Assembly: GCA_902578815.1 (NCBI GenBank)
Contig: CACHEI010000010.1
Location: 1 to 64,000, forward strand
Length of the DNA stretch: 64,000 nt
Source: an uncultured SAR116 cluster alpha proteobacterium
Lineage (GTDB): Bacteria > Pseudomonadota > Alphaproteobacteria > Puniceispirillales > Puniceispirillaceae
Direction of reading: 5' to 3'
Part shown: positions 1 to 64,000 of the stretch, piece by piece
How positions within the stretch are numbered: the stretch's first letter is position 1
Layout of the letters: each line of letters starts with the position of its first letter
Notes under the pieces: model-generated
What the model saw: only the letters and a program-made list of their open reading frames with translations
Told to the model about the DNA's origin: nothing
Databases searched by the model: none
Program-made: the position numbers and the translations under genes

Positions 1-1
1 A

Positions 2-85
2 CCTAAAGAAACGAACGGGCCAAAGGGATTGGAGCCAACTCGTTATGGCGACTGGGAACAAAAAGGCCGCTGCACTGATTTTTAG
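2..85 (+). CDS. SDHAF4/DUF1674 family protein, C-terminal end only
   Basis: The first bases encode the last 27 residues of a protein ending at TAG 83-85. The visible part contains GPKGLEPTRYGDWEQKG and ends in DF, which is the conserved C-terminal block of the DUF1674/SDHAF4 family. Family members assist assembly of the flavoprotein subunit of succinate dehydrogenase. The start lies upstream of the window, so length and operon context cannot be judged. The DUF1491 gene starts 11 bases downstream on the same strand. Confidence 0.75.
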   Translation, partial: PKETNGPKGLEPTRYGDWEQKGRCTDF

Positions 86-96
86 ATGCTTATGAC

Positions 97-444
97 ATGA
101 CAAGGCTGAAATCTGAAATGCTGGTCAGCGCTGCCATGCGCTATGCCGCCGCAGAGCTAATCGACTGTGTATTGGTTCGGCGCGGCGACCGCGACGCCGG
201 CACCATCTTCCTTCATATGGACTCGCTGGATGGCCGCCATAAACTGCTGGCCCGGAGTCTTGATTTTGATGGGGTTTACAGTTGGCGCGCTATAACCGGT
301 GATGGCGATACTGACACCGCCTGGGTCGATGCGCAGACAGTGGCCAGGCGGCTAGATCGCGAATTGGCTATGGACCCCGACGCTTATGTCATTGCCGTTG
401 CCGACACCAAGGCGCGAAACCCATTCCTTACTTCTTCTGGGTGA
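97..444 (+). CDS. DUF1491 family protein
   Basis: This small soluble protein of 115 residues matches the DUF1491 family of Alphaproteobacteria. It opens with MTRLKSEMLVSAAMR and has the conserved VRRGDRDAGTIF block near residues 28-39. No catalytic motif, signal peptide or membrane segment is visible, and the family has no assigned function that I know. A start at 118 (second Met) is possible, but the RLKSE opening is typical of the family, so the upstream ATG is preferred. It closely follows the SDHAF4-like gene and may be cotranscribed with it. Confidence 0.7.
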   Translation: MTRLKSEMLVSAAMRYAAAELIDCVLVRRGDRDAGTIFLHMDSLDGRHKLLARSLDFDGVYSWRAITGDGDTDTAWVDAQTVARRLDRELAMDPDAYVIAVADTKARNPFLTSSG

Positions 445-495
445 TATATTGCGTGACTGGTGGTGTTTTGCGGTGGCTTGCTATATAATGGTCAG

Positions 496-1494
496 ATGAC
501 AAAAATTAAGCCAAACAATGCGATCGATCGCCGCCTTTCGGTGGCGCCAATGATGGATTGGACAAACCAGCATTGTCGATTTTTCCATCGTCTGCTTGCT
601 CCTGACGCTCTGCTTTTCACCGAGATGATAACGGCTGAGGCTCTTTTGCATGGTGATATTGAGAGGTTGCTAGGTCATAACCCTGCGGAATATCCGCTTG
701 CCTTGCAGCTTGGTGGCAATAGCCCAGACCGGCTAGCAAAAGCAACGCGGATCGCAGCCGTCCATGGCTTTCAGGAAATCAATTTCAATGTTGGCTGCCC
801 GTCGGGTCGCGTGCAATCTGGTCGTTTTGGTGCTTGCTTGATGGCTGAGCCCAATCTGGTTGCCGATTGTATCATCGCCATGCAGGCCGAGACCGATCTG
901 CCGGTGACGATCAAATGTCGGATAGGCATTGATGATATGGACGACGAAATCGGCCTTAATGTGTTTGTCGACACGCTCAGCGCCGCTGGTGTCCGGATTT
1001 TTTACCTCCATGCTCGTAAAGCCTGGCTGAAAGGGCTCAGCCCTAAGGAAAACCGTGATATACCGCCATTGAACTATGCGCGGGCGCGCCGGCTTGCTGT
1101 GCGCCGCCCCGATTTGATGATTCATCTCAATGGTGGTCTTGTTGATGCCACAACCATCATGACCGAATTGTCCAATTTTGCTGGGGTTATGCTGGGCCGG
1201 GCTGCCTATAAGACACCAATGCTGCTTTCTGACCTTAATTTGTCCATTTTTGGTCGCGCCGGAAAAACCCGCCTTGAGGCGGCCATGGCGATGGCTGACT
1301 ATGCCGATATGATGGAGGAAATTCCGTTGCATGCGATCACCAGGCACATGCTGGGGCTGTATGCGTCCTGCAAAGGTGCGCGATATTGGCGCCGTATGCT
1401 CGGCGAAAAGGCAAGACAAGACAGGCGTGGTGGGACACTGATCCGTAAAACTGCAATTGCCTGCGAAGAAATATCAACATCTTGGGCCGCCTGA
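496..1494 (+). CDS. dusA: tRNA-dihydrouridine(20/20a) synthase DusA
   Basis: This is an FMN- and NADPH-dependent enzyme that reduces uridine to dihydrouridine in the tRNA D-loop. The protein of 332 residues opens the TIM barrel with RRLSVAPMMDWT, the usual DusA start. It carries NVGCPSGRVQSGRFGACLM at about residues 98-116, with the family's catalytic Cys in GACLM at about 114. A KCRIG block and an HARKAWLKGLSPKENR segment typical of DusA follow. An upstream start at 460 would add 12 unrelated residues, so ATG 496 was chosen. Full length and no lesions. Confidence 0.92.
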   Translation: MTKIKPNNAIDRRLSVAPMMDWTNQHCRFFHRLLAPDALLFTEMITAEALLHGDIERLLGHNPAEYPLALQLGGNSPDRLAKATRIAAVHGFQEINFNVGCPSGRVQSGRFGACLMAEPNLVADCIIAMQAETDLPVTIKCRIGIDDMDDEIGLNVFVDTLSAAGVRIFYLHARKAWLKGLSPKENRDIPPLNYARARRLAVRRPDLMIHLNGGLVDATTIMTELSNFAGVMLGRAAYKTPMLLSDLNLSIFGRAGKTRLEAAMAMADYADMMEEIPLHAITRHMLGLYASCKGARYWRRMLGEKARQDRRGGTLIRKTAIACEEISTSWAA

Positions 1495-1579
1495 CATCAA
1501 CAGATGTCAGCACACCCTAATCGGCAGTTTAGGAACCATTACTGCCAGAGAGCAGCAGTACAACAAGGAAGACAATAGC

Positions 1580-2173
1580 GTGCGAGAAAAAAACACAGAT
1601 AATCATTCAAATGCACCAGCGGAAAATAGCGAGCGCCCCGGTCGCCGATTGCTTCTAGACCTTGGCCCTTTGGTGCTATTTTTTTGCACCAATTATATGA
1701 CACGTGATTTCATGCTCAGCATTAAGGTGCTTATTCTTGCGACCATCATTGCCTTAATCACTGGCTGGCTGACCGAGCGCCGCATATCACTAATGGCGGC
1801 TGTCGGCTGTGTTGCCGTTGCCCTTTTTGGCGGCTTGTCTGTCTATTTCGACAATGAAATCTTCATCAAGGTCAAGCCCACAATCCTAACCGGACTTTTG
1901 GCATTTCTCATTGCCGGTGGCCGGTTGATTGGACGTAATCCGCTCCGGGCCATCATGGGAAGCCAGATCAATCTGACCGAGACTGGCTGGCGGCAGATGA
2001 GTTGGCTTTGGGTTGCCATGTTTATGACAACAGCGGTCGCCAATGAAGTTGCCTGGCGTGCGCTGTCCACCGATCATTGGGTAACATTTAAAGCCTTTGG
2101 AATTACTGGTATTTCCCTGATTTTCATGGTGGCTAGCTTTCCAGTGCTGAGCAAGCAGCAGATTGAAAAATAA
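1580..2173 (+). CDS. yciB: Septation protein A family inner membrane protein (YciB/IspZ)
   Basis: This is a polytopic inner-membrane protein of the IspZ/YciB family (197 residues). Members affect cell envelope integrity and septation through an undefined mechanism. Several hydrophobic helices are evident, along with the family blocks KPTILTGLL and TGWRQMSWLWVAMF, and NEVAWRALSTDHWVTFK near the C-terminus. The GTG at 1580 is preferred because AAGGA lies about 12 bases upstream and the family homology starts at LLLDLGPL. The ATG at 1457 would overlap dusA and add about 40 unrelated residues. The N-terminal 25 residues are polar and probably cytoplasmic. Confidence 0.88.
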   Translation: MREKNTDNHSNAPAENSERPGRRLLLDLGPLVLFFCTNYMTRDFMLSIKVLILATIIALITGWLTERRISLMAAVGCVAVALFGGLSVYFDNEIFIKVKPTILTGLLAFLIAGGRLIGRNPLRAIMGSQINLTETGWRQMSWLWVAMFMTTAVANEVAWRALSTDHWVTFKAFGITGISLIFMVASFPVLSKQQIEK

Positions 2174-2325
2174 GAGCTGTTCCAATGTTTCAGCGGTGCA
2201 TTGTCGCGCCAAGCACAGATTCAGTCGTGCGCGCCTCACATTACGCGTTACGTATGCCGCAAGACTTACTTATCGCGGGTAGCCAGTGTCTGCCCTTCCA
2301 AAGAGCTAATGCGGAGTATGCGTAG

Positions 2326-3030
2326 ATGGCTGATGAAGACGAAATTATTCTCACTGATCTGGACGATGACGAACTCGTGCAGCAAATGCATGACGATCTT
2401 TATGATGGACTCCAGGAAGAGATAGTCGAGGGCGTTGAAATCCTGCTAAGCCGTGGCTGGACACCCTATGAGGTTTTGACCAAAGCTCTAGTTGAGGGTA
2501 TGACGATTGTTGGCATTGATTTCCGTGATGGCATTTTGTTTGTGCCAGAGGTGTTGATGGCGGCCAACGCAATGAAGGCGGGAATGACAATTCTGCGCCC
2601 ACTGCTTGCCGAAACTGGTGCGCCCCGTGTCGGCAGCATGGTAATTGGAACGGTCAAGGGCGACATCCATGACATCGGCAAAAATTTGGTGTCGATGATG
2701 CTTGAGGGTGCTGGTTTTGATGTTGTCGATATCGGTATCAACAATCCTGTTGAAAATTATCTTGAAGCACTCGAGGAGCACAAGCCGGACATTCTTGGCA
2801 TGTCGGCGCTGCTGACGACAACGATGCCCTACATGAAAGTCGTAATTGATGTGCTTGTCGAAAAGGGTATCCGTGATGACTACATCGTGCTCGTCGGTGG
2901 TGCGCCCCTGAATGAGGCATTTGCCGACTCGGTCGGTGCCGATGCCTATTGCCGCGACGCAGCGGTTGCCGTTGAGACAGCCAAGGAGATGATTGCGGCA
3001 AAGCGTGAAAAGGCGCAGGTCGCTGGGTAG
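2326..3030 (+). CDS. Corrinoid (B12-binding) methyl-carrier protein, MtbC/MttC type
   Basis: This is a cobalamin-binding methyl carrier of 234 residues. Residues about 15-95 form the helical B12-binding cap (B12-binding-2 type), and the rest is the Rossmann-like B12 domain. The base-off/His-on signature DIHDIG is present with the cobalt-ligand His at about residue 115, followed by a GMSALLTTT block and LVGGAPLN. In methylamine systems such proteins accept a methyl from an MttB-type methyltransferase and give it to tetrahydrofolate through a second methyltransferase. This is the first gene of the corrinoid cluster reaching to 8.1 kb. The ATG follows GCGGAG at about -15. Confidence 0.9.
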   Translation: MADEDEIILTDLDDDELVQQMHDDLYDGLQEEIVEGVEILLSRGWTPYEVLTKALVEGMTIVGIDFRDGILFVPEVLMAANAMKAGMTILRPLLAETGAPRVGSMVIGTVKGDIHDIGKNLVSMMLEGAGFDVVDIGINNPVENYLEALEEHKPDILGMSALLTTTMPYMKVVIDVLVEKGIRDDYIVLVGGAPLNEAFADSVGADAYCRDAAVAVETAKEMIAAKREKAQVAG

Positions 3031-3042
3031 GCAGGAGACTGC

Positions 3043-3640
3043 GGCATATTTTGTCGAGCCTTCCAGAAAGGTCGGCCTGTTTAATTTGGCGTGTGGTACG
3101 GTGGCCCGTAAAGAAGTCAATATCCAGCGCCAATTCTTCTACGAGGTTGTCGAAATTACTTGTCTTCGTGCCTCCTGGCATAATCTTTTGGAAAAAATTG
3201 TTCCTGGCGATAGACGCAAGTTGGATGCTATGTTTAGAAGCACGCGTAATGTTACGGTGGTCTATGGTGATTGCGGGACTGGCGGCGATTTGGATGCATA
3301 TATAGAACAAGTGGGTGTTTTCCGCATTTTGGTGCCTTACTGCTTTGAGGTGTTTCTTTGCAAGCCTGTCTTTGACGATTAAATGGACAGCGTGCTCGCA
3401 ACCTTCTTCCTTGACCGATTACATGGTTTGGCATTTTGAAAGGGTCGTCATGCAAGGATTGGGCTACTCACGCACCCGCAGCTCCAGTATATCTATTTTG
3501 GTGATTAAACACGCGTTCTTTACATTACCCAGACAGAGGATTGAGCATTTCTGGTCAGTGCGAGCAGGCAGCGCAGTAATCAGTGCTGACTGGCCGTATA
3601 TAAATGCTTTCCGCGCTTTGTTGAAGACGCCCCCGCTACA
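3043..3640 (+). pseudogene. DUF1638 family gene, decayed by several frameshifts and stops
   Basis: Fragments of one DUF1638 protein appear in order but in different frames. Frame A (from about 3071) reads NLACGTVARKEV, VVEITCLRASWHNLLEKIV and VTVVYGDCGTGGDLDAYI, then stops at TAA 3380. Frame B picks up LTDYMVWHFERVVMQGLG at 3411-3464. Frame C reads THPQLQYIYFGD from 3470, hits TAA at 3506 where the family has Tyr, continues TRVLYITQTED, and stops again at TGA 3542. That makes at least two frameshifts and three stops. Intact homologues commonly sit in this position of corrinoid clusters; their function is unknown to me. Boundaries are approximate. Confidence 0.82.
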
Positions 3641-3715
3641 CCGCAGGCAACCGCCAACCCTCCTGCTTCATAGGCGATTAGATCACGGGTAACGCAGCAA
3701 CAGGATCACGGACAC

Positions 3716-4030
3716 ATGGCTAAATTAATTACACTTTATTGGCGTGATATCCCGGCACAGGTTATTGCGGAACGCGGCCGTGGCCGCAAGCGCGAACAGG
3801 CAAAGATCGAGCTTTCACGGCGCTTTGCCATCGCCATTGATGAGGCGGCGATGCGCGATCGTGCCGACAAGACGGATGATTATCTGGCTGAATGGCGCCG
3901 GGGTGAGCCAGTCGAATGTGGGGATGATCTTGATGCTGTTGCTGCTGAGCGTGCTGCCGCGCTAGAGGCGGAATATCCTGCGGACCGCGTCCGCACGTTG
4001 GTGGAAAATGGTGGAAAGTCGCCTGCTTAG
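3716..4030 (+). CDS. 'Virulence factor' family small protein (PF13769-like)
   Basis: A protein of 104 residues beginning MAKLITLYWRDIPAQVIAERGRG, the typical start of the small family misleadingly named 'virulence factor'. Members occur beside corrinoid protein and DUF1638 genes in methyl-transfer clusters. It is rich in charged residues, with no signal peptide, membrane helix or cysteine. Its function is not established; the location suggests a structural or accessory role in corrinoid methyl transfer. An AGGA lies about 13 bases before the ATG. It is intact although the DUF1638 gene just upstream is broken. Confidence 0.72.
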   Translation: MAKLITLYWRDIPAQVIAERGRGRKREQAKIELSRRFAIAIDEAAMRDRADKTDDYLAEWRRGEPVECGDDLDAVAAERAAALEAEYPADRVRTLVENGGKSPA

Positions 4031-4140
4031 GCGATGCCCGCCCAGCAGTTTTCAAGCTGATGTCGCAATCGGGAGATAGTGAGGCGTCGGCAAACTATCT
4101 GACGATGGGCAGAATCGTCATTCTGCGGCGACTAAGGAAG

Positions 4141-4176
4141 CGGGGCCATATGCTGCAAAGCTGAAGCGGAGCCCCG
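4141..4176 (+). promoter_or_regulatory. Possible leader hairpin upstream of the MetF-like gene
   Basis: CGGGGC (4141-4146) and GCCCCG (4171-4176) can pair around a 24-base loop with a small inner GCT/AGC helix. A TTTTT run follows at 4183-4187, just before the start codon at 4201. The 170-base gap separating the MetF-like gene from the preceding gene is otherwise empty. The large loop and the distance to the T-run make an attenuator or partial terminator only a weak suggestion. Confidence 0.2.
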
Positions 4177-4200
4177 ACTCCATTTTTGAACGAGGGGAAA

Positions 4201-5100
4201 ATGGCAGCGACCATTGAGCAGATTCGGCAGGCAGCAGAAGATTGGTCGATTGAGGTGACACCGACAGGTGCCACCAAGATTAAGAGTTTTCGCGATTGCC
4301 TTGCCCCGGGAACAACGGTGAACGTTACCTTTCTGCCAGGCAGTGATCCGATGGATACAATCGCGGTGGCGCAACGCCTGCATGATGATGGCATGAAGCC
4401 AGTGCCGCACCTTGCCGCCAGGTCATTGCGTGATGCAGATCAGCTTGATGAACTCTTGGCAGCTTTCACCGCCAAAGCAGGCGTCAGTGAGGTTCTCGTG
4501 ATTGGTGGGGGTGTCGACAATCCGCTCGGCCAATTTTCCGAATCCGTGCAGGTACTCAATACAGGATTGATCCAGAAACATGGCATCCGCTCCATCGGTG
4601 TTGCCGGCCATCCCGAGGGAAGTCCCGATATCAGCGATGACGAGATTGCCGAGGCTCTGGCGGCAAAGAATGCACTCGCCGTTCGCGAAGGGCTGGACCT
4701 TTATATCGAAACCCAATTCTGTTTCGAGGCGGATATTGTTTTGGACTGGGAGAGGGCGGTACGTGCCGCCGGCAACAAATTGCCCATCCGCATCGGCATT
4801 CCGGGACCAGCCACGATCAAAACACTGTTCCGCTTCGCCCAGATTTCGGGGATTGGTCCATCAATGCGCTTCATCTCGAAACAGGCCCGCAATGTTGCCA
4901 AATTGATGACGGTACAATCACCACACCTGATGCTCGATGGTCTTGCGCAGGGAATGGCAGGGGATCCAGACTGTCTGATAAGTCATTTCCATTTCTACCC
5001 CTTTGGTGGCTTTGCCAAAACAGCGGCTTACGCCCAAGCAATCGCCGACGGAAAAATTGAAACGTTGCCAAAAGGCGGCTTTGAGGTTATCGCCGCCTAA
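4201..5100 (+). CDS. Methylenetetrahydrofolate reductase-family protein (MetF-like)
   Basis: A TIM-barrel flavoprotein of the MetF family (299 residues) that interconverts methyl- and methylene-tetrahydrofolate. Recognisable segments are VNVTFLPGSDPMDTI, KPVPHLAARSL, VLVIGGG followed by the IGVAGHPEGSPD block, and ETQFCFEAD. In this cluster the likely direction is oxidative, feeding methyl groups taken from a methylated amine into the C1 pool. It is divergent from biosynthetic MetF, and its electron acceptor is unknown. The ATG at 4201 is chosen over TTG 4186. The gene is followed 28 bases later by the methyltransferase gene. Confidence 0.82.
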   Translation: MAATIEQIRQAAEDWSIEVTPTGATKIKSFRDCLAPGTTVNVTFLPGSDPMDTIAVAQRLHDDGMKPVPHLAARSLRDADQLDELLAAFTAKAGVSEVLVIGGGVDNPLGQFSESVQVLNTGLIQKHGIRSIGVAGHPEGSPDISDDEIAEALAAKNALAVREGLDLYIETQFCFEADIVLDWERAVRAAGNKLPIRIGIPGPATIKTLFRFAQISGIGPSMRFISKQARNVAKLMTVQSPHLMLDGLAQGMAGDPDCLISHFHFYPFGGFAKTAAYAQAIADGKIETLPKGGFEVIAA

Positions 5101-5128
5101 AGGGGCTGCGTAAACGGAGATATAAAAC

Positions 5129-6031
5129 ATGACCAAAACACTGATTTCATCAGACAAAAATGAAATCACCATCGGCTTTGACTCACCGTTTTGCGTGATT
5201 GGTGAGCGGATCAACCCCACCGGCAGAAAGCTGCTCGCTGCTGAAATGGCCGCAGGTGATTACAGCCGGGTGATCTCTGATGCTGTCGCCCAGGTGGAAG
5301 CTGGCGCGACTATGCTCGATGTCAACGCCGGTATTCCGATGGCCGATGAACCTGCCATTCTGGCTGAGGCGATCAGGCTCGTGCAAGATGTGGTCGATGT
5401 GCCGCTTGCAATCGACAGTTCAATTGTTGCCGCACTGGAATCCGGCTTGTCCGTCTATAAGGGCAAGCCGTTGGTCAATTCGGTCACCGGCGAGGAGGAA
5501 CGCCTCGAGGTAGTTTTGCCGCTTGTGAAGAAATACAACGCTGCAGTTGTTGCTATTTCGAATGATGAGACGGGAATTTCAGAGGATCCGAATGTTCGCT
5601 ACGATGTTGCCAAGAAAATTGTTGAGCGTGCCGAGGATTATGGCATTCCGCGCGAGGATGTGGTGGTTGATCCACTAATCATGCCGGTTGGCGCGATAAA
5701 CCTTGCTGGCCGTTCGGCCATTGATTTGATCATTCGCCTGCGCAACGAGTTGAAAGTGAACACCACCTGTGGGGCGTCAAACATTTCCTTCGGACTGCCC
5801 AATCGGCATGGACTCAATTCTGCTTTCCTATCGATGGCTGCAGGAGCCGGCATGACCTCAGCTATCATGAATCCGCTTCACGCCGAGGAAATGACAGGTA
5901 TCATGGGCGCTAATGTAATGAATGGCAACGATCCGGAATGCCGGAGATGGATTGAAAAATTCCGCGAACCTGCGCTGCAGGGTGGGGGCGCTCGTCAGCG
6001 AAGGCAAACACGCCGCCGGCGCAGCGCCTGA
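5129..6031 (+). CDS. Methyltetrahydrofolate:corrinoid methyltransferase (pterin-binding domain)
   Basis: A protein of 300 residues with the pterin-binding TIM barrel shared by dihydropteroate synthase and MetH/AcsE-type methyltransferases. Motifs include GERINPTGRK, ATMLDVNAGIP, LAIDSS, LVNSVTGE, VDPLIMPVG and TCGASNISFGLPNR. It would transfer the methyl from the corrinoid protein to tetrahydrofolate, the second step after an MttB-type enzyme. The C-terminus, after the barrel, is a basic Arg/Gly/Gln-rich tail (about residues 284-300). Automated annotation may call it dihydropteroate synthase, but the corrinoid context favours the methyltransferase role. It lies 32 bases before the activator gene. 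Confidence 0.85.
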   Translation: MTKTLISSDKNEITIGFDSPFCVIGERINPTGRKLLAAEMAAGDYSRVISDAVAQVEAGATMLDVNAGIPMADEPAILAEAIRLVQDVVDVPLAIDSSIVAALESGLSVYKGKPLVNSVTGEEERLEVVLPLVKKYNAAVVAISNDETGISEDPNVRYDVAKKIVERAEDYGIPREDVVVDPLIMPVGAINLAGRSAIDLIIRLRNELKVNTTCGASNISFGLPNRHGLNSAFLSMAAGAGMTSAIMNPLHAEEMTGIMGANVMNGNDPECRRWIEKFREPALQGGGARQRRQTRRRRSA

Positions 6032-6063
6032 ACCATTGAGGCAGAACTTTTATAGTTGGAACA

Positions 6064-8115
6064 ATGACCGACGACAACAGCGCGAGATTTGGAAAATCGC
6101 CGGATGAGGTGAAAATCATTTTTATCCCATCGGGCAGACAGGGCCATGTTCCCGTTGGAACGACCGTGCTGAAGGCCGCGCGCACCCTCGGTGTTGACAT
6201 CGACTCCGTTTGCGGTGGGCGTGCGTTGTGTGGGCGTTGTCAGATTACGGTTGCCAGTGGCGAGTTTGCCAAACATGGCATCACCTCGGGCGCTGAAAGC
6301 CTTGGAGATGTGACCGCAGTTGAGACCCGTTATGCAGATAAAAAGGGTCTTCGTGATGATAGGCGCCTGTCCTGTCAGTCGCTGCTTTGCGGTGACGTGG
6401 TCATTGATGTCCCACCTGAAAGTCAGGTCCATAACCAGCTTGTGCGCAAGGCCGCAGATGACCGGCAGATCGAGATGGATCCGATTGTCCGCCTGTGCCT
6501 TGTTGAGGTGCGCGAACCGGACATGCACGAACCCTCGGGTGATTTTCGCCGTTTGGTGGAGGCGGTAGAGGCGCAATGGCCGGATCGCGTGATCGGCAGA
6601 ATCAGCTGTGATCTGAATATTCTGCAATCCCTGCAACCGGTGTTGCGTGCTGGCAAATGGCAGGTGACGGTGGCACTTCGTGACGGGCATCACATTGTCG
6701 GCATCTGGCCCGGCCTGAAGGACCGCATTGTCGGCGTTGCCATTGATGTGGGATCGACAACCATGTCGGCGAATCTGTGCGACATGGTAACTGGCGAGGT
6801 TCTTGCCTCAACAGGTGCGATGAACCCACAAATCCGCTTTGGCGAGGATCTTATGAGCCGTGTTTCCTATGGGATCATGAATCCCGGCGGTGACAGAGAG
6901 ATGACAGCTGCGGTGATTAAAGATTTGCAGAGCCTGATTTCGGGCGCTGCGGAACAGGTCGGCCTGACCCCTGAGGATGTTCTGGAAATTGTGCTTGTCG
7001 GCAATCCGGTGATGCACCATCTGCTGCTTGGAATCGATCCGGTTGAACTTGGTGGAGCGCCTTTCGCCCTTGCGGTTGATACCGCCGTTGACATTCATGC
7101 TAGCGAGCTTGGCCTTAGCGTTCATCCGGGTGCGCGTGTTTATGTTCTGCCCTGCATCGCCGGTCATGTCGGTGCAGATGCCGCAGGGGTGGTTTTGGCT
7201 GAGGCTCCACAGAAACATGATGAATACACGCTTGTAGTCGATGTAGGCACCAATGCTGAAATTGTTGTTGGCAACTCACAGCGGATGCTTGCTGCCTCGT
7301 CACCCACAGGCCCGGCTTTCGAGGGGGCGCAGATTTCCTCCGGCCAGCGCGCCGCGCCTGGAGCGATTGAGCGTGTTCGCATCGACAGGGACACGCTTGA
7401 ACCCCGGTTTCGGGTGATCGGAGTTGACCAATGGTCTGATGAGGTGGGCTTTGATAATGCGGTTAAGACAACCGGCATTACTGGTATTTGTGGTTCGGGT
7501 ATCATTGAGGCTTTAGCGGAGATGTATCTTGCTGGGATCATTTTGATGGACGGCGTTATCGATGGTCAAAAGGCCGATCAATCGGCCCGTATCGAGGCCG
7601 ATGGCCGCACGTTTTGCTACCGTATTTCAGAGAGTGTAATAGTAACGCAGAATGATGTTCGCGCGATCCAGCTTGCCAAGGCAGCTCTTTATGCCGGTTT
7701 TCGACTGCTGATGGACAAAATGCAGATCAAAACCATCGACAGAGTTGTTTTGGCGGGTGCCTTTGGCACACATATCGACCCAAAATATGCGATGGTGCTT
7801 GGGATGATCCCCGATTGCCAACTGGAAAATGTCCGCGCTGCTGGCAATTCGGCTGGGACCGGGGCGCGGATAGCGCTGCTCAATCGTGGTGCCCGCCGCG
7901 AGATCGAGGCTGTTGTCCGTGACATCGAAAAGATCGAAACGGCCATCGAACCATCGTTTCAGGACCATTTTGTCAAGGCAATGGCGATCCCGCATAAAAG
8001 CGATCCCTATGCAAGGCTCGCCGCCGAGGTTGAGTTGCCTGAGCGCATTCTGACGGCTGAGGACGCCCCAGCCATCGAGGGTGGCCGCCGCCGTGGTGGC
8101 CGCCGCCGTGCCTAA
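6064..8115 (+). CDS. [2Fe-2S]/ASKHA-domain reductive activator of corrinoid protein (RamA/RACE type, DUF4445)
   Basis: A protein of 683 residues. The N-terminal ferredoxin-like domain (about 15-115) has cysteines in VCGGRALCGRC and LSCQSLLC for a [2Fe-2S] cluster. The C-terminal part is an ASKHA ATPase-like domain with VAIDVGSTTMSANLCD (about 225-240), VVDVGTNAEIVVGN and GICGSGIIEALAEM. Such proteins use ATP and a reduced Fe-S cluster to return accidentally oxidised Co(II) corrinoid to Co(I). It is the last gene of the cluster. The protein ends in GGRRRGGRRRA, encoded by a perfect 15-bp tandem repeat. It converges on ccmD with only four bases between stop codons. Confidence 0.88.
   Translation: MTDDNSARFGKSPDEVKIIFIPSGRQGHVPVGTTVLKAARTLGVDIDSVCGGRALCGRCQITVASGEFAKHGITSGAESLGDVTAVETRYADKKGLRDDRRLSCQSLLCGDVVIDVPPESQVHNQLVRKAADDRQIEMDPIVRLCLVEVREPDMHEPSGDFRRLVEAVEAQWPDRVIGRISCDLNILQSLQPVLRAGKWQVTVALRDGHHIVGIWPGLKDRIVGVAIDVGSTTMSANLCDMVTGEVLASTGAMNPQIRFGEDLMSRVSYGIMNPGGDREMTAAVIKDLQSLISGAAEQVGLTPEDVLEIVLVGNPVMHHLLLGIDPVELGGAPFALAVDTAVDIHASELGLSVHPGARVYVLPCIAGHVGADAAGVVLAEAPQKHDEYTLVVDVGTNAEIVVGNSQRMLAASSPTGPAFEGAQISSGQRAAPGAIERVRIDRDTLEPRFRVIGVDQWSDEVGFDNAVKTTGITGICGSGIIEALAEMYLAGIILMDGVIDGQKADQSARIEADGRTFCYRISESVIVTQNDVRAIQLAKAALYAGFRLLMDKMQIKTIDRVVLAGAFGTHIDPKYAMVLGMIPDCQLENVRAAGNSAGTGARIALLNRGARREIEAVVRDIEKIETAIEPSFQDHFVKAMAIPHKSDPYARLAAEVELPERILTAEDAPAIEGGRRRGGRRRA
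8080..8109 (+). repeat. Perfect 15-bp tandem duplication encoding an Arg/Gly tail
   Basis: GGTGGCCGCCGCCGT occurs twice back to back, in frame, at the 3' end of the activator gene, giving GGRRR twice. It contributes the basic tail of the protein and could change copy number by slippage without altering the frame. Confidence 0.85.
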
Positions 8116-8119
8116 GCGG

Positions 8120-8281
8120 TTATTGTCGCTGATCCCGTTCGCTGAGCGAAGCGAGTATTTCGGCGCTTGTTTTGGCCTTTTTCCAGCTGGTATAGCCAAT
8201 CCAGGCCATCGCCACCGCCGTTAGCAGATAGCAGGGCCAGACAAAGGCGGCATAGCCACCCATTGAGAAAAACGCGCTCAT
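8120..8281 (-). CDS. ccmD: Heme exporter protein CcmD
   Basis: A 53-residue protein read on the minus strand. It has one membrane helix near residues 13-30 (AFVWPCYLLTAVAMAWIGY) followed by a basic stretch TSWKKAK, the standard CcmD layout. CcmD holds the CcmABC heme-export complex together and helps release heme-loaded CcmE in cytochrome c maturation. Its start codon shares one base with the ccmC stop (TAATG), indicating translational coupling. It is the last ccm gene here; no ccmE, ccmF or ccmG follows. Confidence 0.85.
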   Translation of the reverse strand: MSAFFSMGGYAAFVWPCYLLTAVAMAWIGYTSWKKAKTSAEILASLSERDQRQ

Positions 8282-9030
8282 TACCAGACCTCGCTGGCGG
8301 CCGCTGGCAAGCGGCTGTGCCGAAGCTGCAGGCTGGTGATGCGTCGGTCGATCAGCAATGTTTTCATCCGCAGAATGACCACTGCGGCAAAATAAACATG
8401 AAAGCCTCCAAGCATCAGCAACAACGGCGTAAGCATCGCCGGATCAACCGAGACACCGCCACTTCGGATCAGGCTTGCCGGCTGATGCAGTGTGTTCCAC
8501 CAATCAACCGAAAATTTAACGATCGGCACATTTAGCCCCCCGACAAGTGCCAGCAATGCGGCTGGTCGGCTGCCGCGCTCCACCCTGTCAAAGCCGTTCG
8601 CCAGAGCAATCACGGCAACATAGAAAAAGAACAGGATCAACATTGACGTCAGCCGCGCGTCCCAAACCCACCAGGCGCCCCACATCGGCTTCCCCCACAG
8701 CGCCCCTGTGACAAGCGTCAGCATCGCAAAGACAGCCCCCACCGGCGCCATCGCCCGCAGCGCGACATCAGCCAGCGGATGCCGCCAGACGATATAGAAC
8801 AGCGCGCAGATGCCCATCGCCACATATCCCAATGTTGCCAACCAGGCAGCCGGAACATGCACATACATGATGCGCACCGTGTCTCCCTGCTGGTAATCGG
8901 CTGGCGAAGCAATCAGCCCGTAATAAAGTCCAGCCATCAACAGCCCGGATGCGACGACGACAAGTGGCCAGAACAGCGCGTCGGCGATTCTGACAAAGCG
9001 TGTGGGGTTGGCGAAATAATCAAACATCAT
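8281..9030 (-). CDS. ccmC: Heme exporter protein CcmC
   Basis: A 249-residue polytopic membrane protein with the tryptophan-rich WWD-type signature WGAWWVWDARLTSMLILFF near residues 115-133, which binds heme on the periplasmic side. Conserved histidines lie in the flanking loops (YVHVPAAW, and HQPAS late in the protein). CcmC loads heme onto the chaperone CcmE in system I cytochrome c maturation. The start overlaps the ccmB stop by four bases (ATGA). Confidence 0.93.
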   Translation of the reverse strand: MMFDYFANPTRFVRIADALFWPLVVVASGLLMAGLYYGLIASPADYQQGDTVRIMYVHVPAAWLATLGYVAMGICALFYIVWRHPLADVALRAMAPVGAVFAMLTLVTGALWGKPMWGAWWVWDARLTSMLILFFFYVAVIALANGFDRVERGSRPAALLALVGGLNVPIVKFSVDWWNTLHQPASLIRSGGVSVDPAMLTPLLLMLGGFHVYFAAVVILRMKTLLIDRRITSLQLRHSRLPAAASEVW

Positions 9031-9701
9031 GTTCCCCCATCATCGTCCGCCTCGCCAAGTGCTGCCGCAGCTACGGGCGGAGCGATGGCCAGCAGGACAG
9101 CCATGATGGCTCCCAGCAATTTCAGATGTGGTGTTAATAGCACGCTGGTCTCAGGCACTGATGCCAGCACCCCGAAGATCAAAACCGGAACCGCCAGCGG
9201 CAGGACCAGCAACGCCATCAGGCCGCCCCCATGGCGCGCGCCGGTGGCAAGGCTGGCGCCAATCACCCCAAGCAGGGTCAATGACGCTGTGCCAATGACA
9301 AGCGCGATCAACAGGCTTGGCAGCACCCAGGGGTCGATCTGCAGCAATAGTCCGATGAGCGGCGCCGCCAGCAAAATCGGCAGGCCGCTGACAAGCCAGT
9401 GCGAGATTGCCTTGGCAATCACATAGGCAAAAAGTGGCAACTTCGAGAGCGCCACCTGATCCAACCAGCCATCGCGCAGATCAGCCGCAAACAACCGATC
9501 AAAACCGGCAAGGATTGACAGAAAGGCGGCGATCCACAGCAACGGCACGGCAAGCGGTTGCAAAATTTCTGGCTGTGGGCCGATGGCCAGTGGAAACATG
9601 GTCACGATGATTACGAAAAACAGCAGGATCACGCCGATATCCAGTCGGCTTGCCCAGGCAATTGACAAATCGCGTCTGATCTGATGGATGAAACCGTTCA
9701 T
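9027..9701 (-). CDS. ccmB: Heme exporter protein CcmB
   Basis: A 224-residue integral membrane protein with about six hydrophobic helices. It has the family segments FAADLRDGWLDQ near residue 70 and LPILLAAPLIGLLLQ. It forms the permease part of the CcmAB ABC module that powers release of holo-CcmE from CcmC. It overlaps ccmA and ccmC by four bases each, so ccmA-B-C-D reads as one tightly coupled minus-strand operon. Confidence 0.92.
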   Translation of the reverse strand: MNGFIHQIRRDLSIAWASRLDIGVILLFFVIIVTMFPLAIGPQPEILQPLAVPLLWIAAFLSILAGFDRLFAADLRDGWLDQVALSKLPLFAYVIAKAISHWLVSGLPILLAAPLIGLLLQIDPWVLPSLLIALVIGTASLTLLGVIGASLATGARHGGGLMALLVLPLAVPVLIFGVLASVPETSVLLTPHLKLLGAIMAVLLAIAPPVAAAALGEADDDGGT

Positions 9702-10585
9702 TTCTCCGGTGCCTTTTCAGCAGAAGACTCAGATGCGGCGGATTCGCCAACTCTCCGGGATCCCAGCATCACACTCATGCCCTCGTCGGCGCTGTCACTT
9801 AGCGCCAGCACCTGAGGCTGGGCATAGGGAGCCAGCGGCAGATGCGTTGCTGCCATCACCAGACCGTTGCGGCCAAGATGGTGGCTGATCATACTGTCGA
9901 GAACCTGCATCGTATCGATATCCAACCCGACACTCGGCTCATCCAGTAACCAGAGTGCGCCCGATGGCCCTAGCAGCAGACGGGCTAGCGCGAAACGCCG
10001 ACGCTGCCCACGCGACAGCACGCGTGTTGGCAGATTGGCGAAGGGGACCGCGTTTAGCTGACCGATAGCATCCTTGATCCTGCTCTCGGCATCAGCTACA
10101 TCATTCATCTCGGCCCAGCTGGTAAGATTCTGCCGCCCCGACAGCACCCCTGAAATACCATCTTGATGCCCGACATACAAAATCGGTACGGTGCAGCTGA
10201 TGCTCCCGCGTACTGTTGTCAGACGTCTTGAAATGGCGCGGAGAAGCGAGGATTTTCCCGAACCGTTTGGACCGGTTAGCAGGGTCATTTGTCCCGGCCT
10301 CATTTCATGATTTATATTCTGTTGGATGAGCCGCTCACCCCGCATGATAGCGACATTGAAGAGACGCAGCGCTGGCCCCAACCGGACATCTTGCTCCAGC
10401 CTCTTCCCGGCGTTGAGGCTCGCCTTTTCCACCGGTTTTTTAGCGGCTGCTTTTTCAATCGTATTAGCTGTTTTTGTGGATGTCGCCCTGCGCGCCTTTT
10501 TGGCGGTGGTAGCGGTTGGCTGATCACGGCTTGCGGCACCACGCGATGCGGCTTTTCTGCGGATGCTGTCTGCTTTGCTGTCCAT
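9698..10585 (-). CDS. ccmA: Cytochrome c biogenesis ABC ATPase CcmA with long basic N-terminal extension
   Basis: The ATPase of the CcmAB module (295 residues as read). Walker A GPNGSGKS is at about 105-112, the signature LSRGQRRR lies mid-domain, Walker B is LWLLDEPSVGLD, and the H-loop is ATHLPL. Typical CcmA is about 200-220 residues. Here the ATPase domain starts near residue 70 and is preceded by a low-complexity Ala/Lys/Arg/Thr-rich stretch, with a further acidic Ser/Ala/Glu tail at the C-terminus. No internal ATG just before the domain offers a shorter start, so the extension may be real. Divergent from acnB. Confidence 0.9.
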   Translation of the reverse strand: MDSKADSIRRKAASRGAASRDQPTATTAKKARRATSTKTANTIEKAAAKKPVEKASLNAGKRLEQDVRLGPALRLFNVAIMRGERLIQQNINHEMRPGQMTLLTGPNGSGKSSLLRAISRRLTTVRGSISCTVPILYVGHQDGISGVLSGRQNLTSWAEMNDVADAESRIKDAIGQLNAVPFANLPTRVLSRGQRRRFALARLLLGPSGALWLLDEPSVGLDIDTMQVLDSMISHHLGRNGLVMAATHLPLAPYAQPQVLALSDSADEGMSVMLGSRRVGESAASESSAEKAPEK

Positions 10586-10957
10586 AAGCCTTGTTTAGCG
10601 AAAACTGAGCCTAGCGGCTAGAGGCAAACACGCCGCAGGGATGCTGATTTAGCTGTAAACTTTGATGCTGGAGGGTGAAATGGCTGAATGATAGCGTTTG
10701 TCCATGGCTATTGACAACCGATCCAAAGCGGATAAACGGGCTGGAAAATCTGCTAGTTTGGTTCTATTATGAGCCGTAGGTCTCGCTGTCTTTTTTCAGG
10801 GTTTGTCTCCTGGGGAAATGCCCGATTATCGCCGCGACCTGACATCTGCTTTGGGGTGTCCCCAATATAATCATTTGTGCTTCAGCGCCTCTGATTCGGT
10901 CCTAGCGGGTTCTTGGTCTGGCTGCGAGGCAAGTACAAACAGTCAGCAAGGAATGTC
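10586..10957. other. Divergent intergenic region between ccmA and acnB
   Basis: This 372-base gap must hold the promoters of the ccm operon and of acnB. A TTGACA hexamer sits at about 10711 on the + strand, but I cannot pair it with a convincing -10 at standard spacing. No RNA gene, small ORF with good start context, or repeat was recognised. The acnB start has AAGGAA a few bases upstream. Confidence 0.4.
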
Positions 10958-13750
10958 ATGAGTTTATACCACACCTATCTCGAAGAGGTTGAAAACCGCA
11001 GGGTAAAGGGATTGGCACCAAAGCCAATCGATGACGGGGCGCTGCTTCACGAGATCATCCTGCAGATAAAGGATCAGGAAAATCCGTATCGGGACAACTC
11101 GTTGGAGATGCTGATCTACAATACGGTACCCGGCACCACGAGCGCTGCAGGTATAAAGGCCGATTTCCTAAAGGAAATCATCACCGGTGATGTGGTGGTA
11201 ACAGAAATTTCGGCGGCGTTCGCGTTTGAGTTGCTGGCGCACATGAAGGGCGGTCCCTCTGTCAGGGTTCTGCTCGATCTGGCCCTTGGCGATGATCTGG
11301 CACTGGCTGAGCCTGCTGCGGCTGTCCTGAAAAAGCTAGTCTTCTTGTATGACGCCGACACTGACCGTCTGAAAGCCGCTTTTGAGGCAGGAAACGAAAT
11401 TGCCCGCGACATTCTCGAGAGTTTTTCCAGGGCCGAGTTTTTCACCAACCTGCCGGACATTGACGAGGAAATAAAAGTCGTCACCTATATCGCGGCCGAG
11501 GGTGATATTTCCACCGATCTGCTCTCGCCGGGAAACCAGGCGCATTCACGTTCAGACCGCGAGCTGCATGGCCGCTGTATGATCTCCGAGACCGCTCAGC
11601 AGGAAATCAGGGAACTCCAGCGTCAGCATCCAGACAAACGTGTGATGCTGGTTGCCGAGAAGGGCACCATGGGTGTTGGCTCTTCGCGCATGTCCGGCGT
11701 TAACAATGTTGCGCTGTGGACCGGCAAGCAGGCCAGCCCCTACGTGCCTTTCGTCAATATTTCGCCAATCGTCGCCGGCACGAACGGCATCTCACCGATT
11801 TTCCTTACGACTGTTGGTGTCACGGGTGGCATTGGCATTGACCTGAAAAATTGGGTTAAGAAAATTGGTCCCGACGGCAAGCCAATTTTAAACAATGATG
11901 ACAATCCTGTTCTTGAGCAGAAATATTCAGTCGAGACGGGAACCTTGCTGACGATCAACACGAGGGAGAAAAAGTTGTTCACCGACGATGGCAGGGAGGA
12001 GCTGGTTGACGTTGCCTCGTCATTCACGCCCCAAAAAGTTGAGTTCATCAAGTCTGGTGGCTCCTACGCCGTCGTCTTTGGCAAGAAACTACAGAGCTTT
12101 GCCTGCGAGACGCTAAACCTTCCCCTGCAATCGGCCTTTGCGCCGTCGACGGTAATTTTCCATGAAAATCAGGGACTGACTGCCGTTGAGAAGATTTTCA
12201 ACGCCAATGCCATCGGTGTGGAACCGGACACGGTTCTGCATGCTGGATCGGATGTCCGGATCAGGGTCAATATTGTCGGCTCGCAGGACACCACTGGTCT
12301 AATGACGTCACAGGAGCTGGAGTCGATGGCCGCAACGGTAATTTCGCCGACTGTTGACGGCGCGTATCAATCTGGGTGCCACACTGCGTCGGTATGGGAT
12401 TTAAAGGCGCAGGAAAACACCCCCCGGTTGATGAAATTCATGAATGAGTTCGGGCTGATCACGGCGCGTGATCCCGAGGATGGCTACCATGCCATGACAG
12501 ATGTGATCCACAAGGTGTTGAACGACATCACGGTTGATGACTGGGCGATCATCATCGGCGGTGACTCGCACACGCGGATGTCAAAAGGGGTGGCCTTTGG
12601 CGCTGACTCCGGAACAGTTGCGCTTGCTCTTGCCACGGGCGAGGCAACGATGCCCATTCCCGAATCCGTCAAGGTGACTTTCAGGGGCAGCATGGCAGCG
12701 CATATGGATTTTCGCGATGTCGTTCATGCCACCCAGGCGCAGATGCTCAAAGAGTTTGGTGACAACGTCTTTCAGGGACGGATCATCGAGGTTCATATCG
12801 GAACCCTGCTAGCTGACCAGGCGTTCACCTTCACTGACTGGACGGCGGAAATGAAGGCCAAGGCGGCAATCTGCATTTCTGAGGATGAGACGCTGGTGAA
12901 ATCGCTGGAGATCGCGCTGGATCGCATTCAGACGATGATTGACAGGGGCATGGACAATGACGCGGGAATGCTCCAGCGGCTGATTGGTATCGCGGAAAAA
13001 CGCATCGCCGAGATTCGGTCTGGCGAGAAGCCAGCTTTGACTCCTGATGACAATGCCAGCTATGCCGCCGAGGTCGTCGTTGATCTGGACCAGATTAACG
13101 AGCCGATGATTGCTGATCCTGATGTCAACAATGTCGACGTCTCGAAGCGTTACACCCATGATACCATTCGACCCATTTCCTTCTATCAGGCTGAAAAGAA
13201 GGTCGATCTTGGCTTTGTTGGCTCCTGCATGGTACATAAGGGCGATGTGAAGATTGTCGCGCAGATGCTGCGCAATCTCGAAAAGGCATCCGGTCGTGTC
13301 GAGTTCAAGGCGCCGCTGGTTGTGGCAGCCCCGACCTACAACATCATCGATGAACTGAAGGAAGAGGGTGACTGGGCCATTCTGCAGAAATATTCCGGGT
13401 TCGAGTTCGATGATACCGCGCCAAAGAACACGGCGCGCGCGAATTATGAGAATATTCTCTATCTTGAGCGGCCCGGCTGTAACCTGTGCATGGGCAATCA
13501 GGAAAAGGCGGAGAAGGGCGATACAGTTGTTGCCACCTCAACCCGCTTGTTCAAGGGACGCGTGGTCGAGGATTCCACTGATAAGAAGGGTGAGTCCTTG
13601 CTGGCATCAACGCCGGTTGTCGTTCTATCTGCCATTTTGGGTCGGACGCCGACGATTGATGAATATAAGACTGCTGTTGAGGGCATCGACCTGACAAGGT
13701 TTGCACCGCCGCTGAACAGGCCAATGACGAAGGCATCAGCCCATTTCTAG
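10958..13750 (+). CDS. acnB: Aconitate hydratase B
   Basis: This TCA-cycle [4Fe-4S] enzyme isomerises citrate and isocitrate and probably also processes 2-methylisocitrate. The order of domains is that of AcnB, not AcnA: an N-terminal HEAT-like region (about 1-160), then the swivel domain with GTMGVGSSRMSGVNN, then the catalytic core with GSQDTTGLMTSQEL, GGDSHTR, GSCMVHKGD and RPGCNLCMGNQ. The three cluster cysteines are present in the last two blocks. At 930 residues it exceeds E. coli AcnB (865) because of an insertion in the swivel region. ATG 10958 is chosen over 10913 for its AGGA and for matching the family start. Confidence 0.93.
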   Translation: MSLYHTYLEEVENRRVKGLAPKPIDDGALLHEIILQIKDQENPYRDNSLEMLIYNTVPGTTSAAGIKADFLKEIITGDVVVTEISAAFAFELLAHMKGGPSVRVLLDLALGDDLALAEPAAAVLKKLVFLYDADTDRLKAAFEAGNEIARDILESFSRAEFFTNLPDIDEEIKVVTYIAAEGDISTDLLSPGNQAHSRSDRELHGRCMISETAQQEIRELQRQHPDKRVMLVAEKGTMGVGSSRMSGVNNVALWTGKQASPYVPFVNISPIVAGTNGISPIFLTTVGVTGGIGIDLKNWVKKIGPDGKPILNNDDNPVLEQKYSVETGTLLTINTREKKLFTDDGREELVDVASSFTPQKVEFIKSGGSYAVVFGKKLQSFACETLNLPLQSAFAPSTVIFHENQGLTAVEKIFNANAIGVEPDTVLHAGSDVRIRVNIVGSQDTTGLMTSQELESMAATVISPTVDGAYQSGCHTASVWDLKAQENTPRLMKFMNEFGLITARDPEDGYHAMTDVIHKVLNDITVDDWAIIIGGDSHTRMSKGVAFGADSGTVALALATGEATMPIPESVKVTFRGSMAAHMDFRDVVHATQAQMLKEFGDNVFQGRIIEVHIGTLLADQAFTFTDWTAEMKAKAAICISEDETLVKSLEIALDRIQTMIDRGMDNDAGMLQRLIGIAEKRIAEIRSGEKPALTPDDNASYAAEVVVDLDQINEPMIADPDVNNVDVSKRYTHDTIRPISFYQAEKKVDLGFVGSCMVHKGDVKIVAQMLRNLEKASGRVEFKAPLVVAAPTYNIIDELKEEGDWAILQKYSGFEFDDTAPKNTARANYENILYLERPGCNLCMGNQEKAEKGDTVVATSTRLFKGRVVEDSTDKKGESLLASTPVVVLSAILGRTPTIDEYKTAVEGIDLTRFAPPLNRPMTKASAHF

Positions 13751-13799
13751 GGTTTTTCCGCCATCGCGCGATGACCAAGCGGAGATCAATAGACCACAA

Positions 13800-13832
13800 A
13801 ACCCCACTCCGATGATCCCGGGTGGGGATTTT
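13800..13832 (+). terminator. Probable intrinsic terminator of acnB
   Basis: CCCCAC (13802-13807) pairs with GTGGGG (13822-13827) around a 14-base loop and is followed by ATTTTT. It lies about 50 bases after the acnB stop and before the helicase gene. Confidence 0.55.
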
Positions 13833-13929
13833 TGGTGATTTCAACTCAGAAATCCGGTGCGCCGTGCGGTAAATATCGTTAGACTACTGAGGTGTCTTGT
13901 TTGTTTCCTTGCCCCGCGGTCTTTCGCTG

Positions 13930-16806
13930 ATGTCAGTCACCAGACCTCCCGCTACCTCGTATCGTGCGTCTGCATCGCGCCCCTCTGCCGTGATCACCGT
14001 TGTTCTTGGTCCGACCAATACGGGGAAGACGCATTTGGCGATTGACCGGATGACAGGTTATGCCTCGGGCCTGATCGGGTTTCCCCTGCGGCTTCTTGCG
14101 CGCGAGAATTATGACCGTTTGGTCGCGCGCCTTGGCCGATCAAAGGTTGGCCTTGTTACCGGTGAGGAACGCATTCTGCCGCCATCGGCACGCTATATTT
14201 GCGCCACCGTTGAATCGATGCCGCTGGAGCGTAATGACACTGGGACAAAGGCGGATTTTCTGAGTGATCAATGGGTCAATCGCGGCTTTGAATTTGTCGC
14301 CGTTGATGAGGTGCAGCTTGCTGGAGATCGCGAGCGCGGCCATGTCTTCACTGACCGCATCCTGCATGCGCGTGGTCAGTTCGAGACCATGCTGATGGGC
14401 GCTGAAACAGCTGGTCCACTCCTACGGCAACTGCTTCCCGAGGCCCGATTCGAAACACGCCAGCGCATGTCACAACTATCCTACTCAGGCCCACGCAAGC
14501 TGACGCGCCTGCCGCGGCGCAGCGCGATAGTTGCCTTTGGCGTCGCCGATGTCTACCAGATCGCTGATCTCGTGCGCCGCCAGCGTGGTGGGGCGGCCGT
14601 CGTTATGGGCCGGCTCAGCCCCCGTACCCGCAATGCGCAAGTTGACCTCTACCAGAGTGGTGATGTTGATTTCCTTATTGCGACCGATGCGATCGGTATG
14701 GGACTAAATCTGGATCTCAACCATGTCGCGCTGGCGTCCGATGTCAAATATGATGGACGGCGGATGCGCAGACTGGCGCCGGCGGAGATGGCGCAGATTG
14801 CCGGCCGGGCCGGCCGACATGTCAATGACGGCACCTTTGGTATCACTGATGGCTGCCGCGCTCTTGACCTGGAAGTGATCGAGGCCATTGAGCAGCATCG
14901 ATTCCAACCGCTGCGCGCTCTCTACTGGCGCAGCCGTGATCTGGATTTTTCCACGGTGGATACGCTGCTTACCTCGCTTGAGATGCCGCCGCCTCTGCCT
15001 TTCCTTATTCGTAAGGGCAATGCGCTGGATCACAAGGCATTGGCGGCGCTGGCTAGCCGCCCCGAAATTCTGGTGGCTGCCACCAATCGCCATGCGGTGC
15101 GTCTGCTCTGGGATGTTGCCTGTATTCCCAATTTTCGTCAGAGCCTGAATGAAAATCATTATGACATGCTCGCGGGCATTTACGCTACGCTGTCGACACA
15201 TGGGGTTCTTGGCACGAATATGGTGGCAAAAGCGATGGGTCAGCTCGACCGACTGGATGGCGACCTTGATACATTGATGACCCGCCTTGCCTATATCCGA
15301 ACATGGACTTACATCACGCACCGATCTGACTGGACAGACAGCCCCACCGAATGGCAGAATCGTGCGCGTAAAATTGAAGACCGGCTCTCAGATTGTCTGC
15401 ACAGTCGGTTGTCAGAGCGGTTTGTTGATCGACGGGCCGCGCATTTAAGTCGGAGATTGAAGGAAAAGAAGAATTTGACAGCTTCGGTAAAAATGGACGG
15501 TACGGTTCTGGTTGAAGGTGAGGAAGTAGGAGTGCTGGACGGATTTGTGTTCCGGCCGACTCTTGCGGATGGAGAAGAAAAATCGACCATCCTTGCAGCG
15601 GCGCGTCGTGGCCTTCCCGATGAGATTGAGACCCGCGTGCGAGCCTTTGCGGCGTCGTCAACCCCTGCCTTCAGGCTTGATAAGGCGGGCATGATCAGCT
15701 GGCGCGAAGCCATGGTGGCACGGCTCGTCAAAGGCGATGGCCTCTATGCTCCGCGTCCGGAATTGATTGACAGTGATCTACTTTCCATTGATCAGACACA
15801 ACGCCTTTATGCGCGGCTCAATGACTTTGTCGCTGAGCATGTGCGTGATGTACTGTCTCGTTTGTTGGCGCTTGAGTCACCGGAAGCCATTGAAATGCCG
15901 GCGTCCAGCAAAACGACCCCAGGCAATGCCGCGCCATTTGCCGCAATAGTAAAGGCTGAAGAAACCAGCAAACCGGCCAAGGATGAAATCTCGGCACCCC
16001 CCCCGGTTGAACAGCCTGATATCCTCGAGGAACCCGTGACCAAACCGATAATCCTGTCAGGTGCCGCCAAGGGCATTGCATATACGCTGTTTGAGGGTCT
16101 CGGCGCAGTTCGCAGTATTGAGATTGCGCACCTGACAAGAGCACTTGAGGAATCCGATCGCCTCGCAATGGCGCGTCTTGGCCTGCGCTTTGGCGTTGAG
16201 ACGGTTTATCTGCCGGATATGTTGAAACCGGCGCAGATCCAATTGCGGGCGCTGCTATGGAATTTGTTTTTCAATGACAGCGGTATTTTTCACGCGCCGC
16301 CACCTGCCGGTCGTGTCACAACCGATTCAGTTGAGAATGTCCCTGATGAATTTTGGTTTGCTGTTGGTTATTGCCGCCTTGGTGGACGCGTGATGCGCGT
16401 TGATATGGTTGAGCGGGTGGCGCTACTGGTGCGCACAGCAGCAAGAGAGGGCCATTTCAAGATTACTGAAGACATGCTCTCGCTTGCTGGGGCAACACGT
16501 GATCAGATGGGCGCGATGCTGCTGGAAATGCAGTGCAGGATCGTTGGTGAGGAACCATCTGAATGTCCTGAAAAGCCGGCGCTGCAGATTTTTGAGCGTG
16601 TCCGCCGCGCCCGCCAGAAAGCAGGCAAACCCCGTGGTGATCGGCCGGCTAACCAGAAGGCAAAAAAGAGTAGTTGGCGCTCCAAGGCTGATGGCAAGCG
16701 ACGCGCGGTTAGCAAGGGACATTCCCGTTCGGCTAAGCCCGCTCAAAAACAGCCTGATCCCAATTCTCCCTTTGCCGTTCTGGCGGGACTGAAGCTAAAG
16801 GAATAG
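13930..16806 (+). CDS. SUV3-like ATP-dependent RNA helicase
   Basis: A DExH-type helicase of the SUV3 family (958 residues), related to the mitochondrial RNA-degradosome helicase. Walker A GPTNTGKT lies at about residues 27-34 and the DEVQ-type motif II is VDEVQLAGD. Motif VI is QIAGRAGRH near 280-290. The region after the core is variable and Pro/Glu-rich. The C-terminus (about 895-958) is a strongly basic Lys/Arg/Ser tail closed by SPFAVLAGLKLKE. A role in RNA turnover or ribosome biogenesis is inferred. The start is uncertain: TTG 13897 would add 11 residues. It is followed after 7 bases by the S4 gene. Confidence 0.82.
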   Translation: MSVTRPPATSYRASASRPSAVITVVLGPTNTGKTHLAIDRMTGYASGLIGFPLRLLARENYDRLVARLGRSKVGLVTGEERILPPSARYICATVESMPLERNDTGTKADFLSDQWVNRGFEFVAVDEVQLAGDRERGHVFTDRILHARGQFETMLMGAETAGPLLRQLLPEARFETRQRMSQLSYSGPRKLTRLPRRSAIVAFGVADVYQIADLVRRQRGGAAVVMGRLSPRTRNAQVDLYQSGDVDFLIATDAIGMGLNLDLNHVALASDVKYDGRRMRRLAPAEMAQIAGRAGRHVNDGTFGITDGCRALDLEVIEAIEQHRFQPLRALYWRSRDLDFSTVDTLLTSLEMPPPLPFLIRKGNALDHKALAALASRPEILVAATNRHAVRLLWDVACIPNFRQSLNENHYDMLAGIYATLSTHGVLGTNMVAKAMGQLDRLDGDLDTLMTRLAYIRTWTYITHRSDWTDSPTEWQNRARKIEDRLSDCLHSRLSERFVDRRAAHLSRRLKEKKNLTASVKMDGTVLVEGEEVGVLDGFVFRPTLADGEEKSTILAAARRGLPDEIETRVRAFAASSTPAFRLDKAGMISWREAMVARLVKGDGLYAPRPELIDSDLLSIDQTQRLYARLNDFVAEHVRDVLSRLLALESPEAIEMPASSKTTPGNAAPFAAIVKAEETSKPAKDEISAPPPVEQPDILEEPVTKPIILSGAAKGIAYTLFEGLGAVRSIEIAHLTRALEESDRLAMARLGLRFGVETVYLPDMLKPAQIQLRALLWNLFFNDSGIFHAPPPAGRVTTDSVENVPDEFWFAVGYCRLGGRVMRVDMVERVALLVRTAAREGHFKITEDMLSLAGATRDQMGAMLLEMQCRIVGEEPSECPEKPALQIFERVRRARQKAGKPRGDRPANQKAKKSSWRSKADGKRRAVSKGHSRSAKPAQKQPDPNSPFAVLAGLKLKE

Positions 16807-16813
16807 GACAGCC

Positions 16814-17206
16814 TTGAGCGGATCAGACACATCGCTGCGCCTTGATAAATGGCTGTGGTACGCACGTTTTTTTAAAACCAGGGCGATAGCAACAAGAGCC
16901 ATAGCTGGTGGCAGGTTTCGACTCGATGGTGAGGTGATGAGCAAGCCTCATCGTGCCGCCGCCATTGGGCAGACACTTACTTTTGCACAGGGTGCCAATA
17001 TCCGTGTGATCCGCATCGTAGGGATTGGCAGCCGGCGGGGACCGGCATCAGAGGCTATGTCGCTTTATGAAGATTTGGCACCGCAGCAATCCAAATTGGC
17101 AAAGAATACGGCACATGATCCTGATTTTGAGGCACGAGAAAAGGGAGCCGGTCGACCGACAAAACGTGAACGCCGCCTGACAGAAAGGCTCAAACCAAGG
17201 CTGTGA
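16814..17206 (+). CDS. S4-domain RNA-binding protein, Hsp15/HslR type
   Basis: A basic protein of 130 residues with an S4 domain at about 8-70 (LRLDKWLWYARFFKTRAIATR, then GGRFRLDGE). This is the layout of heat-shock protein 15, which binds stalled 50S subunits carrying nascent chains. The start is TTG at 16814, seven bases after the helicase stop; no in-frame ATG exists before the S4 motif. The C-terminal half is rich in Lys, Arg and Glu. Pairing with the helicase suggests one transcription unit devoted to RNA metabolism. Confidence 0.8.
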   Translation: MSGSDTSLRLDKWLWYARFFKTRAIATRAIAGGRFRLDGEVMSKPHRAAAIGQTLTFAQGANIRVIRIVGIGSRRGPASEAMSLYEDLAPQQSKLAKNTAHDPDFEAREKGAGRPTKRERRLTERLKPRL

Positions 17207-17236
17207 CATACCAGAAACTAATGACAGGATGACATT

Positions 17237-17701
17237 ATGCTTGAGAAACTTGACAGCTGGATAAAGACATTTTCTTCTGATGCAAATGTCGCCCCAAAGG
17301 ACGATCATCTATGGGCGGAAACGCTCGCTGGTCTTCTGATTGAGGCGGCGATGGCCGATGGAGTGCTTGATCAGGATGAAAGGACCAGCATTTCGCACGC
17401 GCTGACTAACCAGCTGGACCTTAGCGACGAGGAAGTTTGCAGCATCATTGACAAGGCTGTTATCGCCCATGAGGACCGTATTGAGATTCACCCGTTATTG
17501 CGGGCTATCAGGTCAGAAACTGACGTTGAAGGCCGGATTTCGATCATGGAGATGGCGTGGATGGTTGTACTTGCTGATGGTAAGATGCATGAATACGAGG
17601 CACAGCTTATGCGCCGTTTAGCGGGTCTGCTATTTGTCGAGGATGTGGATTCCGGGCGCGCCGCCAAACGCGCAAGAGTTCGCTTAGAGCGTGGCGTGTA
17701 G
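17237..17701 (+). CDS. TerB-like (tellurite-resistance family) helical protein
   Basis: A protein of 154 residues of the TerB-like all-helical fold. It shows two acidic repeats typical of the fold, AAMADGVLDQDE at about 36-47 and VLADGKMHEYE at about 110-120, which resemble metal-binding loops. No membrane segment or signal peptide is present. The function of this stand-alone form is unknown, and the tellurite label is only a family name. It lies 30 bases after the S4 gene and 68 bases before fdxA. Confidence 0.7.
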   Translation: MLEKLDSWIKTFSSDANVAPKDDHLWAETLAGLLIEAAMADGVLDQDERTSISHALTNQLDLSDEEVCSIIDKAVIAHEDRIEIHPLLRAIRSETDVEGRISIMEMAWMVVLADGKMHEYEAQLMRRLAGLLFVEDVDSGRAAKRARVRLERGV

Positions 17702-17769
17702 GCCTTGCCCATCCGGTTATTCTGCGATAGAACTCGCGGCTCAGGTCTCAACTCAATGGAACCACAATC

Positions 17770-18108
17770 ATGACCTATATCGTCAATGAAAACTGTATCA
17801 ATTGTAAATACACAGACTGTGTCGAGGTATGCCCTGTAGATTGTTTCTATGAGGGTGAAAACATGCTGGTGATTCATCCTGATGAATGTATTGATTGCGG
17901 CGTGTGTGAACCCGAATGTCCGCCCGAAGCTATCCTCCCGGACTCAGAGCCGGGTGCCGAGGCATGGCTTGAGGTCAATCGCGAGATGTCGGAAATCTGG
18001 CCCAACATCGGACAGCGAATCGATCCAATGCCAAACGCCGAGGCCAGTCAGGGTGAAACGGGAAAATATGAAAAATATTTTACTAAAGCATCGGGTACGG
18101 GCAATTAG
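17770..18108 (+). CDS. fdxA: 7Fe-8S ferredoxin FdxA
   Basis: A 112-residue ferredoxin of the Azotobacter FdI type. The N-terminal half has [20 protein letters not shown], the [3Fe-4S]/[4Fe-4S] first motif. It is followed by [14 protein letters not shown] for the second cluster. The C-terminal extension, with a conserved [15 protein letters not shown] block, is standard for the alphaproteobacterial form. It transfers low-potential electrons; partners are not evident here. The gene order helicase, S4, fdxA, carD is common in Alphaproteobacteria. Confidence 0.93.
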
Positions 18109-18155
18109 CGCCTGTTGCGTGATGCGGCTGGTCGATCTATTTAATTCTCCAAGAG

Positions 18156-18184
18156 TTGTTTTTTGAAAAAAATTGGAGTATATT
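18156..18184 (+). promoter_or_regulatory. Possible sigma-70-type promoter for carD
   Basis: TTGTTT (18156-18161) and TATATT (18179-18184) are separated by exactly 17 bases inside an AT-rich stretch. They overlap a dyad, CTCCAA ... TTGGAG (18148-18153 and 18173-18178), with inner T6 and A6 runs. This would give carD a leader of about 170 bases. Confidence 0.35.
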
Positions 18185-18361
18185 AAGGGCTTAGTATGGG
18201 GCAGAATCGCTTTGCAGCGTTTGCGGCCATTGAGACCAGTTTTGGTAACCGGGTGCTTTCGAACTTCGTCATTTGGTTGTTGCAAAAGCAAGCCATGCCA
18301 TCCCGTCTTGCTGGGCAGTTTCATTATTGGATTACAGGCACGGCACGAAGAAGAGGAAACC

Positions 18362-18865
18362 ATGGCACAGAAGTCAGAAACCACTTTTGCAGAAGGTGAT
18401 TTTGTCGTTTATCCGACTCATGGGGTTGGCCGCATTCTTGGCTCTGAGGAACGCGAAGTCGGCGGGGCTATCATGGAAATGCTTGTAGTTCGATTTGAGC
18501 AGGACCGCATGACATTGCGTGTGCCAATGGAAAAGGCAAAGTCACTTGGCCTCCGTACTTTGAGTTCTCGTAAGCAGATGGATCAGGCCATTACTACCCT
18601 GCAGGGCAAGGCACGTGTGCGCCGCACGATGTGGTCTCGCCGCGCACAGGAATATGAAACAAAAATCAAATCTGGCGATCCGGTGTCAATCGCTGAAGTT
18701 GTACGAGATCTGCACCGTCGGACTAACCAGGCTGAGCAATCCTATTCCGAGCGGCAAATGTACCAAGCCGCGCTTGAGCGTTTGGCGCGGGAGTTCGCGG
18801 CTATTGAAAAGATCGATCAGGATGCGGCTGCGATGAAACTCGAGGATTTGATGGACGTCGCCTGA
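18362..18865 (+). CDS. carD: CarD family transcriptional regulator (CdnL type)
   Basis: A 167-residue RNA-polymerase-binding regulator. The N-terminal RNAP-interaction domain (about 8-70) has GDFVVYPTHGVGRI, typical of CarD/CdnL. A helical C-terminal domain follows with RRAQEYETKIKSGD and EVVRDL. In the family it binds the RNAP beta subunit and stabilises open complexes at housekeeping promoters. ATG 18362 is chosen: AAGAAGAGGAAACC precedes it and the extra residues of the longer frame are unrelated. A 250-base leader lies between it and fdxA. Confidence 0.92.
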   Translation: MAQKSETTFAEGDFVVYPTHGVGRILGSEEREVGGAIMEMLVVRFEQDRMTLRVPMEKAKSLGLRTLSSRKQMDQAITTLQGKARVRRTMWSRRAQEYETKIKSGDPVSIAEVVRDLHRRTNQAEQSYSERQMYQAALERLAREFAAIEKIDQDAAAMKLEDLMDVA

Positions 18866-18879
18866 CCGGCGGCGTTTTT
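18856..18879 (+). terminator. Intrinsic terminator overlapping the carD stop codon
   Basis: CGTCGCC (18856-18862) and GGCGGCG (18868-18874) pair over seven positions (one G-T) around the loop TGACC, and TTTTT follows at 18875-18879. The carD stop TGA is the first three loop bases, so the end of the coding sequence is itself the terminator stem. Confidence 0.7.
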
Positions 18880-18978
18880 ACCTCTAACGATCGCCATGGT
18901 CGTCGGCGCCATCATTGCTCTTTGATGCACCGCCCTGCGGGGATTGAAAGGTTCGCGCGGTCTCGGCTATGATGGAGT

Positions 18979-19923
18979 ATGGCACATGCATTCATTCAGG
19001 AAAAAGAACTGTTTCCACCGGTTGTTCCGTTCAATCAGGGCTATCTAGCTCGTGGTATCCACCGCATACATTACGAACAATGCGGAAATCCCGATGGTGT
19101 CCCTGTGCTTTTTCTGCATGGGGGACCGGGTGCAGGCATTGCCCCAGCACACCGTCGCCTGTTCAACCCGGACCGTTTCCATTGTGTGCTGTTCGACCAA
19201 CGCGGTTGTGGTCAGTCACAACCCCATGGTGAAATTGCCGAAAACACGACCCAGCATCTGATCGACGATATCGAGGCGCTGCGCACCACATTTGGAATCG
19301 ACCAGTTTGTACTTTTTGGTGGGTCCTGGGGGAGTACGCTGGCGCTGGCCTATGCGATTGCCTATCCCGAAAATGTGTCGCGCCTCATCCTCCGCGGTAT
19401 TTTCCTTGGTACGGATGCGGAAGTAAATTGGTTTCTCAATGATATGGGGCGGTTTTTCCCCGAGGCCCACGAGAGTTTTGTCGAATTTCTGCCGCTACAG
19501 GAACGGTATGATCTGCTGACGAGTTATCACAGTCGCCTGATCAACTCTGATTGTCGTACGCATCAGGCAGCAGCTGAACGCTGGGCCTCATATGAGACAA
19601 GCTGCTCGACTCTGCGCTCTGGGGTTCGTCATGTGGGCGGCAAATTGGCGCTCAGCATGGCGCGTCTTGAGGCACATTACTTTGTTAATCAATGTTTTCT
19701 TGCGCCTGACTATATTCTTAAAAATCTTGATCGCATAACGCATTTGCCAGCCGAGATCATTCAGGGGCGTCATGACGTCATCTGTCCTCCGGTCACGGCG
19801 AGAATGTTGGCGAAAGGTTGGGGATCCAGAGCCAAACTTAGGCTCATCGACGAGGCAGGACACTCGACATTTGAATCCGGTATCGCGCATGCGCTCCTAG
19901 CAGCCCTCGAGAAATGTTGCTAA
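18979..19923 (+). CDS. pip: Proline iminopeptidase
   Basis: An alpha/beta-hydrolase peptidase (S33 family) of 314 residues that removes N-terminal proline from peptides. The oxyanion-hole motif is HGGPGAG, followed by VLFDQRGCGQS. The nucleophile Ser lies in GGSWGSTLAL (about residue 113), the Asp in QGRHDVICP and the His in DEAGHSTFE near the C-terminus. No signal peptide, so it acts in the cytoplasm. ATG 18979 is in good agreement with family length. It stands alone between carD and an AT-rich gap. Confidence 0.92.
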   Translation: MAHAFIQEKELFPPVVPFNQGYLARGIHRIHYEQCGNPDGVPVLFLHGGPGAGIAPAHRRLFNPDRFHCVLFDQRGCGQSQPHGEIAENTTQHLIDDIEALRTTFGIDQFVLFGGSWGSTLALAYAIAYPENVSRLILRGIFLGTDAEVNWFLNDMGRFFPEAHESFVEFLPLQERYDLLTSYHSRLINSDCRTHQAAAERWASYETSCSTLRSGVRHVGGKLALSMARLEAHYFVNQCFLAPDYILKNLDRITHLPAEIIQGRHDVICPPVTARMLAKGWGSRAKLRLIDEAGHSTFESGIAHALLAALEKCC

Positions 19924-20365
19924 TCGCTCTGTCCGATTGTTCATTTGTTCTGATATTTCCAGATTTATAATTAGGTTCAATAAGGTAAGTGCAGTTAAAT
20001 AATGCTACTCACAAGTTTTTGAACTTAACTTGGCTAAAACCTCTAGAGGCATGGCCATTTAAAGCAAAAGTATGAAACTATTGCTAAAAATAATTAGACT
20101 CACTGAAACTCCCGGATTAACCTTTACGCAGAGGTAATCCATTGCAAGGAGCAAATAAGAGATCTGATGGCACAGCGAGAAACGCTTGAGCTTATCCGCA
20201 CTTGCTATAGTATTGAGGGACCGTCGTTGCGCAAGCGTGTGGCGTATATGGTTAGATCTGTTGCAACCACGCTGGCTGGTGATTGAATGCGGCAATACCC
20301 GCACTGCCATGTTACGCAATCACGTGTTCGGCGGAGTGTAACACGCAACTGGACCGGACAATTTC
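19924..20365. other. AT-rich intergenic region between pip and xseB
   Basis: This 442-base gap is visibly richer in A and T than its flanks. No tRNA, terminator with a clean stem, or insertion-sequence end was recognised. The only coding candidate is the 39-codon frame at 20167. The xseB promoter probably lies at its right end. Confidence 0.5.
20167..20286 (+). CDS. Candidate small protein, 39 residues, unrecognised
   Basis: An ATG frame of 39 codons beginning MAQRETLELIRTCY and ending VATTLAGD. An AAGGAG lies about 25 bases upstream, further than ideal. The composition is protein-like (amphipathic, with an LRKRVAYMVRSV segment), but no family is recognised. It lies alone in an AT-rich gap, so it may be a chance frame. 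Confidence 0.3.
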   Translation: MAQRETLELIRTCYSIEGPSLRKRVAYMVRSVATTLAGD

Positions 20366-20626
20366 ATGAATAGTGTCAGTGAAGATAAGAATTTAGAGAC
20401 AATCAGCTTTGAGGATGCGTTGCGAGAGCTTGAGGCGATCGTGATGTCTCTCGAGCGAGGGGATGTATCACTTGATGATGCGATTTCCGCATTTGAGCAA
20501 GGGACCACACTCAAGGCACATTGTCAAAAGCGGCTTGAAGAGGCTCGGATGAAGGTGGAGCAGATCAAGGTGCCGGCAGATGGTACCTCCCCTGTCGAAG
20601 CTAGCAATTTTTTGGCCGAAAACTAG
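20366..20626 (+). CDS. xseB: Exodeoxyribonuclease VII small subunit
   Basis: An 86-residue subunit with the family core SFEDALRELEAIVMSLERGDVSLDDA at about 13-38 and a coiled helical hairpin through ALKAHC-like and KRLEEARMKVEQI segments. XseB binds the large subunit XseA to form the single-strand exonuclease VII; xseA is not in this window. It is followed seven bases later by ispA and then dxs, the usual alphaproteobacterial order. Confidence 0.92.
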   Translation: MNSVSEDKNLETISFEDALRELEAIVMSLERGDVSLDDAISAFEQGTTLKAHCQKRLEEARMKVEQIKVPADGTSPVEASNFLAEN

Positions 20627-20632
20627 TGCTTC

Positions 20633-21520
20633 ATGGAATTTTCTGAGCAACTCGCCAGCGATGCTGCGGCAACGGCTGCATTAATTGATGACATCCTACG
20701 CACGGAACAATCCTCGGCACAGCGACTGCGCGAGGCGATGCTCCATGCCACGATGAGCGGTGGCAAGCGCCTACGGGCCGCTCTGGTACTTGGCGCGGCA
20801 CGGCTGTCTCGCAAGGGTAGCCACCAGCTAGGGGCGCTACGCGTGGCGGCGGCACTGGAAATGCTGCACGCCTATTCGCTGGTGCATGACGATCTACCGT
20901 CGATGGATAACGCCGCAACGCGGCGTGGTGAGCCCAGCTGTCATTTGGCATTTGATGAAGCGACGGCCATTCTGGCTGGGGATGCGCTGCAGACTATGGC
21001 TTTTGGCGTCCTTGCTGACGCCCGCACGCATTCTGATCCAGCCGTTCAGATCCGGCTAGTTGCAGCTCTTGCCAGCGCCTCTGGTCTTGCAGGCATGGCT
21101 GGCGGGCAGATGCTGGACTTACAGGCTGAAACGCGCCAGCTTGATCTTGCTGGAGTTACTGAAATGCAGTCGATGAAGACTGGTGCGCTGATCCAGTGTG
21201 CAGCTATTTGCGGTGGCATCGTGGGCAGTGCTGATGACCGGTTGCTGGAGGCACTGAGAGCATTTTCGCGTGATCTTGGGTTGGCGTTTCAGATTGCCGA
21301 TGACCTTCTTGATTATGATGGCGATGCGGCGGCGCTTGGCAAACCGACTGGACAGGATGCCCACCGCGGCAAAGGTAGCCTTGTTGTTATTATGGGCGCC
21401 GGCCAGGCACGCGCCACAGCGCACCGTCTCATCGAGGACGCGCTGGCTGTTTTGGCACCTTGGCCACAGGCTGGGTATTTGGGTTACCTGGCGACATTCG
21501 CTATTGCACGCAAATCGTGA
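20633..21520 (+). CDS. ispA: Polyprenyl (farnesyl/geranyl) diphosphate synthase
   Basis: A short-chain trans-prenyltransferase of 295 residues that condenses IPP with allylic diphosphates. The first Asp-rich motif is DDLPSMDN (about 87-94) and the second is DDLLDYDGD (about 223-231). The upstream GGKRLRAAL block binds substrate. The residues before the first motif (HAYSLVHDD) suggest a C15-type product, but this is inference. It sits between xseB and dxs, giving isoprenoid synthesis a compact unit. Confidence 0.92.
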   Translation: MEFSEQLASDAAATAALIDDILRTEQSSAQRLREAMLHATMSGGKRLRAALVLGAARLSRKGSHQLGALRVAAALEMLHAYSLVHDDLPSMDNAATRRGEPSCHLAFDEATAILAGDALQTMAFGVLADARTHSDPAVQIRLVAALASASGLAGMAGGQMLDLQAETRQLDLAGVTEMQSMKTGALIQCAAICGGIVGSADDRLLEALRAFSRDLGLAFQIADDLLDYDGDAAALGKPTGQDAHRGKGSLVVIMGAGQARATAHRLIEDALAVLAPWPQAGYLGYLATFAIARKS

Positions 21521-21591
21521 TAGCCTATTAACATCTGAAGAGTCCGTCGTGTGTTATGAGCCGAAGGTGGGCTGATAATCGTGGAGTTGAA

Positions 21592-23514
21592 ATGGTGTCT
21601 ACCCCCTTGCTTGATAAGATTGGCCGAATAGAAGATTTGCGTCGGCTGCCTGAGGCAGAACTGCCGCGCCTTGCGCATGAGCTGCGCGATGCAACAATTT
21701 CCGCTGTTTCGAAAACTGGTGGGCATCTTGGCGCCGGGCTTGGGGTTGTCGAATTGACCCTCGCATTGCATTACGTTTTCCAGACACCGGACGATAGGCT
21801 GATCTGGGACGTTGGGCATCAGGCCTATCCGCACAAGATTCTCACCGGCCGTCGTGACCGGATTGAGACCCTGCGTCAGAAGGATGGCCTTTCGGGCTTT
21901 ACCAAGCGTGACGAATCCGTTTTTGATCCTTTCGGTGCTGGCCATTCCTCCACCTCAATATCGGCGGGGCTTGGAATGGCGGTGGCCAGTGATCTACAGA
22001 ACAGCAAACGCAATGTGATTGCCGTGATTGGCGATGGATCGATGAGCGCTGGCATGGCCTATGAGGCGATGAACAATGCGGGCGCCTCTGACACCCGGTT
22101 GATTGTCATTCTGAATGATAATGATATGTCGATCGCCCAACCGGTCGGCGCGATGAGCAGCTATCTCTCACGTCTTATCACTTCGGAGCCGTTCCATTCC
22201 ATTCGTGATCTGGTGCGTCAAGTGACCAGCAAATTTCCCGCCGAGATAGAGCGCACGGCCCGCCGTGCCAAGGACATGGCGCGTGATCTGATAAGCGGCA
22301 ATTCAGTTTTCAGTCAGCTGGGCTTTTTGCATATCGGTCCGATTGATGGCCATGAGATGGGGCATCTTCTGCCGGTTCTGAAAAATCTGCGTGATGGTGA
22401 TGTAGCTGGGCCGGTGTTGGTACATGTCGTGACTGAAAAGGGTAGGGGGCATCCCTTTGCTGGTCCATCTGCCGAAAAATACCATGCCGTGCCAAAATTT
22501 GATGTGATAACTGGCACCCAGCAGAAGGCGGTAGCAAATGTCTCCAGCTACACGTCAGTCTTTGCTAGGGCGCTGATAGATGCTGCACAGCAGGATGACA
22601 GCATTATTGCCATCACTGCAGCAATGCCGTCTGGAACTGGTCTGGACAAGGTCAAGGAACGTTTCCCGACGCGTGTTTTTGATGTTGGTATTGCTGAACA
22701 GCATGCGGTGACCTTCGCCGCTGGTCTGGCCAGTGAGGGTATGAAACCATTTTGTGCGCTTTACTCTACTTTCCTGCAGCGCGGTTATGATCAGTTGGTT
22801 CATGATGTTGCGATACAGAAACTTCCTGTACGATTCGCTATTGACCGGGCCGGTCTTGTTGGTGCCGACGGGGCCACACATGCCGGTATTTTTGATGTGG
22901 CATATCTTTGCTGTCTGCCAGGCATGGTGGTCATGTGCCCGTCAGATGAGGCGGAGCTGACACATATGGTAGCAACCGCTGCTAGCTATGATGATGGGCC
23001 ATCGGCCGTCCGCTATCCGCGCGGCGAGGGGATCGGCTGTGAGCTTCCCGAACGTGGCGAGATATTGCCGATTGGTAAGGGTCGTGTCATTCGCTGGGGG
23101 GATGATGTGGCCATTCTTTCGCTGGGCACCCGCCTTGCCGATTGTCTCGCTGCTGCTGATATAATGGCTGATGCCGGGGTTTCCACAACCGTCGCTGATG
23201 CGCGGTTTGCAAAGCCACTTGATAGGGTGCTGCTTAATGAATTGGTAGCTAGGCATGACAGGTTGTTGATTGTTGAGGAGAACAGTCTGGGGGGTTTTTC
23301 CGCCCATGTCCTGCAATATATGGCAAATGCGGGCAATCTTGATGCCGGCCTCACCGTTCGCACTCTGTCGCTTCCCGATGAATTCATTGAACATGATAGT
23401 CAGGCAGGCCAGCTTGCTGACTGCGGACTTGATCGTGATGGTATAGTTGCCGCGCTTTCTGCCCTTGTCGGCTCAGCCAGGAATCTGGTTAGCACCGCAA
23501 AGCGGAAAAAATAG
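21592..23514 (+). CDS. dxs: 1-deoxy-D-xylulose-5-phosphate synthase
   Basis: A thiamine-diphosphate enzyme that makes DXP from pyruvate and glyceraldehyde-3-phosphate, the first step of the MEP pathway (640 residues). Recognised blocks include [30 protein letters not shown], the TPP-binding [33 protein letters not shown] and the C-terminal transketolase segment ending near [11 protein letters not shown] 21592 is preferred to 21556 because GGAG lies five bases upstream and MVSTPLLD fits the family start. Confidence 0.95.
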
Positions 23515-23596
23515 AGGTTTCGGTGACTTGGTCAAATTCTGGCATTGATGATTGCTGAGTTATGTTGGGTGATATTTTGGTGATCATTTCCACAAC

Positions 23597-24421
23597 ATGA
23601 CATTGGTGTTTTATGGTTTTGGTGTGACTAGTTCTCGAAGAAAATCTCAACAGAGACATTTGCTGAATGAAACGCCCAATCGAATTCGGGCCGATGCATT
23701 GCTGGTGGCGCGCGGTTTGGCTGCCTCGCGGGACAGGGCGCGGACGCTGATCGCATCATCGTCTGTTTTGCTTGCGGGAAAAACCCTAACAAAATCATCG
23801 CGGTTGCTTGCACCTGATGCCAAGTTAGAGCTGACAGCCAGTGATTTTCCCTGGGTTAGCCGGGGCGCGCTGAAATTGATCGGCGGGCTTGACGCTTTTG
23901 CCCAGCTTGATCCATCAGGCCTCACCTGTCTTGACATCGGGGCCAGTAAGGGTGGCTTTACCGAAATATTGCTCGCCCGTGGTGCATTGCGCGTCTTCGC
24001 GCTTGATGTTGGCCGTGACCAGCTTCATCCCAGCCTGTCTGGTGATCCGCGAGTGGTGGTTCTGGATGGGGTAAATGCCCGCAATCTGACGCCGAACATG
24101 CTTGGTGTGGCGCCTGAGCTTATTGTCTGTGATGCGTCTTTCATTAGCCTTGCCAAACTGTTACCAGCAGCGCTTAAGCTTGCGGCTCCCGGTGCCGCTC
24201 TCCTGGCGCTGATTAAGCCACAATTTGAGGTTGGAAAGGGTAATGTAGGCAAGGGTGGTGTGGTGCGCGATGCCGAACTTCACGCCCAGACAACAGCACG
24301 AATTGCGCAATGGCTCACAGACGAAATGGGCTGGAGCCATATTGGCACCGTACCCTCACCGATTGATGGACCAGATGGCAACCGTGAATTTCTAATCGCG
24401 GCCAGCAAGTCGTCGCACTGA
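23597..24421 (+). CDS. tlyA: TlyA family 16S/23S rRNA 2'-O-methyltransferase
   Basis: An S4 domain (about 30-90, RADALLVARGLAASRDRARTLI) is fused to an FtsJ-type methyltransferase. The SAM site is CLDIGASKGGFTE (about 114-126). Family catalytic Lys, Asp, Lys and Glu can be placed in RGALKL, VCDASF, LIKPQFE and NREFL. Members methylate ribose in rRNA; older names call them hemolysins. The first 29 residues are not typical and the true start may be later, at a GTG or TTG codon. It closes the xseB-ispA-dxs-tlyA run and converges on aroC. Confidence 0.88.
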   Translation: MTLVFYGFGVTSSRRKSQQRHLLNETPNRIRADALLVARGLAASRDRARTLIASSSVLLAGKTLTKSSRLLAPDAKLELTASDFPWVSRGALKLIGGLDAFAQLDPSGLTCLDIGASKGGFTEILLARGALRVFALDVGRDQLHPSLSGDPRVVVLDGVNARNLTPNMLGVAPELIVCDASFISLAKLLPAALKLAAPGAALLALIKPQFEVGKGNVGKGGVVRDAELHAQTTARIAQWLTDEMGWSHIGTVPSPIDGPDGNREFLIAASKSSH

Positions 24422-24426
24422 CCCAT

Positions 24427-25515
24427 TCAGTCGCTAGGTAGGATCCCACATTGCGCGTGATGCCGCATTAAGTGATCAGCTAGCGTGACCGCCATCATCG
24501 CCTCGGCAACGGGAACGCCACGTATACCAACACAGGGATCGTGCCGCCCCTTGGTCAGCAGTTCAACCTCCTGGCCATTCTCGTCGATTGAGCGGCGTTT
24601 TGTCAGGATCGATGAGGTGGGTTTGATCGCAATGCGAACGACGATCTGCTCACCCGTCGAGATGCCACCCAGAATGCCGCCGGCATGGTTGCTAAGGAAG
24701 GTTGGCCCTTTACGCATTTCGTCACCTGCCTCCCGGCCATCCATTGCCGCTGCCGCGAAGCCGCTGCCGATCTCAACACCCTTGACGGCATTGATGCTCA
24801 TCATTGCTGCAGAAAGTTCAGTATCTAGCTTGCCATAGATGGGCTGGCCCAGGCCGGCAGGAATGCCATCCGCAACAATTTCCAGAATAGCCCCGGCTGA
24901 CGATCCCTTCTTGCGAACATTATCGAGATACCCCTCCCACGCGGCTGCCGCCTCGGCGTCAGGGCAGAAAAACGGGTTTCTGTCGCAATTGTCCCAATCG
25001 AGATTATTTCGATTAATCTTGTGCGGTCCGATCTGCACAACGCCACCACGTACCCGATAGCTGTCGCCAAGAGCATGTTTAAGAAACAGGTCGGCGATGG
25101 CGCCGGCGGCGACACGGACCGCAGTCTCGCGGGCTGAGGACCGCCCCCCTCCCCGAAAATCGCGGATACCATATTTTTTCTGATAGGTGTAATCGGCATG
25201 GCCGGGCCGGAATTGCTTTGCGATATCGCCATAATCCTTTGATCGCTGATCCTTGTTACGGATTAACAGACCGATCGGTGTTCCCGTTGTTTGCCCCTCG
25301 AAAACGCCGGACAGGATTTCAACCCTGTCCTCTTCTTGGCGCTGCGTAACAAAGCGGTTCTGGCCGGGCCGGCGGCGTTCTAAGTAGGGCTGGATCATGT
25401 CTTCGGACAGCGCCATGCGTGGCGGTGCGCCATCGACCACACAGCCAATGCCCGCCCCATGACTTTCACCAAAGCTTGTATAGGAGAACAGTTTTCCAAA
25501 TCTGTTATCAGACAT
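24427..25515 (-). CDS. aroC: Chorismate synthase
   Basis: An FMN-dependent lyase (362 residues) that converts EPSP to chorismate, the last shikimate step. It begins [20 protein letters not shown], the canonical N-terminus. It contains [33 protein letters not shown] (flavin-binding region) and the C-terminal [19 protein letters not shown]. The start at 25515 lies one base after the fabI stop on the same strand, so the two are cotranscribed. The longer frame to 25545 overlaps fabI and was not used. Confidence 0.95.
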
Positions 25516-25516
25516 G

Positions 25517-26359
25517 TCAGACAGTTGAGATGTCAGGCGCGTCAACCGCCTTCATGCCGACAACGTGATAACCGCAATCGACATGATGTGTCTCGCCGGT
25601 AACCCCCGATGACAAGTCGGAGAGCAGGTACAGCCCGGCGCCACCGACATCCTCAAGCGTAACATTGCGTTTGAGTGGCGAGTTGTACTCGTTCCATTTC
25701 AGGATATAGCGGAAATCGCCAATGCCAGATGCAGCCAGTGTTTTCATTGGGCCGGCCGACAGGCTGTTGACCCGGATGTTGCGGCCACCAAGATCAACCG
25801 CCAGATAGCGGATTGATGCCTCGAGAGCTGCCTTTGCGACGCCCATGACATTGTAATGCGGCATCACCCTCTCTGCGCCGTAATAGGTCAGCGTCAGCAA
25901 TGAGCCGCCATCATTCATCATCGTCGTGGCCTTTTGCGCGATATGGGTGAAGGAATAGACCGAGATATCCATCGTCCGCTGAAAATTCTCGCGGCTGGTA
26001 TCGACATATTGGCCTTTTAGCTCTTCTTTGTCGGAATAGGCGATGGCATGCAGCACGAAATCGAGCTTGCCCCATTTCTTGGCCAGCGTCGAGAACACGG
26101 CGTCAACGCTTTGCTCATCGGTGACGTCACAGGGAAGAACAAGGTCACTATCGACCGATGCGGCCAGCGGCCTGACACGCTTTTCTAACGCTTCTCCCTG
26201 AAAGGTAAAAGCCAGCTTGGCGCCCTGTTCAGCGAGCTTGGCGGCGATTCCCCAGGCGATCGAGCGCTCATTTGCCACGCCCATGATAAGTCCGCGTTTG
26301 CCAGCCATTACGCCAATAAAATTTTCAGGCTTGTTTTTCGGTGTGTTCTGCTTGCTCAT
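25517..26359 (-). CDS. fabI: Enoyl-[acyl-carrier-protein] reductase (NADH) FabI
   Basis: This short-chain dehydrogenase-fold reductase carries out the last step of type II fatty-acid elongation (280 residues). [18 protein letters not shown] (about 20-37) is the nucleotide-binding FabI start. The catalytic Tyr and Lys lie in [11 protein letters not shown], and the [11 protein letters not shown] and [13 protein letters not shown] segments are diagnostic. The N-terminal 18 residues are a polar extension; an ATG at 26308 could be an alternative start. It lies directly upstream of aroC and divergent from pdxH with one gene between, a common alphaproteobacterial arrangement. Confidence 0.94.
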
Positions 26360-26460
26360 GGCTTTGGTCTTTCCCGTATATGCGCGGCCGGCATAGCTTT
26401 TGCTTCCACCGACAACTAACTGCCACCATTTTACAGGCTCCAGCGTCTAGGGCAAGCAGA

Positions 26461-26499
26461 AGCAGGTGCAAAACCTGCTGGTGGCGGGCGGTAAAGCCC
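26461..26499 (-). terminator. Two adjacent hairpins after the glycine-zipper gene, possible terminator
   Basis: AGCAGGT (26461-26467) and ACCTGCT (26473-26479) form a perfect 7-bp stem with a five-base loop. Next to it GGGC (26486-26489) and GCCC (26496-26499) pair around GGTAAA. Both lie just downstream of the glycine-zipper gene read on the minus strand and upstream of fabI. No strong T-run follows, so a protective or Rho-assisted end is as likely as an intrinsic terminator. Confidence 0.35.
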
Positions 26500-26519
26500 A
26501 CTCTCTAACTGCTGGCGGT

Positions 26520-27110
26520 CTAGCGAAGCGAGTAGGTGACCTGACGGGTAATCTCGACACGTTCATTCGGAGCCAGTGGGCGCGCCGATTCAAGCATGAT
26601 GATCTTGTTGTCGATCTCGATCGTATTTCTATAACCGGTGATCTCCTCGATCGTCTGTTCGGTCATGATCGTTCGCGTCTCACAGATATTCTGCTGTCGA
26701 TAGCCGACAATTTCGCCCTGTCCGGTGGTGTTCTTTGCATGTTCGCGTCCGAGAATAGCACCGGCAACCGTTCCTGCGGCTCCCGCGCCCTCATTGTCGG
26801 ACAGCTTGTTGCCGATGGCCGAGCCGATAAGGCCGCCAACAATCATCGCCCCCAGATCGGATTGGCCGCTCTTGGACTCACCATAGATCGGCACATCCTC
26901 GGTACGGCAAACACGCTCGTCCTTGGGCGTCTTGCGCACATAGCTGCTGCGGATCGGGTCGGATTTCGTCACTGTTCCCAGAACCGTCTCGACGCGGGTC
27001 TCGGCGGTGGCGGTGCCAAGCATGGCGACACACAGGATCGCCGCTGACAATACAGTCGTTCCGACAGCGGCACGGTTAGCAGATGGGGTAGTCTGATGTG
27101 GATGCTTCAT
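26520..27110 (-). CDS. Glycine-zipper 2TM-domain envelope protein
   Basis: A 196-residue exported protein. A signal peptide (about 1-36, hydrophobic core VLSAAILCVAMLGTATA) precedes the mature part. The centre (about 85-125) is a glycine zipper, DLGAMIVGGLIGSAIGNKL and GAAGTVAGAILGREHA, as in the rickettsial 17-kDa/SlyB class. There is no lipobox Cys at the cleavage site, so it is probably periplasmic or peripheral rather than a lipoprotein. Function is unknown, and these proteins are often linked to envelope stability. It faces away from pdxH with a shared promoter gap of about 200 bases. Confidence 0.75.
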   Translation of the reverse strand: MKHPHQTTPSANRAAVGTTVLSAAILCVAMLGTATAETRVETVLGTVTKSDPIRSSYVRKTPKDERVCRTEDVPIYGESKSGQSDLGAMIVGGLIGSAIGNKLSDNEGAGAAGTVAGAILGREHAKNTTGQGEIVGYRQQNICETRTIMTEQTIEEITGYRNTIEIDNKIIMLESARPLAPNERVEITRQVTYSLR

Positions 27111-27306
27111 CGTTGAATACCTTTGATTTCTATCAAATTTTCTGTGTGGTGTGCGGGTTATTAACCTATCACGCGCAACAATATTGCGGAAAAATAAGGC
27201 AATAATTTGTTTTTGCCAACAAACTCTCGCCGCTTTTCAGCACTGCACCATTGCAGCCGCAATGGTGAATGCCCATCTCCGCACTAACGGACAGGAGATT
27301 CCCGGC

Positions 27307-27897
27307 ATGGAGCTTGAACAGAATACCAATCCCTTTGCACTTTTCGGTCAATGGTTTGAAGAGGCCGTTGCCTCGGAAATCAATGATCCTGATGCGATTG
27401 CGCTGGCCAGTGTGGACAGGAATGGCATGCCTTCTGTTCGGATGGTCCTGCTCAAGCAATGGTCGCCAGATGGCTTTGTTTTCTACACCAATTACGAAAG
27501 CCGCAAATCGGACGAATTGCTGGCAACGGAAAAGGCCGCCTTTTGCATGCACTGGAAAAGCCTGCGCCGCCAGGTGCGTGTCGTCGGCCCGGTCTCTCAG
27601 GTGTCGCCGGCGCAATCCGACGCCTATTTCGAAACCCGTGGCCGTGGCAGCCAGCTTGGTGCCTGGTCCTCAGCACAGTCCCAGCCGCTTGCCAGCCGTG
27701 CCGAATTGGCGGCGGCGGTGGCCGCGAGCGAAGCCCGTTTTCCCGATGCCGTGCCGCGACCACCTCATTGGGGTGGTTATTGCATTGTACCGCAGGAAAT
27801 CGAATTCTGGGCTGATGGTGAACACCGCCTGCATGATCGCTTTCGCTTCACTGGCAACGGTGCGGAGGGTTGGAATGTGCAGCGTCTGAACCCCTGA
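27307..27897 (+). CDS. pdxH: Pyridoxamine/pyridoxine 5'-phosphate oxidase
   Basis: A homodimeric FMN enzyme making pyridoxal 5'-phosphate (196 residues). Family blocks include NPFALFGQWFEEA, DRNGMPSVRMVLLKQ, GFVFYTNYESRKSDEL, the RQVRVVGPVSQV FMN-contact strand, SQLGAWSSAQSQ and PPHWGGYCIVPQEIEFW. It ends RLNP, the usual C-terminus. ATG 27307 is preferred because AGGAG lies nine bases upstream and the protein then has family length; the frame opens at 27151 but those residues are unrelated. Confidence 0.94.
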   Translation: MELEQNTNPFALFGQWFEEAVASEINDPDAIALASVDRNGMPSVRMVLLKQWSPDGFVFYTNYESRKSDELLATEKAAFCMHWKSLRRQVRVVGPVSQVSPAQSDAYFETRGRGSQLGAWSSAQSQPLASRAELAAAVAASEARFPDAVPRPPHWGGYCIVPQEIEFWADGEHRLHDRFRFTGNGAEGWNVQRLNP

Positions 27898-28140
27898 TTC
27901 CTGGCATTACCTGACACGCCGCGCCGTCGCCTGTGATCCAGATGCCGGGGCGCTTGCAGTGTTGTTTGAATTCGGCCGGGCTGTCACCCTTGTCTGTTCT
28001 GTTTACCTATTCTGGGCAAAAAAAGTCGGATGGAAGACGCTGTTTTTACGCTCTTTCAATATGCTTGCTCCGATGAATGAATGGCGGTCGGCGGTTTGTT
28101 GATATTGGCGTCGAACCTGCTTTGAAGGGGAGTTTGGAAC

Positions 28141-30579
28141 ATGAAAACGCATGCACGCGTTGTTGTCATTGGGGGCGGTGTTGTTGGTGTCAGCACCTTG
28201 TACCATCTGGCTAAAAAAGGCTGGTCTGACGTTGTTCTTGTGGAACGCAGGGAACTGACCTCGGGTTCGACCTGGCATGCCGCCGGCCTGCTGCCGCTGT
28301 TCAACATGTCCTATTCCGTTGGCCAGGTGCATAAATATTCGGTCAAATTCTACCAGGAACTGCAGGAAGAGACAGGTATGGATGTCGGTTTCCGCAATGT
28401 CTCGAACATTCGTCTTGCCTCAAAGCCTGACCGCATGGACGAATATCGGCAATATGCCGGCGTTGCCAGCACCATTGGTGTCGATGTCCAGATTCTGACC
28501 CCTGAGGAGGTCAAGCATTACTGGCCAATGTGCAACACCGATGGCCTGATCGGTGCGATCCGGCACCCGGGTGACGGCTATATCCAGCCTGCCGACCTGA
28601 CACAGGCACTGGCGCGTGGCGCGCGGGATCGGGGCGCCGAAATCTATCGTAATACCACCGTGACCGCGATCAGCCGGACCACCGACAGCGAGTGGAAGGT
28701 GACAACCGACAAGGGCGAGATCAACTGCGAGCATGTGGTCAGCTGTTCGGGTAATTTTGCCCGCAAGACAGGCCAGATGGTTGGCTTGAACGTGCCGGTG
28801 ATCCCGGTTGAGCATCAATATATAGTCACCGAGGCGCATCAGGACATCAAGGACCGCCATGCGCGGGGCGAGCCAGAGATGGGAGTGCTGCGGGATTCTG
28901 ATGGTCAATGGTATATGCGCGAGGAGGCGGGTGGCTTGATCCTCGGCCCCTATGAAAAGGGCGCGCCAGCCTGCTATGTCGATGGGCCAGGCGATGACTC
29001 AGAATATGAATTGTTCCAGGAAGATCTTGAACGTCTGGAACCGCATATCGAGTCAGCGATAGAACGAGTTCCAGGTTTTGGCGAGGTTGGTGTGAAAAAG
29101 GTCTACAATGGCGCTATTGCCTACACGCCGGATGGCAATCCAATCATCGGTCCGGCATGGGATGTGCCGAATTTCTGGCTAAATGAGGGGCATAGCTTCG
29201 GCATCACCGCCGCTGGCGGCGCTGGCTGGCAGCTTGCCGAATGGATTGTTGAAGGCGAGCCAGCCATTGATATGCTAGGCGTCGACCCAAGGCGCTATGG
29301 CAGCTATACTTCGCAATCCTATCTAAAGGTCAAAAATGAAGAAGCCTATGAGAATGTGTTCACCATCCATTACCCGGATGAGGAGCGGGCTGCCGCGCGT
29401 CCGCTGCGCACTGCACCCTGCTATGACCGCCTAAAGGCCCTTGGTGCTGTGTTCGGCCAGAAATTTGGCTGGGAGCGGGCCAACTGGTTCGCGCCGGCGG
29501 AAACGCCGCAGGAGGATCACTGGTCCTTCCGCCGGTCGAACTGGTTTGAACATGTCGGCAATGAAGTCCGCAACGTTCAGGCAAATGCCGGTTTGCTGGA
29601 TATGTCGGCCTTTTCCAAATGCCGTATTTCCGGCTCGGGTGCCGAGGCTTTCCTCGATCATCTTGTTGCCAACAGGCTGCCAGGCAGGGTGGGGCGGGTT
29701 GCGCTTTGCCATGCCCTGACTGAACGCGGCGGGGTGCATTCTGAATTTACCATCCAGCGTGAATCTGAGGACAGTTTCTATCTTGTCGCCGCCGGCGCGG
29801 CACAGCGGCTGGATCATGACTGGATCAGGAAACACATGCCGGATGATGGCTCTGTCCGTTTCGACAACATTACCAATTCCATCGGTGTGCTGGTTCTGGC
29901 CGGACCAAAGGCACGTGACATTCTGCAGAAAATCACCCGCGCCGATCTCAGCAATGCGGCTTTTCCGTGGCTGTCCAGTCGCCTGATCGAGGTAAATCTC
30001 GCACCGGCAATGGCGTTCCGCATGAATTTTGTTGGCGAGCTTGGCTGGGAACTGCATCACCCGATCGAATATCAAAACCATATCTTTGATGCGCTGATGG
30101 ATGCCGGTGCCGAGTTTGGCCTGAAGCCCTTCGGCATCCGGGCCATGGACGCCATGCGGCTGGAGAAATCCTACCGCCTTGTTGGTACCGAATTGTCGAT
30201 CGAATATGCGGCGCTTGAGAGTGGCCTCGACAGGTTTGTTCATCTGAACAAGGGTGATTTCAAGGGACGCCAGAAACTCAGCCAGTGGCAGGAAGCTGGC
30301 TTTGCGAACACTATGGTCACGCTCGAGGTGCATGACACCACCGATGCCGATGCCATTGGCGGCAACCCGATCATGCTTCCCGATGGCGAGGTCATTGGCC
30401 GCGCGACCAGCGGTGGCTTTGGATTCCGCGTTAATAAATCCCTGGCTCTGGCGATGGTGCGGCCGGACCATGCCGCCGTCGACACGGAGCTGATGATCGA
30501 CATTCTTGACCAGCGCCTGCGAGCTACGATTGTCAACGAATCCCCCTATGACCCGGGTAATGAAAAACTGCGTGCCTGA
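28141..30579 (+). CDS. Dimethylglycine/sarcosine dehydrogenase-like FAD oxidoreductase with GcvT domains
   Basis: A protein of 812 residues. The N-terminal DAO-type flavin domain (about 5-370) has VVVIGGGVVGVSTLYHLA, then TSGSTWHAAGL, whose His (about 46) covalently carries FAD in dimethylglycine and sarcosine dehydrogenases. The C-terminal half (about 420-805) is a folate-binding GcvT region. The expected reaction is oxidative demethylation with capture of the C1 unit as methylene-THF. Dimethylglycine is the most likely substrate because an MttB-family gene follows 46 bases later and sarcosine oxidase genes lie beyond, but sarcosine or related amines cannot be excluded. GGGGAG precedes the ATG. 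Confidence 0.85.
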   Translation: MKTHARVVVIGGGVVGVSTLYHLAKKGWSDVVLVERRELTSGSTWHAAGLLPLFNMSYSVGQVHKYSVKFYQELQEETGMDVGFRNVSNIRLASKPDRMDEYRQYAGVASTIGVDVQILTPEEVKHYWPMCNTDGLIGAIRHPGDGYIQPADLTQALARGARDRGAEIYRNTTVTAISRTTDSEWKVTTDKGEINCEHVVSCSGNFARKTGQMVGLNVPVIPVEHQYIVTEAHQDIKDRHARGEPEMGVLRDSDGQWYMREEAGGLILGPYEKGAPACYVDGPGDDSEYELFQEDLERLEPHIESAIERVPGFGEVGVKKVYNGAIAYTPDGNPIIGPAWDVPNFWLNEGHSFGITAAGGAGWQLAEWIVEGEPAIDMLGVDPRRYGSYTSQSYLKVKNEEAYENVFTIHYPDEERAAARPLRTAPCYDRLKALGAVFGQKFGWERANWFAPAETPQEDHWSFRRSNWFEHVGNEVRNVQANAGLLDMSAFSKCRISGSGAEAFLDHLVANRLPGRVGRVALCHALTERGGVHSEFTIQRESEDSFYLVAAGAAQRLDHDWIRKHMPDDGSVRFDNITNSIGVLVLAGPKARDILQKITRADLSNAAFPWLSSRLIEVNLAPAMAFRMNFVGELGWELHHPIEYQNHIFDALMDAGAEFGLKPFGIRAMDAMRLEKSYRLVGTELSIEYAALESGLDRFVHLNKGDFKGRQKLSQWQEAGFANTMVTLEVHDTTDADAIGGNPIMLPDGEVIGRATSGGFGFRVNKSLALAMVRPDHAAVDTELMIDILDQRLRATIVNESPYDPGNEKLRA

Positions 30580-30625
30580 GCTGCTTGGCGAATAACAACA
30601 GCGTCGCAGGAGAGGAAACAAGTAA

Positions 30626-32179
30626 ATGTCTGAAATTCAGGTAACAGGGCGGCGTTCGCGTCGCGGCGGCGGGCGTGATGCGCGGCGTCAATTGCGGACC
30701 GGTGGCGGTGGCGGTGCTAGCGCGCCGTTCATTACGCGCAACATTCCGCCTGTCGATATTCTCAGTGATGAGGCGACAGAGATCATTGAGGCCAATGCCG
30801 AGACCATCCTTGAGGACATCGGCATTGATTTTCGTGATGATACGGAGGCGCTCGATATCCTGCGCAATGTCGGCTGCGACGTAAAAGGTGAACGGGTGCA
30901 TTTTCCCCGCGGGCTGGCGCGCCAGCTTTGCGCCACGGCCCCTGCCAGCTTCACCCAACATGCGCGCAATTCTGCCCGCTCTGTGGAGATAGGGGGAAAT
31001 AAGATAGTGTTTGCGCCTGTCTATGGCCCGCCATTTGTTCGTGATCTTGAGGGTGAGCGCCGTTATGCCACGATGAATGATTTCTGCAATTTCGTGAAAC
31101 TCGTCTATATGCATCCCGGTTTTCACCATTCCGGCGGTACCGTCTGCGAGCCTGTCGATCTGCCGGTGACAAAGCGTCATCTCGAGATGATCTATGCGCA
31201 TCAGCGCCTGTCCGACAAGCCCTATATGGGTTCGGTCACGGCCCCTAGCCGGGCGCAGGACACGGTTGATATGTCAAAAATCCTGTTTGGTGACGAGTTT
31301 GTTGCCAACAACACGGTCTGTGTCAGCCTGATAAATGCCAATTCGCCGATGACCTGGGATGACACAATGCTGGGCGCGCTTAAGGTCTATGCACGGAACA
31401 ATCAGGCGGTGATCACCGCGCCGTTCATTCTGGCCGGGGCAATGTCGCCGGTCTCGGTTGCTGGCACACTTGCCCAGACCCTTGCCGAAGCGATGAGCGG
31501 CATCGCCTTCACCCAGGCGGTCAATCCTGGCGCGCCAGTGATTTTTGGTAGTTTTGCCAGCTCGATGTCGATGCAGACAGGCGCCCCGACCTTCGGCACG
31601 CCGGAACCTGCCAAGGTGCTTTATGGCTGCGCCAAACTGGCTCGCCGTCTTGGGGTGCCGTTCCGTTCTGGCGGCTCGCTCACCGGGGCCAAGACCCCTG
31701 ATGCGCAGGCCGCTTATGAGTCCACCCATACCATTTTGCCAACGGTGATGGGCGGCGTTAATTTTGTTCTTCATGCTGGCGGATGGATGGAGGGCGGTCT
31801 GGTCGCCGACTACGCCAAGCTGCTGCTTGATGCCGATCAATTGACGATGATGCAGAATTTGGTCGATGGCATTGATGTGTCGGAAAACGGCCAGGCGATG
31901 AATGCGCTTCACGAAACCGGCCCGGGCCAGCATTTCCTCGGCTCATCCCACACCCAGGCGAATTTTGAGACGGCTTTCTGGCGCTCGGAAATGGCCGACA
32001 ACAACACTTTTGAACAATGGTCATCCGAAGGCTGCATCGAGAGCAATGCCAGAGCCCGCGTTCGCGTTCGCGAGATGCTGGATTCATATCAGGAACCGGC
32101 CCTCGATAAGGCGATTGATGAGGCACTGCGCGCCTTTATTGCCTGCCGGATGGAGGAGTTGCCGGACGCCGACTACTAG
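30626..32179 (+). CDS. Trimethylamine methyltransferase (MttB) family protein, non-pyrrolysine type
   Basis: A TIM-barrel corrinoid-dependent methyltransferase of 517 residues. The frame has no internal amber codon, so it lacks the pyrrolysine of true trimethylamine methyltransferase. Characterised non-Pyl members act on glycine betaine and other quaternary amines. Segments include VDILSDEATEIIEANAETIL near the start, APVYGPPFVRDLEG, NAGPM-equivalent NANSPMTWDD, and VMGGVNFVLHAGGWMEGG. Residues about 6-31 are an Arg/Gly-rich tail before the family domain. It lies 46 bases after the dehydrogenase gene, probably one operon. The corrinoid partner is likely the gene at 2.3 kb. Confidence 0.87.
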   Translation: MSEIQVTGRRSRRGGGRDARRQLRTGGGGGASAPFITRNIPPVDILSDEATEIIEANAETILEDIGIDFRDDTEALDILRNVGCDVKGERVHFPRGLARQLCATAPASFTQHARNSARSVEIGGNKIVFAPVYGPPFVRDLEGERRYATMNDFCNFVKLVYMHPGFHHSGGTVCEPVDLPVTKRHLEMIYAHQRLSDKPYMGSVTAPSRAQDTVDMSKILFGDEFVANNTVCVSLINANSPMTWDDTMLGALKVYARNNQAVITAPFILAGAMSPVSVAGTLAQTLAEAMSGIAFTQAVNPGAPVIFGSFASSMSMQTGAPTFGTPEPAKVLYGCAKLARRLGVPFRSGGSLTGAKTPDAQAAYESTHTILPTVMGGVNFVLHAGGWMEGGLVADYAKLLLDADQLTMMQNLVDGIDVSENGQAMNALHETGPGQHFLGSSHTQANFETAFWRSEMADNNTFEQWSSEGCIESNARARVRVREMLDSYQEPALDKAIDEALRAFIACRMEELPDADY

Positions 32180-32209
32180 GTCAGCAGACATTCATGCCTC
32201 GGAAATCAC

Positions 32210-32240
32210 AAAAGCCCCGGTGATCTGGCCGAGGCTTTTT
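32210..32240. terminator. Bidirectional terminator between the MttB-family gene and soxG
   Basis: AAAAGCC (32210-32216) pairs with GGCTTTT (32233-32239). A C/A mismatch follows, then CGG (32218-32220) pairs with CCG (32229-32231) around an eight-base loop. The T-run serves the + strand, and the A-run gives T's on the minus strand. It lies exactly between two convergent operons. Confidence 0.75.
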
Positions 32241-32262
32241 GCTCGTAAGGCTACCGCTTCAC

Positions 32263-32877
32263 CTAACCCTGAAAGACAAAGCCGAACTCAAGTGCTGCAT
32301 CTTGCAACCAGTCGAGCGTATAGGCGGCAAAGCTCGTCCGGCAGATCAGCAGGAAGCAATTTTCATCGGTGGCGATCATTGTCACACCGGCATGCGCCAG
32401 CATCGTCTGCGCACATTGGCCGGGGACAAATTTTTTGGGATGCAGATCAAGCGCACAGCCCTTGGCGAGTACCGCCCGCACGTCCGGTCCCTCAACCTGC
32501 AGAACGCAGAGCGCGTCAGTGACATTTGTTGCGGCGAAATGCTGGCCGGCAAGATCGTCACTGATCTTGCGCCGCAGATCGCGCTCCATACCGGCCTCGC
32601 ACAGCAGCAGCGCCTCATCCGGGCCAAGCCAAACAATGTGCCGGGCTCCGGCTGAACTGACCATATTGTTGGCCGGGGGAAACTCACAGCCTGTATGGTT
32701 CCAGATCACCTTGGCGAAGGCCTTGGTGCCGCGGATGTTGATCTTGCCAATATGCGCCACCTCCTTTATGAGCAGACCGGCGCTGCCACCATCTGGGGCG
32801 GCGGTACTCATACCGGCGCGCCCGGCAAGGGCGTTGCGGCCGGTAAGCATTGCATCACCTGTCATGATATCAGCCAT
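32263..32877 (-). CDS. soxG: Sarcosine oxidase gamma subunit
   Basis: The small gamma subunit of heterotetrameric sarcosine oxidase (204 residues). The family shows low conservation, but GARHIVWLGPDEALLL, then VTDALCVLQVEGPDVRAVLAKGC and LDLHPKKF are typical. It resembles a GcvT/YgfZ folate-binding fold. The start at 32877 overlaps the soxA stop by eight bases, indicating coupling. The longer frame to 32919 would run further into soxA and was not used. It is the last gene of soxBDAG. Confidence 0.87.
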   Translation of the reverse strand: MADIMTGDAMLTGRNALAGRAGMSTAAPDGGSAGLLIKEVAHIGKINIRGTKAFAKVIWNHTGCEFPPANNMVSSAGARHIVWLGPDEALLLCEAGMERDLRRKISDDLAGQHFAATNVTDALCVLQVEGPDVRAVLAKGCALDLHPKKFVPGQCAQTMLAHAGVTMIATDENCFLLICRTSFAAYTLDWLQDAALEFGFVFQG

Positions 32878-35800
32878 TGATCCGCTCTCCTTTCGCGTCA
32901 AAGAACGTCGGCTCCACAATTTCCGCCTCGATCACATCGCCATCGAGCATCGGAAAATACACCGTCGAACCCAGCATGCTATGGCCGCCCTTGAGCATCG
33001 CCATGGCGATCGACGAGCCGACATTTGGCGAGTAATAGGACGATGTCACCTGGCCAAGCATTTCCATTGGCATCGGCTGGTCTGGGTCAATCACCGCATG
33101 CGCTCCCTCGGGGATCACTCGCTGGCTGTCGGTTGTCAGGAGGCCGACAAGCTGTTTGCGGTCGTCAAAGCCCATCGAGGCTCTGGCCAGCGCCCGCTTG
33201 CCGATGAAATCGGGTTTCACATCAGACACGATCCAGTCCATTTTCAGGTCCTGCGGCGTGACCGAACCATCGGTTTCCTGGCCAACGATGATGAAGCCCT
33301 TCTCGGCGCGCAGCACATGCATCGCCTCGGTGCCATAGGGGGTAATGCCGAACTCAGCACCGGCCTCCATCAACAAGGTCCAGAGCGCCAGCCCGTGGCG
33401 TGCCTTGACATTGATTTCGTAGGACAGCTCGCCGGTAAAGGAAATCCGGAAAAGCCGCACTGGCAATCCACCAAGATGCGCTTCCTGCATCGACATGAAC
33501 GGAAATGAAGAGGCGCTGAGATCGATATCAACACCAGCTGCCTCTAGGATTTTTGCGGCATTCGGCCCGGACAAGGTGGCAACGGACCATTCCTCAGTCA
33601 CCGAGGTCAGATACACCTTGAGCTCCTGCCATTCGGTCTGCAGCCATTCCTCCATCCAGTCAAGGACATTAGCGGCTCCGCCGGTTGTCGTTGTCATGTG
33701 GAAATGATCTTCGGCGAGGCGCGTCGTCACACCATCATCCATGACCATCCCGTCATCCTTGAGCATCAGCCCATAGCGGCATTTGCCAACGCCGAGCTTC
33801 AGCCAGCTGTTGGTATAGATGCGGTTGAGAAACTCGGCGGCATCCGGCCCGCGAATGTCGATCTTGCCGAGCGTTGATGCGTCCAGAAGACCTGCTGTTG
33901 TCCGCGCTGCCAGCACCTCTCGGTTGACCGCCTCGGTCATGGTCTCACCCTCCTTGGGGTAGTACCAGGCGCGCATCCACTGGCCGACATGCTCAAAACT
34001 GGCACCGTTGGCGCGGTGCCAGTCATCCATGCGTGTCAGCCGTGTGGGATCGAAGAGATGGCCGATATCGCGCGCGGCAATCGCGCCGATATTTGCCGGT
34101 GTATAGGGCATGCGGAACGTCGTTGTGCCAACTTCGGGGATCTCACTGCCAAGCGTGTTGGCGAGAATGGCCAGCGCGTTGATGTTCGATGTCTTGCCCT
34201 GATCGGTTGCCATTCCCATCGTGGTGTAGCGTTTGAGATGCTCGACTGACTGAAAGCCCTCGCGCGCGGCAAGCACAACGTCAGATGCTGTTACATCATT
34301 CTGGAAATCGACAAACGCCTTTGGCCCTCTGCCCGGACCCTCACCGTTGGTGATTTTCCATGCTGCGAGTGGGCGCCAGCTCTGTTTTGGCGTGTCCAGA
34401 GCGGGGGCCTCGATGGTGGCAGACGTCTTGAAACCGGTGGCGCTGGCGGCCTTGGCACCAGCCCGTGCGCCTTCGCGCAGTGCCGCGCCAAGATCGAAAC
34501 CGCCATTGCACGCCCCGGCGTTGAATGAGGCTTCATGCGTTGCTGACGGTTTGAAACACAGGTTCCGGTCATCCCATTCCAGCTTGCCGCGTGCCTGCGA
34601 ATGCAGATGCACCGCGGGGGACAGGCCGCCTGACATGGCGATCAGGTCACAATCCATATGAACGGCATCACCAATGATCTGGGTGGCCCCCTCATTAACA
34701 GGGCAGATCTCGGCGCGGGCCACACGATGGCCGCCATGGGCAAGCGTGACAGCATGCCCGGCCATGATCGCGATCTCTGCATCCCTGGCGGCAGTGATCA
34801 ATGGCCCAGCCGCATCGATCCGCAGATCGACCACGACCACATTCGCGCCGGCCTCATCAAGGCTGAGCGCGGTTCGGTAGGCATCATCATTATTTGTCAC
34901 CACAATCGCGCGGTTGCCAGGCAGAACGCCATAGCGGTTGACGAAATTGCGCACTGCGCCTGCCAGCATCACACCAGGCAGATCATTGCCGGAAAACACC
35001 AGGGGCCGTTCATGCGCGCCCTGCGCCAGCACGGTCTGGCCGGCCCGCACTTTCCAAAGCCGCTGGCGCGGTAGATGCGCTGGCCGCTCAGCCAGATGGT
35101 CGGTAACGCGCTCCACGAGCGTCAGGTAATTATGGTCCATATAGCCAAACACCGTCGTGCGTGGCAACAGCGTGACCTCGGGTATCGTTTCAAGTTCGGC
35201 AACCATCCCGGCGATCCAGGCGCTTGCATCCACACCTTCAATTCGGGTGTCATTCTCAGCCAGCAGCCAGCCGCCAAACTCATTCTGCTCATCGGCCAGA
35301 ATCACCCGGGCACCGCTGCGTCCGGCATGAAGCGCCGCCATCAGGCCTGCGGCGCCGCCTCCGGCAACCAATACATCACAATGCGCATGTGTCTTTTCAT
35401 ACCGGTCCGGGTCGTTATGGTCGTCCGCCACCCTGCCAAGGCCGGCGGCATAGCGAATGACACGTTCATAGCTCATCCACATCGAGGCCGGCCACATGAA
35501 GGTCTTGTAATAGAAGCCAGCCGGAAAGAAGCGCGCCAGCAGCGAATTCACCGCGCCGATATCGAATTTCAGCGAGGGTGTGCGGTTCTGGCTCTGGGCA
35601 TACAGCCCCTCGAATAGCTCAATCTGCGTGGCGCGCAGATTGGGTTCGGCATAGGCACCCCGGCCAAGCCGTATCAGCGCGTTTGGTTCCTCAGACCCAC
35701 TCCCAAGAATTCCGCGCGGGCGGTGATATTTGAATGACCTGCCAACCAGGTGCACATTGTTGGCCAGCAGCGCCGAGGCCAGCGTGTCACCTTCGTAGCC

Positions 35801-35914
35801 CTGATATTGCTTGCAATCAAAGGTAAAGGTGATTGGCTTTGTCCGATTAATACGGCCACCTCTGCTAAGCCGACTCATCTGACGGGCGGCTCGTTTTGGT
35901 TTCAAAAGTCTCAT
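32870..35914 (-). CDS. soxA: Sarcosine oxidase alpha subunit
   Basis: The large subunit (1014 residues) of tetrameric sarcosine oxidase. Order of parts: an N-terminal ferredoxin-like region with FDCKQYQGYEGDTLASALLAN and VGRSFKYHRPRGI; a dinucleotide domain with VLVAGGGAAGLMAALHAGRSG (about 185-205); and a C-terminal GcvT-type folate domain (about 600-1010). With SoxB it oxidises sarcosine to glycine, forming methylene-THF and H2O2. It starts at the soxD stop (TAATG, one-base overlap). An alternative start at 35878 would remove the basic MRLLKPKRAARQ leader. Confidence 0.94.
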   Translation of the reverse strand: MRLLKPKRAARQMSRLSRGGRINRTKPITFTFDCKQYQGYEGDTLASALLANNVHLVGRSFKYHRPRGILGSGSEEPNALIRLGRGAYAEPNLRATQIELFEGLYAQSQNRTPSLKFDIGAVNSLLARFFPAGFYYKTFMWPASMWMSYERVIRYAAGLGRVADDHNDPDRYEKTHAHCDVLVAGGGAAGLMAALHAGRSGARVILADEQNEFGGWLLAENDTRIEGVDASAWIAGMVAELETIPEVTLLPRTTVFGYMDHNYLTLVERVTDHLAERPAHLPRQRLWKVRAGQTVLAQGAHERPLVFSGNDLPGVMLAGAVRNFVNRYGVLPGNRAIVVTNNDDAYRTALSLDEAGANVVVVDLRIDAAGPLITAARDAEIAIMAGHAVTLAHGGHRVARAEICPVNEGATQIIGDAVHMDCDLIAMSGGLSPAVHLHSQARGKLEWDDRNLCFKPSATHEASFNAGACNGGFDLGAALREGARAGAKAASATGFKTSATIEAPALDTPKQSWRPLAAWKITNGEGPGRGPKAFVDFQNDVTASDVVLAAREGFQSVEHLKRYTTMGMATDQGKTSNINALAILANTLGSEIPEVGTTTFRMPYTPANIGAIAARDIGHLFDPTRLTRMDDWHRANGASFEHVGQWMRAWYYPKEGETMTEAVNREVLAARTTAGLLDASTLGKIDIRGPDAAEFLNRIYTNSWLKLGVGKCRYGLMLKDDGMVMDDGVTTRLAEDHFHMTTTTGGAANVLDWMEEWLQTEWQELKVYLTSVTEEWSVATLSGPNAAKILEAAGVDIDLSASSFPFMSMQEAHLGGLPVRLFRISFTGELSYEINVKARHGLALWTLLMEAGAEFGITPYGTEAMHVLRAEKGFIIVGQETDGSVTPQDLKMDWIVSDVKPDFIGKRALARASMGFDDRKQLVGLLTTDSQRVIPEGAHAVIDPDQPMPMEMLGQVTSSYYSPNVGSSIAMAMLKGGHSMLGSTVYFPMLDGDVIEAEIVEPTFFDAKGERING

Positions 35915-36318
35915 TATCGGCCTTCCTGCCTGCTGGCCGTGCCACCTGTTTTCTTCGCTGCCGCATTATGCTGGGAGGGTTTCTGCGCTGCCTTTTCCGC
36001 GGTGGTGTCCCGCCGCCAGCTGGCAGCATATGTTTCCAGCGCCTCAGCTTTGCGAGGCAATGCGCCCATTGGATACACTTCGATGATCTCGTGGGTCACC
36101 GTGTCACGCGCGACATTGAACCAGCGCCTGCAGCCGGCGGTGTGCCGCCATCTTTCCAGAAACAGGCCTTTGGGATTATCGCGTAGGAACAGGTACTCGG
36201 CGAACTCGGCATCGTTAATGCTGTTTTCAGCAAGCGGACGCGCGATATGTGCCTCGCCTCCGCAGGCAAATTCACTTTCCTCGCGCGGGCCACAATATGG
36301 GCAGTTGATAATAAGCAT
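35914..36318 (-). CDS. soxD: Sarcosine oxidase delta subunit
   Basis: A 134-residue delta subunit. It opens MLIINCPYCGPREESEFACGG, with the Cys pair that, together with later Cys/His residues, binds zinc in this family. The SINDAEFAEYLFLRDNPKG block and RWRHTAGCRRWFNVARDTV match the conserved core of about 95 residues. The C-terminal 40 residues are a low-complexity Ala/Lys/Gly-rich extension. It lies 21 bases after soxB and overlaps soxA by one base. Confidence 0.92.
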   Translation of the reverse strand: MLIINCPYCGPREESEFACGGEAHIARPLAENSINDAEFAEYLFLRDNPKGLFLERWRHTAGCRRWFNVARDTVTHEIIEVYPMGALPRKAEALETYAASWRRDTTAEKAAQKPSQHNAAAKKTGGTASRQEGR

Positions 36319-36339
36319 TTTCCTGTCTCCCAGACTTGC

Positions 36340-37638
36340 CTAATGTGCCACGCCGGCGGCGCCATGCTCGTCGATCAAGAGGCCTGTCTGGAACCGGTCA
36401 AGCGTGTAGGGCGCGGCAATCCTGTTTGGCCTGTCATTGGCAATCAGATCGGCGAAAACATGGCCGGAACCGGGCGTTGCCTTGAAGCCGCCAGTACCCC
36501 AGCCACAGTTGAAATACAGCCCCTCGACATCTGTCTTCGAAATGATTGGAGAGGCATCGGGACAGGTGTCCACAATGCCGCCCCAATGGCGCAGCATCCG
36601 CAGGCGTGACAGGACCGGAAATAGCTCAACCGCCGCCGCCAGCATATGTTCTGGCACCGGGAAGGAGCCGCGCTGAGCATAGGAATTGTATTTGTCAACA
36701 CCGGCACCAAGCACCATCTCGCCCTTGTCCGATTGGCTGATATACATATGCACCGCATTCGACATGATCACCGTATTGAGGATTGGCTTGATTGGCTCCG
36801 AGACAAGCGCCTGCAGCGGCCGGCTTGCGAGGGGCAGGCGGATATCGGCCATCGCCGCAATTACACTCGAATGGCCGGCAACGACACAGCCCACCTTTCG
36901 CGTTTTGATATAGCCACGGTTGGTCTCAATCCCGATGATTTTGCCGCGCTCACGGCGTAGAGCTGTCACCTCACAATTCTGGATGATGTCAACGCCCAGA
37001 TCGTCGGCCGCCCGTGCATAGCCCCAGGCAACGGCGTCATGCCGCGCTGTGCCGCCACGTTTCTGTAGAAAGCCCCCCATAACTGGGTAGCGTATCGACT
37101 GGTCGATATTGATTGTCGGCACGAATTTCTTGATCTCAGAAGGTCCCAGAATTTCTGAGTCAATACCATTCAGGCGAATGGCATGGACACGGCGCGACAT
37201 TTCGCGCAATTCATGTTCGCTATGCGCAATCGTTAGCACACCGCGCTGGCTGAACATCACATTATAATTAAGGTCCTGCGACATGCCTTCCCATAATTTA
37301 AGCGCATGTTCATAGATCGCCGCCGACTCGTCCCACAGATAGTTCGAGCGGATGATTGTCGTGTTGCGGCCGGTATTACCGCCACCAAGCCAGCCCTTTT
37401 CTACCACGGCGATATTTGTCATGCCATGCACTGCAGCCAGATAATAGGCGGTGGAAAGGCCATGGCCACCGCCGCCAATGATCACAGCATCATATTCATC
37501 TCTGGGTGCGGCATCGCGCCAGGCGCGCTGCCAGTCCTGATGATAATTCATCGCCTCCCTGGCTATCGCGAAAGCCGAATATTTCGGCTTTCCGCCTGGC
37601 AGGCCGCGCTGTCCGCGGTCGGGCTTATGTGATGCCAT
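36340..37638 (-). CDS. soxB: Sarcosine oxidase beta subunit
   Basis: The flavin subunit (432 residues). The FAD-binding motif VIIGGGGHGLSTAYYLA is at about 52-68, followed by VVEKGWLGGGNTGRNTTIIRSNY. The His in ARHDAVAW (about residue 200) matches the residue that carries covalent FMN in characterised SoxB. It contains the sarcosine-binding site. It is the first gene of soxBDAG, after a leader with a strong hairpin and an AAGAGG site just before the ATG. The first 35 residues (Lys/Pro/Gly-rich) extend beyond many homologues. Confidence 0.94.
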   Translation of the reverse strand: MASHKPDRGQRGLPGGKPKYSAFAIAREAMNYHQDWQRAWRDAAPRDEYDAVIIGGGGHGLSTAYYLAAVHGMTNIAVVEKGWLGGGNTGRNTTIIRSNYLWDESAAIYEHALKLWEGMSQDLNYNVMFSQRGVLTIAHSEHELREMSRRVHAIRLNGIDSEILGPSEIKKFVPTINIDQSIRYPVMGGFLQKRGGTARHDAVAWGYARAADDLGVDIIQNCEVTALRRERGKIIGIETNRGYIKTRKVGCVVAGHSSVIAAMADIRLPLASRPLQALVSEPIKPILNTVIMSNAVHMYISQSDKGEMVLGAGVDKYNSYAQRGSFPVPEHMLAAAVELFPVLSRLRMLRHWGGIVDTCPDASPIISKTDVEGLYFNCGWGTGGFKATPGSGHVFADLIANDRPNRIAAPYTLDRFQTGLLIDEHGAAGVAH

Positions 37639-37657
37639 TATATAAATCCTCTTTTAC

Positions 37658-37706
37658 GCCGGCCTCGTCCATCTTGCCAGTCGTTCAGCTTTGAGGCGAG
37701 GCCGGC
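37658..37706 (-). promoter_or_regulatory. Long-stem hairpin in the soxB leader
   Basis: GCCGGCCTCG (37658-37667) and CGAGGCCGGC (37697-37706) are perfectly complementary over ten G/C-rich pairs, with a 29-base loop. On the minus strand the stem ends 19 bases before the soxB ATG, just upstream of the AAGAGG ribosome-binding site. It is well placed to control translation or transcript stability. No known riboswitch consensus was recognised. Confidence 0.5.
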
Positions 37707-37753
37707 TATTTAGGCAGGCTAATTCCTATTGCTGTCACTCTTTGAGCCAAAAA

Positions 37754-37782
37754 TTTGTATGATTATTAATTTGCGATCACAA
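37754..37782 (-). promoter_or_regulatory. Possible soxBDAG promoter
   Basis: On the minus strand TTGTGA (37782-37777) and TACAAA (37759-37754) are 17 bases apart, each matching four of six sigma-70 consensus positions. Transcription would start near 37747 and give a leader of about 110 bases containing the hairpin. Confidence 0.3.
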
Positions 37783-37939
37783 GCCCGGAATTCCTGTTCC
37801 CCCTACGACCTTGGGTTTAGCGCAATCGACACTACGCTGCGTCTGAATGCCCCAGACCCTGCCCATGGGCTTATTATCTACGACAACCGTTGCCAAACTG
37901 AGACAGATAGCATGTAGCGCTGCCCCCCCGTTCTGGCAT

Positions 37940-37953
37940 ACATGCCGGCATGT
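37940..37953. promoter_or_regulatory. Perfect 14-bp palindrome, possible operator
   Basis: ACATGCCGGCATGT is its own reverse complement and lies in the divergent region, about 130 bases before the M20 gene and 300 bases before soxB. A site for a dimeric regulator of either transcript is possible; no regulator gene is nearby. Confidence 0.3.
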
Positions 37954-38085
37954 GTGCGGGCAATATTCACCGTGCCGGACCCTTGACCCACGCCGCCAAG
38001 CCGATCACAGTCTAAACCAGTATTCATTCATTTATTCCAGTGATAGATTATTCATTAAAGTACCCACAGTGCCGGAGACAGACAG

Positions 38086-39255
38086 ATGGCCGTGATCAAT
38101 TCAATTGCTGACCGACAGGATGAAATGCGTGCCTGGCGGCATCTACTGCACCAACATCCCGAACTCAGCTATGAAGAGGTCTGGACCTCGAATTTCGTCG
38201 CTGAGAAGCTCGCCAGCTTTGGCCTTGAGGTGCATCGAGGAATGGGCAAGACGGGCGTTGTCGGCATCCTTCATGGCACCGGTACCAGCAGCCGGGCCAT
38301 TGGGCTACGCGCCGATATGGATGCTTTGCCAATGCAGGAACTCAACGGGTTTGACCATGTCTCGCAGACGCCGGGAAAGATGCATGCCTGTGGTCATGAC
38401 GGCCACACCACGATGCTTCTTGGCGCCGCACAGTATTTGGCCGAGACACGTAATTTTGATGGCACCGTCTATTTTATCTTTCAGCCGGCTGAAGAAGGTG
38501 GCGGCGGTGGTGAGGCGATGATCAAGGACGGACTGTTTGAAAAATTTGATGTCGAGACCGTCTGGGGCATGCATAACTGGCCGGGCATGGACCAGGGCAG
38601 GGCCGGTGTGCATTCCGCCGCCTGTATGGCTGCCGCTGATATGTTTGACATGACCGTCACCGGTCTTGGTGGCCATGCCGCACAGCCGCATCTGACCGTG
38701 GATCCGATCCCCTGTGGCGCGGCCATTGTGCAGTCGCTCCAGACGATCGTCGCCCGCCGTGTCTCGCCTGTCGAATCAGGTGTTGTCACGGTCACCATCT
38801 TCGAGGCTGGTTCGGCCTATAACGTCATCCCGGACAGTGTGCGTCTTGCCGGCACTGCGCGCTCCTTCACCCCAGCTACACGCCAGCTTCTGGCCGATTC
38901 GATCCGCGACATTGCCGAGCAAACGGCCCGCACCTACAATTGTTCGCTGGAATTTGAGTGGATACCAGGCTACCCCCCGACAGTCAATCACGCATCCGAG
39001 GCTGGCCGCGCCGCCGAGGTGATGCGCGGCCTTATTGGGCCGGAGAATGTCGATACCGATGTCAGCCCGTCAATGGGTGCCGAGGATTTCTCCTACATGC
39101 TTGAGGAGCGGCCCGGTGCCTATATCTGGCTTGGGTCTGGCCCGGCACCGGCTGATGGCATGCTGCATAATGCGCGTTTTGACTTCAATGATGAGGTTCT
39201 GGCACTTGGCGCATCCTACTGGGCGCGACTGGCCGAGAGCGAATTGCCAAAGTAG
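38086..39255 (+). CDS. M20D family amidohydrolase (hippurate hydrolase-like)
   Basis: A binuclear-metal amidohydrolase of 389 residues, cytoplasmic. The metal ligands are visible: MHACGHDGHTTMLLG (about 99-113), the Glu pair in QPAEEGGGG (about 136-144), MHNWPG and the late HNARFDFND. GLRADMDALPMQE is the upstream conserved block. Members cleave N-acyl amino acids such as hippurate or N-acetyl conjugates, or indole-acetyl amino acids; the substrate is not predictable. GGAG lies 12 bases before the ATG. It is divergent from soxBDAG, so a link to amine or amino-acid catabolism is possible but unproven. Confidence 0.87.
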   Translation: MAVINSIADRQDEMRAWRHLLHQHPELSYEEVWTSNFVAEKLASFGLEVHRGMGKTGVVGILHGTGTSSRAIGLRADMDALPMQELNGFDHVSQTPGKMHACGHDGHTTMLLGAAQYLAETRNFDGTVYFIFQPAEEGGGGGEAMIKDGLFEKFDVETVWGMHNWPGMDQGRAGVHSAACMAAADMFDMTVTGLGGHAAQPHLTVDPIPCGAAIVQSLQTIVARRVSPVESGVVTVTIFEAGSAYNVIPDSVRLAGTARSFTPATRQLLADSIRDIAEQTARTYNCSLEFEWIPGYPPTVNHASEAGRAAEVMRGLIGPENVDTDVSPSMGAEDFSYMLEERPGAYIWLGSGPAPADGMLHNARFDFNDEVLALGASYWARLAESELPK

Positions 39256-39575
39256 GCGGGGTGGCATCCGCACCAGACGCTTCGCCCTGCCCAGACGTCG
39301 CATAATGCACCAAACACCATAAATTGCACAGGTGGCTGCTATCCGTCGCGCTACCTGGTCTGTGGCTCAAAATCCAGTCTGTTCTCGCAATTATTGCGCC
39401 CGCTGCCATCCGGCAAGTGCTAGGACAATGCCTGTCTGTTGCTTTTTTGCAACCCGTCCGACATTCCTGTGCCACATGCTTGTCCAGCCCATTGACTCAG
39501 CATTCATTTGCTTTTAGAACAAAACATGAACAAAAAAGTGAAATCAGCATATGAAGTGATCATGGAGGGCGCATT
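39256..39575. other. Intergenic region upstream of imuA, with an SOS box
   Basis: A 320-base gap. Its right end holds the SOS box at 39517-39531 and a GGAGG at about 39563-39567 before the imuA ATG. The left part has no recognisable terminator for the M20 gene and no coding candidate. Confidence 0.5.
39517..39531 (+). promoter_or_regulatory. LexA (SOS) box, alphaproteobacterial type
   Basis: GAAC-AAAACAT-GAAC is the reverse complement of the direct-repeat GTTC-N7-GTTC operator used by alphaproteobacterial LexA. It lies 45 bases before the imuA start, in an AT-rich stretch suited to overlap a promoter. Neither lexA nor recA is in the window. Confidence 0.8.
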
Positions 39576-40775
39576 ATGGCGACCACAAACCAATCGGTGA
39601 CAGCGCCGCACATTCTCCGGCGCCAGCAGGGTCAAAACCCAGTGAAAACCCCAGTGAAAATCCCAGAAAAAAACCCCGGGAATCCCCCGGAACAATATTC
39701 TGAAAAACACCCCAAGGAGCAGTCCGGGGCAGAACAGTTCAGGACAATGGAAAATGCGGTGAAGAGAGACAGATATTTTGCTCAGAAAACCATCCGGAAA
39801 ACCGCCTGGAACATGACCGGGCAAACCAGCGCTTCACCCACTGCCCGGCATCAGGCCTGTCATCAGGCCCGGAATCAGAATTTCGCCCATCTGCGCCGCC
39901 AAATTGCGGTTCTTGACGGCTGCATGGCGCGGCAGCGGGTAGCCTTGGGAATTGCCGGCCTCGATTCGGCGCTTGCCGGTGGGTTGGCGCTGGGACGGGT
40001 GCATATGCTGTGTGCCAACTGGGCTGGGACGCATGGTGCGTTGACCGGTTTTGCCATCTGTCTGCTGCGCCAGCTGTTGGCGCCGAATGGTCTTGCGCCA
40101 AATGCCCAAAAACCAGATCAGGCCCTGCACACAGGCGGTGCGGGGGCGGGTCGCCGGGGGGCGGGGTCCGCGGGACCTGTTGTCTGGTGTCCGGCGTCGC
40201 ATGATGCGGCTGGCGGCATGCTCTATGCGGCGGGGCTGGCGGCGCTGGGGCTGGATCCATCGCGGTTGCTGATTGTCGACACGCCAAATCCGGCGCGGCG
40301 TCTGGCGGTGCTCGAGGATATTCTGCGCACCGACGGGCTGGCGGCGGTGGTTGCTGAATATGACGGCACGCGGCAATCGGCTGATTACTGGATGCGGCTT
40401 GCCCGTCGGACCCAGCTTGCCGCTGAGGCCAGCAAGACAACTGGCTTTCTGCTTGGCTGGCCAGGTGCTGCCAGCGGTTTTGAGAGTCTCTGGCATGTCG
40501 CGCCAGCGCCCGATGACAGCAGCGCAGCAGACGCCACATGGAACAGCGTCTGGGACGTCGATCTCAAGCAGGTGCGTGGCGGCCGGCCATACAGCCTGCG
40601 GCTGGCATGGAATCCGCTTGACAATCGGCTTGCCGAACTGCCAGCCCGCCCCAGTCAGTTGACATTGGGCCAGTTGACGCTAGGCCAGCCTGTCAAACCC
40701 ACACCACACGCCAGCCCAGCCATCCCCGATGGCAGCAATAGCCTCACCGGGCATCAGGCTGGGCGTGCCGGTTAG
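39576..40775 (+). CDS. imuA: ImuA, SOS mutagenesis protein
   Basis: A RecA/SulA-related protein of 399 residues that partners ImuB and DnaE2 in damage-induced mutagenesis. The conserved core begins near residue 105 (LRRQIAVLDG) and runs through LGIAGLDSALAGGLALGRVHML and later LLIVDTPNPARRLAVLEDILR. The first 100 residues are low-complexity, with imperfect Pro/Lys repeats; they are not conserved and an internal start (for example the Met near residue 50) is possible. GGAGG precedes ATG 39576. It is the first gene of a LexA-controlled cassette. Confidence 0.85.
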   Translation: MATTNQSVTAPHILRRQQGQNPVKTPVKIPEKNPGNPPEQYSEKHPKEQSGAEQFRTMENAVKRDRYFAQKTIRKTAWNMTGQTSASPTARHQACHQARNQNFAHLRRQIAVLDGCMARQRVALGIAGLDSALAGGLALGRVHMLCANWAGTHGALTGFAICLLRQLLAPNGLAPNAQKPDQALHTGGAGAGRRGAGSAGPVVWCPASHDAAGGMLYAAGLAALGLDPSRLLIVDTPNPARRLAVLEDILRTDGLAAVVAEYDGTRQSADYWMRLARRTQLAAEASKTTGFLLGWPGAASGFESLWHVAPAPDDSSAADATWNSVWDVDLKQVRGGRPYSLRLAWNPLDNRLAELPARPSQLTLGQLTLGQPVKPTPHASPAIPDGSNSLTGHQAGRAG

Positions 40776-40786
40776 GTGTCTGTACC

Positions 40787-42439
40787 ATGGAACGTCTCAT
40801 CATCCATGCCTGGTTTCCTTGGCTGGCGGCTGATCGGCTGCGTCAGAGCGGTGAAATTGACAGCCAGCAGACACTGGTCCTGACCAGCAGATATCAGGGG
40901 ACTGATTATATTGATGCGCTCTGTCGGCGGGGCCAGCGCCGCGGCCTGCAAATCGGCATGCGGCTTACGGATGCGCGAGCGCTGTGTCCGGATCTGGTGT
41001 CACGCTTAACGTCACCGGCAGCAGATGCACGGGACCTGTATCATCTGGCCCTGTGGGCGCGGCGTTATTCTCCTCTTACCGCGCCGGACCATGGCGTTGC
41101 CGGCTCTGCTGCAATCAACTCTGGTGCAGGGGCGATGATGGCAAGCGCCATTGCCAGGGATGGCGATGGCATCTGGCTGGATGTGGCCGGGGCGACGCAT
41201 CTTCATGGTGGGTTGCGGCCATTGCTGGTGGATATGCTGTGGCGTTTGCGGCGTGCTGGCCTGCGGGCACGCCTTGGTGTGGCGTCGAGCTGCGGTGCGG
41301 CCTGGGGACTTGCCCGCTATGGGCGGGTGCAAAGCCGGCTGCCCCCATCAGACAGGAAAACCAGCACCAGAGCGACGGCCGCATTGCTCGCGCCCCTGCC
41401 GCTGGCGGCGCTGCGTCTTGATGGCCGCATCGTTACGGCAATGGCGACTGCCGGTTTGCGCCATGTTGGTGATATTCTGGGCATGCCGCGGGCGCCGCTG
41501 GCAAACCGCTTTGGCGGCCAGCTGATCGAACGGCTTGATGCCGCGCTTGGTCATATCAATGAGAGCTTTTCCCCGATTGCCCCACAACGTCCGTTGCTGG
41601 CGGTGCTGAATTTTGCAGAACCGGTGTCAGACCCTGATGATATCAGGGCAATCATCCGCCGGTTGACCGGGGATATTGCTGACATTCTACAGCAGAATGG
41701 CCTTGCTACGCGACGGTTACGGCTTGGCTGGCAACGTGTTGACGGCGCCGTGCTGTTCCATGACACCCATCTGTCGCGTCCTGGCCGGGATGCCTATGCC
41801 TTTCACCGGTTGCTGGCTGATGCTGGCGAGGCGATCAATCCGGAATTCGGTCTGGAAAGCGCCTGGATGGAGGCGCATGGCTGCAGCCCGCAAAGTCCGA
41901 TTTGCCGTCGGTTTGATGAAGGGCTGACCACGGCCGAGAGCTATGCCAGCCTTGTTGACAGGCTGGTGGCACGGCTTGGCTATGGAACGGTACTGCGTCT
42001 GCGCCCACGGGCCAGCTGGCAACCTGAGGCAGCGCAATATATGGCGCTGCCTGATATGGAGGACATGCCGGGTGGTGCCACTGCCACTGCCGCTGACCCT
42101 GATGACATGTTCACCGCTGATGGTTGGCCGACACAGCTTGCCACTGCTGCGCCGCGGCCCATCCGGCTGCTGCCGCATCCGCAGCCAGTGGCGGTGACGG
42201 CCCTGCTGCCTGATCATCCACCAGCCCTATTTGTCTGGCACAAAAAGACCCACCGAATCAGCCGCGCCAGCGGTCCTGAGCGGATTGCGCCCGAATGGTG
42301 GACGGCGCCACCTGGCACCCGGACCCGCGATTATTTCCGGCTTCAGGATGAAATGGGTGCGCGTTTCTGGGTGTATCGCGAGGGGCTGCCTGAACGTGGC
42401 GAGGATATCAACTGGTTCTTGCATGGTTTTTTTGCATGA
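40787..42439 (+). CDS. imuB: ImuB, Y-family polymerase-like mutagenesis factor
   Basis: A Y-family polymerase homologue of 550 residues that lacks the catalytic acidic residues and acts as the adaptor between the sliding clamp, ImuA and DnaE2. It opens MERLIIHAWFPWLAADRLRQ, then has GMRLTDARALCPDL. The IWLDVAGATHLHGG block replaces the polymerase active-site segment. A helix-hairpin region at MATAGLRHVGDILGMPR precedes the little-finger domain. It follows imuA by 11 bases and overlaps dnaE2 by four bases (ATGA). Confidence 0.92.
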   Translation: MERLIIHAWFPWLAADRLRQSGEIDSQQTLVLTSRYQGTDYIDALCRRGQRRGLQIGMRLTDARALCPDLVSRLTSPAADARDLYHLALWARRYSPLTAPDHGVAGSAAINSGAGAMMASAIARDGDGIWLDVAGATHLHGGLRPLLVDMLWRLRRAGLRARLGVASSCGAAWGLARYGRVQSRLPPSDRKTSTRATAALLAPLPLAALRLDGRIVTAMATAGLRHVGDILGMPRAPLANRFGGQLIERLDAALGHINESFSPIAPQRPLLAVLNFAEPVSDPDDIRAIIRRLTGDIADILQQNGLATRRLRLGWQRVDGAVLFHDTHLSRPGRDAYAFHRLLADAGEAINPEFGLESAWMEAHGCSPQSPICRRFDEGLTTAESYASLVDRLVARLGYGTVLRLRPRASWQPEAAQYMALPDMEDMPGGATATAADPDDMFTADGWPTQLATAAPRPIRLLPHPQPVAVTALLPDHPPALFVWHKKTHRISRASGPERIAPEWWTAPPGTRTRDYFRLQDEMGARFWVYREGLPERGEDINWFLHGFFA

Positions 42440-45400
42440 CCCGGACAGACCGGATGACTGCTGCCAGGATGCGCCAGCCTGCCTCGGCCGTGCTTGGCTG
42501 CTACAGCAATTTTACCTTTCTGACCGGTGCCGCGCATCCTGATGAAATGGTGGCAACGGCGGCGGCGCTTGGCTGGCAGGCGATTGGCATTGCTGATGTC
42601 AATTCGCTTGCCGGCATTGTCCGGGCGCATTGTGCTGCGCGTGATCATGACATCCGTCTTGTTGTTGGCGCGCGGCTGCGACTGGTTGATGGGCCAGACA
42701 TTATTGCCCATCCACTTGATCGTGAGGGCTATGAATCTCTGTCCATGCTGCTGAGCGAGGCCAATCTGCGGGGCAGCAAGGCCGCCCCCATCATGCATCT
42801 TGCTGATCTTGCCCGCCTGTCTGCCAGCATGGCACTGCTGGTGATGCCGTCCATGCATCCGGCGCTGGATTATCAGGCCCAGCTTACTCAACTCAGGCAG
42901 ATTGTGGCGGGTCAGCTCTTCGCTGGGGCGAGCCTTTATCGTGATGGTGCGGATCAGGCGCGCATTGCGCTTCTCGGGGATATGGCGCAGGCGGCTGGTT
43001 TGCGGCTGACAGCGGCTGGTGATGCGCTTTACAATATTGCTGAACGGCGGCCGCTTGCCGATGTGCTGACCTGCATCCGCGAGAAACAGCTGCTGGACAA
43101 GGCAGGCCATCTGCTCTCGCGCAATGCAGAACGACAGCTAATCAGCCCGGAAGAGGCAGGGCGGCGCTGGCGGCATTGGCCCGATGCGCTGGCTGCTGCT
43201 GCTGCTCTTGCCAGTCTGTGCAAATTCAGCATGTCTGACCTGTCCTATGAATATCCGGACGAGGTTTCGCCAGGTGGGCGCAACGCTATGCAGGAGCTGG
43301 AATATCAGACATGGAAAGGGGCGCGTGATCGGTACCGCGATGGTATTCCGGCAAAGGTTGAGACCTATCTCAACCGTGAACTGGCCTTGATCGCAAAGCT
43401 GGAATTTGCTCCCTATTTTCTGACGGTTTTTGATATTGTCCGTTTCGCCAGGGGGCGTGGCATTCTGTGTCAGGGACGCGGGTCGGCGGCGAATTCGGCG
43501 GTCTGTTATTGCCTTGGCATCACCGCGGTTGATCCGGACCGCTCGCAGCCGCTGTTTGAACGTTTCATCAGCGAGGCCCGAGGTGAACCACCCGACATTG
43601 ACGTGGACTTTGAACATGAACGCCGTGAGGAGGTAATCCAGCATATCTATGCCAAGTATGGCCGGTCGCGTGCGGGGCTTGCCGCCAGCGTGATCACCTA
43701 TCGGCGGCGCAGCGCTCTGCGTGAGGTGGCCAAGGTTTTCGGTCTGAGCCGGGATATGCAGGCAGCGCTGTCTGGCGAGGTCTGGGGCCGTGAGAAACAA
43801 GTGCTTGACGGTGCAGCGCTGCAGGCAGCCGGGCTTAATCCAGCCGACAGGCGGCTTGCCCTGGTGATGCGGCTTGTTGCTGATATCAGCGGCTTTCCTC
43901 GGCACCTCTCGCAGCATGTTGGTGGTTTTGTCATTACCCGAGGACGGCTCGATCATCTCTGCCCAATCAGCCCGGCGGCAATGGAGGGGCGTACTGTTAT
44001 CGAATGGGACAAGGATGATCTTGATGCGCTTGGACTGCTCAAGGTGGATGTACTGGCGCTTGGCATGCTCAGCTGTATCCGCCGCGCCTTTAACCTGTTG
44101 CGTCTCCATTACAACCGGCCACTGACGCTGGCATCAGTGCCGCCGGAGGACAAGGCCACCTATGACATGCTGTGCGCTGGCCAGTCGGTCGGCGTATTTC
44201 AGGTTGAATCGCGGGCCCAGATGGCGATGTTGCCGCGGCTTCAGCCACGCTGTTTTCATGATCTTGTCGTGCAGGTGGCGATTGTCCGGCCCGGCCCCAT
44301 TCAGGGGGATATGGTGCATCCTTATCTGCGGCGGCGGGCTGGTCTTGAACGTATTAGCTACCCGTCTGAGGATCTGCGTGCAGTGCTTGAACGCACGCTT
44401 GGTGTGCCGCTATTTCAGGAGCAGGCGATGCAGATTGCCATTGTCGCTGCTGGCTTTACCGGCAGCGAGGCTGATCAACTGCGCCGCGCTATGGCCACCT
44501 TCAAGAAAAATGGCGAGGTCAGCCGCTTTCGTGAAAAAATGGTCACTGGCATGACCGCGCGTGGCTATGACAGTGAGTTTGCGCTGCGCTGTTTCAAGCA
44601 GATCGAGGGGTTTGGCACCTATGGTTTTCCTGAGTCACATGCTGCTAGCTTTGCGCTGCTTGTCTACATCTCGGCCTGGATCAAATACCATTATCCGGAT
44701 GTATTTATCTGTGCGCTGCTCAATGCCCAGCCAATGGGGTTTTATTCACCTTCCCAGCTGGTTGCCGAAGCAAAGCGCAGCGGCGTTCAAGTGCGTCCTG
44801 TCGATGTCGGTCATTCGACATGGGACAGCACGCTGGAACCAGACCCGCACAATCGGCGAGGCCATCATGCACTGCGTCTTGGCCTGCGTTTAGTCAAGGG
44901 GTTGCCCCGCGGCGAGGGAGAGCGTATTGCCGCCAGCCGCCAGCAGCAAGAGGGACGCCCAGCTTTTGAAAGCCTTGCTGATATCATGCGGCGGGCCGAT
45001 GTGTCGGCCAATGCGCTTCAGGTGATAGCCGCAGCAGATGGGTTTTCCAGCATGCGAGTGGGCCGGCGGGAGGCGCAGTGGCAAGTGCAGGCGCTTGCCC
45101 GTCAACGCCTGCATGAAATGCCACTATTTGCACAGGCTGGCCGCCGCCACGACAGTGTTGCTGGTATCGAACCTGCAGTAAGTCTTCCATCTGCTAGCGG
45201 TGGTGAGGAGGTGGCCGCCGATTACCGCAGTCTCGGTATGTCGCTCAAGGCACATCCGATTACCATGCTGGCACCATCACTGCAGGCGGCAGGGTGGCAG
45301 AGCTGCGCCGTGGCACATGATGTGCGCGATGAAACTCGTCTGCGGCTGGCCGGACTGGTCACTATGCGCCAGCGTCCGGGAACCGCCAGTGGCACCGTGT

Positions 45401-45648
45401 TTTTGACAGTTGAGGATGATGTTCACGCGCTCAATGTCATCATCTGGCCAAAATTGACTGAAACCTATCGCGAGGCGTTGCTGCGCTCACAGATCCTAGG
45501 GGTTGTTGGTTGCGTCCAGCGCGAACAGTCAGTAGTGCATTTCATTGCTGAGTCGCTGTTCAATCTCAACGGGTTTCTGCGTCATCTAGGCAGCGTCGGT
45601 ACGGCTAGCACCAGTAGCACTGGGATGCGCAGCCGTGATTTTCGGTGA
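42436..45648 (+). CDS. dnaE2: Error-prone DNA polymerase DnaE2 (ImuC)
   Basis: A C-family polymerase of 1070 residues that does damage-tolerant, mutagenic synthesis. The N-terminal PHP domain opens YSNFTFLTGAAHPDEMV. The polymerase core has GRGSAANSAVCYCLGIT, then PPDIDVDFEHERREEVI with the catalytic Asp pair at about 387 and 389. QEQAMQIAI and FPESHAASFALLVYISAW follow, with a C-terminal OB fold (RLAGLVTMRQRPGTASGTVF). As in the DnaE2 class, it is shorter than replicative DnaE. It is the last gene of imuA-imuB-dnaE2. The GC content of this cassette looks higher than that of its neighbours by eye. Confidence 0.94.
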   Translation: MTRTDRMTAARMRQPASAVLGCYSNFTFLTGAAHPDEMVATAAALGWQAIGIADVNSLAGIVRAHCAARDHDIRLVVGARLRLVDGPDIIAHPLDREGYESLSMLLSEANLRGSKAAPIMHLADLARLSASMALLVMPSMHPALDYQAQLTQLRQIVAGQLFAGASLYRDGADQARIALLGDMAQAAGLRLTAAGDALYNIAERRPLADVLTCIREKQLLDKAGHLLSRNAERQLISPEEAGRRWRHWPDALAAAAALASLCKFSMSDLSYEYPDEVSPGGRNAMQELEYQTWKGARDRYRDGIPAKVETYLNRELALIAKLEFAPYFLTVFDIVRFARGRGILCQGRGSAANSAVCYCLGITAVDPDRSQPLFERFISEARGEPPDIDVDFEHERREEVIQHIYAKYGRSRAGLAASVITYRRRSALREVAKVFGLSRDMQAALSGEVWGREKQVLDGAALQAAGLNPADRRLALVMRLVADISGFPRHLSQHVGGFVITRGRLDHLCPISPAAMEGRTVIEWDKDDLDALGLLKVDVLALGMLSCIRRAFNLLRLHYNRPLTLASVPPEDKATYDMLCAGQSVGVFQVESRAQMAMLPRLQPRCFHDLVVQVAIVRPGPIQGDMVHPYLRRRAGLERISYPSEDLRAVLERTLGVPLFQEQAMQIAIVAAGFTGSEADQLRRAMATFKKNGEVSRFREKMVTGMTARGYDSEFALRCFKQIEGFGTYGFPESHAASFALLVYISAWIKYHYPDVFICALLNAQPMGFYSPSQLVAEAKRSGVQVRPVDVGHSTWDSTLEPDPHNRRGHHALRLGLRLVKGLPRGEGERIAASRQQQEGRPAFESLADIMRRADVSANALQVIAAADGFSSMRVGRREAQWQVQALARQRLHEMPLFAQAGRRHDSVAGIEPAVSLPSASGGEEVAADYRSLGMSLKAHPITMLAPSLQAAGWQSCAVAHDVRDETRLRLAGLVTMRQRPGTASGTVFLTVEDDVHALNVIIWPKLTETYREALLRSQILGVVGCVQREQSVVHFIAESLFNLNGFLRHLGSVGTASTSSTGMRSRDFR

Positions 45649-45974
45649 TTTTAACTTTTTATCAATTCTCAGCCGCTGCGGCCGCCGTGCGTGACATTTA
45701 CCGCTTTGCCAGAGACGCTAGCCTGACCTGTTATCGCAGTTTGACCTAGGTACAGCAAGAATTCTGTAACCGTTGTGGCTCCAACTTGTTCCATCAACTG
45801 GATGGCGAAGATATGATGTCGGTCCTTGCGTAAATGCTTAACAATACTGATGATTTGGCCGTGGGAGACCAGCTTTTTGCCAAAAGCCATGCTAAGTGGG
45901 AACTTCTGCCAGCAAAAACACTTGATCTTGATGATGCGCTACCAGTTCGTTTTGATGCTAGCTGACAGCCGAGC
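45649..45974. other. Convergent gap between dnaE2 and the carboxypeptidase gene
   Basis: These 326 bases hold only the doubtful 73-codon minus-strand frame. No strong terminator hairpin with a T-run was recognised for either flanking gene. Confidence 0.4.
45669..45890 (-). CDS. Unrecognised 73-residue frame, possibly a gene remnant
   Basis: A minus-strand frame of 73 codons between two real genes. It begins MAFGKKLVSHGQIISIV and ends in AITGQASVSGKAVNVTHGGRSG. The end is faintly reminiscent of a short-chain dehydrogenase tail, but the match is too weak to assign. There is no clear ribosome-binding site. It may be a chance frame or a decayed fragment. Confidence 0.2.
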   Translation of the reverse strand: MAFGKKLVSHGQIISIVKHLRKDRHHIFAIQLMEQVGATTVTEFLLYLGQTAITGQASVSGKAVNVTHGGRSG

Positions 45975-47327
45975 TTAACCGGCTCGCTTCAGCTGTTCCT
46001 GTACGGCAAAACACGGCCGCCCCTTTGCGAACAGCGCGGCGCAGGCAGACCGGGCCTGTTCCTCATCCAGATTGTTGAAACGCACCCGCCATAGAGGTAG
46101 GTTGCCTCTTGTCACTAATGTCAGACGTGCCGGCGATTGACTCAGCACATTATCGGCGACCCGCCGTGCGCGGGCTGCTGCCTTGTGTGCATTTGCCCGT
46201 TTGGCAAAACTGCCAATCTGCACGCTCCAGATGGTCTTTAAACTGCCTTCGCTTGTGTTGTTGGTGCGACTGTCTACATCAAGATAGGCTGTGGCATCGG
46301 CTACGCTTACATCGACATTGGCCCGCACGTTGCGTCGGTTGGGATGCGCCACCGGAAGTTCTTTGGGCGGGATTGTGGTCTTGCGCTTTGGCAGCACACG
46401 TACTGCCGTAACCTGCGTTGCCAGATCGGCAGGCTTGGCCCGCTGGAAGGAGGCGTCGAGGATTTGCATCATATGCCGGTCGCGGCTGCGGCCAGTCTTG
46501 CCGCCAAAGACGACGCCAATTAATCTGACGCCCTGCCGTTCAACCGACGCAACAAGATTGAAACCAGAGGCGTTGATATAACCTGTCTTGATGCCGTCTG
46601 TTCCCTTGTAGGCAGATAGCAACTTGTTGTGGTTTCTAAATTTCTGACCTTTCCAGCGAAAACTCCGGGCGCTGAAGAAATCATAGAATTGCGGAAAATC
46701 GCGTCGCATCGCTACGGCAAGGCGCGCCATGTCTCGTGCTGTGCTGCGCTGTTTGCTGTGTGGCAGACCAGAGGCATTGCGAAAGGTCGTGCGCGACATT
46801 CCGAGCGCACGCGCCTTGCGCGTCATTCGTTTGGCAAATTCGCGCTCACTTCCAGACAAATGCTCAGCGATTGCTGTTGCTACGTCATTGGCTGATTTCG
46901 TAACCAACGCATAGATGGCATTTTCTACAGTGATCGATTGGCCTGTCTTGAGATAGAGTTTCGATGGGGAGCGCCCGGCGGCAAGCCGTGACACCTTCAT
47001 ACGACTGTCTATTTTCAGCCGCCCTGACGCCAGCTCCTCGAACACCAGATAGAGCGTCATGATCTTGGTTAGTGAGGCTGGGTAACGCAGACTATCGGCA
47101 CTGCGTGAGAACAGCACCTTGCCGCTGTCCTCCTCGATCACGATGGCGGCATATTTTGCCGCTTCGGCGCGCTGGCTGATTCCACCAATCAGCATCGCAA
47201 TCACCGAAAGCGCCAGCAGCAGCGGAGTAACGACATTGTAGATTGGTTGAAACGGAACAAATAATTTCAGGGCTAGCTCAGTGCTTAACCACGTTTTGTC
47301 ATGATTGAGGCAGGTTAAAACACGCAA
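45975..47327 (-). CDS. D-alanyl-D-alanine carboxypeptidase with C-terminal SPOR domain
   Basis: A penicillin-binding peptidase (S11 family) that trims the terminal D-Ala of peptidoglycan stem peptides (450 residues as read). The active-site motifs are SLTK (about 85-88), SAN (in TKSANDVATAIAEH) and KTG (in GIKTGYINASGF). A hydrophobic signal or anchor spans about 32-50. Residues about 365-445 form a SPOR domain (WSVQIGSFAKRANAHKAA, then LWRVRFNNLDEEQARSAC) that binds denuded glycan strands at the septum. The start is uncertain; a later start would shorten the region before the signal. Likely acts in the periplasm during division. Confidence 0.9.
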   Translation of the reverse strand: MRVLTCLNHDKTWLSTELALKLFVPFQPIYNVVTPLLLALSVIAMLIGGISQRAEAAKYAAIVIEEDSGKVLFSRSADSLRYPASLTKIMTLYLVFEELASGRLKIDSRMKVSRLAAGRSPSKLYLKTGQSITVENAIYALVTKSANDVATAIAEHLSGSEREFAKRMTRKARALGMSRTTFRNASGLPHSKQRSTARDMARLAVAMRRDFPQFYDFFSARSFRWKGQKFRNHNKLLSAYKGTDGIKTGYINASGFNLVASVERQGVRLIGVVFGGKTGRSRDRHMMQILDASFQRAKPADLATQVTAVRVLPKRKTTIPPKELPVAHPNRRNVRANVDVSVADATAYLDVDSRTNNTSEGSLKTIWSVQIGSFAKRANAHKAAARARRVADNVLSQSPARLTLVTRGNLPLWRVRFNNLDEEQARSACAALFAKGRPCFAVQEQLKRAG

Positions 47328-47680
47328 AAGGCAGGTCTCCGTGAATCGAACTGAGACATGAGGTCCTAAAGATCTTCAGCATAGCGCATTTAACTCCTTT
47401 TCAACAAGAGGTGGAGACACTGTTATAGAACTATCTCCAACTTGCCGAAAGACACATCATTTGCGCGTAGGTGATCAATTCCAACGATCATATCTGTTTT
47501 TTTTGCAACCGCTCTTTATCACAGCAATATTAATGCCAATATCACTGTACTGAGGCAAATTTTTCGCCTGTTCATTGCATAGTTTGGGCTGGTTGATTTT
47601 GTGTCCGATATTTAGAACAATGTGTCAACCAGAGCAGGTGCTATCGCAGGCAACTTTGAGTCAAGGCAACTATTAACAAA
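47328..47680. other. Divergent gap between the carboxypeptidase gene and clpS
   Basis: These 353 AT-rich bases should contain both promoters. An AGGC ... GCCT mini-hairpin and a direct AATAT repeat are visible, but I found no convincing promoter pair, RNA gene or operator. Confidence 0.4.
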
Positions 47681-48052
47681 GTGGCAAACCGGATCGTGAA
47701 AAAAATGATGGACAGTGATACACTTAGCGCAGACCGAAAAGACAGCGATGATCGAGGTGGTCAGTCACAACTGGTTCTCGACATCCGCACAAAGACTAGA
47801 AAACCGTCGATGTACAAAGTTCTGATGATGAATGATGACTACACGCCGATGGAGTTCGTCGTTCACGTGCTGCAGCATTTTTTCAACCTGTCCAACAGCC
47901 AGGCCAATGCAATCATGCTAAATGTTCACCGTCGGGGTATCGGTGTCTGTGGAATTTACACCTACGAGGTTGCTGAGGCAAAGGCCACCAAGGTGATGGA
48001 ATATGCGAGACAAAATGAACATCCGCTGCAGCTGCAACTGGAAAAGGAATAG
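47681..48052 (+). CDS. clpS: ATP-dependent Clp protease adaptor ClpS
   Basis: The adaptor that recognises N-degrons and delivers them to ClpAP (123 residues from GTG 47681). The conserved core is [27 protein letters not shown], followed by [22 protein letters not shown] and the closing [10 protein letters not shown]. The disordered N-terminal part before residue 40 is acidic, as expected. The GTG at 47681 or the ATGs at 47705/47708 could be the start; SD-like context does not decide. It is 17 bases before clpA, a classical pair. Confidence 0.93.
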
Positions 48053-48066
48053 GGATAGGGATAGGG
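48049..48066 (+). repeat. Three copies of ATAGGG between clpS and clpA
   Basis: ATAGGG is repeated three times. The first copy contains the clpS TAG stop, and the last ends three bases before the clpA ATG. The GGG units are the only purine-rich ribosome-binding candidates for clpA. Confidence 0.8.
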
Positions 48067-48069
48067 ACC

Positions 48070-50361
48070 ATGCTTTCAAGAGAACTTGAGGAGACCCTGC
48101 GCCGGGCGATGGGTGTGGCTACAGCAAAAGCGCATGAATTTGCCACGTTGGAGCATCTGCTTTTGGCGCTAACGGAAGACAGCGACGCGCTTGAAGTTCT
48201 TTCTGCCTGCAAAGTTGATATACAGGAATTGCGTTCGCGCCTGACTCACTACATTGAAACCGAGCTTGCCTCGATTGTCAGCCACAGTGACAACCTCGAC
48301 GTTCAGCCAACAGCTAGTTTCCAGCGCGTGATCCAGCGCGCAATCATCCACACCCAATCATCAGGCCGCGAAGTGGCAACAGGGGCAAACGTCCTCGTCT
48401 CGATTTTTTCCGAGCGGGAGAGCCATGCCGTCTGGTTCCTCAAATCGCTGAATATGACCCGCCTTGATGCCGTGTCCTACATCAGCCACGGTAGCGATGG
48501 CAACGTAGGCCGCGGCGCTGATGAGCAGGTTGAGACAGACGCCGAAACAGCCGAAGGCAGCGATCCGCTGAGCCAATATGCGGTTGATCTGATTGCAAAG
48601 GCGTCTGCTGGCCGGATTGATCCGTTGATTGGACGTGACCGGGAACTTGACCGCACGATCCAGGTGCTGTGCCGACGCACCAAGAACAACCCGCTTTATG
48701 TTGGTGATCCGGGTGTTGGCAAGACAGCCATTGCAGAGGGGTTGGCGCTTCGTATCCACAACGGCGAAGTGCCAGATGTTCTCAGCAACGCGGTGATCTA
48801 CTCGCTCGATATGGGCCAGCTGCTTGCTGGCACACGCTATCGTGGTGATTTTGAGGAACGGCTTAAAGCCGTAATGAAGGCTGTTGCGGAGGACGAGAAT
48901 GCTATTCTGTTCATTGATGAGATCCATACAGTGATCGGTGCCGGCGCGACCTCGGGTGGGGCCATGGACGCTTCCAATCTGCTCAAGCCGGCGCTTCAGG
49001 AAGGTACATTGCGCTGTATTGGTTCGACAACCTACAAGGAATACCGCGGGCATTTTGAAAAGGACCGTGCGCTAGTGCGCCGGTTCCAGAAAATTGATAT
49101 AAATGAGCCGACCATTGCCGATACGATCAAGATCCTAAACGGGCTGAAAAGCCGATACGAGGACCATCACAAGGTGCGTTTCACCGGTGCGGCGCTGAAA
49201 GGTGCGGTTGATCTGTCGGCCCGTTACATCAACGATCGCAAACTACCGGATAAGGCGATTGACGTTATCGACGAAGCGGCTGCGGCGCAGAATTTATTGC
49301 CAAAATCACGCCGCAAACAAACTATTGGCCAGCGCGAGGTCGAAGCGACAGTTGCTACCATGGCCCGTATCCCCTCAAAGCATGTAAGCCGTGATGACAA
49401 GGCGGTTCTGGCGTCGTTGGAAGGTGATTTGAAGCGTCTTGTCTTTGGCCAGGACCCCGCGATCAGCGCGTTGGCCTCGGCGATCAAGCTGTCACGTGCC
49501 GGTTTGCGTGAGGCAGAAAAGCCAGTCGGCAATTATCTGTTTTCTGGCCCAACTGGTGTTGGCAAAACCGAGGTTGCCCGCCAGCTTGCTGAAGCACTCG
49601 GCATCAAGCTGCTGCGCTATGACATGTCTGAATATATGGAACGCCATACTGTCTCGCGGCTGATCGGCGCGCCTCCGGGCTACGTCGGGTTCGACCAGGG
49701 CGGATTGCTTACCGACGCCGTAGACCAGACGCCACATGCGGTTCTGCTTCTTGACGAGATTGAAAAGGCGCATCCGGATCTGTTCAATATTCTGCTGCAG
49801 ATTATGGATTATGGAAAGCTCACGGACAACAATGGAAAATCGGTTGATTTCCGCAATGTCATCTTGATCATGACAACCAATGCCGGGGCGCAGGAACTTT
49901 CGAAAAAGGCGATCGGTTTCAACCGTGAAGTTAATGAGGGGGCTGACGTCGAGGCCATTGAAAAGCTGTTCAGTCCGGAGTTCCGCAACCGGCTTGATGC
50001 GATCATCCCTTTTGCCCCACTTAAACATGAGGTGATCCGCCTCGTAGTCGATAAATTCATCATGCAGCTTGATGCCCAGCTTGCTGAACGCAATGTCGAG
50101 ATTGAGTTGAGCGAGTCAGCGCGGGATTGGCTGGCTCAGCGCGGCTACGACCGCAACAATGGTGCCCGCCCGCTGACCCGTGTTGTGCAGGAACATATCA
50201 AAAAGCCACTCGCTGACCAGCTGCTGTTTGGCGAACTGACCGGTGGTGGGCTTGCGCTAGTCGATGTTGAAAACGACGCGCTTGTGGTGACGGTTAAAGC
50301 ACCGCCACAAAAGGCGCTTCCCGGCAAGCGCACTGCCTTACCTGCCCCCGAGCGAGGCTAG
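48070..50361 (+). CDS. clpA: ATP-dependent Clp protease ATP-binding subunit ClpA
   Basis: An AAA+ unfoldase of 763 residues that feeds substrates to ClpP. The N-terminal Clp repeat domain (about 1-140) binds ClpS. The first AAA domain has Walker A GDPGVGKT (about 212-219) and Walker [10 protein letters not shown]. The second has GPTGVGKTE (about 493-501) and [14 protein letters not shown] ClpP-binding IGF loop is present in KAIGFNRE. There is no long coiled middle domain, which separates it from ClpB. It is translationally close to clpS; clpP is not in the window. Confidence 0.95.
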
Positions 50362-50380
50362 GCTGGCAGAAGCCAAAGCG

Positions 50381-51550
50381 TCAGTCTGGCGTATCGCCCC
50401 GTTTGAATGGGCTGGCCATGTTGATATGGTTTGCTTCCTCGCCGATGCCGCGTTTTTCGGCCTCTAAAAAGCGTGCGACGGCCTGTCTAAAGCCGGAATG
50501 GGCAACCCAATGCACTGATAAGGTTTTCGCTGGCAGATAACCGCGCTGGACCTTATGAAAGCCCTGGGCACCAGCCTCGACAGATGACAGTTTGTTGGCA
50601 ATGGCATAATCGATCGCCTGATAGTAACAGGTCTCAAAATGCAAGTTGGGAATGTCAAGATCGGCCCCCCAATTGCGACCATAAAGTGTGCTGCCGCCAA
50701 TGAAATTCAGCGCGCCACCGATGATACGCCCTTGGTACTCAGCCATAACAAGCAGCATCTGGTCGGCCATTGTCGAATGTAAGATCTCAAACACCTCCCG
50801 GGTCAAATAAGCACCACCGAATTTGCGGTTGATGGTGGACACGTAAAAGCGGTAAAACGCGTCAATATGATGGCTTTTAATAGCTGTGCCGGTCAGTGGC
50901 AGCATCCGGACACCAGCGTCGATTAGCGATTGCCGTTCCTTGCGGATATTCTTGCGTTTGCGTGATGACAGGCTTGCAAGAAAATCATCAAAACAATTAT
51001 AGTCGTTATTATGCCAATGGAACTGGATTGAATGGCGCAGCAACCAGCCCTCATCAACAAGTGCATTAGCATCCTCGCTGGGAAGAAAATTGACATGCGC
51101 CGAGGACAGCTGGAATGTTTCAACATATCCTCTCATCCCTTTGGCCAGTCTGCGAATGAGCTGCTGGCGTCGCGTCCCCGTGGCCGCGCCGGTCAGCAGG
51201 CGCGGTCCTGTCGCTGGGGTGAAGGGAATTGCGGCTAGCATCTTTGGGTAATATTGCCCGCCGGCACGCATGAAGCCATTAGCCCAGCTGTGATCGAAAA
51301 TATATTCACCGTAAGAATGGTGCTTGAGGTAATTCGGCATCGCCGCAATCAGCCTGCGGCTATCATCGCGCAGGACCAAATGCAGCGGATCCCAGCCTGT
51401 GTCGCCTCCGACCGCCTTGCCAGCCTCGAGAGCTGCCAGAAAGGTGTAACATACAAAGGGGTTTTCGGTGCCAGCAATACCGTCCCATTCAGCGGCGGCG
51501 ATGCGGCTAATATCGTCGCAGAACTCTAAAGAAAAATTGTCACCATCCAT
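50381..51550 (-). CDS. FemAB-like GNAT-fold N-acyltransferase (DUF482/COG3146)
   Basis: A protein of 389 residues of the FemAB-like family (PF04339). Typical blocks are AAEWDGIAGTENPFVCYTFLAALE, GWDPLHLVLRDD, YGEYIFDHSWA, LSSRKRKNIRKERQ and RNWGADLDIPNLHFETCYYQAIDYAI. The fold is that of acyl/aminoacyl transferases that modify peptidoglycan or other amines, but no substrate is known for this branch. The ATG at 51550 is preferred; a GTG at 51583 would add 11 residues. It converges on clpA. Confidence 0.8.
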   Translation of the reverse strand: MDGDNFSLEFCDDISRIAAAEWDGIAGTENPFVCYTFLAALEAGKAVGGDTGWDPLHLVLRDDSRRLIAAMPNYLKHHSYGEYIFDHSWANGFMRAGGQYYPKMLAAIPFTPATGPRLLTGAATGTRRQQLIRRLAKGMRGYVETFQLSSAHVNFLPSEDANALVDEGWLLRHSIQFHWHNNDYNCFDDFLASLSSRKRKNIRKERQSLIDAGVRMLPLTGTAIKSHHIDAFYRFYVSTINRKFGGAYLTREVFEILHSTMADQMLLVMAEYQGRIIGGALNFIGGSTLYGRNWGADLDIPNLHFETCYYQAIDYAIANKLSSVEAGAQGFHKVQRGYLPAKTLSVHWVAHSGFRQAVARFLEAEKRGIGEEANHINMASPFKRGDTPD

Positions 51551-51632
51551 GGGGAAAGAGATGGCAATAAAAATCCGCTCCACAAGAGGCCGGTTGATTT
51601 TTTGTGAGGTGCGCCCGCGCGATCATAGTGCC

Positions 51633-52097
51633 CTACGCTATTTCAAAAACTCCATCAATCTCGACAAGGCAGCCTAGGGGCAGCGCGTTTGTCCCGACAG
51701 CGAACCGAGCATGCCGGCCCGCTTCACCAAACGCCTCAACCATTAGGTTGGAGGCACCGTTGACAACGTCAGGTTGGCTGTTAAAACCATCTACCGAGCA
51801 GACGAAGGCCCCCAGTTTGACAACGCGCTTCACACGGTCAAGATCGCCGCCACAGGCGACTTTCAGCTGGGCGATCAGATTGATCGCACAGATGCGTGCC
51901 TGTGCCTGTCCATCTTCAATCGTCGCGTTGTCACCAATTTTTCCGGTAATCTGTAGTTTTCCATCAACAAAGGGAACCTGACCGGAAATGAAAACAAAAT
52001 TACCGGAGGTGACAAAAGGCAGATAATTGGCCGCAGGTGCCGGGGCATCAGGAACGGTGATACCCATGTCTTTCAATTTTGCTTCAACTTTGCTCAT
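51633..52097 (-). CDS. RidA family (YjgF/YER057c/UK114) protein
   Basis: A 154-residue member of the longer RidA branch. It has VTSGNFVFISGQVPFVDGKL, then ICAINLIAQLKVACGGDLDRV, and a final RHARFAVGTNALPLGCLVEIDGVFEI with the conserved Arg near the C-terminus. RidA proteins hydrolyse reactive enamine/imine intermediates such as 2-aminoacrylate; this subgroup has less certain activity. The ATG at 52097 follows CAGGAGACC and fits the family start, while the longer frame to 52289 is unrelated and crosses the nrdJ terminator. Confidence 0.88.
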   Translation of the reverse strand: MSKVEAKLKDMGITVPDAPAPAANYLPFVTSGNFVFISGQVPFVDGKLQITGKIGDNATIEDGQAQARICAINLIAQLKVACGGDLDRVKRVVKLGAFVCSVDGFNSQPDVVNGASNLMVEAFGEAGRHARFAVGTNALPLGCLVEIDGVFEIA

Positions 52098-52220
52098 TCT
52101 GGTCTCCTGAATTGGCCTGTTAAGCAAGACAGTGATGGTCTGAATTGATGGAAGAACGAATATAGAAACTGCCGTATAAGGACAAGCGAAATCACCCTCT
52201 ATCTCAGAGTGCTGGCGTTT

Positions 52221-52250
52221 AAAAAAAGCCCCGCACCAAGGTGCGGGGCC
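52221..52250 (-). terminator. Strong intrinsic terminator of nrdJ
   Basis: Read on the minus strand, GCCCCGCACC and GGTGCGGGGC form a perfect 10-bp stem with a two-base central TT (in practice an eight-pair stem with a tetraloop-sized turn), followed by seven T's. It lies 30 bases after the nrdJ stop. Confidence 0.92.
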
Positions 52251-52279
52251 AGTTCTGCAGGTTGCTCTGCAGGGAGAGC

Positions 52280-55200
52280 TCAGCTGCACCCTGTTGTGCT
52301 ACCGCAGGTATTGCATTTCAGGCAGGTACCATTGCGGACAAGGGTGAAATTCTGACATTCAGGACAGGCCTCGCCTTCATAACCTTGCATGCGGGCCTGT
52401 TTGACACGTGTTGCTGTTTGGTCACTTGCAGCGGCTGCGTGGCTGACGCTGGACACTGCGCTAGCCATTGATGTTGCTGGTGGTATTGCAATTGATTTGG
52501 CTGCCGCAGCGACGCCATTGTCTTGGGCGATTGCGGTTGCAGCATTGCTCTCATTTGAATAGACGACCAGACCCTGCTTGCGGATGAAACCGCGGCTGGT
52601 GACCTTGTTGACAAGGTCCGACTGATTGTCGCCAGAGCCGGTTGTTGTTTCATCCAGATCATCCAGATCGACATGGCCCAGATCGTGCCGGTCAAGATAG
52701 GATATTGCGAGCTCGCGAAATGTATAATCGAGGATTGACGTTGACATCTTAATCGCATCGTTGCCAGTCACGATTCCCTGTGGCTCAAAGCGGGTGAATG
52801 TGTAGGCTTCAACAAATTCCTCAAGTGGCACGCCATATTGAAGACCAATTGACACGGCGATTGCAAAATTGTTCATCAGCGAGCGGAAGGCCGCGCCTTC
52901 CTTGTGCATGTCGATGAAGACCTCGCCAATACGCCCATCCTCATATTCACCGGTCCGTAGATAAACCTTGTGGCCACCAACGGTCGCCTTTTGTGTGTAG
53001 CCTTTGCGGCGATGTGGTAGCTTCTCGCGTTCTGCCCTGACGATACGCTCAACGACCTTCTCAATCATCTGTGGCGCGGTTGCTACAACCGGGGTGTCCA
53101 TTGCCTCCTCGTTCTCGTCGATATCCTCGATAAGGCCGGATGACAGCGGCTGACTCAGCTTTGAGCCGTCGCGGTAGAGCGCGTTGGCTTTTAGCCCCAG
53201 CTTCCATGACGACATATAGGCCTCACCACATTCCACCACAGTAGTGGTATTTGGCATATTGATGGTTTTTGAGATTGCTCCTGAGATGAAGGGCTGGGCC
53301 GCTGCCATCATGGTGATGTGGCTTTGAACCGAAAGGAACCGCTTACCACGCCGACCACAGGCATTTGCACAGTCAAACACCGGCAGATGCTCATCTTTGA
53401 GATGCGGCGCGCCCTCCAGCGTCATAGACCCACAGACATGGATGTTGGCAGCTTCGATTGCGCCCTTGTCGAAGCCGAGCGCCTCAAGCATATTGAAATT
53501 GAAATCATCAAGCTGTGCGTCAGTGAAACCAAGTGTTTCCTTACAAAAATTGTCGCCAAGCGTGAAGCGGTTGAAAGCAAATTTAACGTCGAACGCACTT
53601 TCCATCGCTGTTTCCAGCTTTGCCAGTTCCCCATCACCGAAGCCCTTATCCTTGAGGGCGTTAACCGAGATAGCCTGACAGTTTTTTAAGCTGCCGTTGC
53701 CAACCGCATATTTGATGATGTCTTCAATCTGCTCCTGACCGTAGCCCATGTTGGCCAGCGCCTCTGGCACTACGCGGTTGATGATCTTGAAATAACCACC
53801 ACCGGCGAGTTTCTTGAATTTCACTATGGCGAAATCAGGTTCGATACCGGTAGTGTCACAATCCATCACCAGACCGATTGTTCCGGTCGGGGCAATTACT
53901 GTTGCCTGCGCGTTACGGTACCCATGCGCCTCGCCGAGATTAACCGCCCGGTCCCAGGCGGCGCGTGCGGCGGCAACAAGATCAGTATCGGGGCAGGAGG
54001 AGGCATCAAGTGGCACCGGCAGGATGCTCAGGCCCTTGTAACCCTTTGCCTCACCATGCGCTGCCAATCGGTGATTCTTCATCACACGCAGCATATGCTT
54101 CTTGTTCTTCTTATATTTTGAGAAGGCACCTACTTCACTAGCGATCTCGGCTGAGGTGGCGTATGAAACGCCCGTCATCACTGCAGTGATCGCTGCGCAG
54201 ATAGCACGGCCTTCATCGCTGTCATAGGAATAACCCTGTGCCATCAACAGGCCACCAATATTGGCAAAACCTAGCCCAAGCGTTCGATATTCATAGGACA
54301 GCTGGGCAATTTCCTTCGAGGGGAATTGCGCCATTAGTACTGAAATCTCAAGCGTCAATGTCCACAAGCGGCAAGAATGCTGAAAAGCCTCGATGTTGAA
54401 GGAGCCGTCATGATGGCGGAACTGCATCAGATTCAGCGACGCAAGATTGCAAGCGGTATCATCCAGGAACATATATTCCGAGCAGGGGTTGGAAGCATTG
54501 ATCCGTCCACCTTCAGGACAGGTATGCCACTCATTGATTGTGGTGTCATATTGCAGCCCTGGATCGGCACACGCCCATGCAGCCTGTGAAATTTTTTCCC
54601 ATAAATCGGAGGCCTTGATCCGTTTTGCAATCCCGCCATCACGGCGTTTAATCAAATCCCAGTCACCCTCATCCAGAACGGCCTGCAAAAATTCGTTGTT
54701 TACCCGCACTGAATTGTTAGAGTTCTGCCCGGCGACAGTCAGATAGGCTTCTGAGTCCCAATCCGTATCATAGACCCTGAATTCAATCTCGTTGTAGCCC
54801 TGCTTGGCAAACTGGATAACCCGTTGCACGTAATTTTCGGGAATCATTGCCCTGCGGGCTAACATGATTGCCTTTTTAAGTGTCCTGTTGGCTTGCGGAT
54901 CAAATCGCTCATCGCCATCTAGACCCTCAGTGATCTGGCATGCCGCCATGACCTCGCCCATGTGTTTCTGCGCCAGTTTTGACCCGGCAACAAGGGCAGC
55001 AACTTTTTGCTCCTCAACGACTTTCCAGTCGACATATTCCTCAATATCTGGATGGTCGACATCGACTGTGACCATCTTCGCTGCACGCCGTGTCGTGCCA
55101 CCTGATTTAATTGCACCTGCAGCGCGGTCACCAATGCGCAGGAAGCTCATTAACCCTGATGATTTACCGCCGCCAGACAGGCTCTCTCCGCCACCGCGTA

Positions 55201-55912
55201 AGCGGCTAAAGTTTGACCCCGTTCCGGATCCATATTTGAACAGGCGCGCCTCGCGCACCCACAAATCCATAATGCCACCATCATTTACCAGATCGTCACT
55301 CACCGACTGAATGAAACAGGCATGCGGCTGCGGATGCTCGTAAGCACTGCTGGATTTGGTCAGCTTGCCAGTTTTGAAATCTACGTAATAGTGTCCCTGG
55401 CTTGGGCCATCTATACCGTAGGCCCAATGCATGCCAGTGTTGAACCATTGCGGTGAGTTGGGTGCCGCCATCTGCGTCGCCAGCATGTGACACATCTCTT
55501 CGAAATAGGTTAGGGCATCCCCCTCACTGCTAAAATAACCGCCCTTCCAACCCCAATAGGTCCAAGTACCAGACAACCTGTTAAAGACCTGCTTGGCTGA
55601 TGTTTCACCAACGAAACGCTGCTCCTCTGGCAGGTCGCCCAGCGCCTTTTCGTCTGGAACCGAACGCCACAGCCAAGACGGTACAGCAGTTTCTTCAATG
55701 CGCCTCAACACGCGGGGTACCCCCGCTTTGCGAAAATACTTCTGCGCTAGAATGTCAGTGGCGACCTGCGAGAATTGTTCAGGCACCTCTACATTTTCTG
55801 CTTGAAATACGATTGTTCCATCCGGATTTCTGATTTCGCTGTTGGCAAAGCGAAATTCAATGGTCTCGTAGGGATCTTGTCCGGCTGTTGTGAACCGTCT
55901 TTCAAAACGCAT
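52280..55912 (-). CDS. nrdJ: Vitamin B12-dependent (class II) ribonucleoside-diphosphate reductase
   Basis: A class II ribonucleotide reductase (1210 residues) that uses adenosylcobalamin to make deoxynucleotides with or without oxygen. Conserved blocks are [57 protein letters not shown] and [23 protein letters not shown] long Ala/Ser-rich linker leads to the C-terminal zinc-ribbon-like CPECQNFTL and [13 protein letters not shown], the likely redox-active Cys tail. It stands alone with its own terminator. No nrdAB or nrdDG is in the window, so B12 may be essential for DNA synthesis, though this cannot be shown here. Confidence 0.95.
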
Positions 55913-55941
55913 GGGCTGGTCCTCTGAATCTCTTTACAGAC

Positions 55942-55963
55942 ACCACAGTGTTGTTATTGTGGT
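55942..55963. promoter_or_regulatory. ACCACA-N10-TGTGGT dyad upstream of nrdJ
   Basis: A perfect 6-bp inverted repeat separated by ten bases, 30-51 bases before the nrdJ start. The outer half ACCACAATA (minus strand) resembles half of an NrdR box, but the 22-base span is longer than the usual 16, so NrdR binding is only a possibility. Confidence 0.35.
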
Positions 55964-56126
55964 TTGTTGTTAATTTACTGATACTTATCAGAACGCAGGT
56001 GGTTGGGGTACCACATTTAGCGGTGCAGCGTATAAGAGGCTACATGATGTTGCGGTATTGGGACAATAGGCAATCTCAAAAAAAAAGTCTTTTTGTCATA
56101 AAATTTCTGTAACCGGGCGAACAGGC

Positions 56127-56182
56127 GACTGCTGCCAGGCCGCAGGAAGTTCTCGCAAGCAACTGAGCCGTAGTCTTTTTTT
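56127..56182 (+). ncRNA. Possible small RNA 3' end or terminator
   Basis: GACTGC (56127-56132) can pair with GTAGTC (56170-56175, one G-T pair), enclosing an inner AGTT/AACT helix. Seven T's follow at 56176-56182. This looks like a Rho-independent end on the + strand, yet no + strand gene ends upstream within the gap. It could therefore end an unannotated transcript. Confidence 0.25.
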
Positions 56183-56411
56183 AGCCTTGGTGAGAACATT
56201 TTCTTTGTGTATTGCGTTGAATGCAAAAGACATTTCTCGGCCCTGTAACGCCCGACAGTCGTATGAGATCTAATGGACTGGCCTGTTCTGGACTGGACGC
56301 GTCTGGTGGTAACGGCTTATAATGGAGTTAATTAACTCGCACAAAAATGATGATCGCTGGCGGCTCGAAGGCTGCCTGGTGCATACCCGGCTTAATCTTT
56401 TGCAGAGGCAG

Positions 56412-56774
56412 ATGAAAATGGATCTCGTGACATTGCTATCTCTGAAACTGACGACAAACCTTGTTGGAAGTGATGAACATGGCAACCGCTATTATGAAGA
56501 GCGGAAAGCCCGAATTGGTAAGCCGCCGCGCCGCTTTGTGCGCTACAATGGCATTGCCGAGGCTTCCAAGGTGCCGGCTGACTGGCATGGCTGGCTGCAT
56601 CATACAGAGGATACGCCACCACCTGCTGATGGCTATTACAAACATGAATGGCAGCAGGATCATTTGCCCAATCTGACTGGGACCAAATATGCGCACCGCC
56701 CAGCAGGCCATGTGCTGCGTGGCGGCAAGCGGGCGGCGGCAACAGGCGATTACGAACCCTGGTCACCAAGCTGA
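56412..56774 (+). CDS. NDUFA12-family NADH:ubiquinone oxidoreductase accessory protein
   Basis: A 120-residue homologue of mitochondrial complex I subunit NDUFA12 (B17.2), found almost only in Alphaproteobacteria outside eukaryotes. Signature parts are LVGSDEHGNRYYEER, RRFVRYNG, VPADWHGWLHH, HEWQQDHLPNLTGT and the C-terminal DYEPWSP. It sits on the peripheral arm of complex I or helps assembly. ATG 56412 is preferred, with AGAGG just upstream; ATG 56418 is an alternative. The mlaD and DUF2155 genes follow, a common alphaproteobacterial arrangement. Confidence 0.92.
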   Translation: MKMDLVTLLSLKLTTNLVGSDEHGNRYYEERKARIGKPPRRFVRYNGIAEASKVPADWHGWLHHTEDTPPPADGYYKHEWQQDHLPNLTGTKYAHRPAGHVLRGGKRAAATGDYEPWSPS

Positions 56775-56853
56775 GCTATGATGGCTCCAGGCATTTATGC
56801 GGGCCATGCGCTGGTCGGACAGGGCATTAATCTCTCAAGGATTTAGTAGAAAA

Positions 56854-57303
56854 ATGCAACGCAACACATTGGAATTTGTTATGGGAGCCATCGTTCTGTT
56901 GGCTGCTGTCGGATTTATGTCACTGGCCTATGAGGCCGCTGATCTGAAGGGTAGCGGTGGATATGAGATAATTGCCGAATTCGGCTCAACAGGTGGACTT
57001 TCAGCCGGCGATGATGTTCGTATTTCGGGTATCAAAGTGGGCCGGATTGTCCACCAGGAACTCGATCCCATTACCTATGCGGCGCGGATTGTCATTTCGC
57101 TTGACCCAGCAATTATGTTGCCGTCTGATACTAGCGCTAGGATCACCGCAGCCTCTCTGCTTGGCGGCAATTATTTGGAACTAATGCCGGGTGCCGATGA
57201 GACGATGATGGTTGCCGGTGACGTGATCTACGATACACGGGACCCAGTCAGCTTGACCGATCTTCTTGGCAAGGCGGTGTTTTCAGCAAGCGATGCACAG
57301 TAG
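56854..57303 (+). CDS. mlaD: MlaD-family lipid-transport substrate-binding protein
   Basis: An inner-membrane-anchored periplasmic protein of 149 residues. One N-terminal helix (about 8-26, FVMGAIVLLAAVGFMSLAY) is followed by the MCE domain (AEFGSTGGLSAGDDVRISGIKVGRI). MlaD forms a hexameric ring that binds phospholipid in the Mla retrograde or anterograde transport system. The other Mla genes are not here. ATG 56854 starts right before the helix. It overlaps the DUF2155 gene by 11 bases. Confidence 0.9.
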   Translation: MQRNTLEFVMGAIVLLAAVGFMSLAYEAADLKGSGGYEIIAEFGSTGGLSAGDDVRISGIKVGRIVHQELDPITYAARIVISLDPAIMLPSDTSARITAASLLGGNYLELMPGADETMMVAGDVIYDTRDPVSLTDLLGKAVFSASDAQ

Positions 57304-57685
57304 ATCTATCCTATACGCTGGTCTGACTGTCGTTGCAATAAAGCTATATGCGCTGACGCCAGCGAACGCCAGCTGGATCAACGGTACAGTTGCCCAACTC
57401 CAGGCGCTTGACAAGATCACTGCCCGAATTTCGACGCTGTCAGTGCCGATCGGCGAACCCATCCGATTTGGCACATTGAAAATTGTCATCCAGCGCTGCG
57501 CCTTCCGCCCTCCTGAGGAGCCACCAGAGAATGTTGCCTTTCTCGAGATAACTGACCGTGGACATGACCTTTCTGCGCCTCGCAGGCAGGTTTTTTCTGG
57601 CTGGATGTTCTCGTCCAGTCCCGCGGTGTCTGCGGTTGAACACCCCGTGTATGACATCACGCTACTTGATTGCATCATTGATTAA
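57293..57685 (+). CDS. DUF2155 family exported protein
   Basis: A 130-residue secreted protein. A signal peptide (about 1-26, ILYAGLTVVAIKLYALTPANA) precedes the DUF2155 core: AQLQALDKITARISTLSVPIG, FGTLKIVIQRC and a conserved VFSGWMFSSSPAVSAVEHPVYDITLLDC ending. Two Cys residues may form a disulfide. Function is unknown; it is restricted mainly to Alphaproteobacteria and often lies beside NDUFA12 and aat. ATG 57293 overlaps the mlaD stop. Confidence 0.85.
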   Translation: MHSRSILYAGLTVVAIKLYALTPANASWINGTVAQLQALDKITARISTLSVPIGEPIRFGTLKIVIQRCAFRPPEEPPENVAFLEITDRGHDLSAPRRQVFSGWMFSSSPAVSAVEHPVYDITLLDCIID

Positions 57686-57690
57686 CGCGG

Positions 57691-58374
57691 CTAATCGGCA
57701 CTCTGGATTGCTGCCAGCAACGCGGCAACCATTGGTTTGTGGGGTTCGTTGGGCAAAATGCTGGCATGGCTTGCAAGCGCCACTGCAAGGCGTCGCTGGA
57801 ATTGCTCACGTGGCATCTCAAAGACCCCGAACTGCTGCAAATGGTCGGTGGTAAATTGCGCATCAAGCATCTGGAAACCGCCTGCTCTCAGCCGCGCGAC
57901 AAGATTTACCAGCGCGACCTTTGATGCGTCTGTAGCACGTGAGAACATTGACTCACCAAAAAACGCAGAGCGCAAGGCCACTCCATAAAGGCCACCCACC
58001 AGTCTGTCGCCATCCCAGACCTCGATCGAATGGGCAAAACCTAGTTTATGCAGGGCGATATATAGGCGTTTAATGTCGTTGTTGATCCAGGTGTCCTCGC
58101 GGTTCGGGCGTGGCGCAGCACATTCGGCAATGACTGCGGAGAAATCCCTATCGATTGTCACGATGAATCGAGCCTGCTTCACAGTGCGGCGCAACCTCTT
58201 TGGAATGTGGAAACGCTGCCTAGATTCGCTGCCGACGGCGAGCGGTATCAGCGCCCGCTGTTCCGGGTCATAGAAATTGATATTGTTACTGCTGGCACTG
58301 TCCGCCATTGGAAAAACGCCAAGCGAATAGGCCTTGATTAGGGTTTCTGGAGAAAATGCGTAGCGTCTGGACAT
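57691..58374 (-). CDS. aat: Leucyl/phenylalanyl-tRNA-protein transferase
   Basis: A 227-residue enzyme that adds Leu or Phe to N-terminal Lys or Arg of proteins, creating N-degrons for ClpS/ClpAP. It shows FSPETLIKAYSLGVFPMADS, FYDPEQRALIPL, SIEVWDGDRLVGGLYGVALRSAFFGESMFS and DAQFTTDHLQQFGV. This connects logically to the clpS-clpA pair at 48 kb, which reads such degrons. It converges on the DUF2155 gene with five bases between the genes. Confidence 0.94.
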   Translation of the reverse strand: MSRRYAFSPETLIKAYSLGVFPMADSASSNNINFYDPEQRALIPLAVGSESRQRFHIPKRLRRTVKQARFIVTIDRDFSAVIAECAAPRPNREDTWINNDIKRLYIALHKLGFAHSIEVWDGDRLVGGLYGVALRSAFFGESMFSRATDASKVALVNLVARLRAGGFQMLDAQFTTDHLQQFGVFEMPREQFQRRLAVALASHASILPNEPHKPMVAALLAAIQSAD

Positions 58375-58419
58375 GGCTCTGCCCGCTTCTGCCGATGGTG
58401 GGTCACGCTGTCTAATGGT

Positions 58420-59763
58420 CTAGTCACTGGCCAGAAATTTCTCTTCAAGCCATCGGATATTATAGTTTCCATCAATGATGGCGTCGGCCTCCAACAGCCT
58501 TGCATGCAGTGCCAGTGTCGTTGGGATTGGTTCGACGATAAACTCCTGTATAGCGCGTTTCAGGCGGGCAAGGCAATGCGCACGATCATCACCATGAACC
58601 ACGAGCTTGGCAATTAGACTATCGTAATAGGGGGGCACAGAATAACCTGAATAAAGGCATGACTCGACCCGAATACCCGGGCCGCCGGCTGCGTGAAATG
58701 CTGTCACTTTGCCAGGTGTTGGCGTGAAGGTCTCGGGGTGCTCTGCATTGATTCGGCATTCGATGGCATGGCCTGTGAAAGTGACATCTTCTTGTGAGAA
58801 GGAAATTACCTCCCCAGCCGCGATGCGGATCTGCTCCCGAACCAGATCAACCCCAGTGATTGCCTCGGTAATCGGATGTTCAACTTGCAGCCGCGTGTTC
58901 ATTTCGATGAAGAAAAAATCACCATCCTTATAAAGAAATTCTATTGTGCCGACGCCAAGATACCCCATCTTGCGTGTAGCCTCGGCAGCAATGCCGCCAA
59001 TATCCGCGCGCTGGGTTGCAGATAGCGCGGGTGAGGGCGCTTCCTCAAACAGTTTCTGATGTCGGCGCTGGACTGAACATTCGCGTTCGCCAAGATGCAC
59101 TACATTGCCATGCTGGTCAGCGATAACCTGCACCTCGATATGGCGGGGATGGCTAAGATAGCGTTCCAGATAGACCGTATCATCACCAAAGGCTGCTTTT
59201 GCTTCGGACCTCGCTGAGCCGAAGGCCTCGGCCAAATCAGCAGCTGTTTCAGCCACTTTCATACCGCGACCCCCGCCACCGGATGCGGCCTTGACCAGAA
59301 GCGGGTAGCCGATGGTTTTACCTAGCTCTTCCGCGTCCTCGATAGTGTGAACGCTACCCGGAGAGCCTGGCACCAGCGGCAGGCCGGCATTGTTGGCGGT
59401 GATTTTCGCCTCAACTTTATCACCCATAGACCGGATATGCCTCGTTTCTGGACCGATAAAGGTCAAGCCATGGGCCTTAACAATCTCCGCAAAATCGGCA
59501 TTCTCGGAAAGAAAGCCGACGCCCGGGTGCACCGCATCAGCGCCTGTTATACTGGCCGCTGCTAGAATCGAGGGGATGTTCAGATAGGAGTCGGCACTGG
59601 TCGGAGGGCCAATACAGACAGATTCATCAGCGAGACGCACCGGCATCGAGTCAGCGTCTGCCGTCGAATGGACGATGACACTTGAGATGCCCATTTCCTT
59701 ACAGGCGCGTAAAACACGAAGCGCGACGTCACCCCGATTTGCGATAAGAATTTTATTAAACAT
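58420..59763 (-). CDS. accC: Acetyl-CoA carboxylase, biotin carboxylase subunit
   Basis: A 447-residue ATP-grasp enzyme that carboxylates the biotin of AccB with bicarbonate. It starts [26 protein letters not shown] and has the ATP-binding KAASGGGGRGMKVAE (about 158-172), RECSVQRRHQKLFEEAPSP and the metal-binding FIEMNTRLQVEHPITE. The start overlaps the accB stop by one base (TAATG). Operon order is aroQ-accB-accC on the minus strand. Confidence 0.96.
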   Translation of the reverse strand: MFNKILIANRGDVALRVLRACKEMGISSVIVHSTADADSMPVRLADESVCIGPPTSADSYLNIPSILAAASITGADAVHPGVGFLSENADFAEIVKAHGLTFIGPETRHIRSMGDKVEAKITANNAGLPLVPGSPGSVHTIEDAEELGKTIGYPLLVKAASGGGGRGMKVAETAADLAEAFGSARSEAKAAFGDDTVYLERYLSHPRHIEVQVIADQHGNVVHLGERECSVQRRHQKLFEEAPSPALSATQRADIGGIAAEATRKMGYLGVGTIEFLYKDGDFFFIEMNTRLQVEHPITEAITGVDLVREQIRIAAGEVISFSQEDVTFTGHAIECRINAEHPETFTPTPGKVTAFHAAGGPGIRVESCLYSGYSVPPYYDSLIAKLVVHGDDRAHCLARLKRAIQEFIVEPIPTTLALHARLLEADAIIDGNYNIRWLEEKFLASD

Positions 59764-60245
59764 TATTCGATCACAACTAACACTTCGCCGAATTCGATTG
59801 GTTGGGCATTTTTCACCAAAACTTTGGAAACGGTTCCATCCGTGGGCGCCGTGATCGGATTCATCACCTTCATCGCCTCAACAATCAGCAAAGTCTGGCC
59901 CTTCTTGACCGCGCTTCCTTCCTCGATAAAAGCTGCTGCACCAGGTTCGGGCGAGGTGTAAGCAGTGCCAACCATTGGTGATGTAACCGCGCCAGGATGG
60001 GCTCTGAGATCAGTGGCGCTGTCGTTGATGGACACAGCCGGGGCAGCCTGTAACGTAGCGTGTGCGGGAGCAACTGACGGCGTCATGTCCGTGGCAGGTG
60101 CTGCCCGAAACACACGCGACAGCCGGATAGCCAAATCATCCGTCTCAAATTCCAGTTCAGCAAGATCGGCATCATCCAGAATGTCGGCAAGAGCCTTGAC
60201 CAGCGCAGTGTTGGGTTCAACGGATTTTTTCGGTGCTTTTGCCAT
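59763..60245 (-). CDS. accB: Biotin carboxyl carrier protein of acetyl-CoA carboxylase
   Basis: A 160-residue carrier. The N-terminal part (about 15-50, [21 protein letters not shown]) mediates assembly, followed by a Pro/Ala-rich linker. The biotinyl domain is at about 85-160, with the biotinylated Lys in [10 protein letters not shown] (about 127). ATG 60245 is chosen because the longer frame overlaps aroQ. It is four bases from the aroQ stop and coupled to accC. Confidence 0.95.
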
Positions 60246-60249
60246 AGTC

Positions 60250-60699
60250 TCAGGACTCCTCTTGCATCTCGGCAATTGCGTTGATGGCTATCGTGTATGA
60301 ACTTGCGCCAAAGCCAATAATCGCACCGTTTGCAATTGCAGTGATCAGCGACGTATGGCGGAAGTTCTCACGGGCATGAATGTTCGACAGATGAACCTCA
60401 ATCACACCTCCCGTAAACAGTGCCAGCGCATCACGAAGCGCAACAGAAGTGTGTGTAAGGCCGGCACCATTGACGATGATCCAATCGAATTTGTTGCAGG
60501 CTGCCTGAATAGTGTCGATCAGAATTGCCTCGGAATTTGACTGCATCCATTCCATGGTAAAGCCTAGCTTCGTGGATATAGCGAGGCATTTTTCGCGAAT
60601 AGCGTCAAGCGTTAGAACCCCGTAGGTCTCCGGTTCACGCGACCCTAGCATATTCAAGTTGGGACCATTCACCACCAAAATTTTTACTTTGTCTGCCAT
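60250..60699 (-). CDS. aroQ: 3-dehydroquinate dehydratase, type II
   Basis: A dodecameric type II dehydroquinase of 149 residues in the shikimate pathway. It has [21 protein letters not shown] with the catalytic Tyr, then [19 protein letters not shown] and [18 protein letters not shown]-like [15 protein letters not shown] 60699 is preferred to 60708 as it gives the common MADKVKILV start. It is followed closely by accB-accC, the usual alphaproteobacterial order. Confidence 0.95.
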
Positions 60700-60758
60700 C
60701 GGCCTCACTCTATCACTTTTTTCTTACGGAATACCAGCGCCTGCCGTGTGGTCTGCTG

Positions 60759-61472
60759 TTATCCGCTTCTCGCCCGTTCTTCGGCGATCAGACGGCGCAA
60801 TTCTTCACCACTGATAGCACCTGGAATGATAGTCGAGCCAATGATCAGCCCAGGTGTTCCGGAAATCTTCAATTGCTCGGCGGACATGCGTGTGCGGTTG
60901 ATCACTGTGGCAGTTTCGTCGCTGCGCATGTCTTGTTGAAGTCGGTCAACGTCTGCACCGGCATTACGCGCCGCCGCCAGAATTGTGTCTATCGAAATGG
61001 CACCGGGATTGGTCATCATGGTGGCATGATATTGTGGAAAAACACCTTGCTTCTGGGTGGCGATTGCCGCCTGCGCTGCGACAAGTGATGATTGCGACAG
61101 GATTGGAAACTCCTTGATCACGACGCGAATATCATCGTCCCCGGTCAGCACTTCTTGGATAGGTCCGAACATACGTTTGCAATAACCGCAATTATAATCG
61201 CTGAATTCATAGATCACTAGCGAGCCATCCGGGTTGCCAAGAACCGGATCGCCCTCGGTCATTTCCAGAAATGCCAGCGCCGCCAGTTTCTGTTCCCTTT
61301 CCTCGCGCTCAGCCAATCGCTGCAGAGCATCGCGGATCACCCCGGGGTTCTCCTCGATGTAAATGCGTATCATCTCATCCAGCTTAGCCTTGTCGACTGA
61401 TGTGAGATCAGCCTGCACAGAGGAGATCAGGCCTATTATCATCAACGCAAATAATCCACAAATTCGAAGCAT
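60759..61472 (-). CDS. DsbA family (Com1-like) periplasmic thiol-disulfide protein
   Basis: A 237-residue exported thioredoxin-fold protein. A signal peptide (about 1-20, ICGLFALMIIGLISSVQA) is followed by a helical leader region and the active site CGYC in EFSDYNCGYCKRM. The cis-Pro loop is in SGTPGLI near residue 204. It resembles the DsbA/BdbD/ScsC class and probably oxidises or isomerises disulfides. ATG 61472 is selected because AGGAGCTCTGCG precedes it; the frame to 61565 would place 31 residues before the signal. Confidence 0.88.
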   Translation of the reverse strand: MLRICGLFALMIIGLISSVQADLTSVDKAKLDEMIRIYIEENPGVIRDALQRLAEREEREQKLAALAFLEMTEGDPVLGNPDGSLVIYEFSDYNCGYCKRMFGPIQEVLTGDDDIRVVIKEFPILSQSSLVAAQAAIATQKQGVFPQYHATMMTNPGAISIDTILAAARNAGADVDRLQQDMRSDETATVINRTRMSAEQLKISGTPGLIIGSTIIPGAISGEELRRLIAEERARSG

Positions 61473-61595
61473 CGCAGAGCTCCTCTTGACCGGTGCGACC
61501 GTTTCATAGTTGATCGCGTTATAGCAACCGCAGCCAGCTTTGCCTAGCGGCAGTATCACCGCCAATAATTTGCCGTGCCATGTTGGTAATTTCCA

Positions 61596-62993
61596 TCAGT
61601 TTTTTGGTTCGTAGCGGTAGATAATGTCGTTGGCATGATTGCGCAGCGCATCGGAAAGATCACCACGCCTAAGTGTGCGTTTGGCGAGCTGCACAGCGCG
61701 TATGGTGTCACCTTGTAAAATGGCCTCATCCGCCAGGCTGAGGTCTGCGTGGTTGATTTGTCCGGCTTTACCATAGGCAATGCCAAGCTGCCGGTGCAGG
61801 AAGGCCCATTTGGGCTCACCCGTTCGGGCTTTGCTGATCACCTCGATGGCGCGTGGCAGGCGGGTCCTATCGCCTGTCGCAATCAGTGCGCGCCCTAGCA
61901 GCAACTCAATTTGTGGGCTGCTAGGCCTCAGGCTAATCGCTGTCTCATAGGCTACGGCTGCGGCAGAGGGTTGCGCCATCGACATCAGAATATCGCCCCG
62001 GAATTCATGGTAAAAGGGATCCTGCGGCTGCGTTTCAATCAGACTGTTGATGCGCTTTAGTGCGCTATTTAGATCGCCGCGACGAAAAGCGGCGATGGCG
62101 TGGGCATAGGTCTGTAGATCGGGGTTGAGACCCTGCCCATTACTGCCCAGAACCGTCTGTGGGCGTTCTGTCCAGGCATAGAGCTTGGTTTTGATCCGAC
62201 GGAATTTTTCTGCCAGCTCAGTTGATGGTTTTGTGTCACTGTGTGGCGAGCTGTTAACATGGTCTTGGTAGGTCTGTAGACGCTGCGCTGTCCCGGGGTG
62301 GGTCGAGTAATATTGAGATTGACGAGATTTGGGAAGGGCGCGCTGGCGCGACATCCGAGCCATCATGTCGCGCAGCCCCGTGGCAGAAATACCGGCATCA
62401 TCGAGGAATGCCAGACCAAGTTCATCAGCAATTGCCTCGTTCCGGCGGACCGATGACAGTATATTGCGGTTCGCGCGGTCGGTGCCACCCACCAAAACGC
62501 CAGCTGCCGCGTCACCATGGCCACCGACAGCGATCGCTGCCGCGGTGATGGTCGCCAGCGCGGCAGCGGTTCCAGCCCGGTCCAGCGCCTCGTCAATCTG
62601 CTGCACATGTCCAGCCTTGAGATGTGCCAGCTCATGCGCCAACACCCCCAGAAACATTAATGAATCCTCAGCACTCTCGATCAGGCCGGAGTGAACGTAG
62701 ATCGTTCGCCTACTCTGTACAAAGGCATTGACCCTGTTATCAAGGATGATCCGGACATCAATTTCCCCCGGGGCAAAACCCGCCACATCAATCAGGGGCG
62801 CGATCAGATCGTCGATACCAGCCTCTATTTCGGTGTCGCGGATCATATTTGCCTGCGTGGGAAGGGTAGTGGTGAAACAAAAAAGTATGGCAATAGCGCT
62901 CAGAACTATCCGTATCAGGGTGGCGCGGATTTGTTTTGACGAACCTGCGGGCTGACTATTGGAAGCCTGAAGGTAGAAAGCCAGTATGTTCAA
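61596..62993 (-). CDS. M48 family zinc metalloprotease with TPR repeats (BepA-like)
   Basis: A 465-residue periplasmic protease. A signal or anchor lies near residues 27-48. The zinc site is HELAH (about 119-123) with the third ligand Glu in NEAIADELGL. The C-terminal half (about 290-450) contains tetratricopeptide repeats (AIAAFRRGDLNSALKRIN, YETAISLRPSSPQIELL, LGIAYGKAGQINHADLSLADEAI). BepA-like proteins survey outer-membrane protein assembly at the BAM and Lpt complexes; this role is inferred from architecture. It is divergent from the aminotransferase gene. Confidence 0.88.
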   Translation of the reverse strand: MNILAFYLQASNSQPAGSSKQIRATLIRIVLSAIAILFCFTTTLPTQANMIRDTEIEAGIDDLIAPLIDVAGFAPGEIDVRIILDNRVNAFVQSRRTIYVHSGLIESAEDSLMFLGVLAHELAHLKAGHVQQIDEALDRAGTAAALATITAAAIAVGGHGDAAAGVLVGGTDRANRNILSSVRRNEAIADELGLAFLDDAGISATGLRDMMARMSRQRALPKSRQSQYYSTHPGTAQRLQTYQDHVNSSPHSDTKPSTELAEKFRRIKTKLYAWTERPQTVLGSNGQGLNPDLQTYAHAIAAFRRGDLNSALKRINSLIETQPQDPFYHEFRGDILMSMAQPSAAAVAYETAISLRPSSPQIELLLGRALIATGDRTRLPRAIEVISKARTGEPKWAFLHRQLGIAYGKAGQINHADLSLADEAILQGDTIRAVQLAKRTLRRGDLSDALRNHANDIIYRYEPKN

Positions 62994-63193
62994 GACATCA
63001 TCCCCTTTATGATCTTAGGCCTCTGTAAATCTAACATGCTGTAACATATCGGGCTCACCCTGTTTTCGCCAGCCCATCAATCTGGCAGACTGTGGTCTTT
63101 TCAGTCGGACTTTGCTAAACCCAAATAACTGTTCTGTTGCGCCGCTTGGTGGTGTCTTTACATTTTGCTGATAAGATCGAGGTGGCACTTCAG

Positions 63194-64000
63194 ATGGCCC
63201 TAAAAGTTTCGACGACGAGCCGAATTCCCCCTTTTTTGGCGATGGAGATGATGAACGCAACGCGTGACCTTGAGGCCTCCGGTGCCAATCTGGTGCATCT
63301 GGAAATTGGCCAGCCCTCATCGCCGCCACCGCCTGCCGTTCTGCAGGCGTTGTCGAAATCACTTGGCACCACCCAGACACATAGCTACTCGGTGGCCTTT
63401 GGCGAGATGCCCTTACGTCGGCGTATTGCGGCGCATTACGCGGATTGGTATGGCTGTCGTCCTGATCCTGCCAATATTGCGGTGACGCTTGGCTCATCCC
63501 TTGGCTTTGCGCTGGCATTTCTGGGCGCATTTGACCGGGGCGACCGGATTGCTCTCGCCAATCCGGGCTATCCTGCTTATCGTAACTTGATGAAGGCGCT
63601 TGGCCTAGAGCCCGTGCTGCTGCCCTCACGCGTGGCTGAAGGGTGGGTGCCACAGCTTGAAGCATTGGCAAGTGGGGGCCATCTGCCCGATGGGTTGCTG
63701 CTGGCCAGTCCAGCGAACCCAACCGGTGTGGTAATGAGCGATGCTGACGTGGAGTATGTCTGCCGCTGGTGTGACGCCAATGGCGTGCGTCTTATTATGG
63801 ATGAGATTTATCATGGCTTGACCTTTGATACGCGGCCGACATCAGCCTTGCTGCATAGCGATACTGCAATCGTGGTTAATTCTTTTTCAAAATATTTCTG
63901 CATGACTGGCTGGCGGCTTGGTTGGATGATCTTGCCAGATGATTTACTAGAAATCACTGAACGCCTGGCTCAGAACCTTTATATTGGGCCATCGCGCCCG
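63194..64000 (+). CDS. PLP-dependent class I/II aminotransferase, truncated by the window edge
   Basis: The frame starts at ATG 63194 (GAGGTGG about 10 bases upstream) and is still open at the last base, giving 269 residues. It has VHLEIGQPSSPPP, YSVAFGEMPLRRRIAAHY, GSSLGFALAFLGAF, ANPGYPAYRN, LLASPANPTGVVMS and DEIYHGLTF. The PLP Lys is in NSFSKYFCMTGWRLGW. This is a fold type I aminotransferase of the aspartate/aromatic family; the substrate cannot be assigned. The C-terminal third lies outside the window. Confidence 0.88.
   Translation, partial: MALKVSTTSRIPPFLAMEMMNATRDLEASGANLVHLEIGQPSSPPPPAVLQALSKSLGTTQTHSYSVAFGEMPLRRRIAAHYADWYGCRPDPANIAVTLGSSLGFALAFLGAFDRGDRIALANPGYPAYRNLMKALGLEPVLLPSRVAEGWVPQLEALASGGHLPDGLLLASPANPTGVVMSDADVEYVCRWCDANGVRLIMDEIYHGLTFDTRPTSALLHSDTAIVVNSFSKYFCMTGWRLGWMILPDDLLEITERLAQNLYIGPSRP

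Follow-up and report, generated by a model that had tools for sequence, protein, structure and literature searches.

Is the DUF1638 gene that lies between mtgC and a PF13769 gene in this SAR116 alphaproteobacterium truly dead and, if so, how can the corrinoid operon around it do without it? The window, meaning the whole stretch of DNA analysed, comprises 64 kb from the start of a 65 kb contig; the draft genome to which it belongs totals 2.07 Mb over 82 contigs and is ~70% complete.

The DUF1638 remnant and its intact neighbours

Alignment to the intact DUF1638 proteins of the nearest congener, G004 (233 aa), and of G003 (226 aa) traces the remnant in the slot between mtgC and the PF13769 gene (3005-3692; Table 1), so that the extent of 3043-3640 given by a sequence-only reading was too short. 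The start codon, GTG at 3005, is preserved and lies within the 3' end of mtgC, and similarity to the congeners extends as far as TAA 3690-3692. The G004 protein matches this syntenic slot over 217 residues (tblastn E = 5e-72), indicating that the homology is not due to chance and upholding the DUF1638 identity that had been assigned to the fragments. Together with the conserved position downstream of mtgC, in a slot that the gene also occupies in G003, G004 and other genera, this homology identifies the remnant as a DUF1638 ortholog by descent. It no longer scores as a functional family member (PF07796 23.5 bits genome-wide and 20.8 bits for the open fragment, against a Pfam curated cut-off of 27 and 83-97 bits for intact congeners), nor does it retain a single open frame or the full set of near-invariant residues. 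Relative to G004 it carries in-frame stops at TAA 3380, TAA 3506, TGA 3542, TAA 3577 and TGA 3587, and indels of +1 at 3411, -1 at 3461, -1 at 3561, -14 at 3581 and +1 at 3637, the stretch between the first two indels being frame-shifted (LTDYMVWHFERVVMQG). The first three stops, all in homologous codons, had been placed exactly by the sequence-only reading, which also recognized two frameshifts correctly and missed the last two stops and three further indels. Comparison with close relatives finds the DUF1638 frame open at the same slot in both G003 and G004.

Table 1. Features of the window discussed in the text
Feature	Position	Strand	Basis
MtgC-like corrinoid (B12-binding) protein, intact	2326..3030	+	PF02310, PF02607; 97-98% identity to congeners; G000 (window genome)-G004 dN/dS 0.02
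DUF1638 (PF07796) pseudogene remnant	3005..3692	+	GTG start kept; five stops, five indels; tblastn, residue loss, neutral N:S
PF13769 'Virulence_fact' small protein, intact	3716..4030	+	Pfam; conserved SAR116 operon member
MTHFR (metF2-like), intact	4186..5100	+	PF02219; dN/dS
MtgD-like methyltetrahydrofolate:corrinoid methyltransferase, intact	5129..6031	+	PF00809; PRK07535 372 bits, cut-off 259
RamA/RACo-type corrinoid reductive activator (DUF4445 type), intact	6064..8115	+	PF14574, PF17651, PF17650
Dimethylglycine/sarcosine dehydrogenase-like protein, intact	28141..30576	+	Window ORF comparison; profile search
MttB-superfamily methyltransferase, MtgB candidate, intact	30626..32176	+	PF06253 753 bits; TIGR02369 below cut-off

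Near-invariant positions, defined as those conserved in at least 97% of 84 intact alphaproteobacterial sequences, number 34, of which 9 are lost in the remnant and 1 in G004. When G003 and G004 are used to polarise branch changes, 62 non-synonymous and 21 synonymous changes (N:S) fall to the window lineage in DUF1638, for which the neutral expectation is 2.7-3.1 to 1, against a summed 51:120 for five neighbouring genes (Fisher p 1e-11). Pairwise dN/dS between the window and G004 is 0.57 for DUF1638 versus 0.02-0.19 for the other operon genes. When ORFs of the syntenic stretch in G003 were compared with the 64-kb window, DUF1638 was the only broken gene once ORFs on the antisense strand and stops lying ahead of real starts were set aside. 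PF07796 matches occur in 32/136 genomes of the order and, among the matches listed, only the window copy has an internal stop. Artefacts of assembly or sequencing over an intact gene are scarcely credible as the cause of the damage. The draft state of the genome, with its 82 contigs, and the single-base size of four of the five indels would allow for them, but the 14-base deletion, the five stops and the 62 lineage-specific non-synonymous changes at a neutral ratio exclude a few base-call errors, near-invariant residues are changed (9/34) and other window genes lack comparable damage, bearing out the earlier argument from several independent lesions.

Could the open N-terminal 125 codons (3005-3379) still encode a useful shortened protein? 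The kept start codon and the unchanged C31, C54, C91, C114 and H60 would allow it; however, these codons alone have a neutral N:S of 39:15, the conserved H113, G111, P63 and E37 are lost within them and the C-terminal half is missing. We rejected a functional fragment on the basis of the neutral ratio and the lost conserved residues, and consider it very improbable. The stretch is almost certainly a genuine unitary pseudogene of DUF1638. A suspicion that the G004 gene is also dead was dropped given its open frame and single changed near-invariant site, with mild relaxation being possible there (N:S 15:11).

The flanking genes had been described as intact, and they are indeed intact and under purifying selection. 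MtgC and MtgD have the B12-binding (PF02310/PF02607) and pterin-binding (PF00809, with PRK07535 above its cut-off) domains of the split methionine synthase MtgBCDE, and the activator has the linker, middle and C-terminal ASKHA domains of RamA/RACo (PF17650, PF17651 and PF14574, respectively), all far over cut-offs. The small PF13769 protein is a constant member of the operon throughout SAR116 and is seen again close to mtgC in Roseibium and Rhizobiales; its family name, 'Virulence_fact', looks misleading.

Neutral-rate decay amid a kept operon, and the many relatives without the gene, indicate that DUF1638 is dispensable here, as had been proposed. The accompanying proposal of replacement by a copy elsewhere fared less well. 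A functional second copy that took over and freed the local one to decay could lie in the ~30% of the genome absent from the assembly, but the remnant is the sole PF07796 match in the 70%-complete assembly, relatives normally hold one copy, at the mtgC-PF13769 slot, extra matches occur only in two fragmented bins (G021 and G509), and many relatives have no DUF1638 at all, making this improbable. A DUF1638 match in another genome (G498:C48:6270-6533) covers profile positions 1-88 only, in a 131-aa frame, and is either cut off by the end of a contig or a second, truncated copy.

Distribution of DUF1638 in SAR116 and other Alphaproteobacteria

The order mtgC-[DUF1638]-PF13769-metF-mtgD-ramA is conserved across SAR116. 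Among 61 genomes of the order, including that of the window, 45 have MtgC, 47 score above the cut-off for RACo and 18 do so for DUF1638; in SAR116 genomes that are at least 90% complete and have RACo, DUF1638 is absent from 22 and present in 12. The gene occupies its slot in genera g1, g2, g3, g4, g7 and g11. The slot is cleanly empty in genera g5, g6, g8, g9 and g10, in genome G023 (of g4) and in families f2 and f3, all of which keep mtgC, PF13769, metF, mtgD and ramA, with a gap of about 15-180 bases between mtgC and PF13769. Since the SAR116 copies form a single clade, mtgC-DUF1638 adjacency is usual in other Alphaproteobacteria and the identical order with DUF1638 is found in Roseibium and a Rhodospirillales genome, we interpret absence from the slot as loss. 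In a tree built from five proteins of the operon, which is not a species tree and has outgroups on long branches, the absences need at least five changes, giving five to seven losses if the gene was never regained. Recurrent loss of DUF1638 in SAR116 is, in our judgement, highly probable. Operon residues were also scanned for any that change in step with the absence of DUF1638, and only kinship-confounded sites came out.

Alternatively, an unrelated gene may have replaced DUF1638 in SAR116, with its job still needed. Such a replacement would accommodate the observation that several SAR116 genera keep mtgC, mtgD, mtgE and ramA without DUF1638, on which methionine synthesis in Phaeobacter depends (PMC5764234), but the empty slot is filled by nothing beyond the short gap given above and no candidate substitute emerged from the loci compared. 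We consider replacement less likely than DUF1638 having become unnecessary.

Two further observations concern the wider content of the order. Family f4 (genera g14 and g17) is without MtgC, MttB and DUF1638 and has only one sub-threshold RACo match, apparently having none of the system at all. Genome G037 holds, besides a standard SAR116 operon, a second divergent corrinoid/pterin/RACo set (L175, G037:C1:938500-948500) whose MtgC is 44% identical.

Our survey of the class used listings for 385 alphaproteobacterial genomes and counted matches of at least 260 bits as long-type RACo. Outside SAR116, DUF1638 is present in 66/71 genomes with long-type RACo, the five without it being G131, G134, G235, G252 and G284, of which only G235 is >90% complete. 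In all named non-SAR116 loci with >1 kb of room except L121, mtgC has DUF1638 downstream of it in the same orientation. DUF1638 has been reported to have a distribution near-identical to that of the RamA-like activator in Alphaproteobacteria (PMC5764234); given this report and the 66/71 genomes outside SAR116, versus 12 with and 22 without the gene inside it, SAR116 is a clear exception to DUF1638-RamA coupling. In L121 (Rhodovulum sp. 12E13) there is no DUF1638 within 6 kb downstream of mtgC, a possible further loss. G235 (93% complete) and G330 belong to one genus outside SAR116 and both have RACo matches of >300 bits, with DUF1638 only in G330, and G235 may represent a recent loss.

The methionine branch and the role of the operon

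Ruegeria uses MtgC and MtgD in two pathways, demethylation of glycine betaine and synthesis of methionine, and MtgE supplies the homocysteine module (PMC12478193). The orthologous mtgE locus of the window genome is broken, leaving the split methionine synthase without its homocysteine-binding component: this gene of the betaine-homocysteine methyltransferase type is a pseudogene (L187, C1:155500-161000, at about 2380-3010) with two stops and an internal deletion of several hundred bases. The G004 gene (L191) is also a remnant, in several frames with three stops, and none of the visible lesions is common to the window genome (G000) and G004. G003 has an intact mtgE (L196; PRK07534 460.7 bits, cut-off 338) between a DJ-1-like gene and an apparent aspS, and the locus is the same in the other two genomes. 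MtgE is also absent from G023, a genome that has lost DUF1638 although its genus bears the gene, and losses of the two genes coincide twice within DUF1638-bearing genera. Families f2 and f3 and genera g5, g6, g9 and g10 have intact MtgE without DUF1638, however, so loss of mtgE is not required for loss of DUF1638; with the converse in G004, where mtgE is dead and DUF1638 open, the link between the two is suggestive at best. That mtgE loss triggered DUF1638 loss in the window genome is plausible, and we rate it at somewhat under an even chance.

The loss of mtgE is consistent with a shift to demethylation only in this genome, which would suit the earlier suggestion that DUF1638 is not needed for the substrate handled here, but other SAR116 lineages retain mtgE without DUF1638. 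Strong selection on MtgC, MtgD, MetF and RamA, and the intact MttB-family and dimethylglycine/sarcosine dehydrogenase-like genes, make demethylation of betaine-like compounds the likely role. Intact MttB-family proteins of the window genome are candidates for the glycine-betaine MtgB, and the dehydrogenase-like product likely acts in the next demethylation step. Judging from gene content, the operon of the window genome probably functions solely in B12-dependent N-methyl demethylation of the glycine-betaine type. Methionine might be supplied by a short MetE-like protein and a homocysteine S-methyltransferase-like protein, predicted from sequences that both fall under NCBIfam cut-offs; MetE-like matches do not follow DUF1638 loss in the sampled relatives. 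Replacement by a classical MetH was considered and is without support, as the MetH reactivation domain (PF02965) was found in 0/61 genomes of the order. Another homocysteine-methyltransferase-like gene of the window genome may also be decaying, as a separate PF02574 fragment contains a TGA stop (L188, C21:2065-2328).

We consider it likely that DUF1638 decayed in place within the SAR116 (Puniceispirillum-type) MtgBCD operon, as one of several losses in the order, with relaxed selection as the likely mechanism. On this reading DUF1638 has become non-essential in the order and has been lost several times, with MtgC, MtgD, MetF and the RamA-like activator staying under strong selection; in the window genome, decay of MtgE may have meant that a contribution of DUF1638 to methionine synthesis was no longer selected.

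What DUF1638 itself may do is suggested by four cysteines and two histidines that are invariant or nearly so, and which may therefore form a metal site. An AlphaFold model of good quality (pLDDT 85) gave no confident fold match in the PDB (best Foldseek E 0.007; VIA-align Z at most 7.5, the usual background), and no solved relative was found by sequence. Published functional clues are limited to a methionine phenotype in Phaeobacter and the distribution shared with the RamA-like activator noted above (PMC5764234), together with raised levels of the protein on methylated osmolytes in Ruegeria (PMC12478193). Speculatively, and with the balance leaning against it, DUF1638 could stand outside general cobalamin reactivation by RamA and meet a narrower need, such as the methionine-synthase mode or a property of MtgC lost in SAR116 lineages, with a RamA-type activator alone being sufficient. 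If so, SAR116 genomes with MtgC and RamA and without DUF1638 would be natural knock-outs showing this sufficiency.

Comparison with known systems

A gene thought to be coupled to the B12 methyl-transfer machinery can thus be dispensed with. Its repeated loss with partners kept, in one case caught mid-decay, breaks the coupling and provides natural knock-outs for the study of DUF1638 function; it also cautions against taking DUF1638 to mark working B12 methyltransferase systems in genomes from the ocean. Phaeobacter inhibens makes methionine through a split B12-dependent synthase assisted by RamA-like and DUF1638 proteins (Price et al., 2018; PMC5764234). The window genome resembles it in having a B12-binding MtgC with DUF1638 directly downstream, a protein of the pterin-binding type and a RamA-like activator, but differs in that DUF1638 and the homocysteine-binding MtgE, both important for methionine synthesis in P. 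inhibens (PMC5764234), are dead. MtgC, MtgD, MetF2-like, RamA and MttB-type genes are all intact, as in the MtgBCDE system of Ruegeria pomeroyi (PMC12478193), in contrast to which MtgE and DUF1638 have been lost and mtgC, metF, mtgD and ramA form one operon-like run rather than being scattered. The closest likeness in gene order is to operons of Roseibium and Rhodospirillales (L062, L101 and L128), which have the identical arrangement mtgC-DUF1638-PF13769-metF-mtgD-ramA, but with DUF1638 present.
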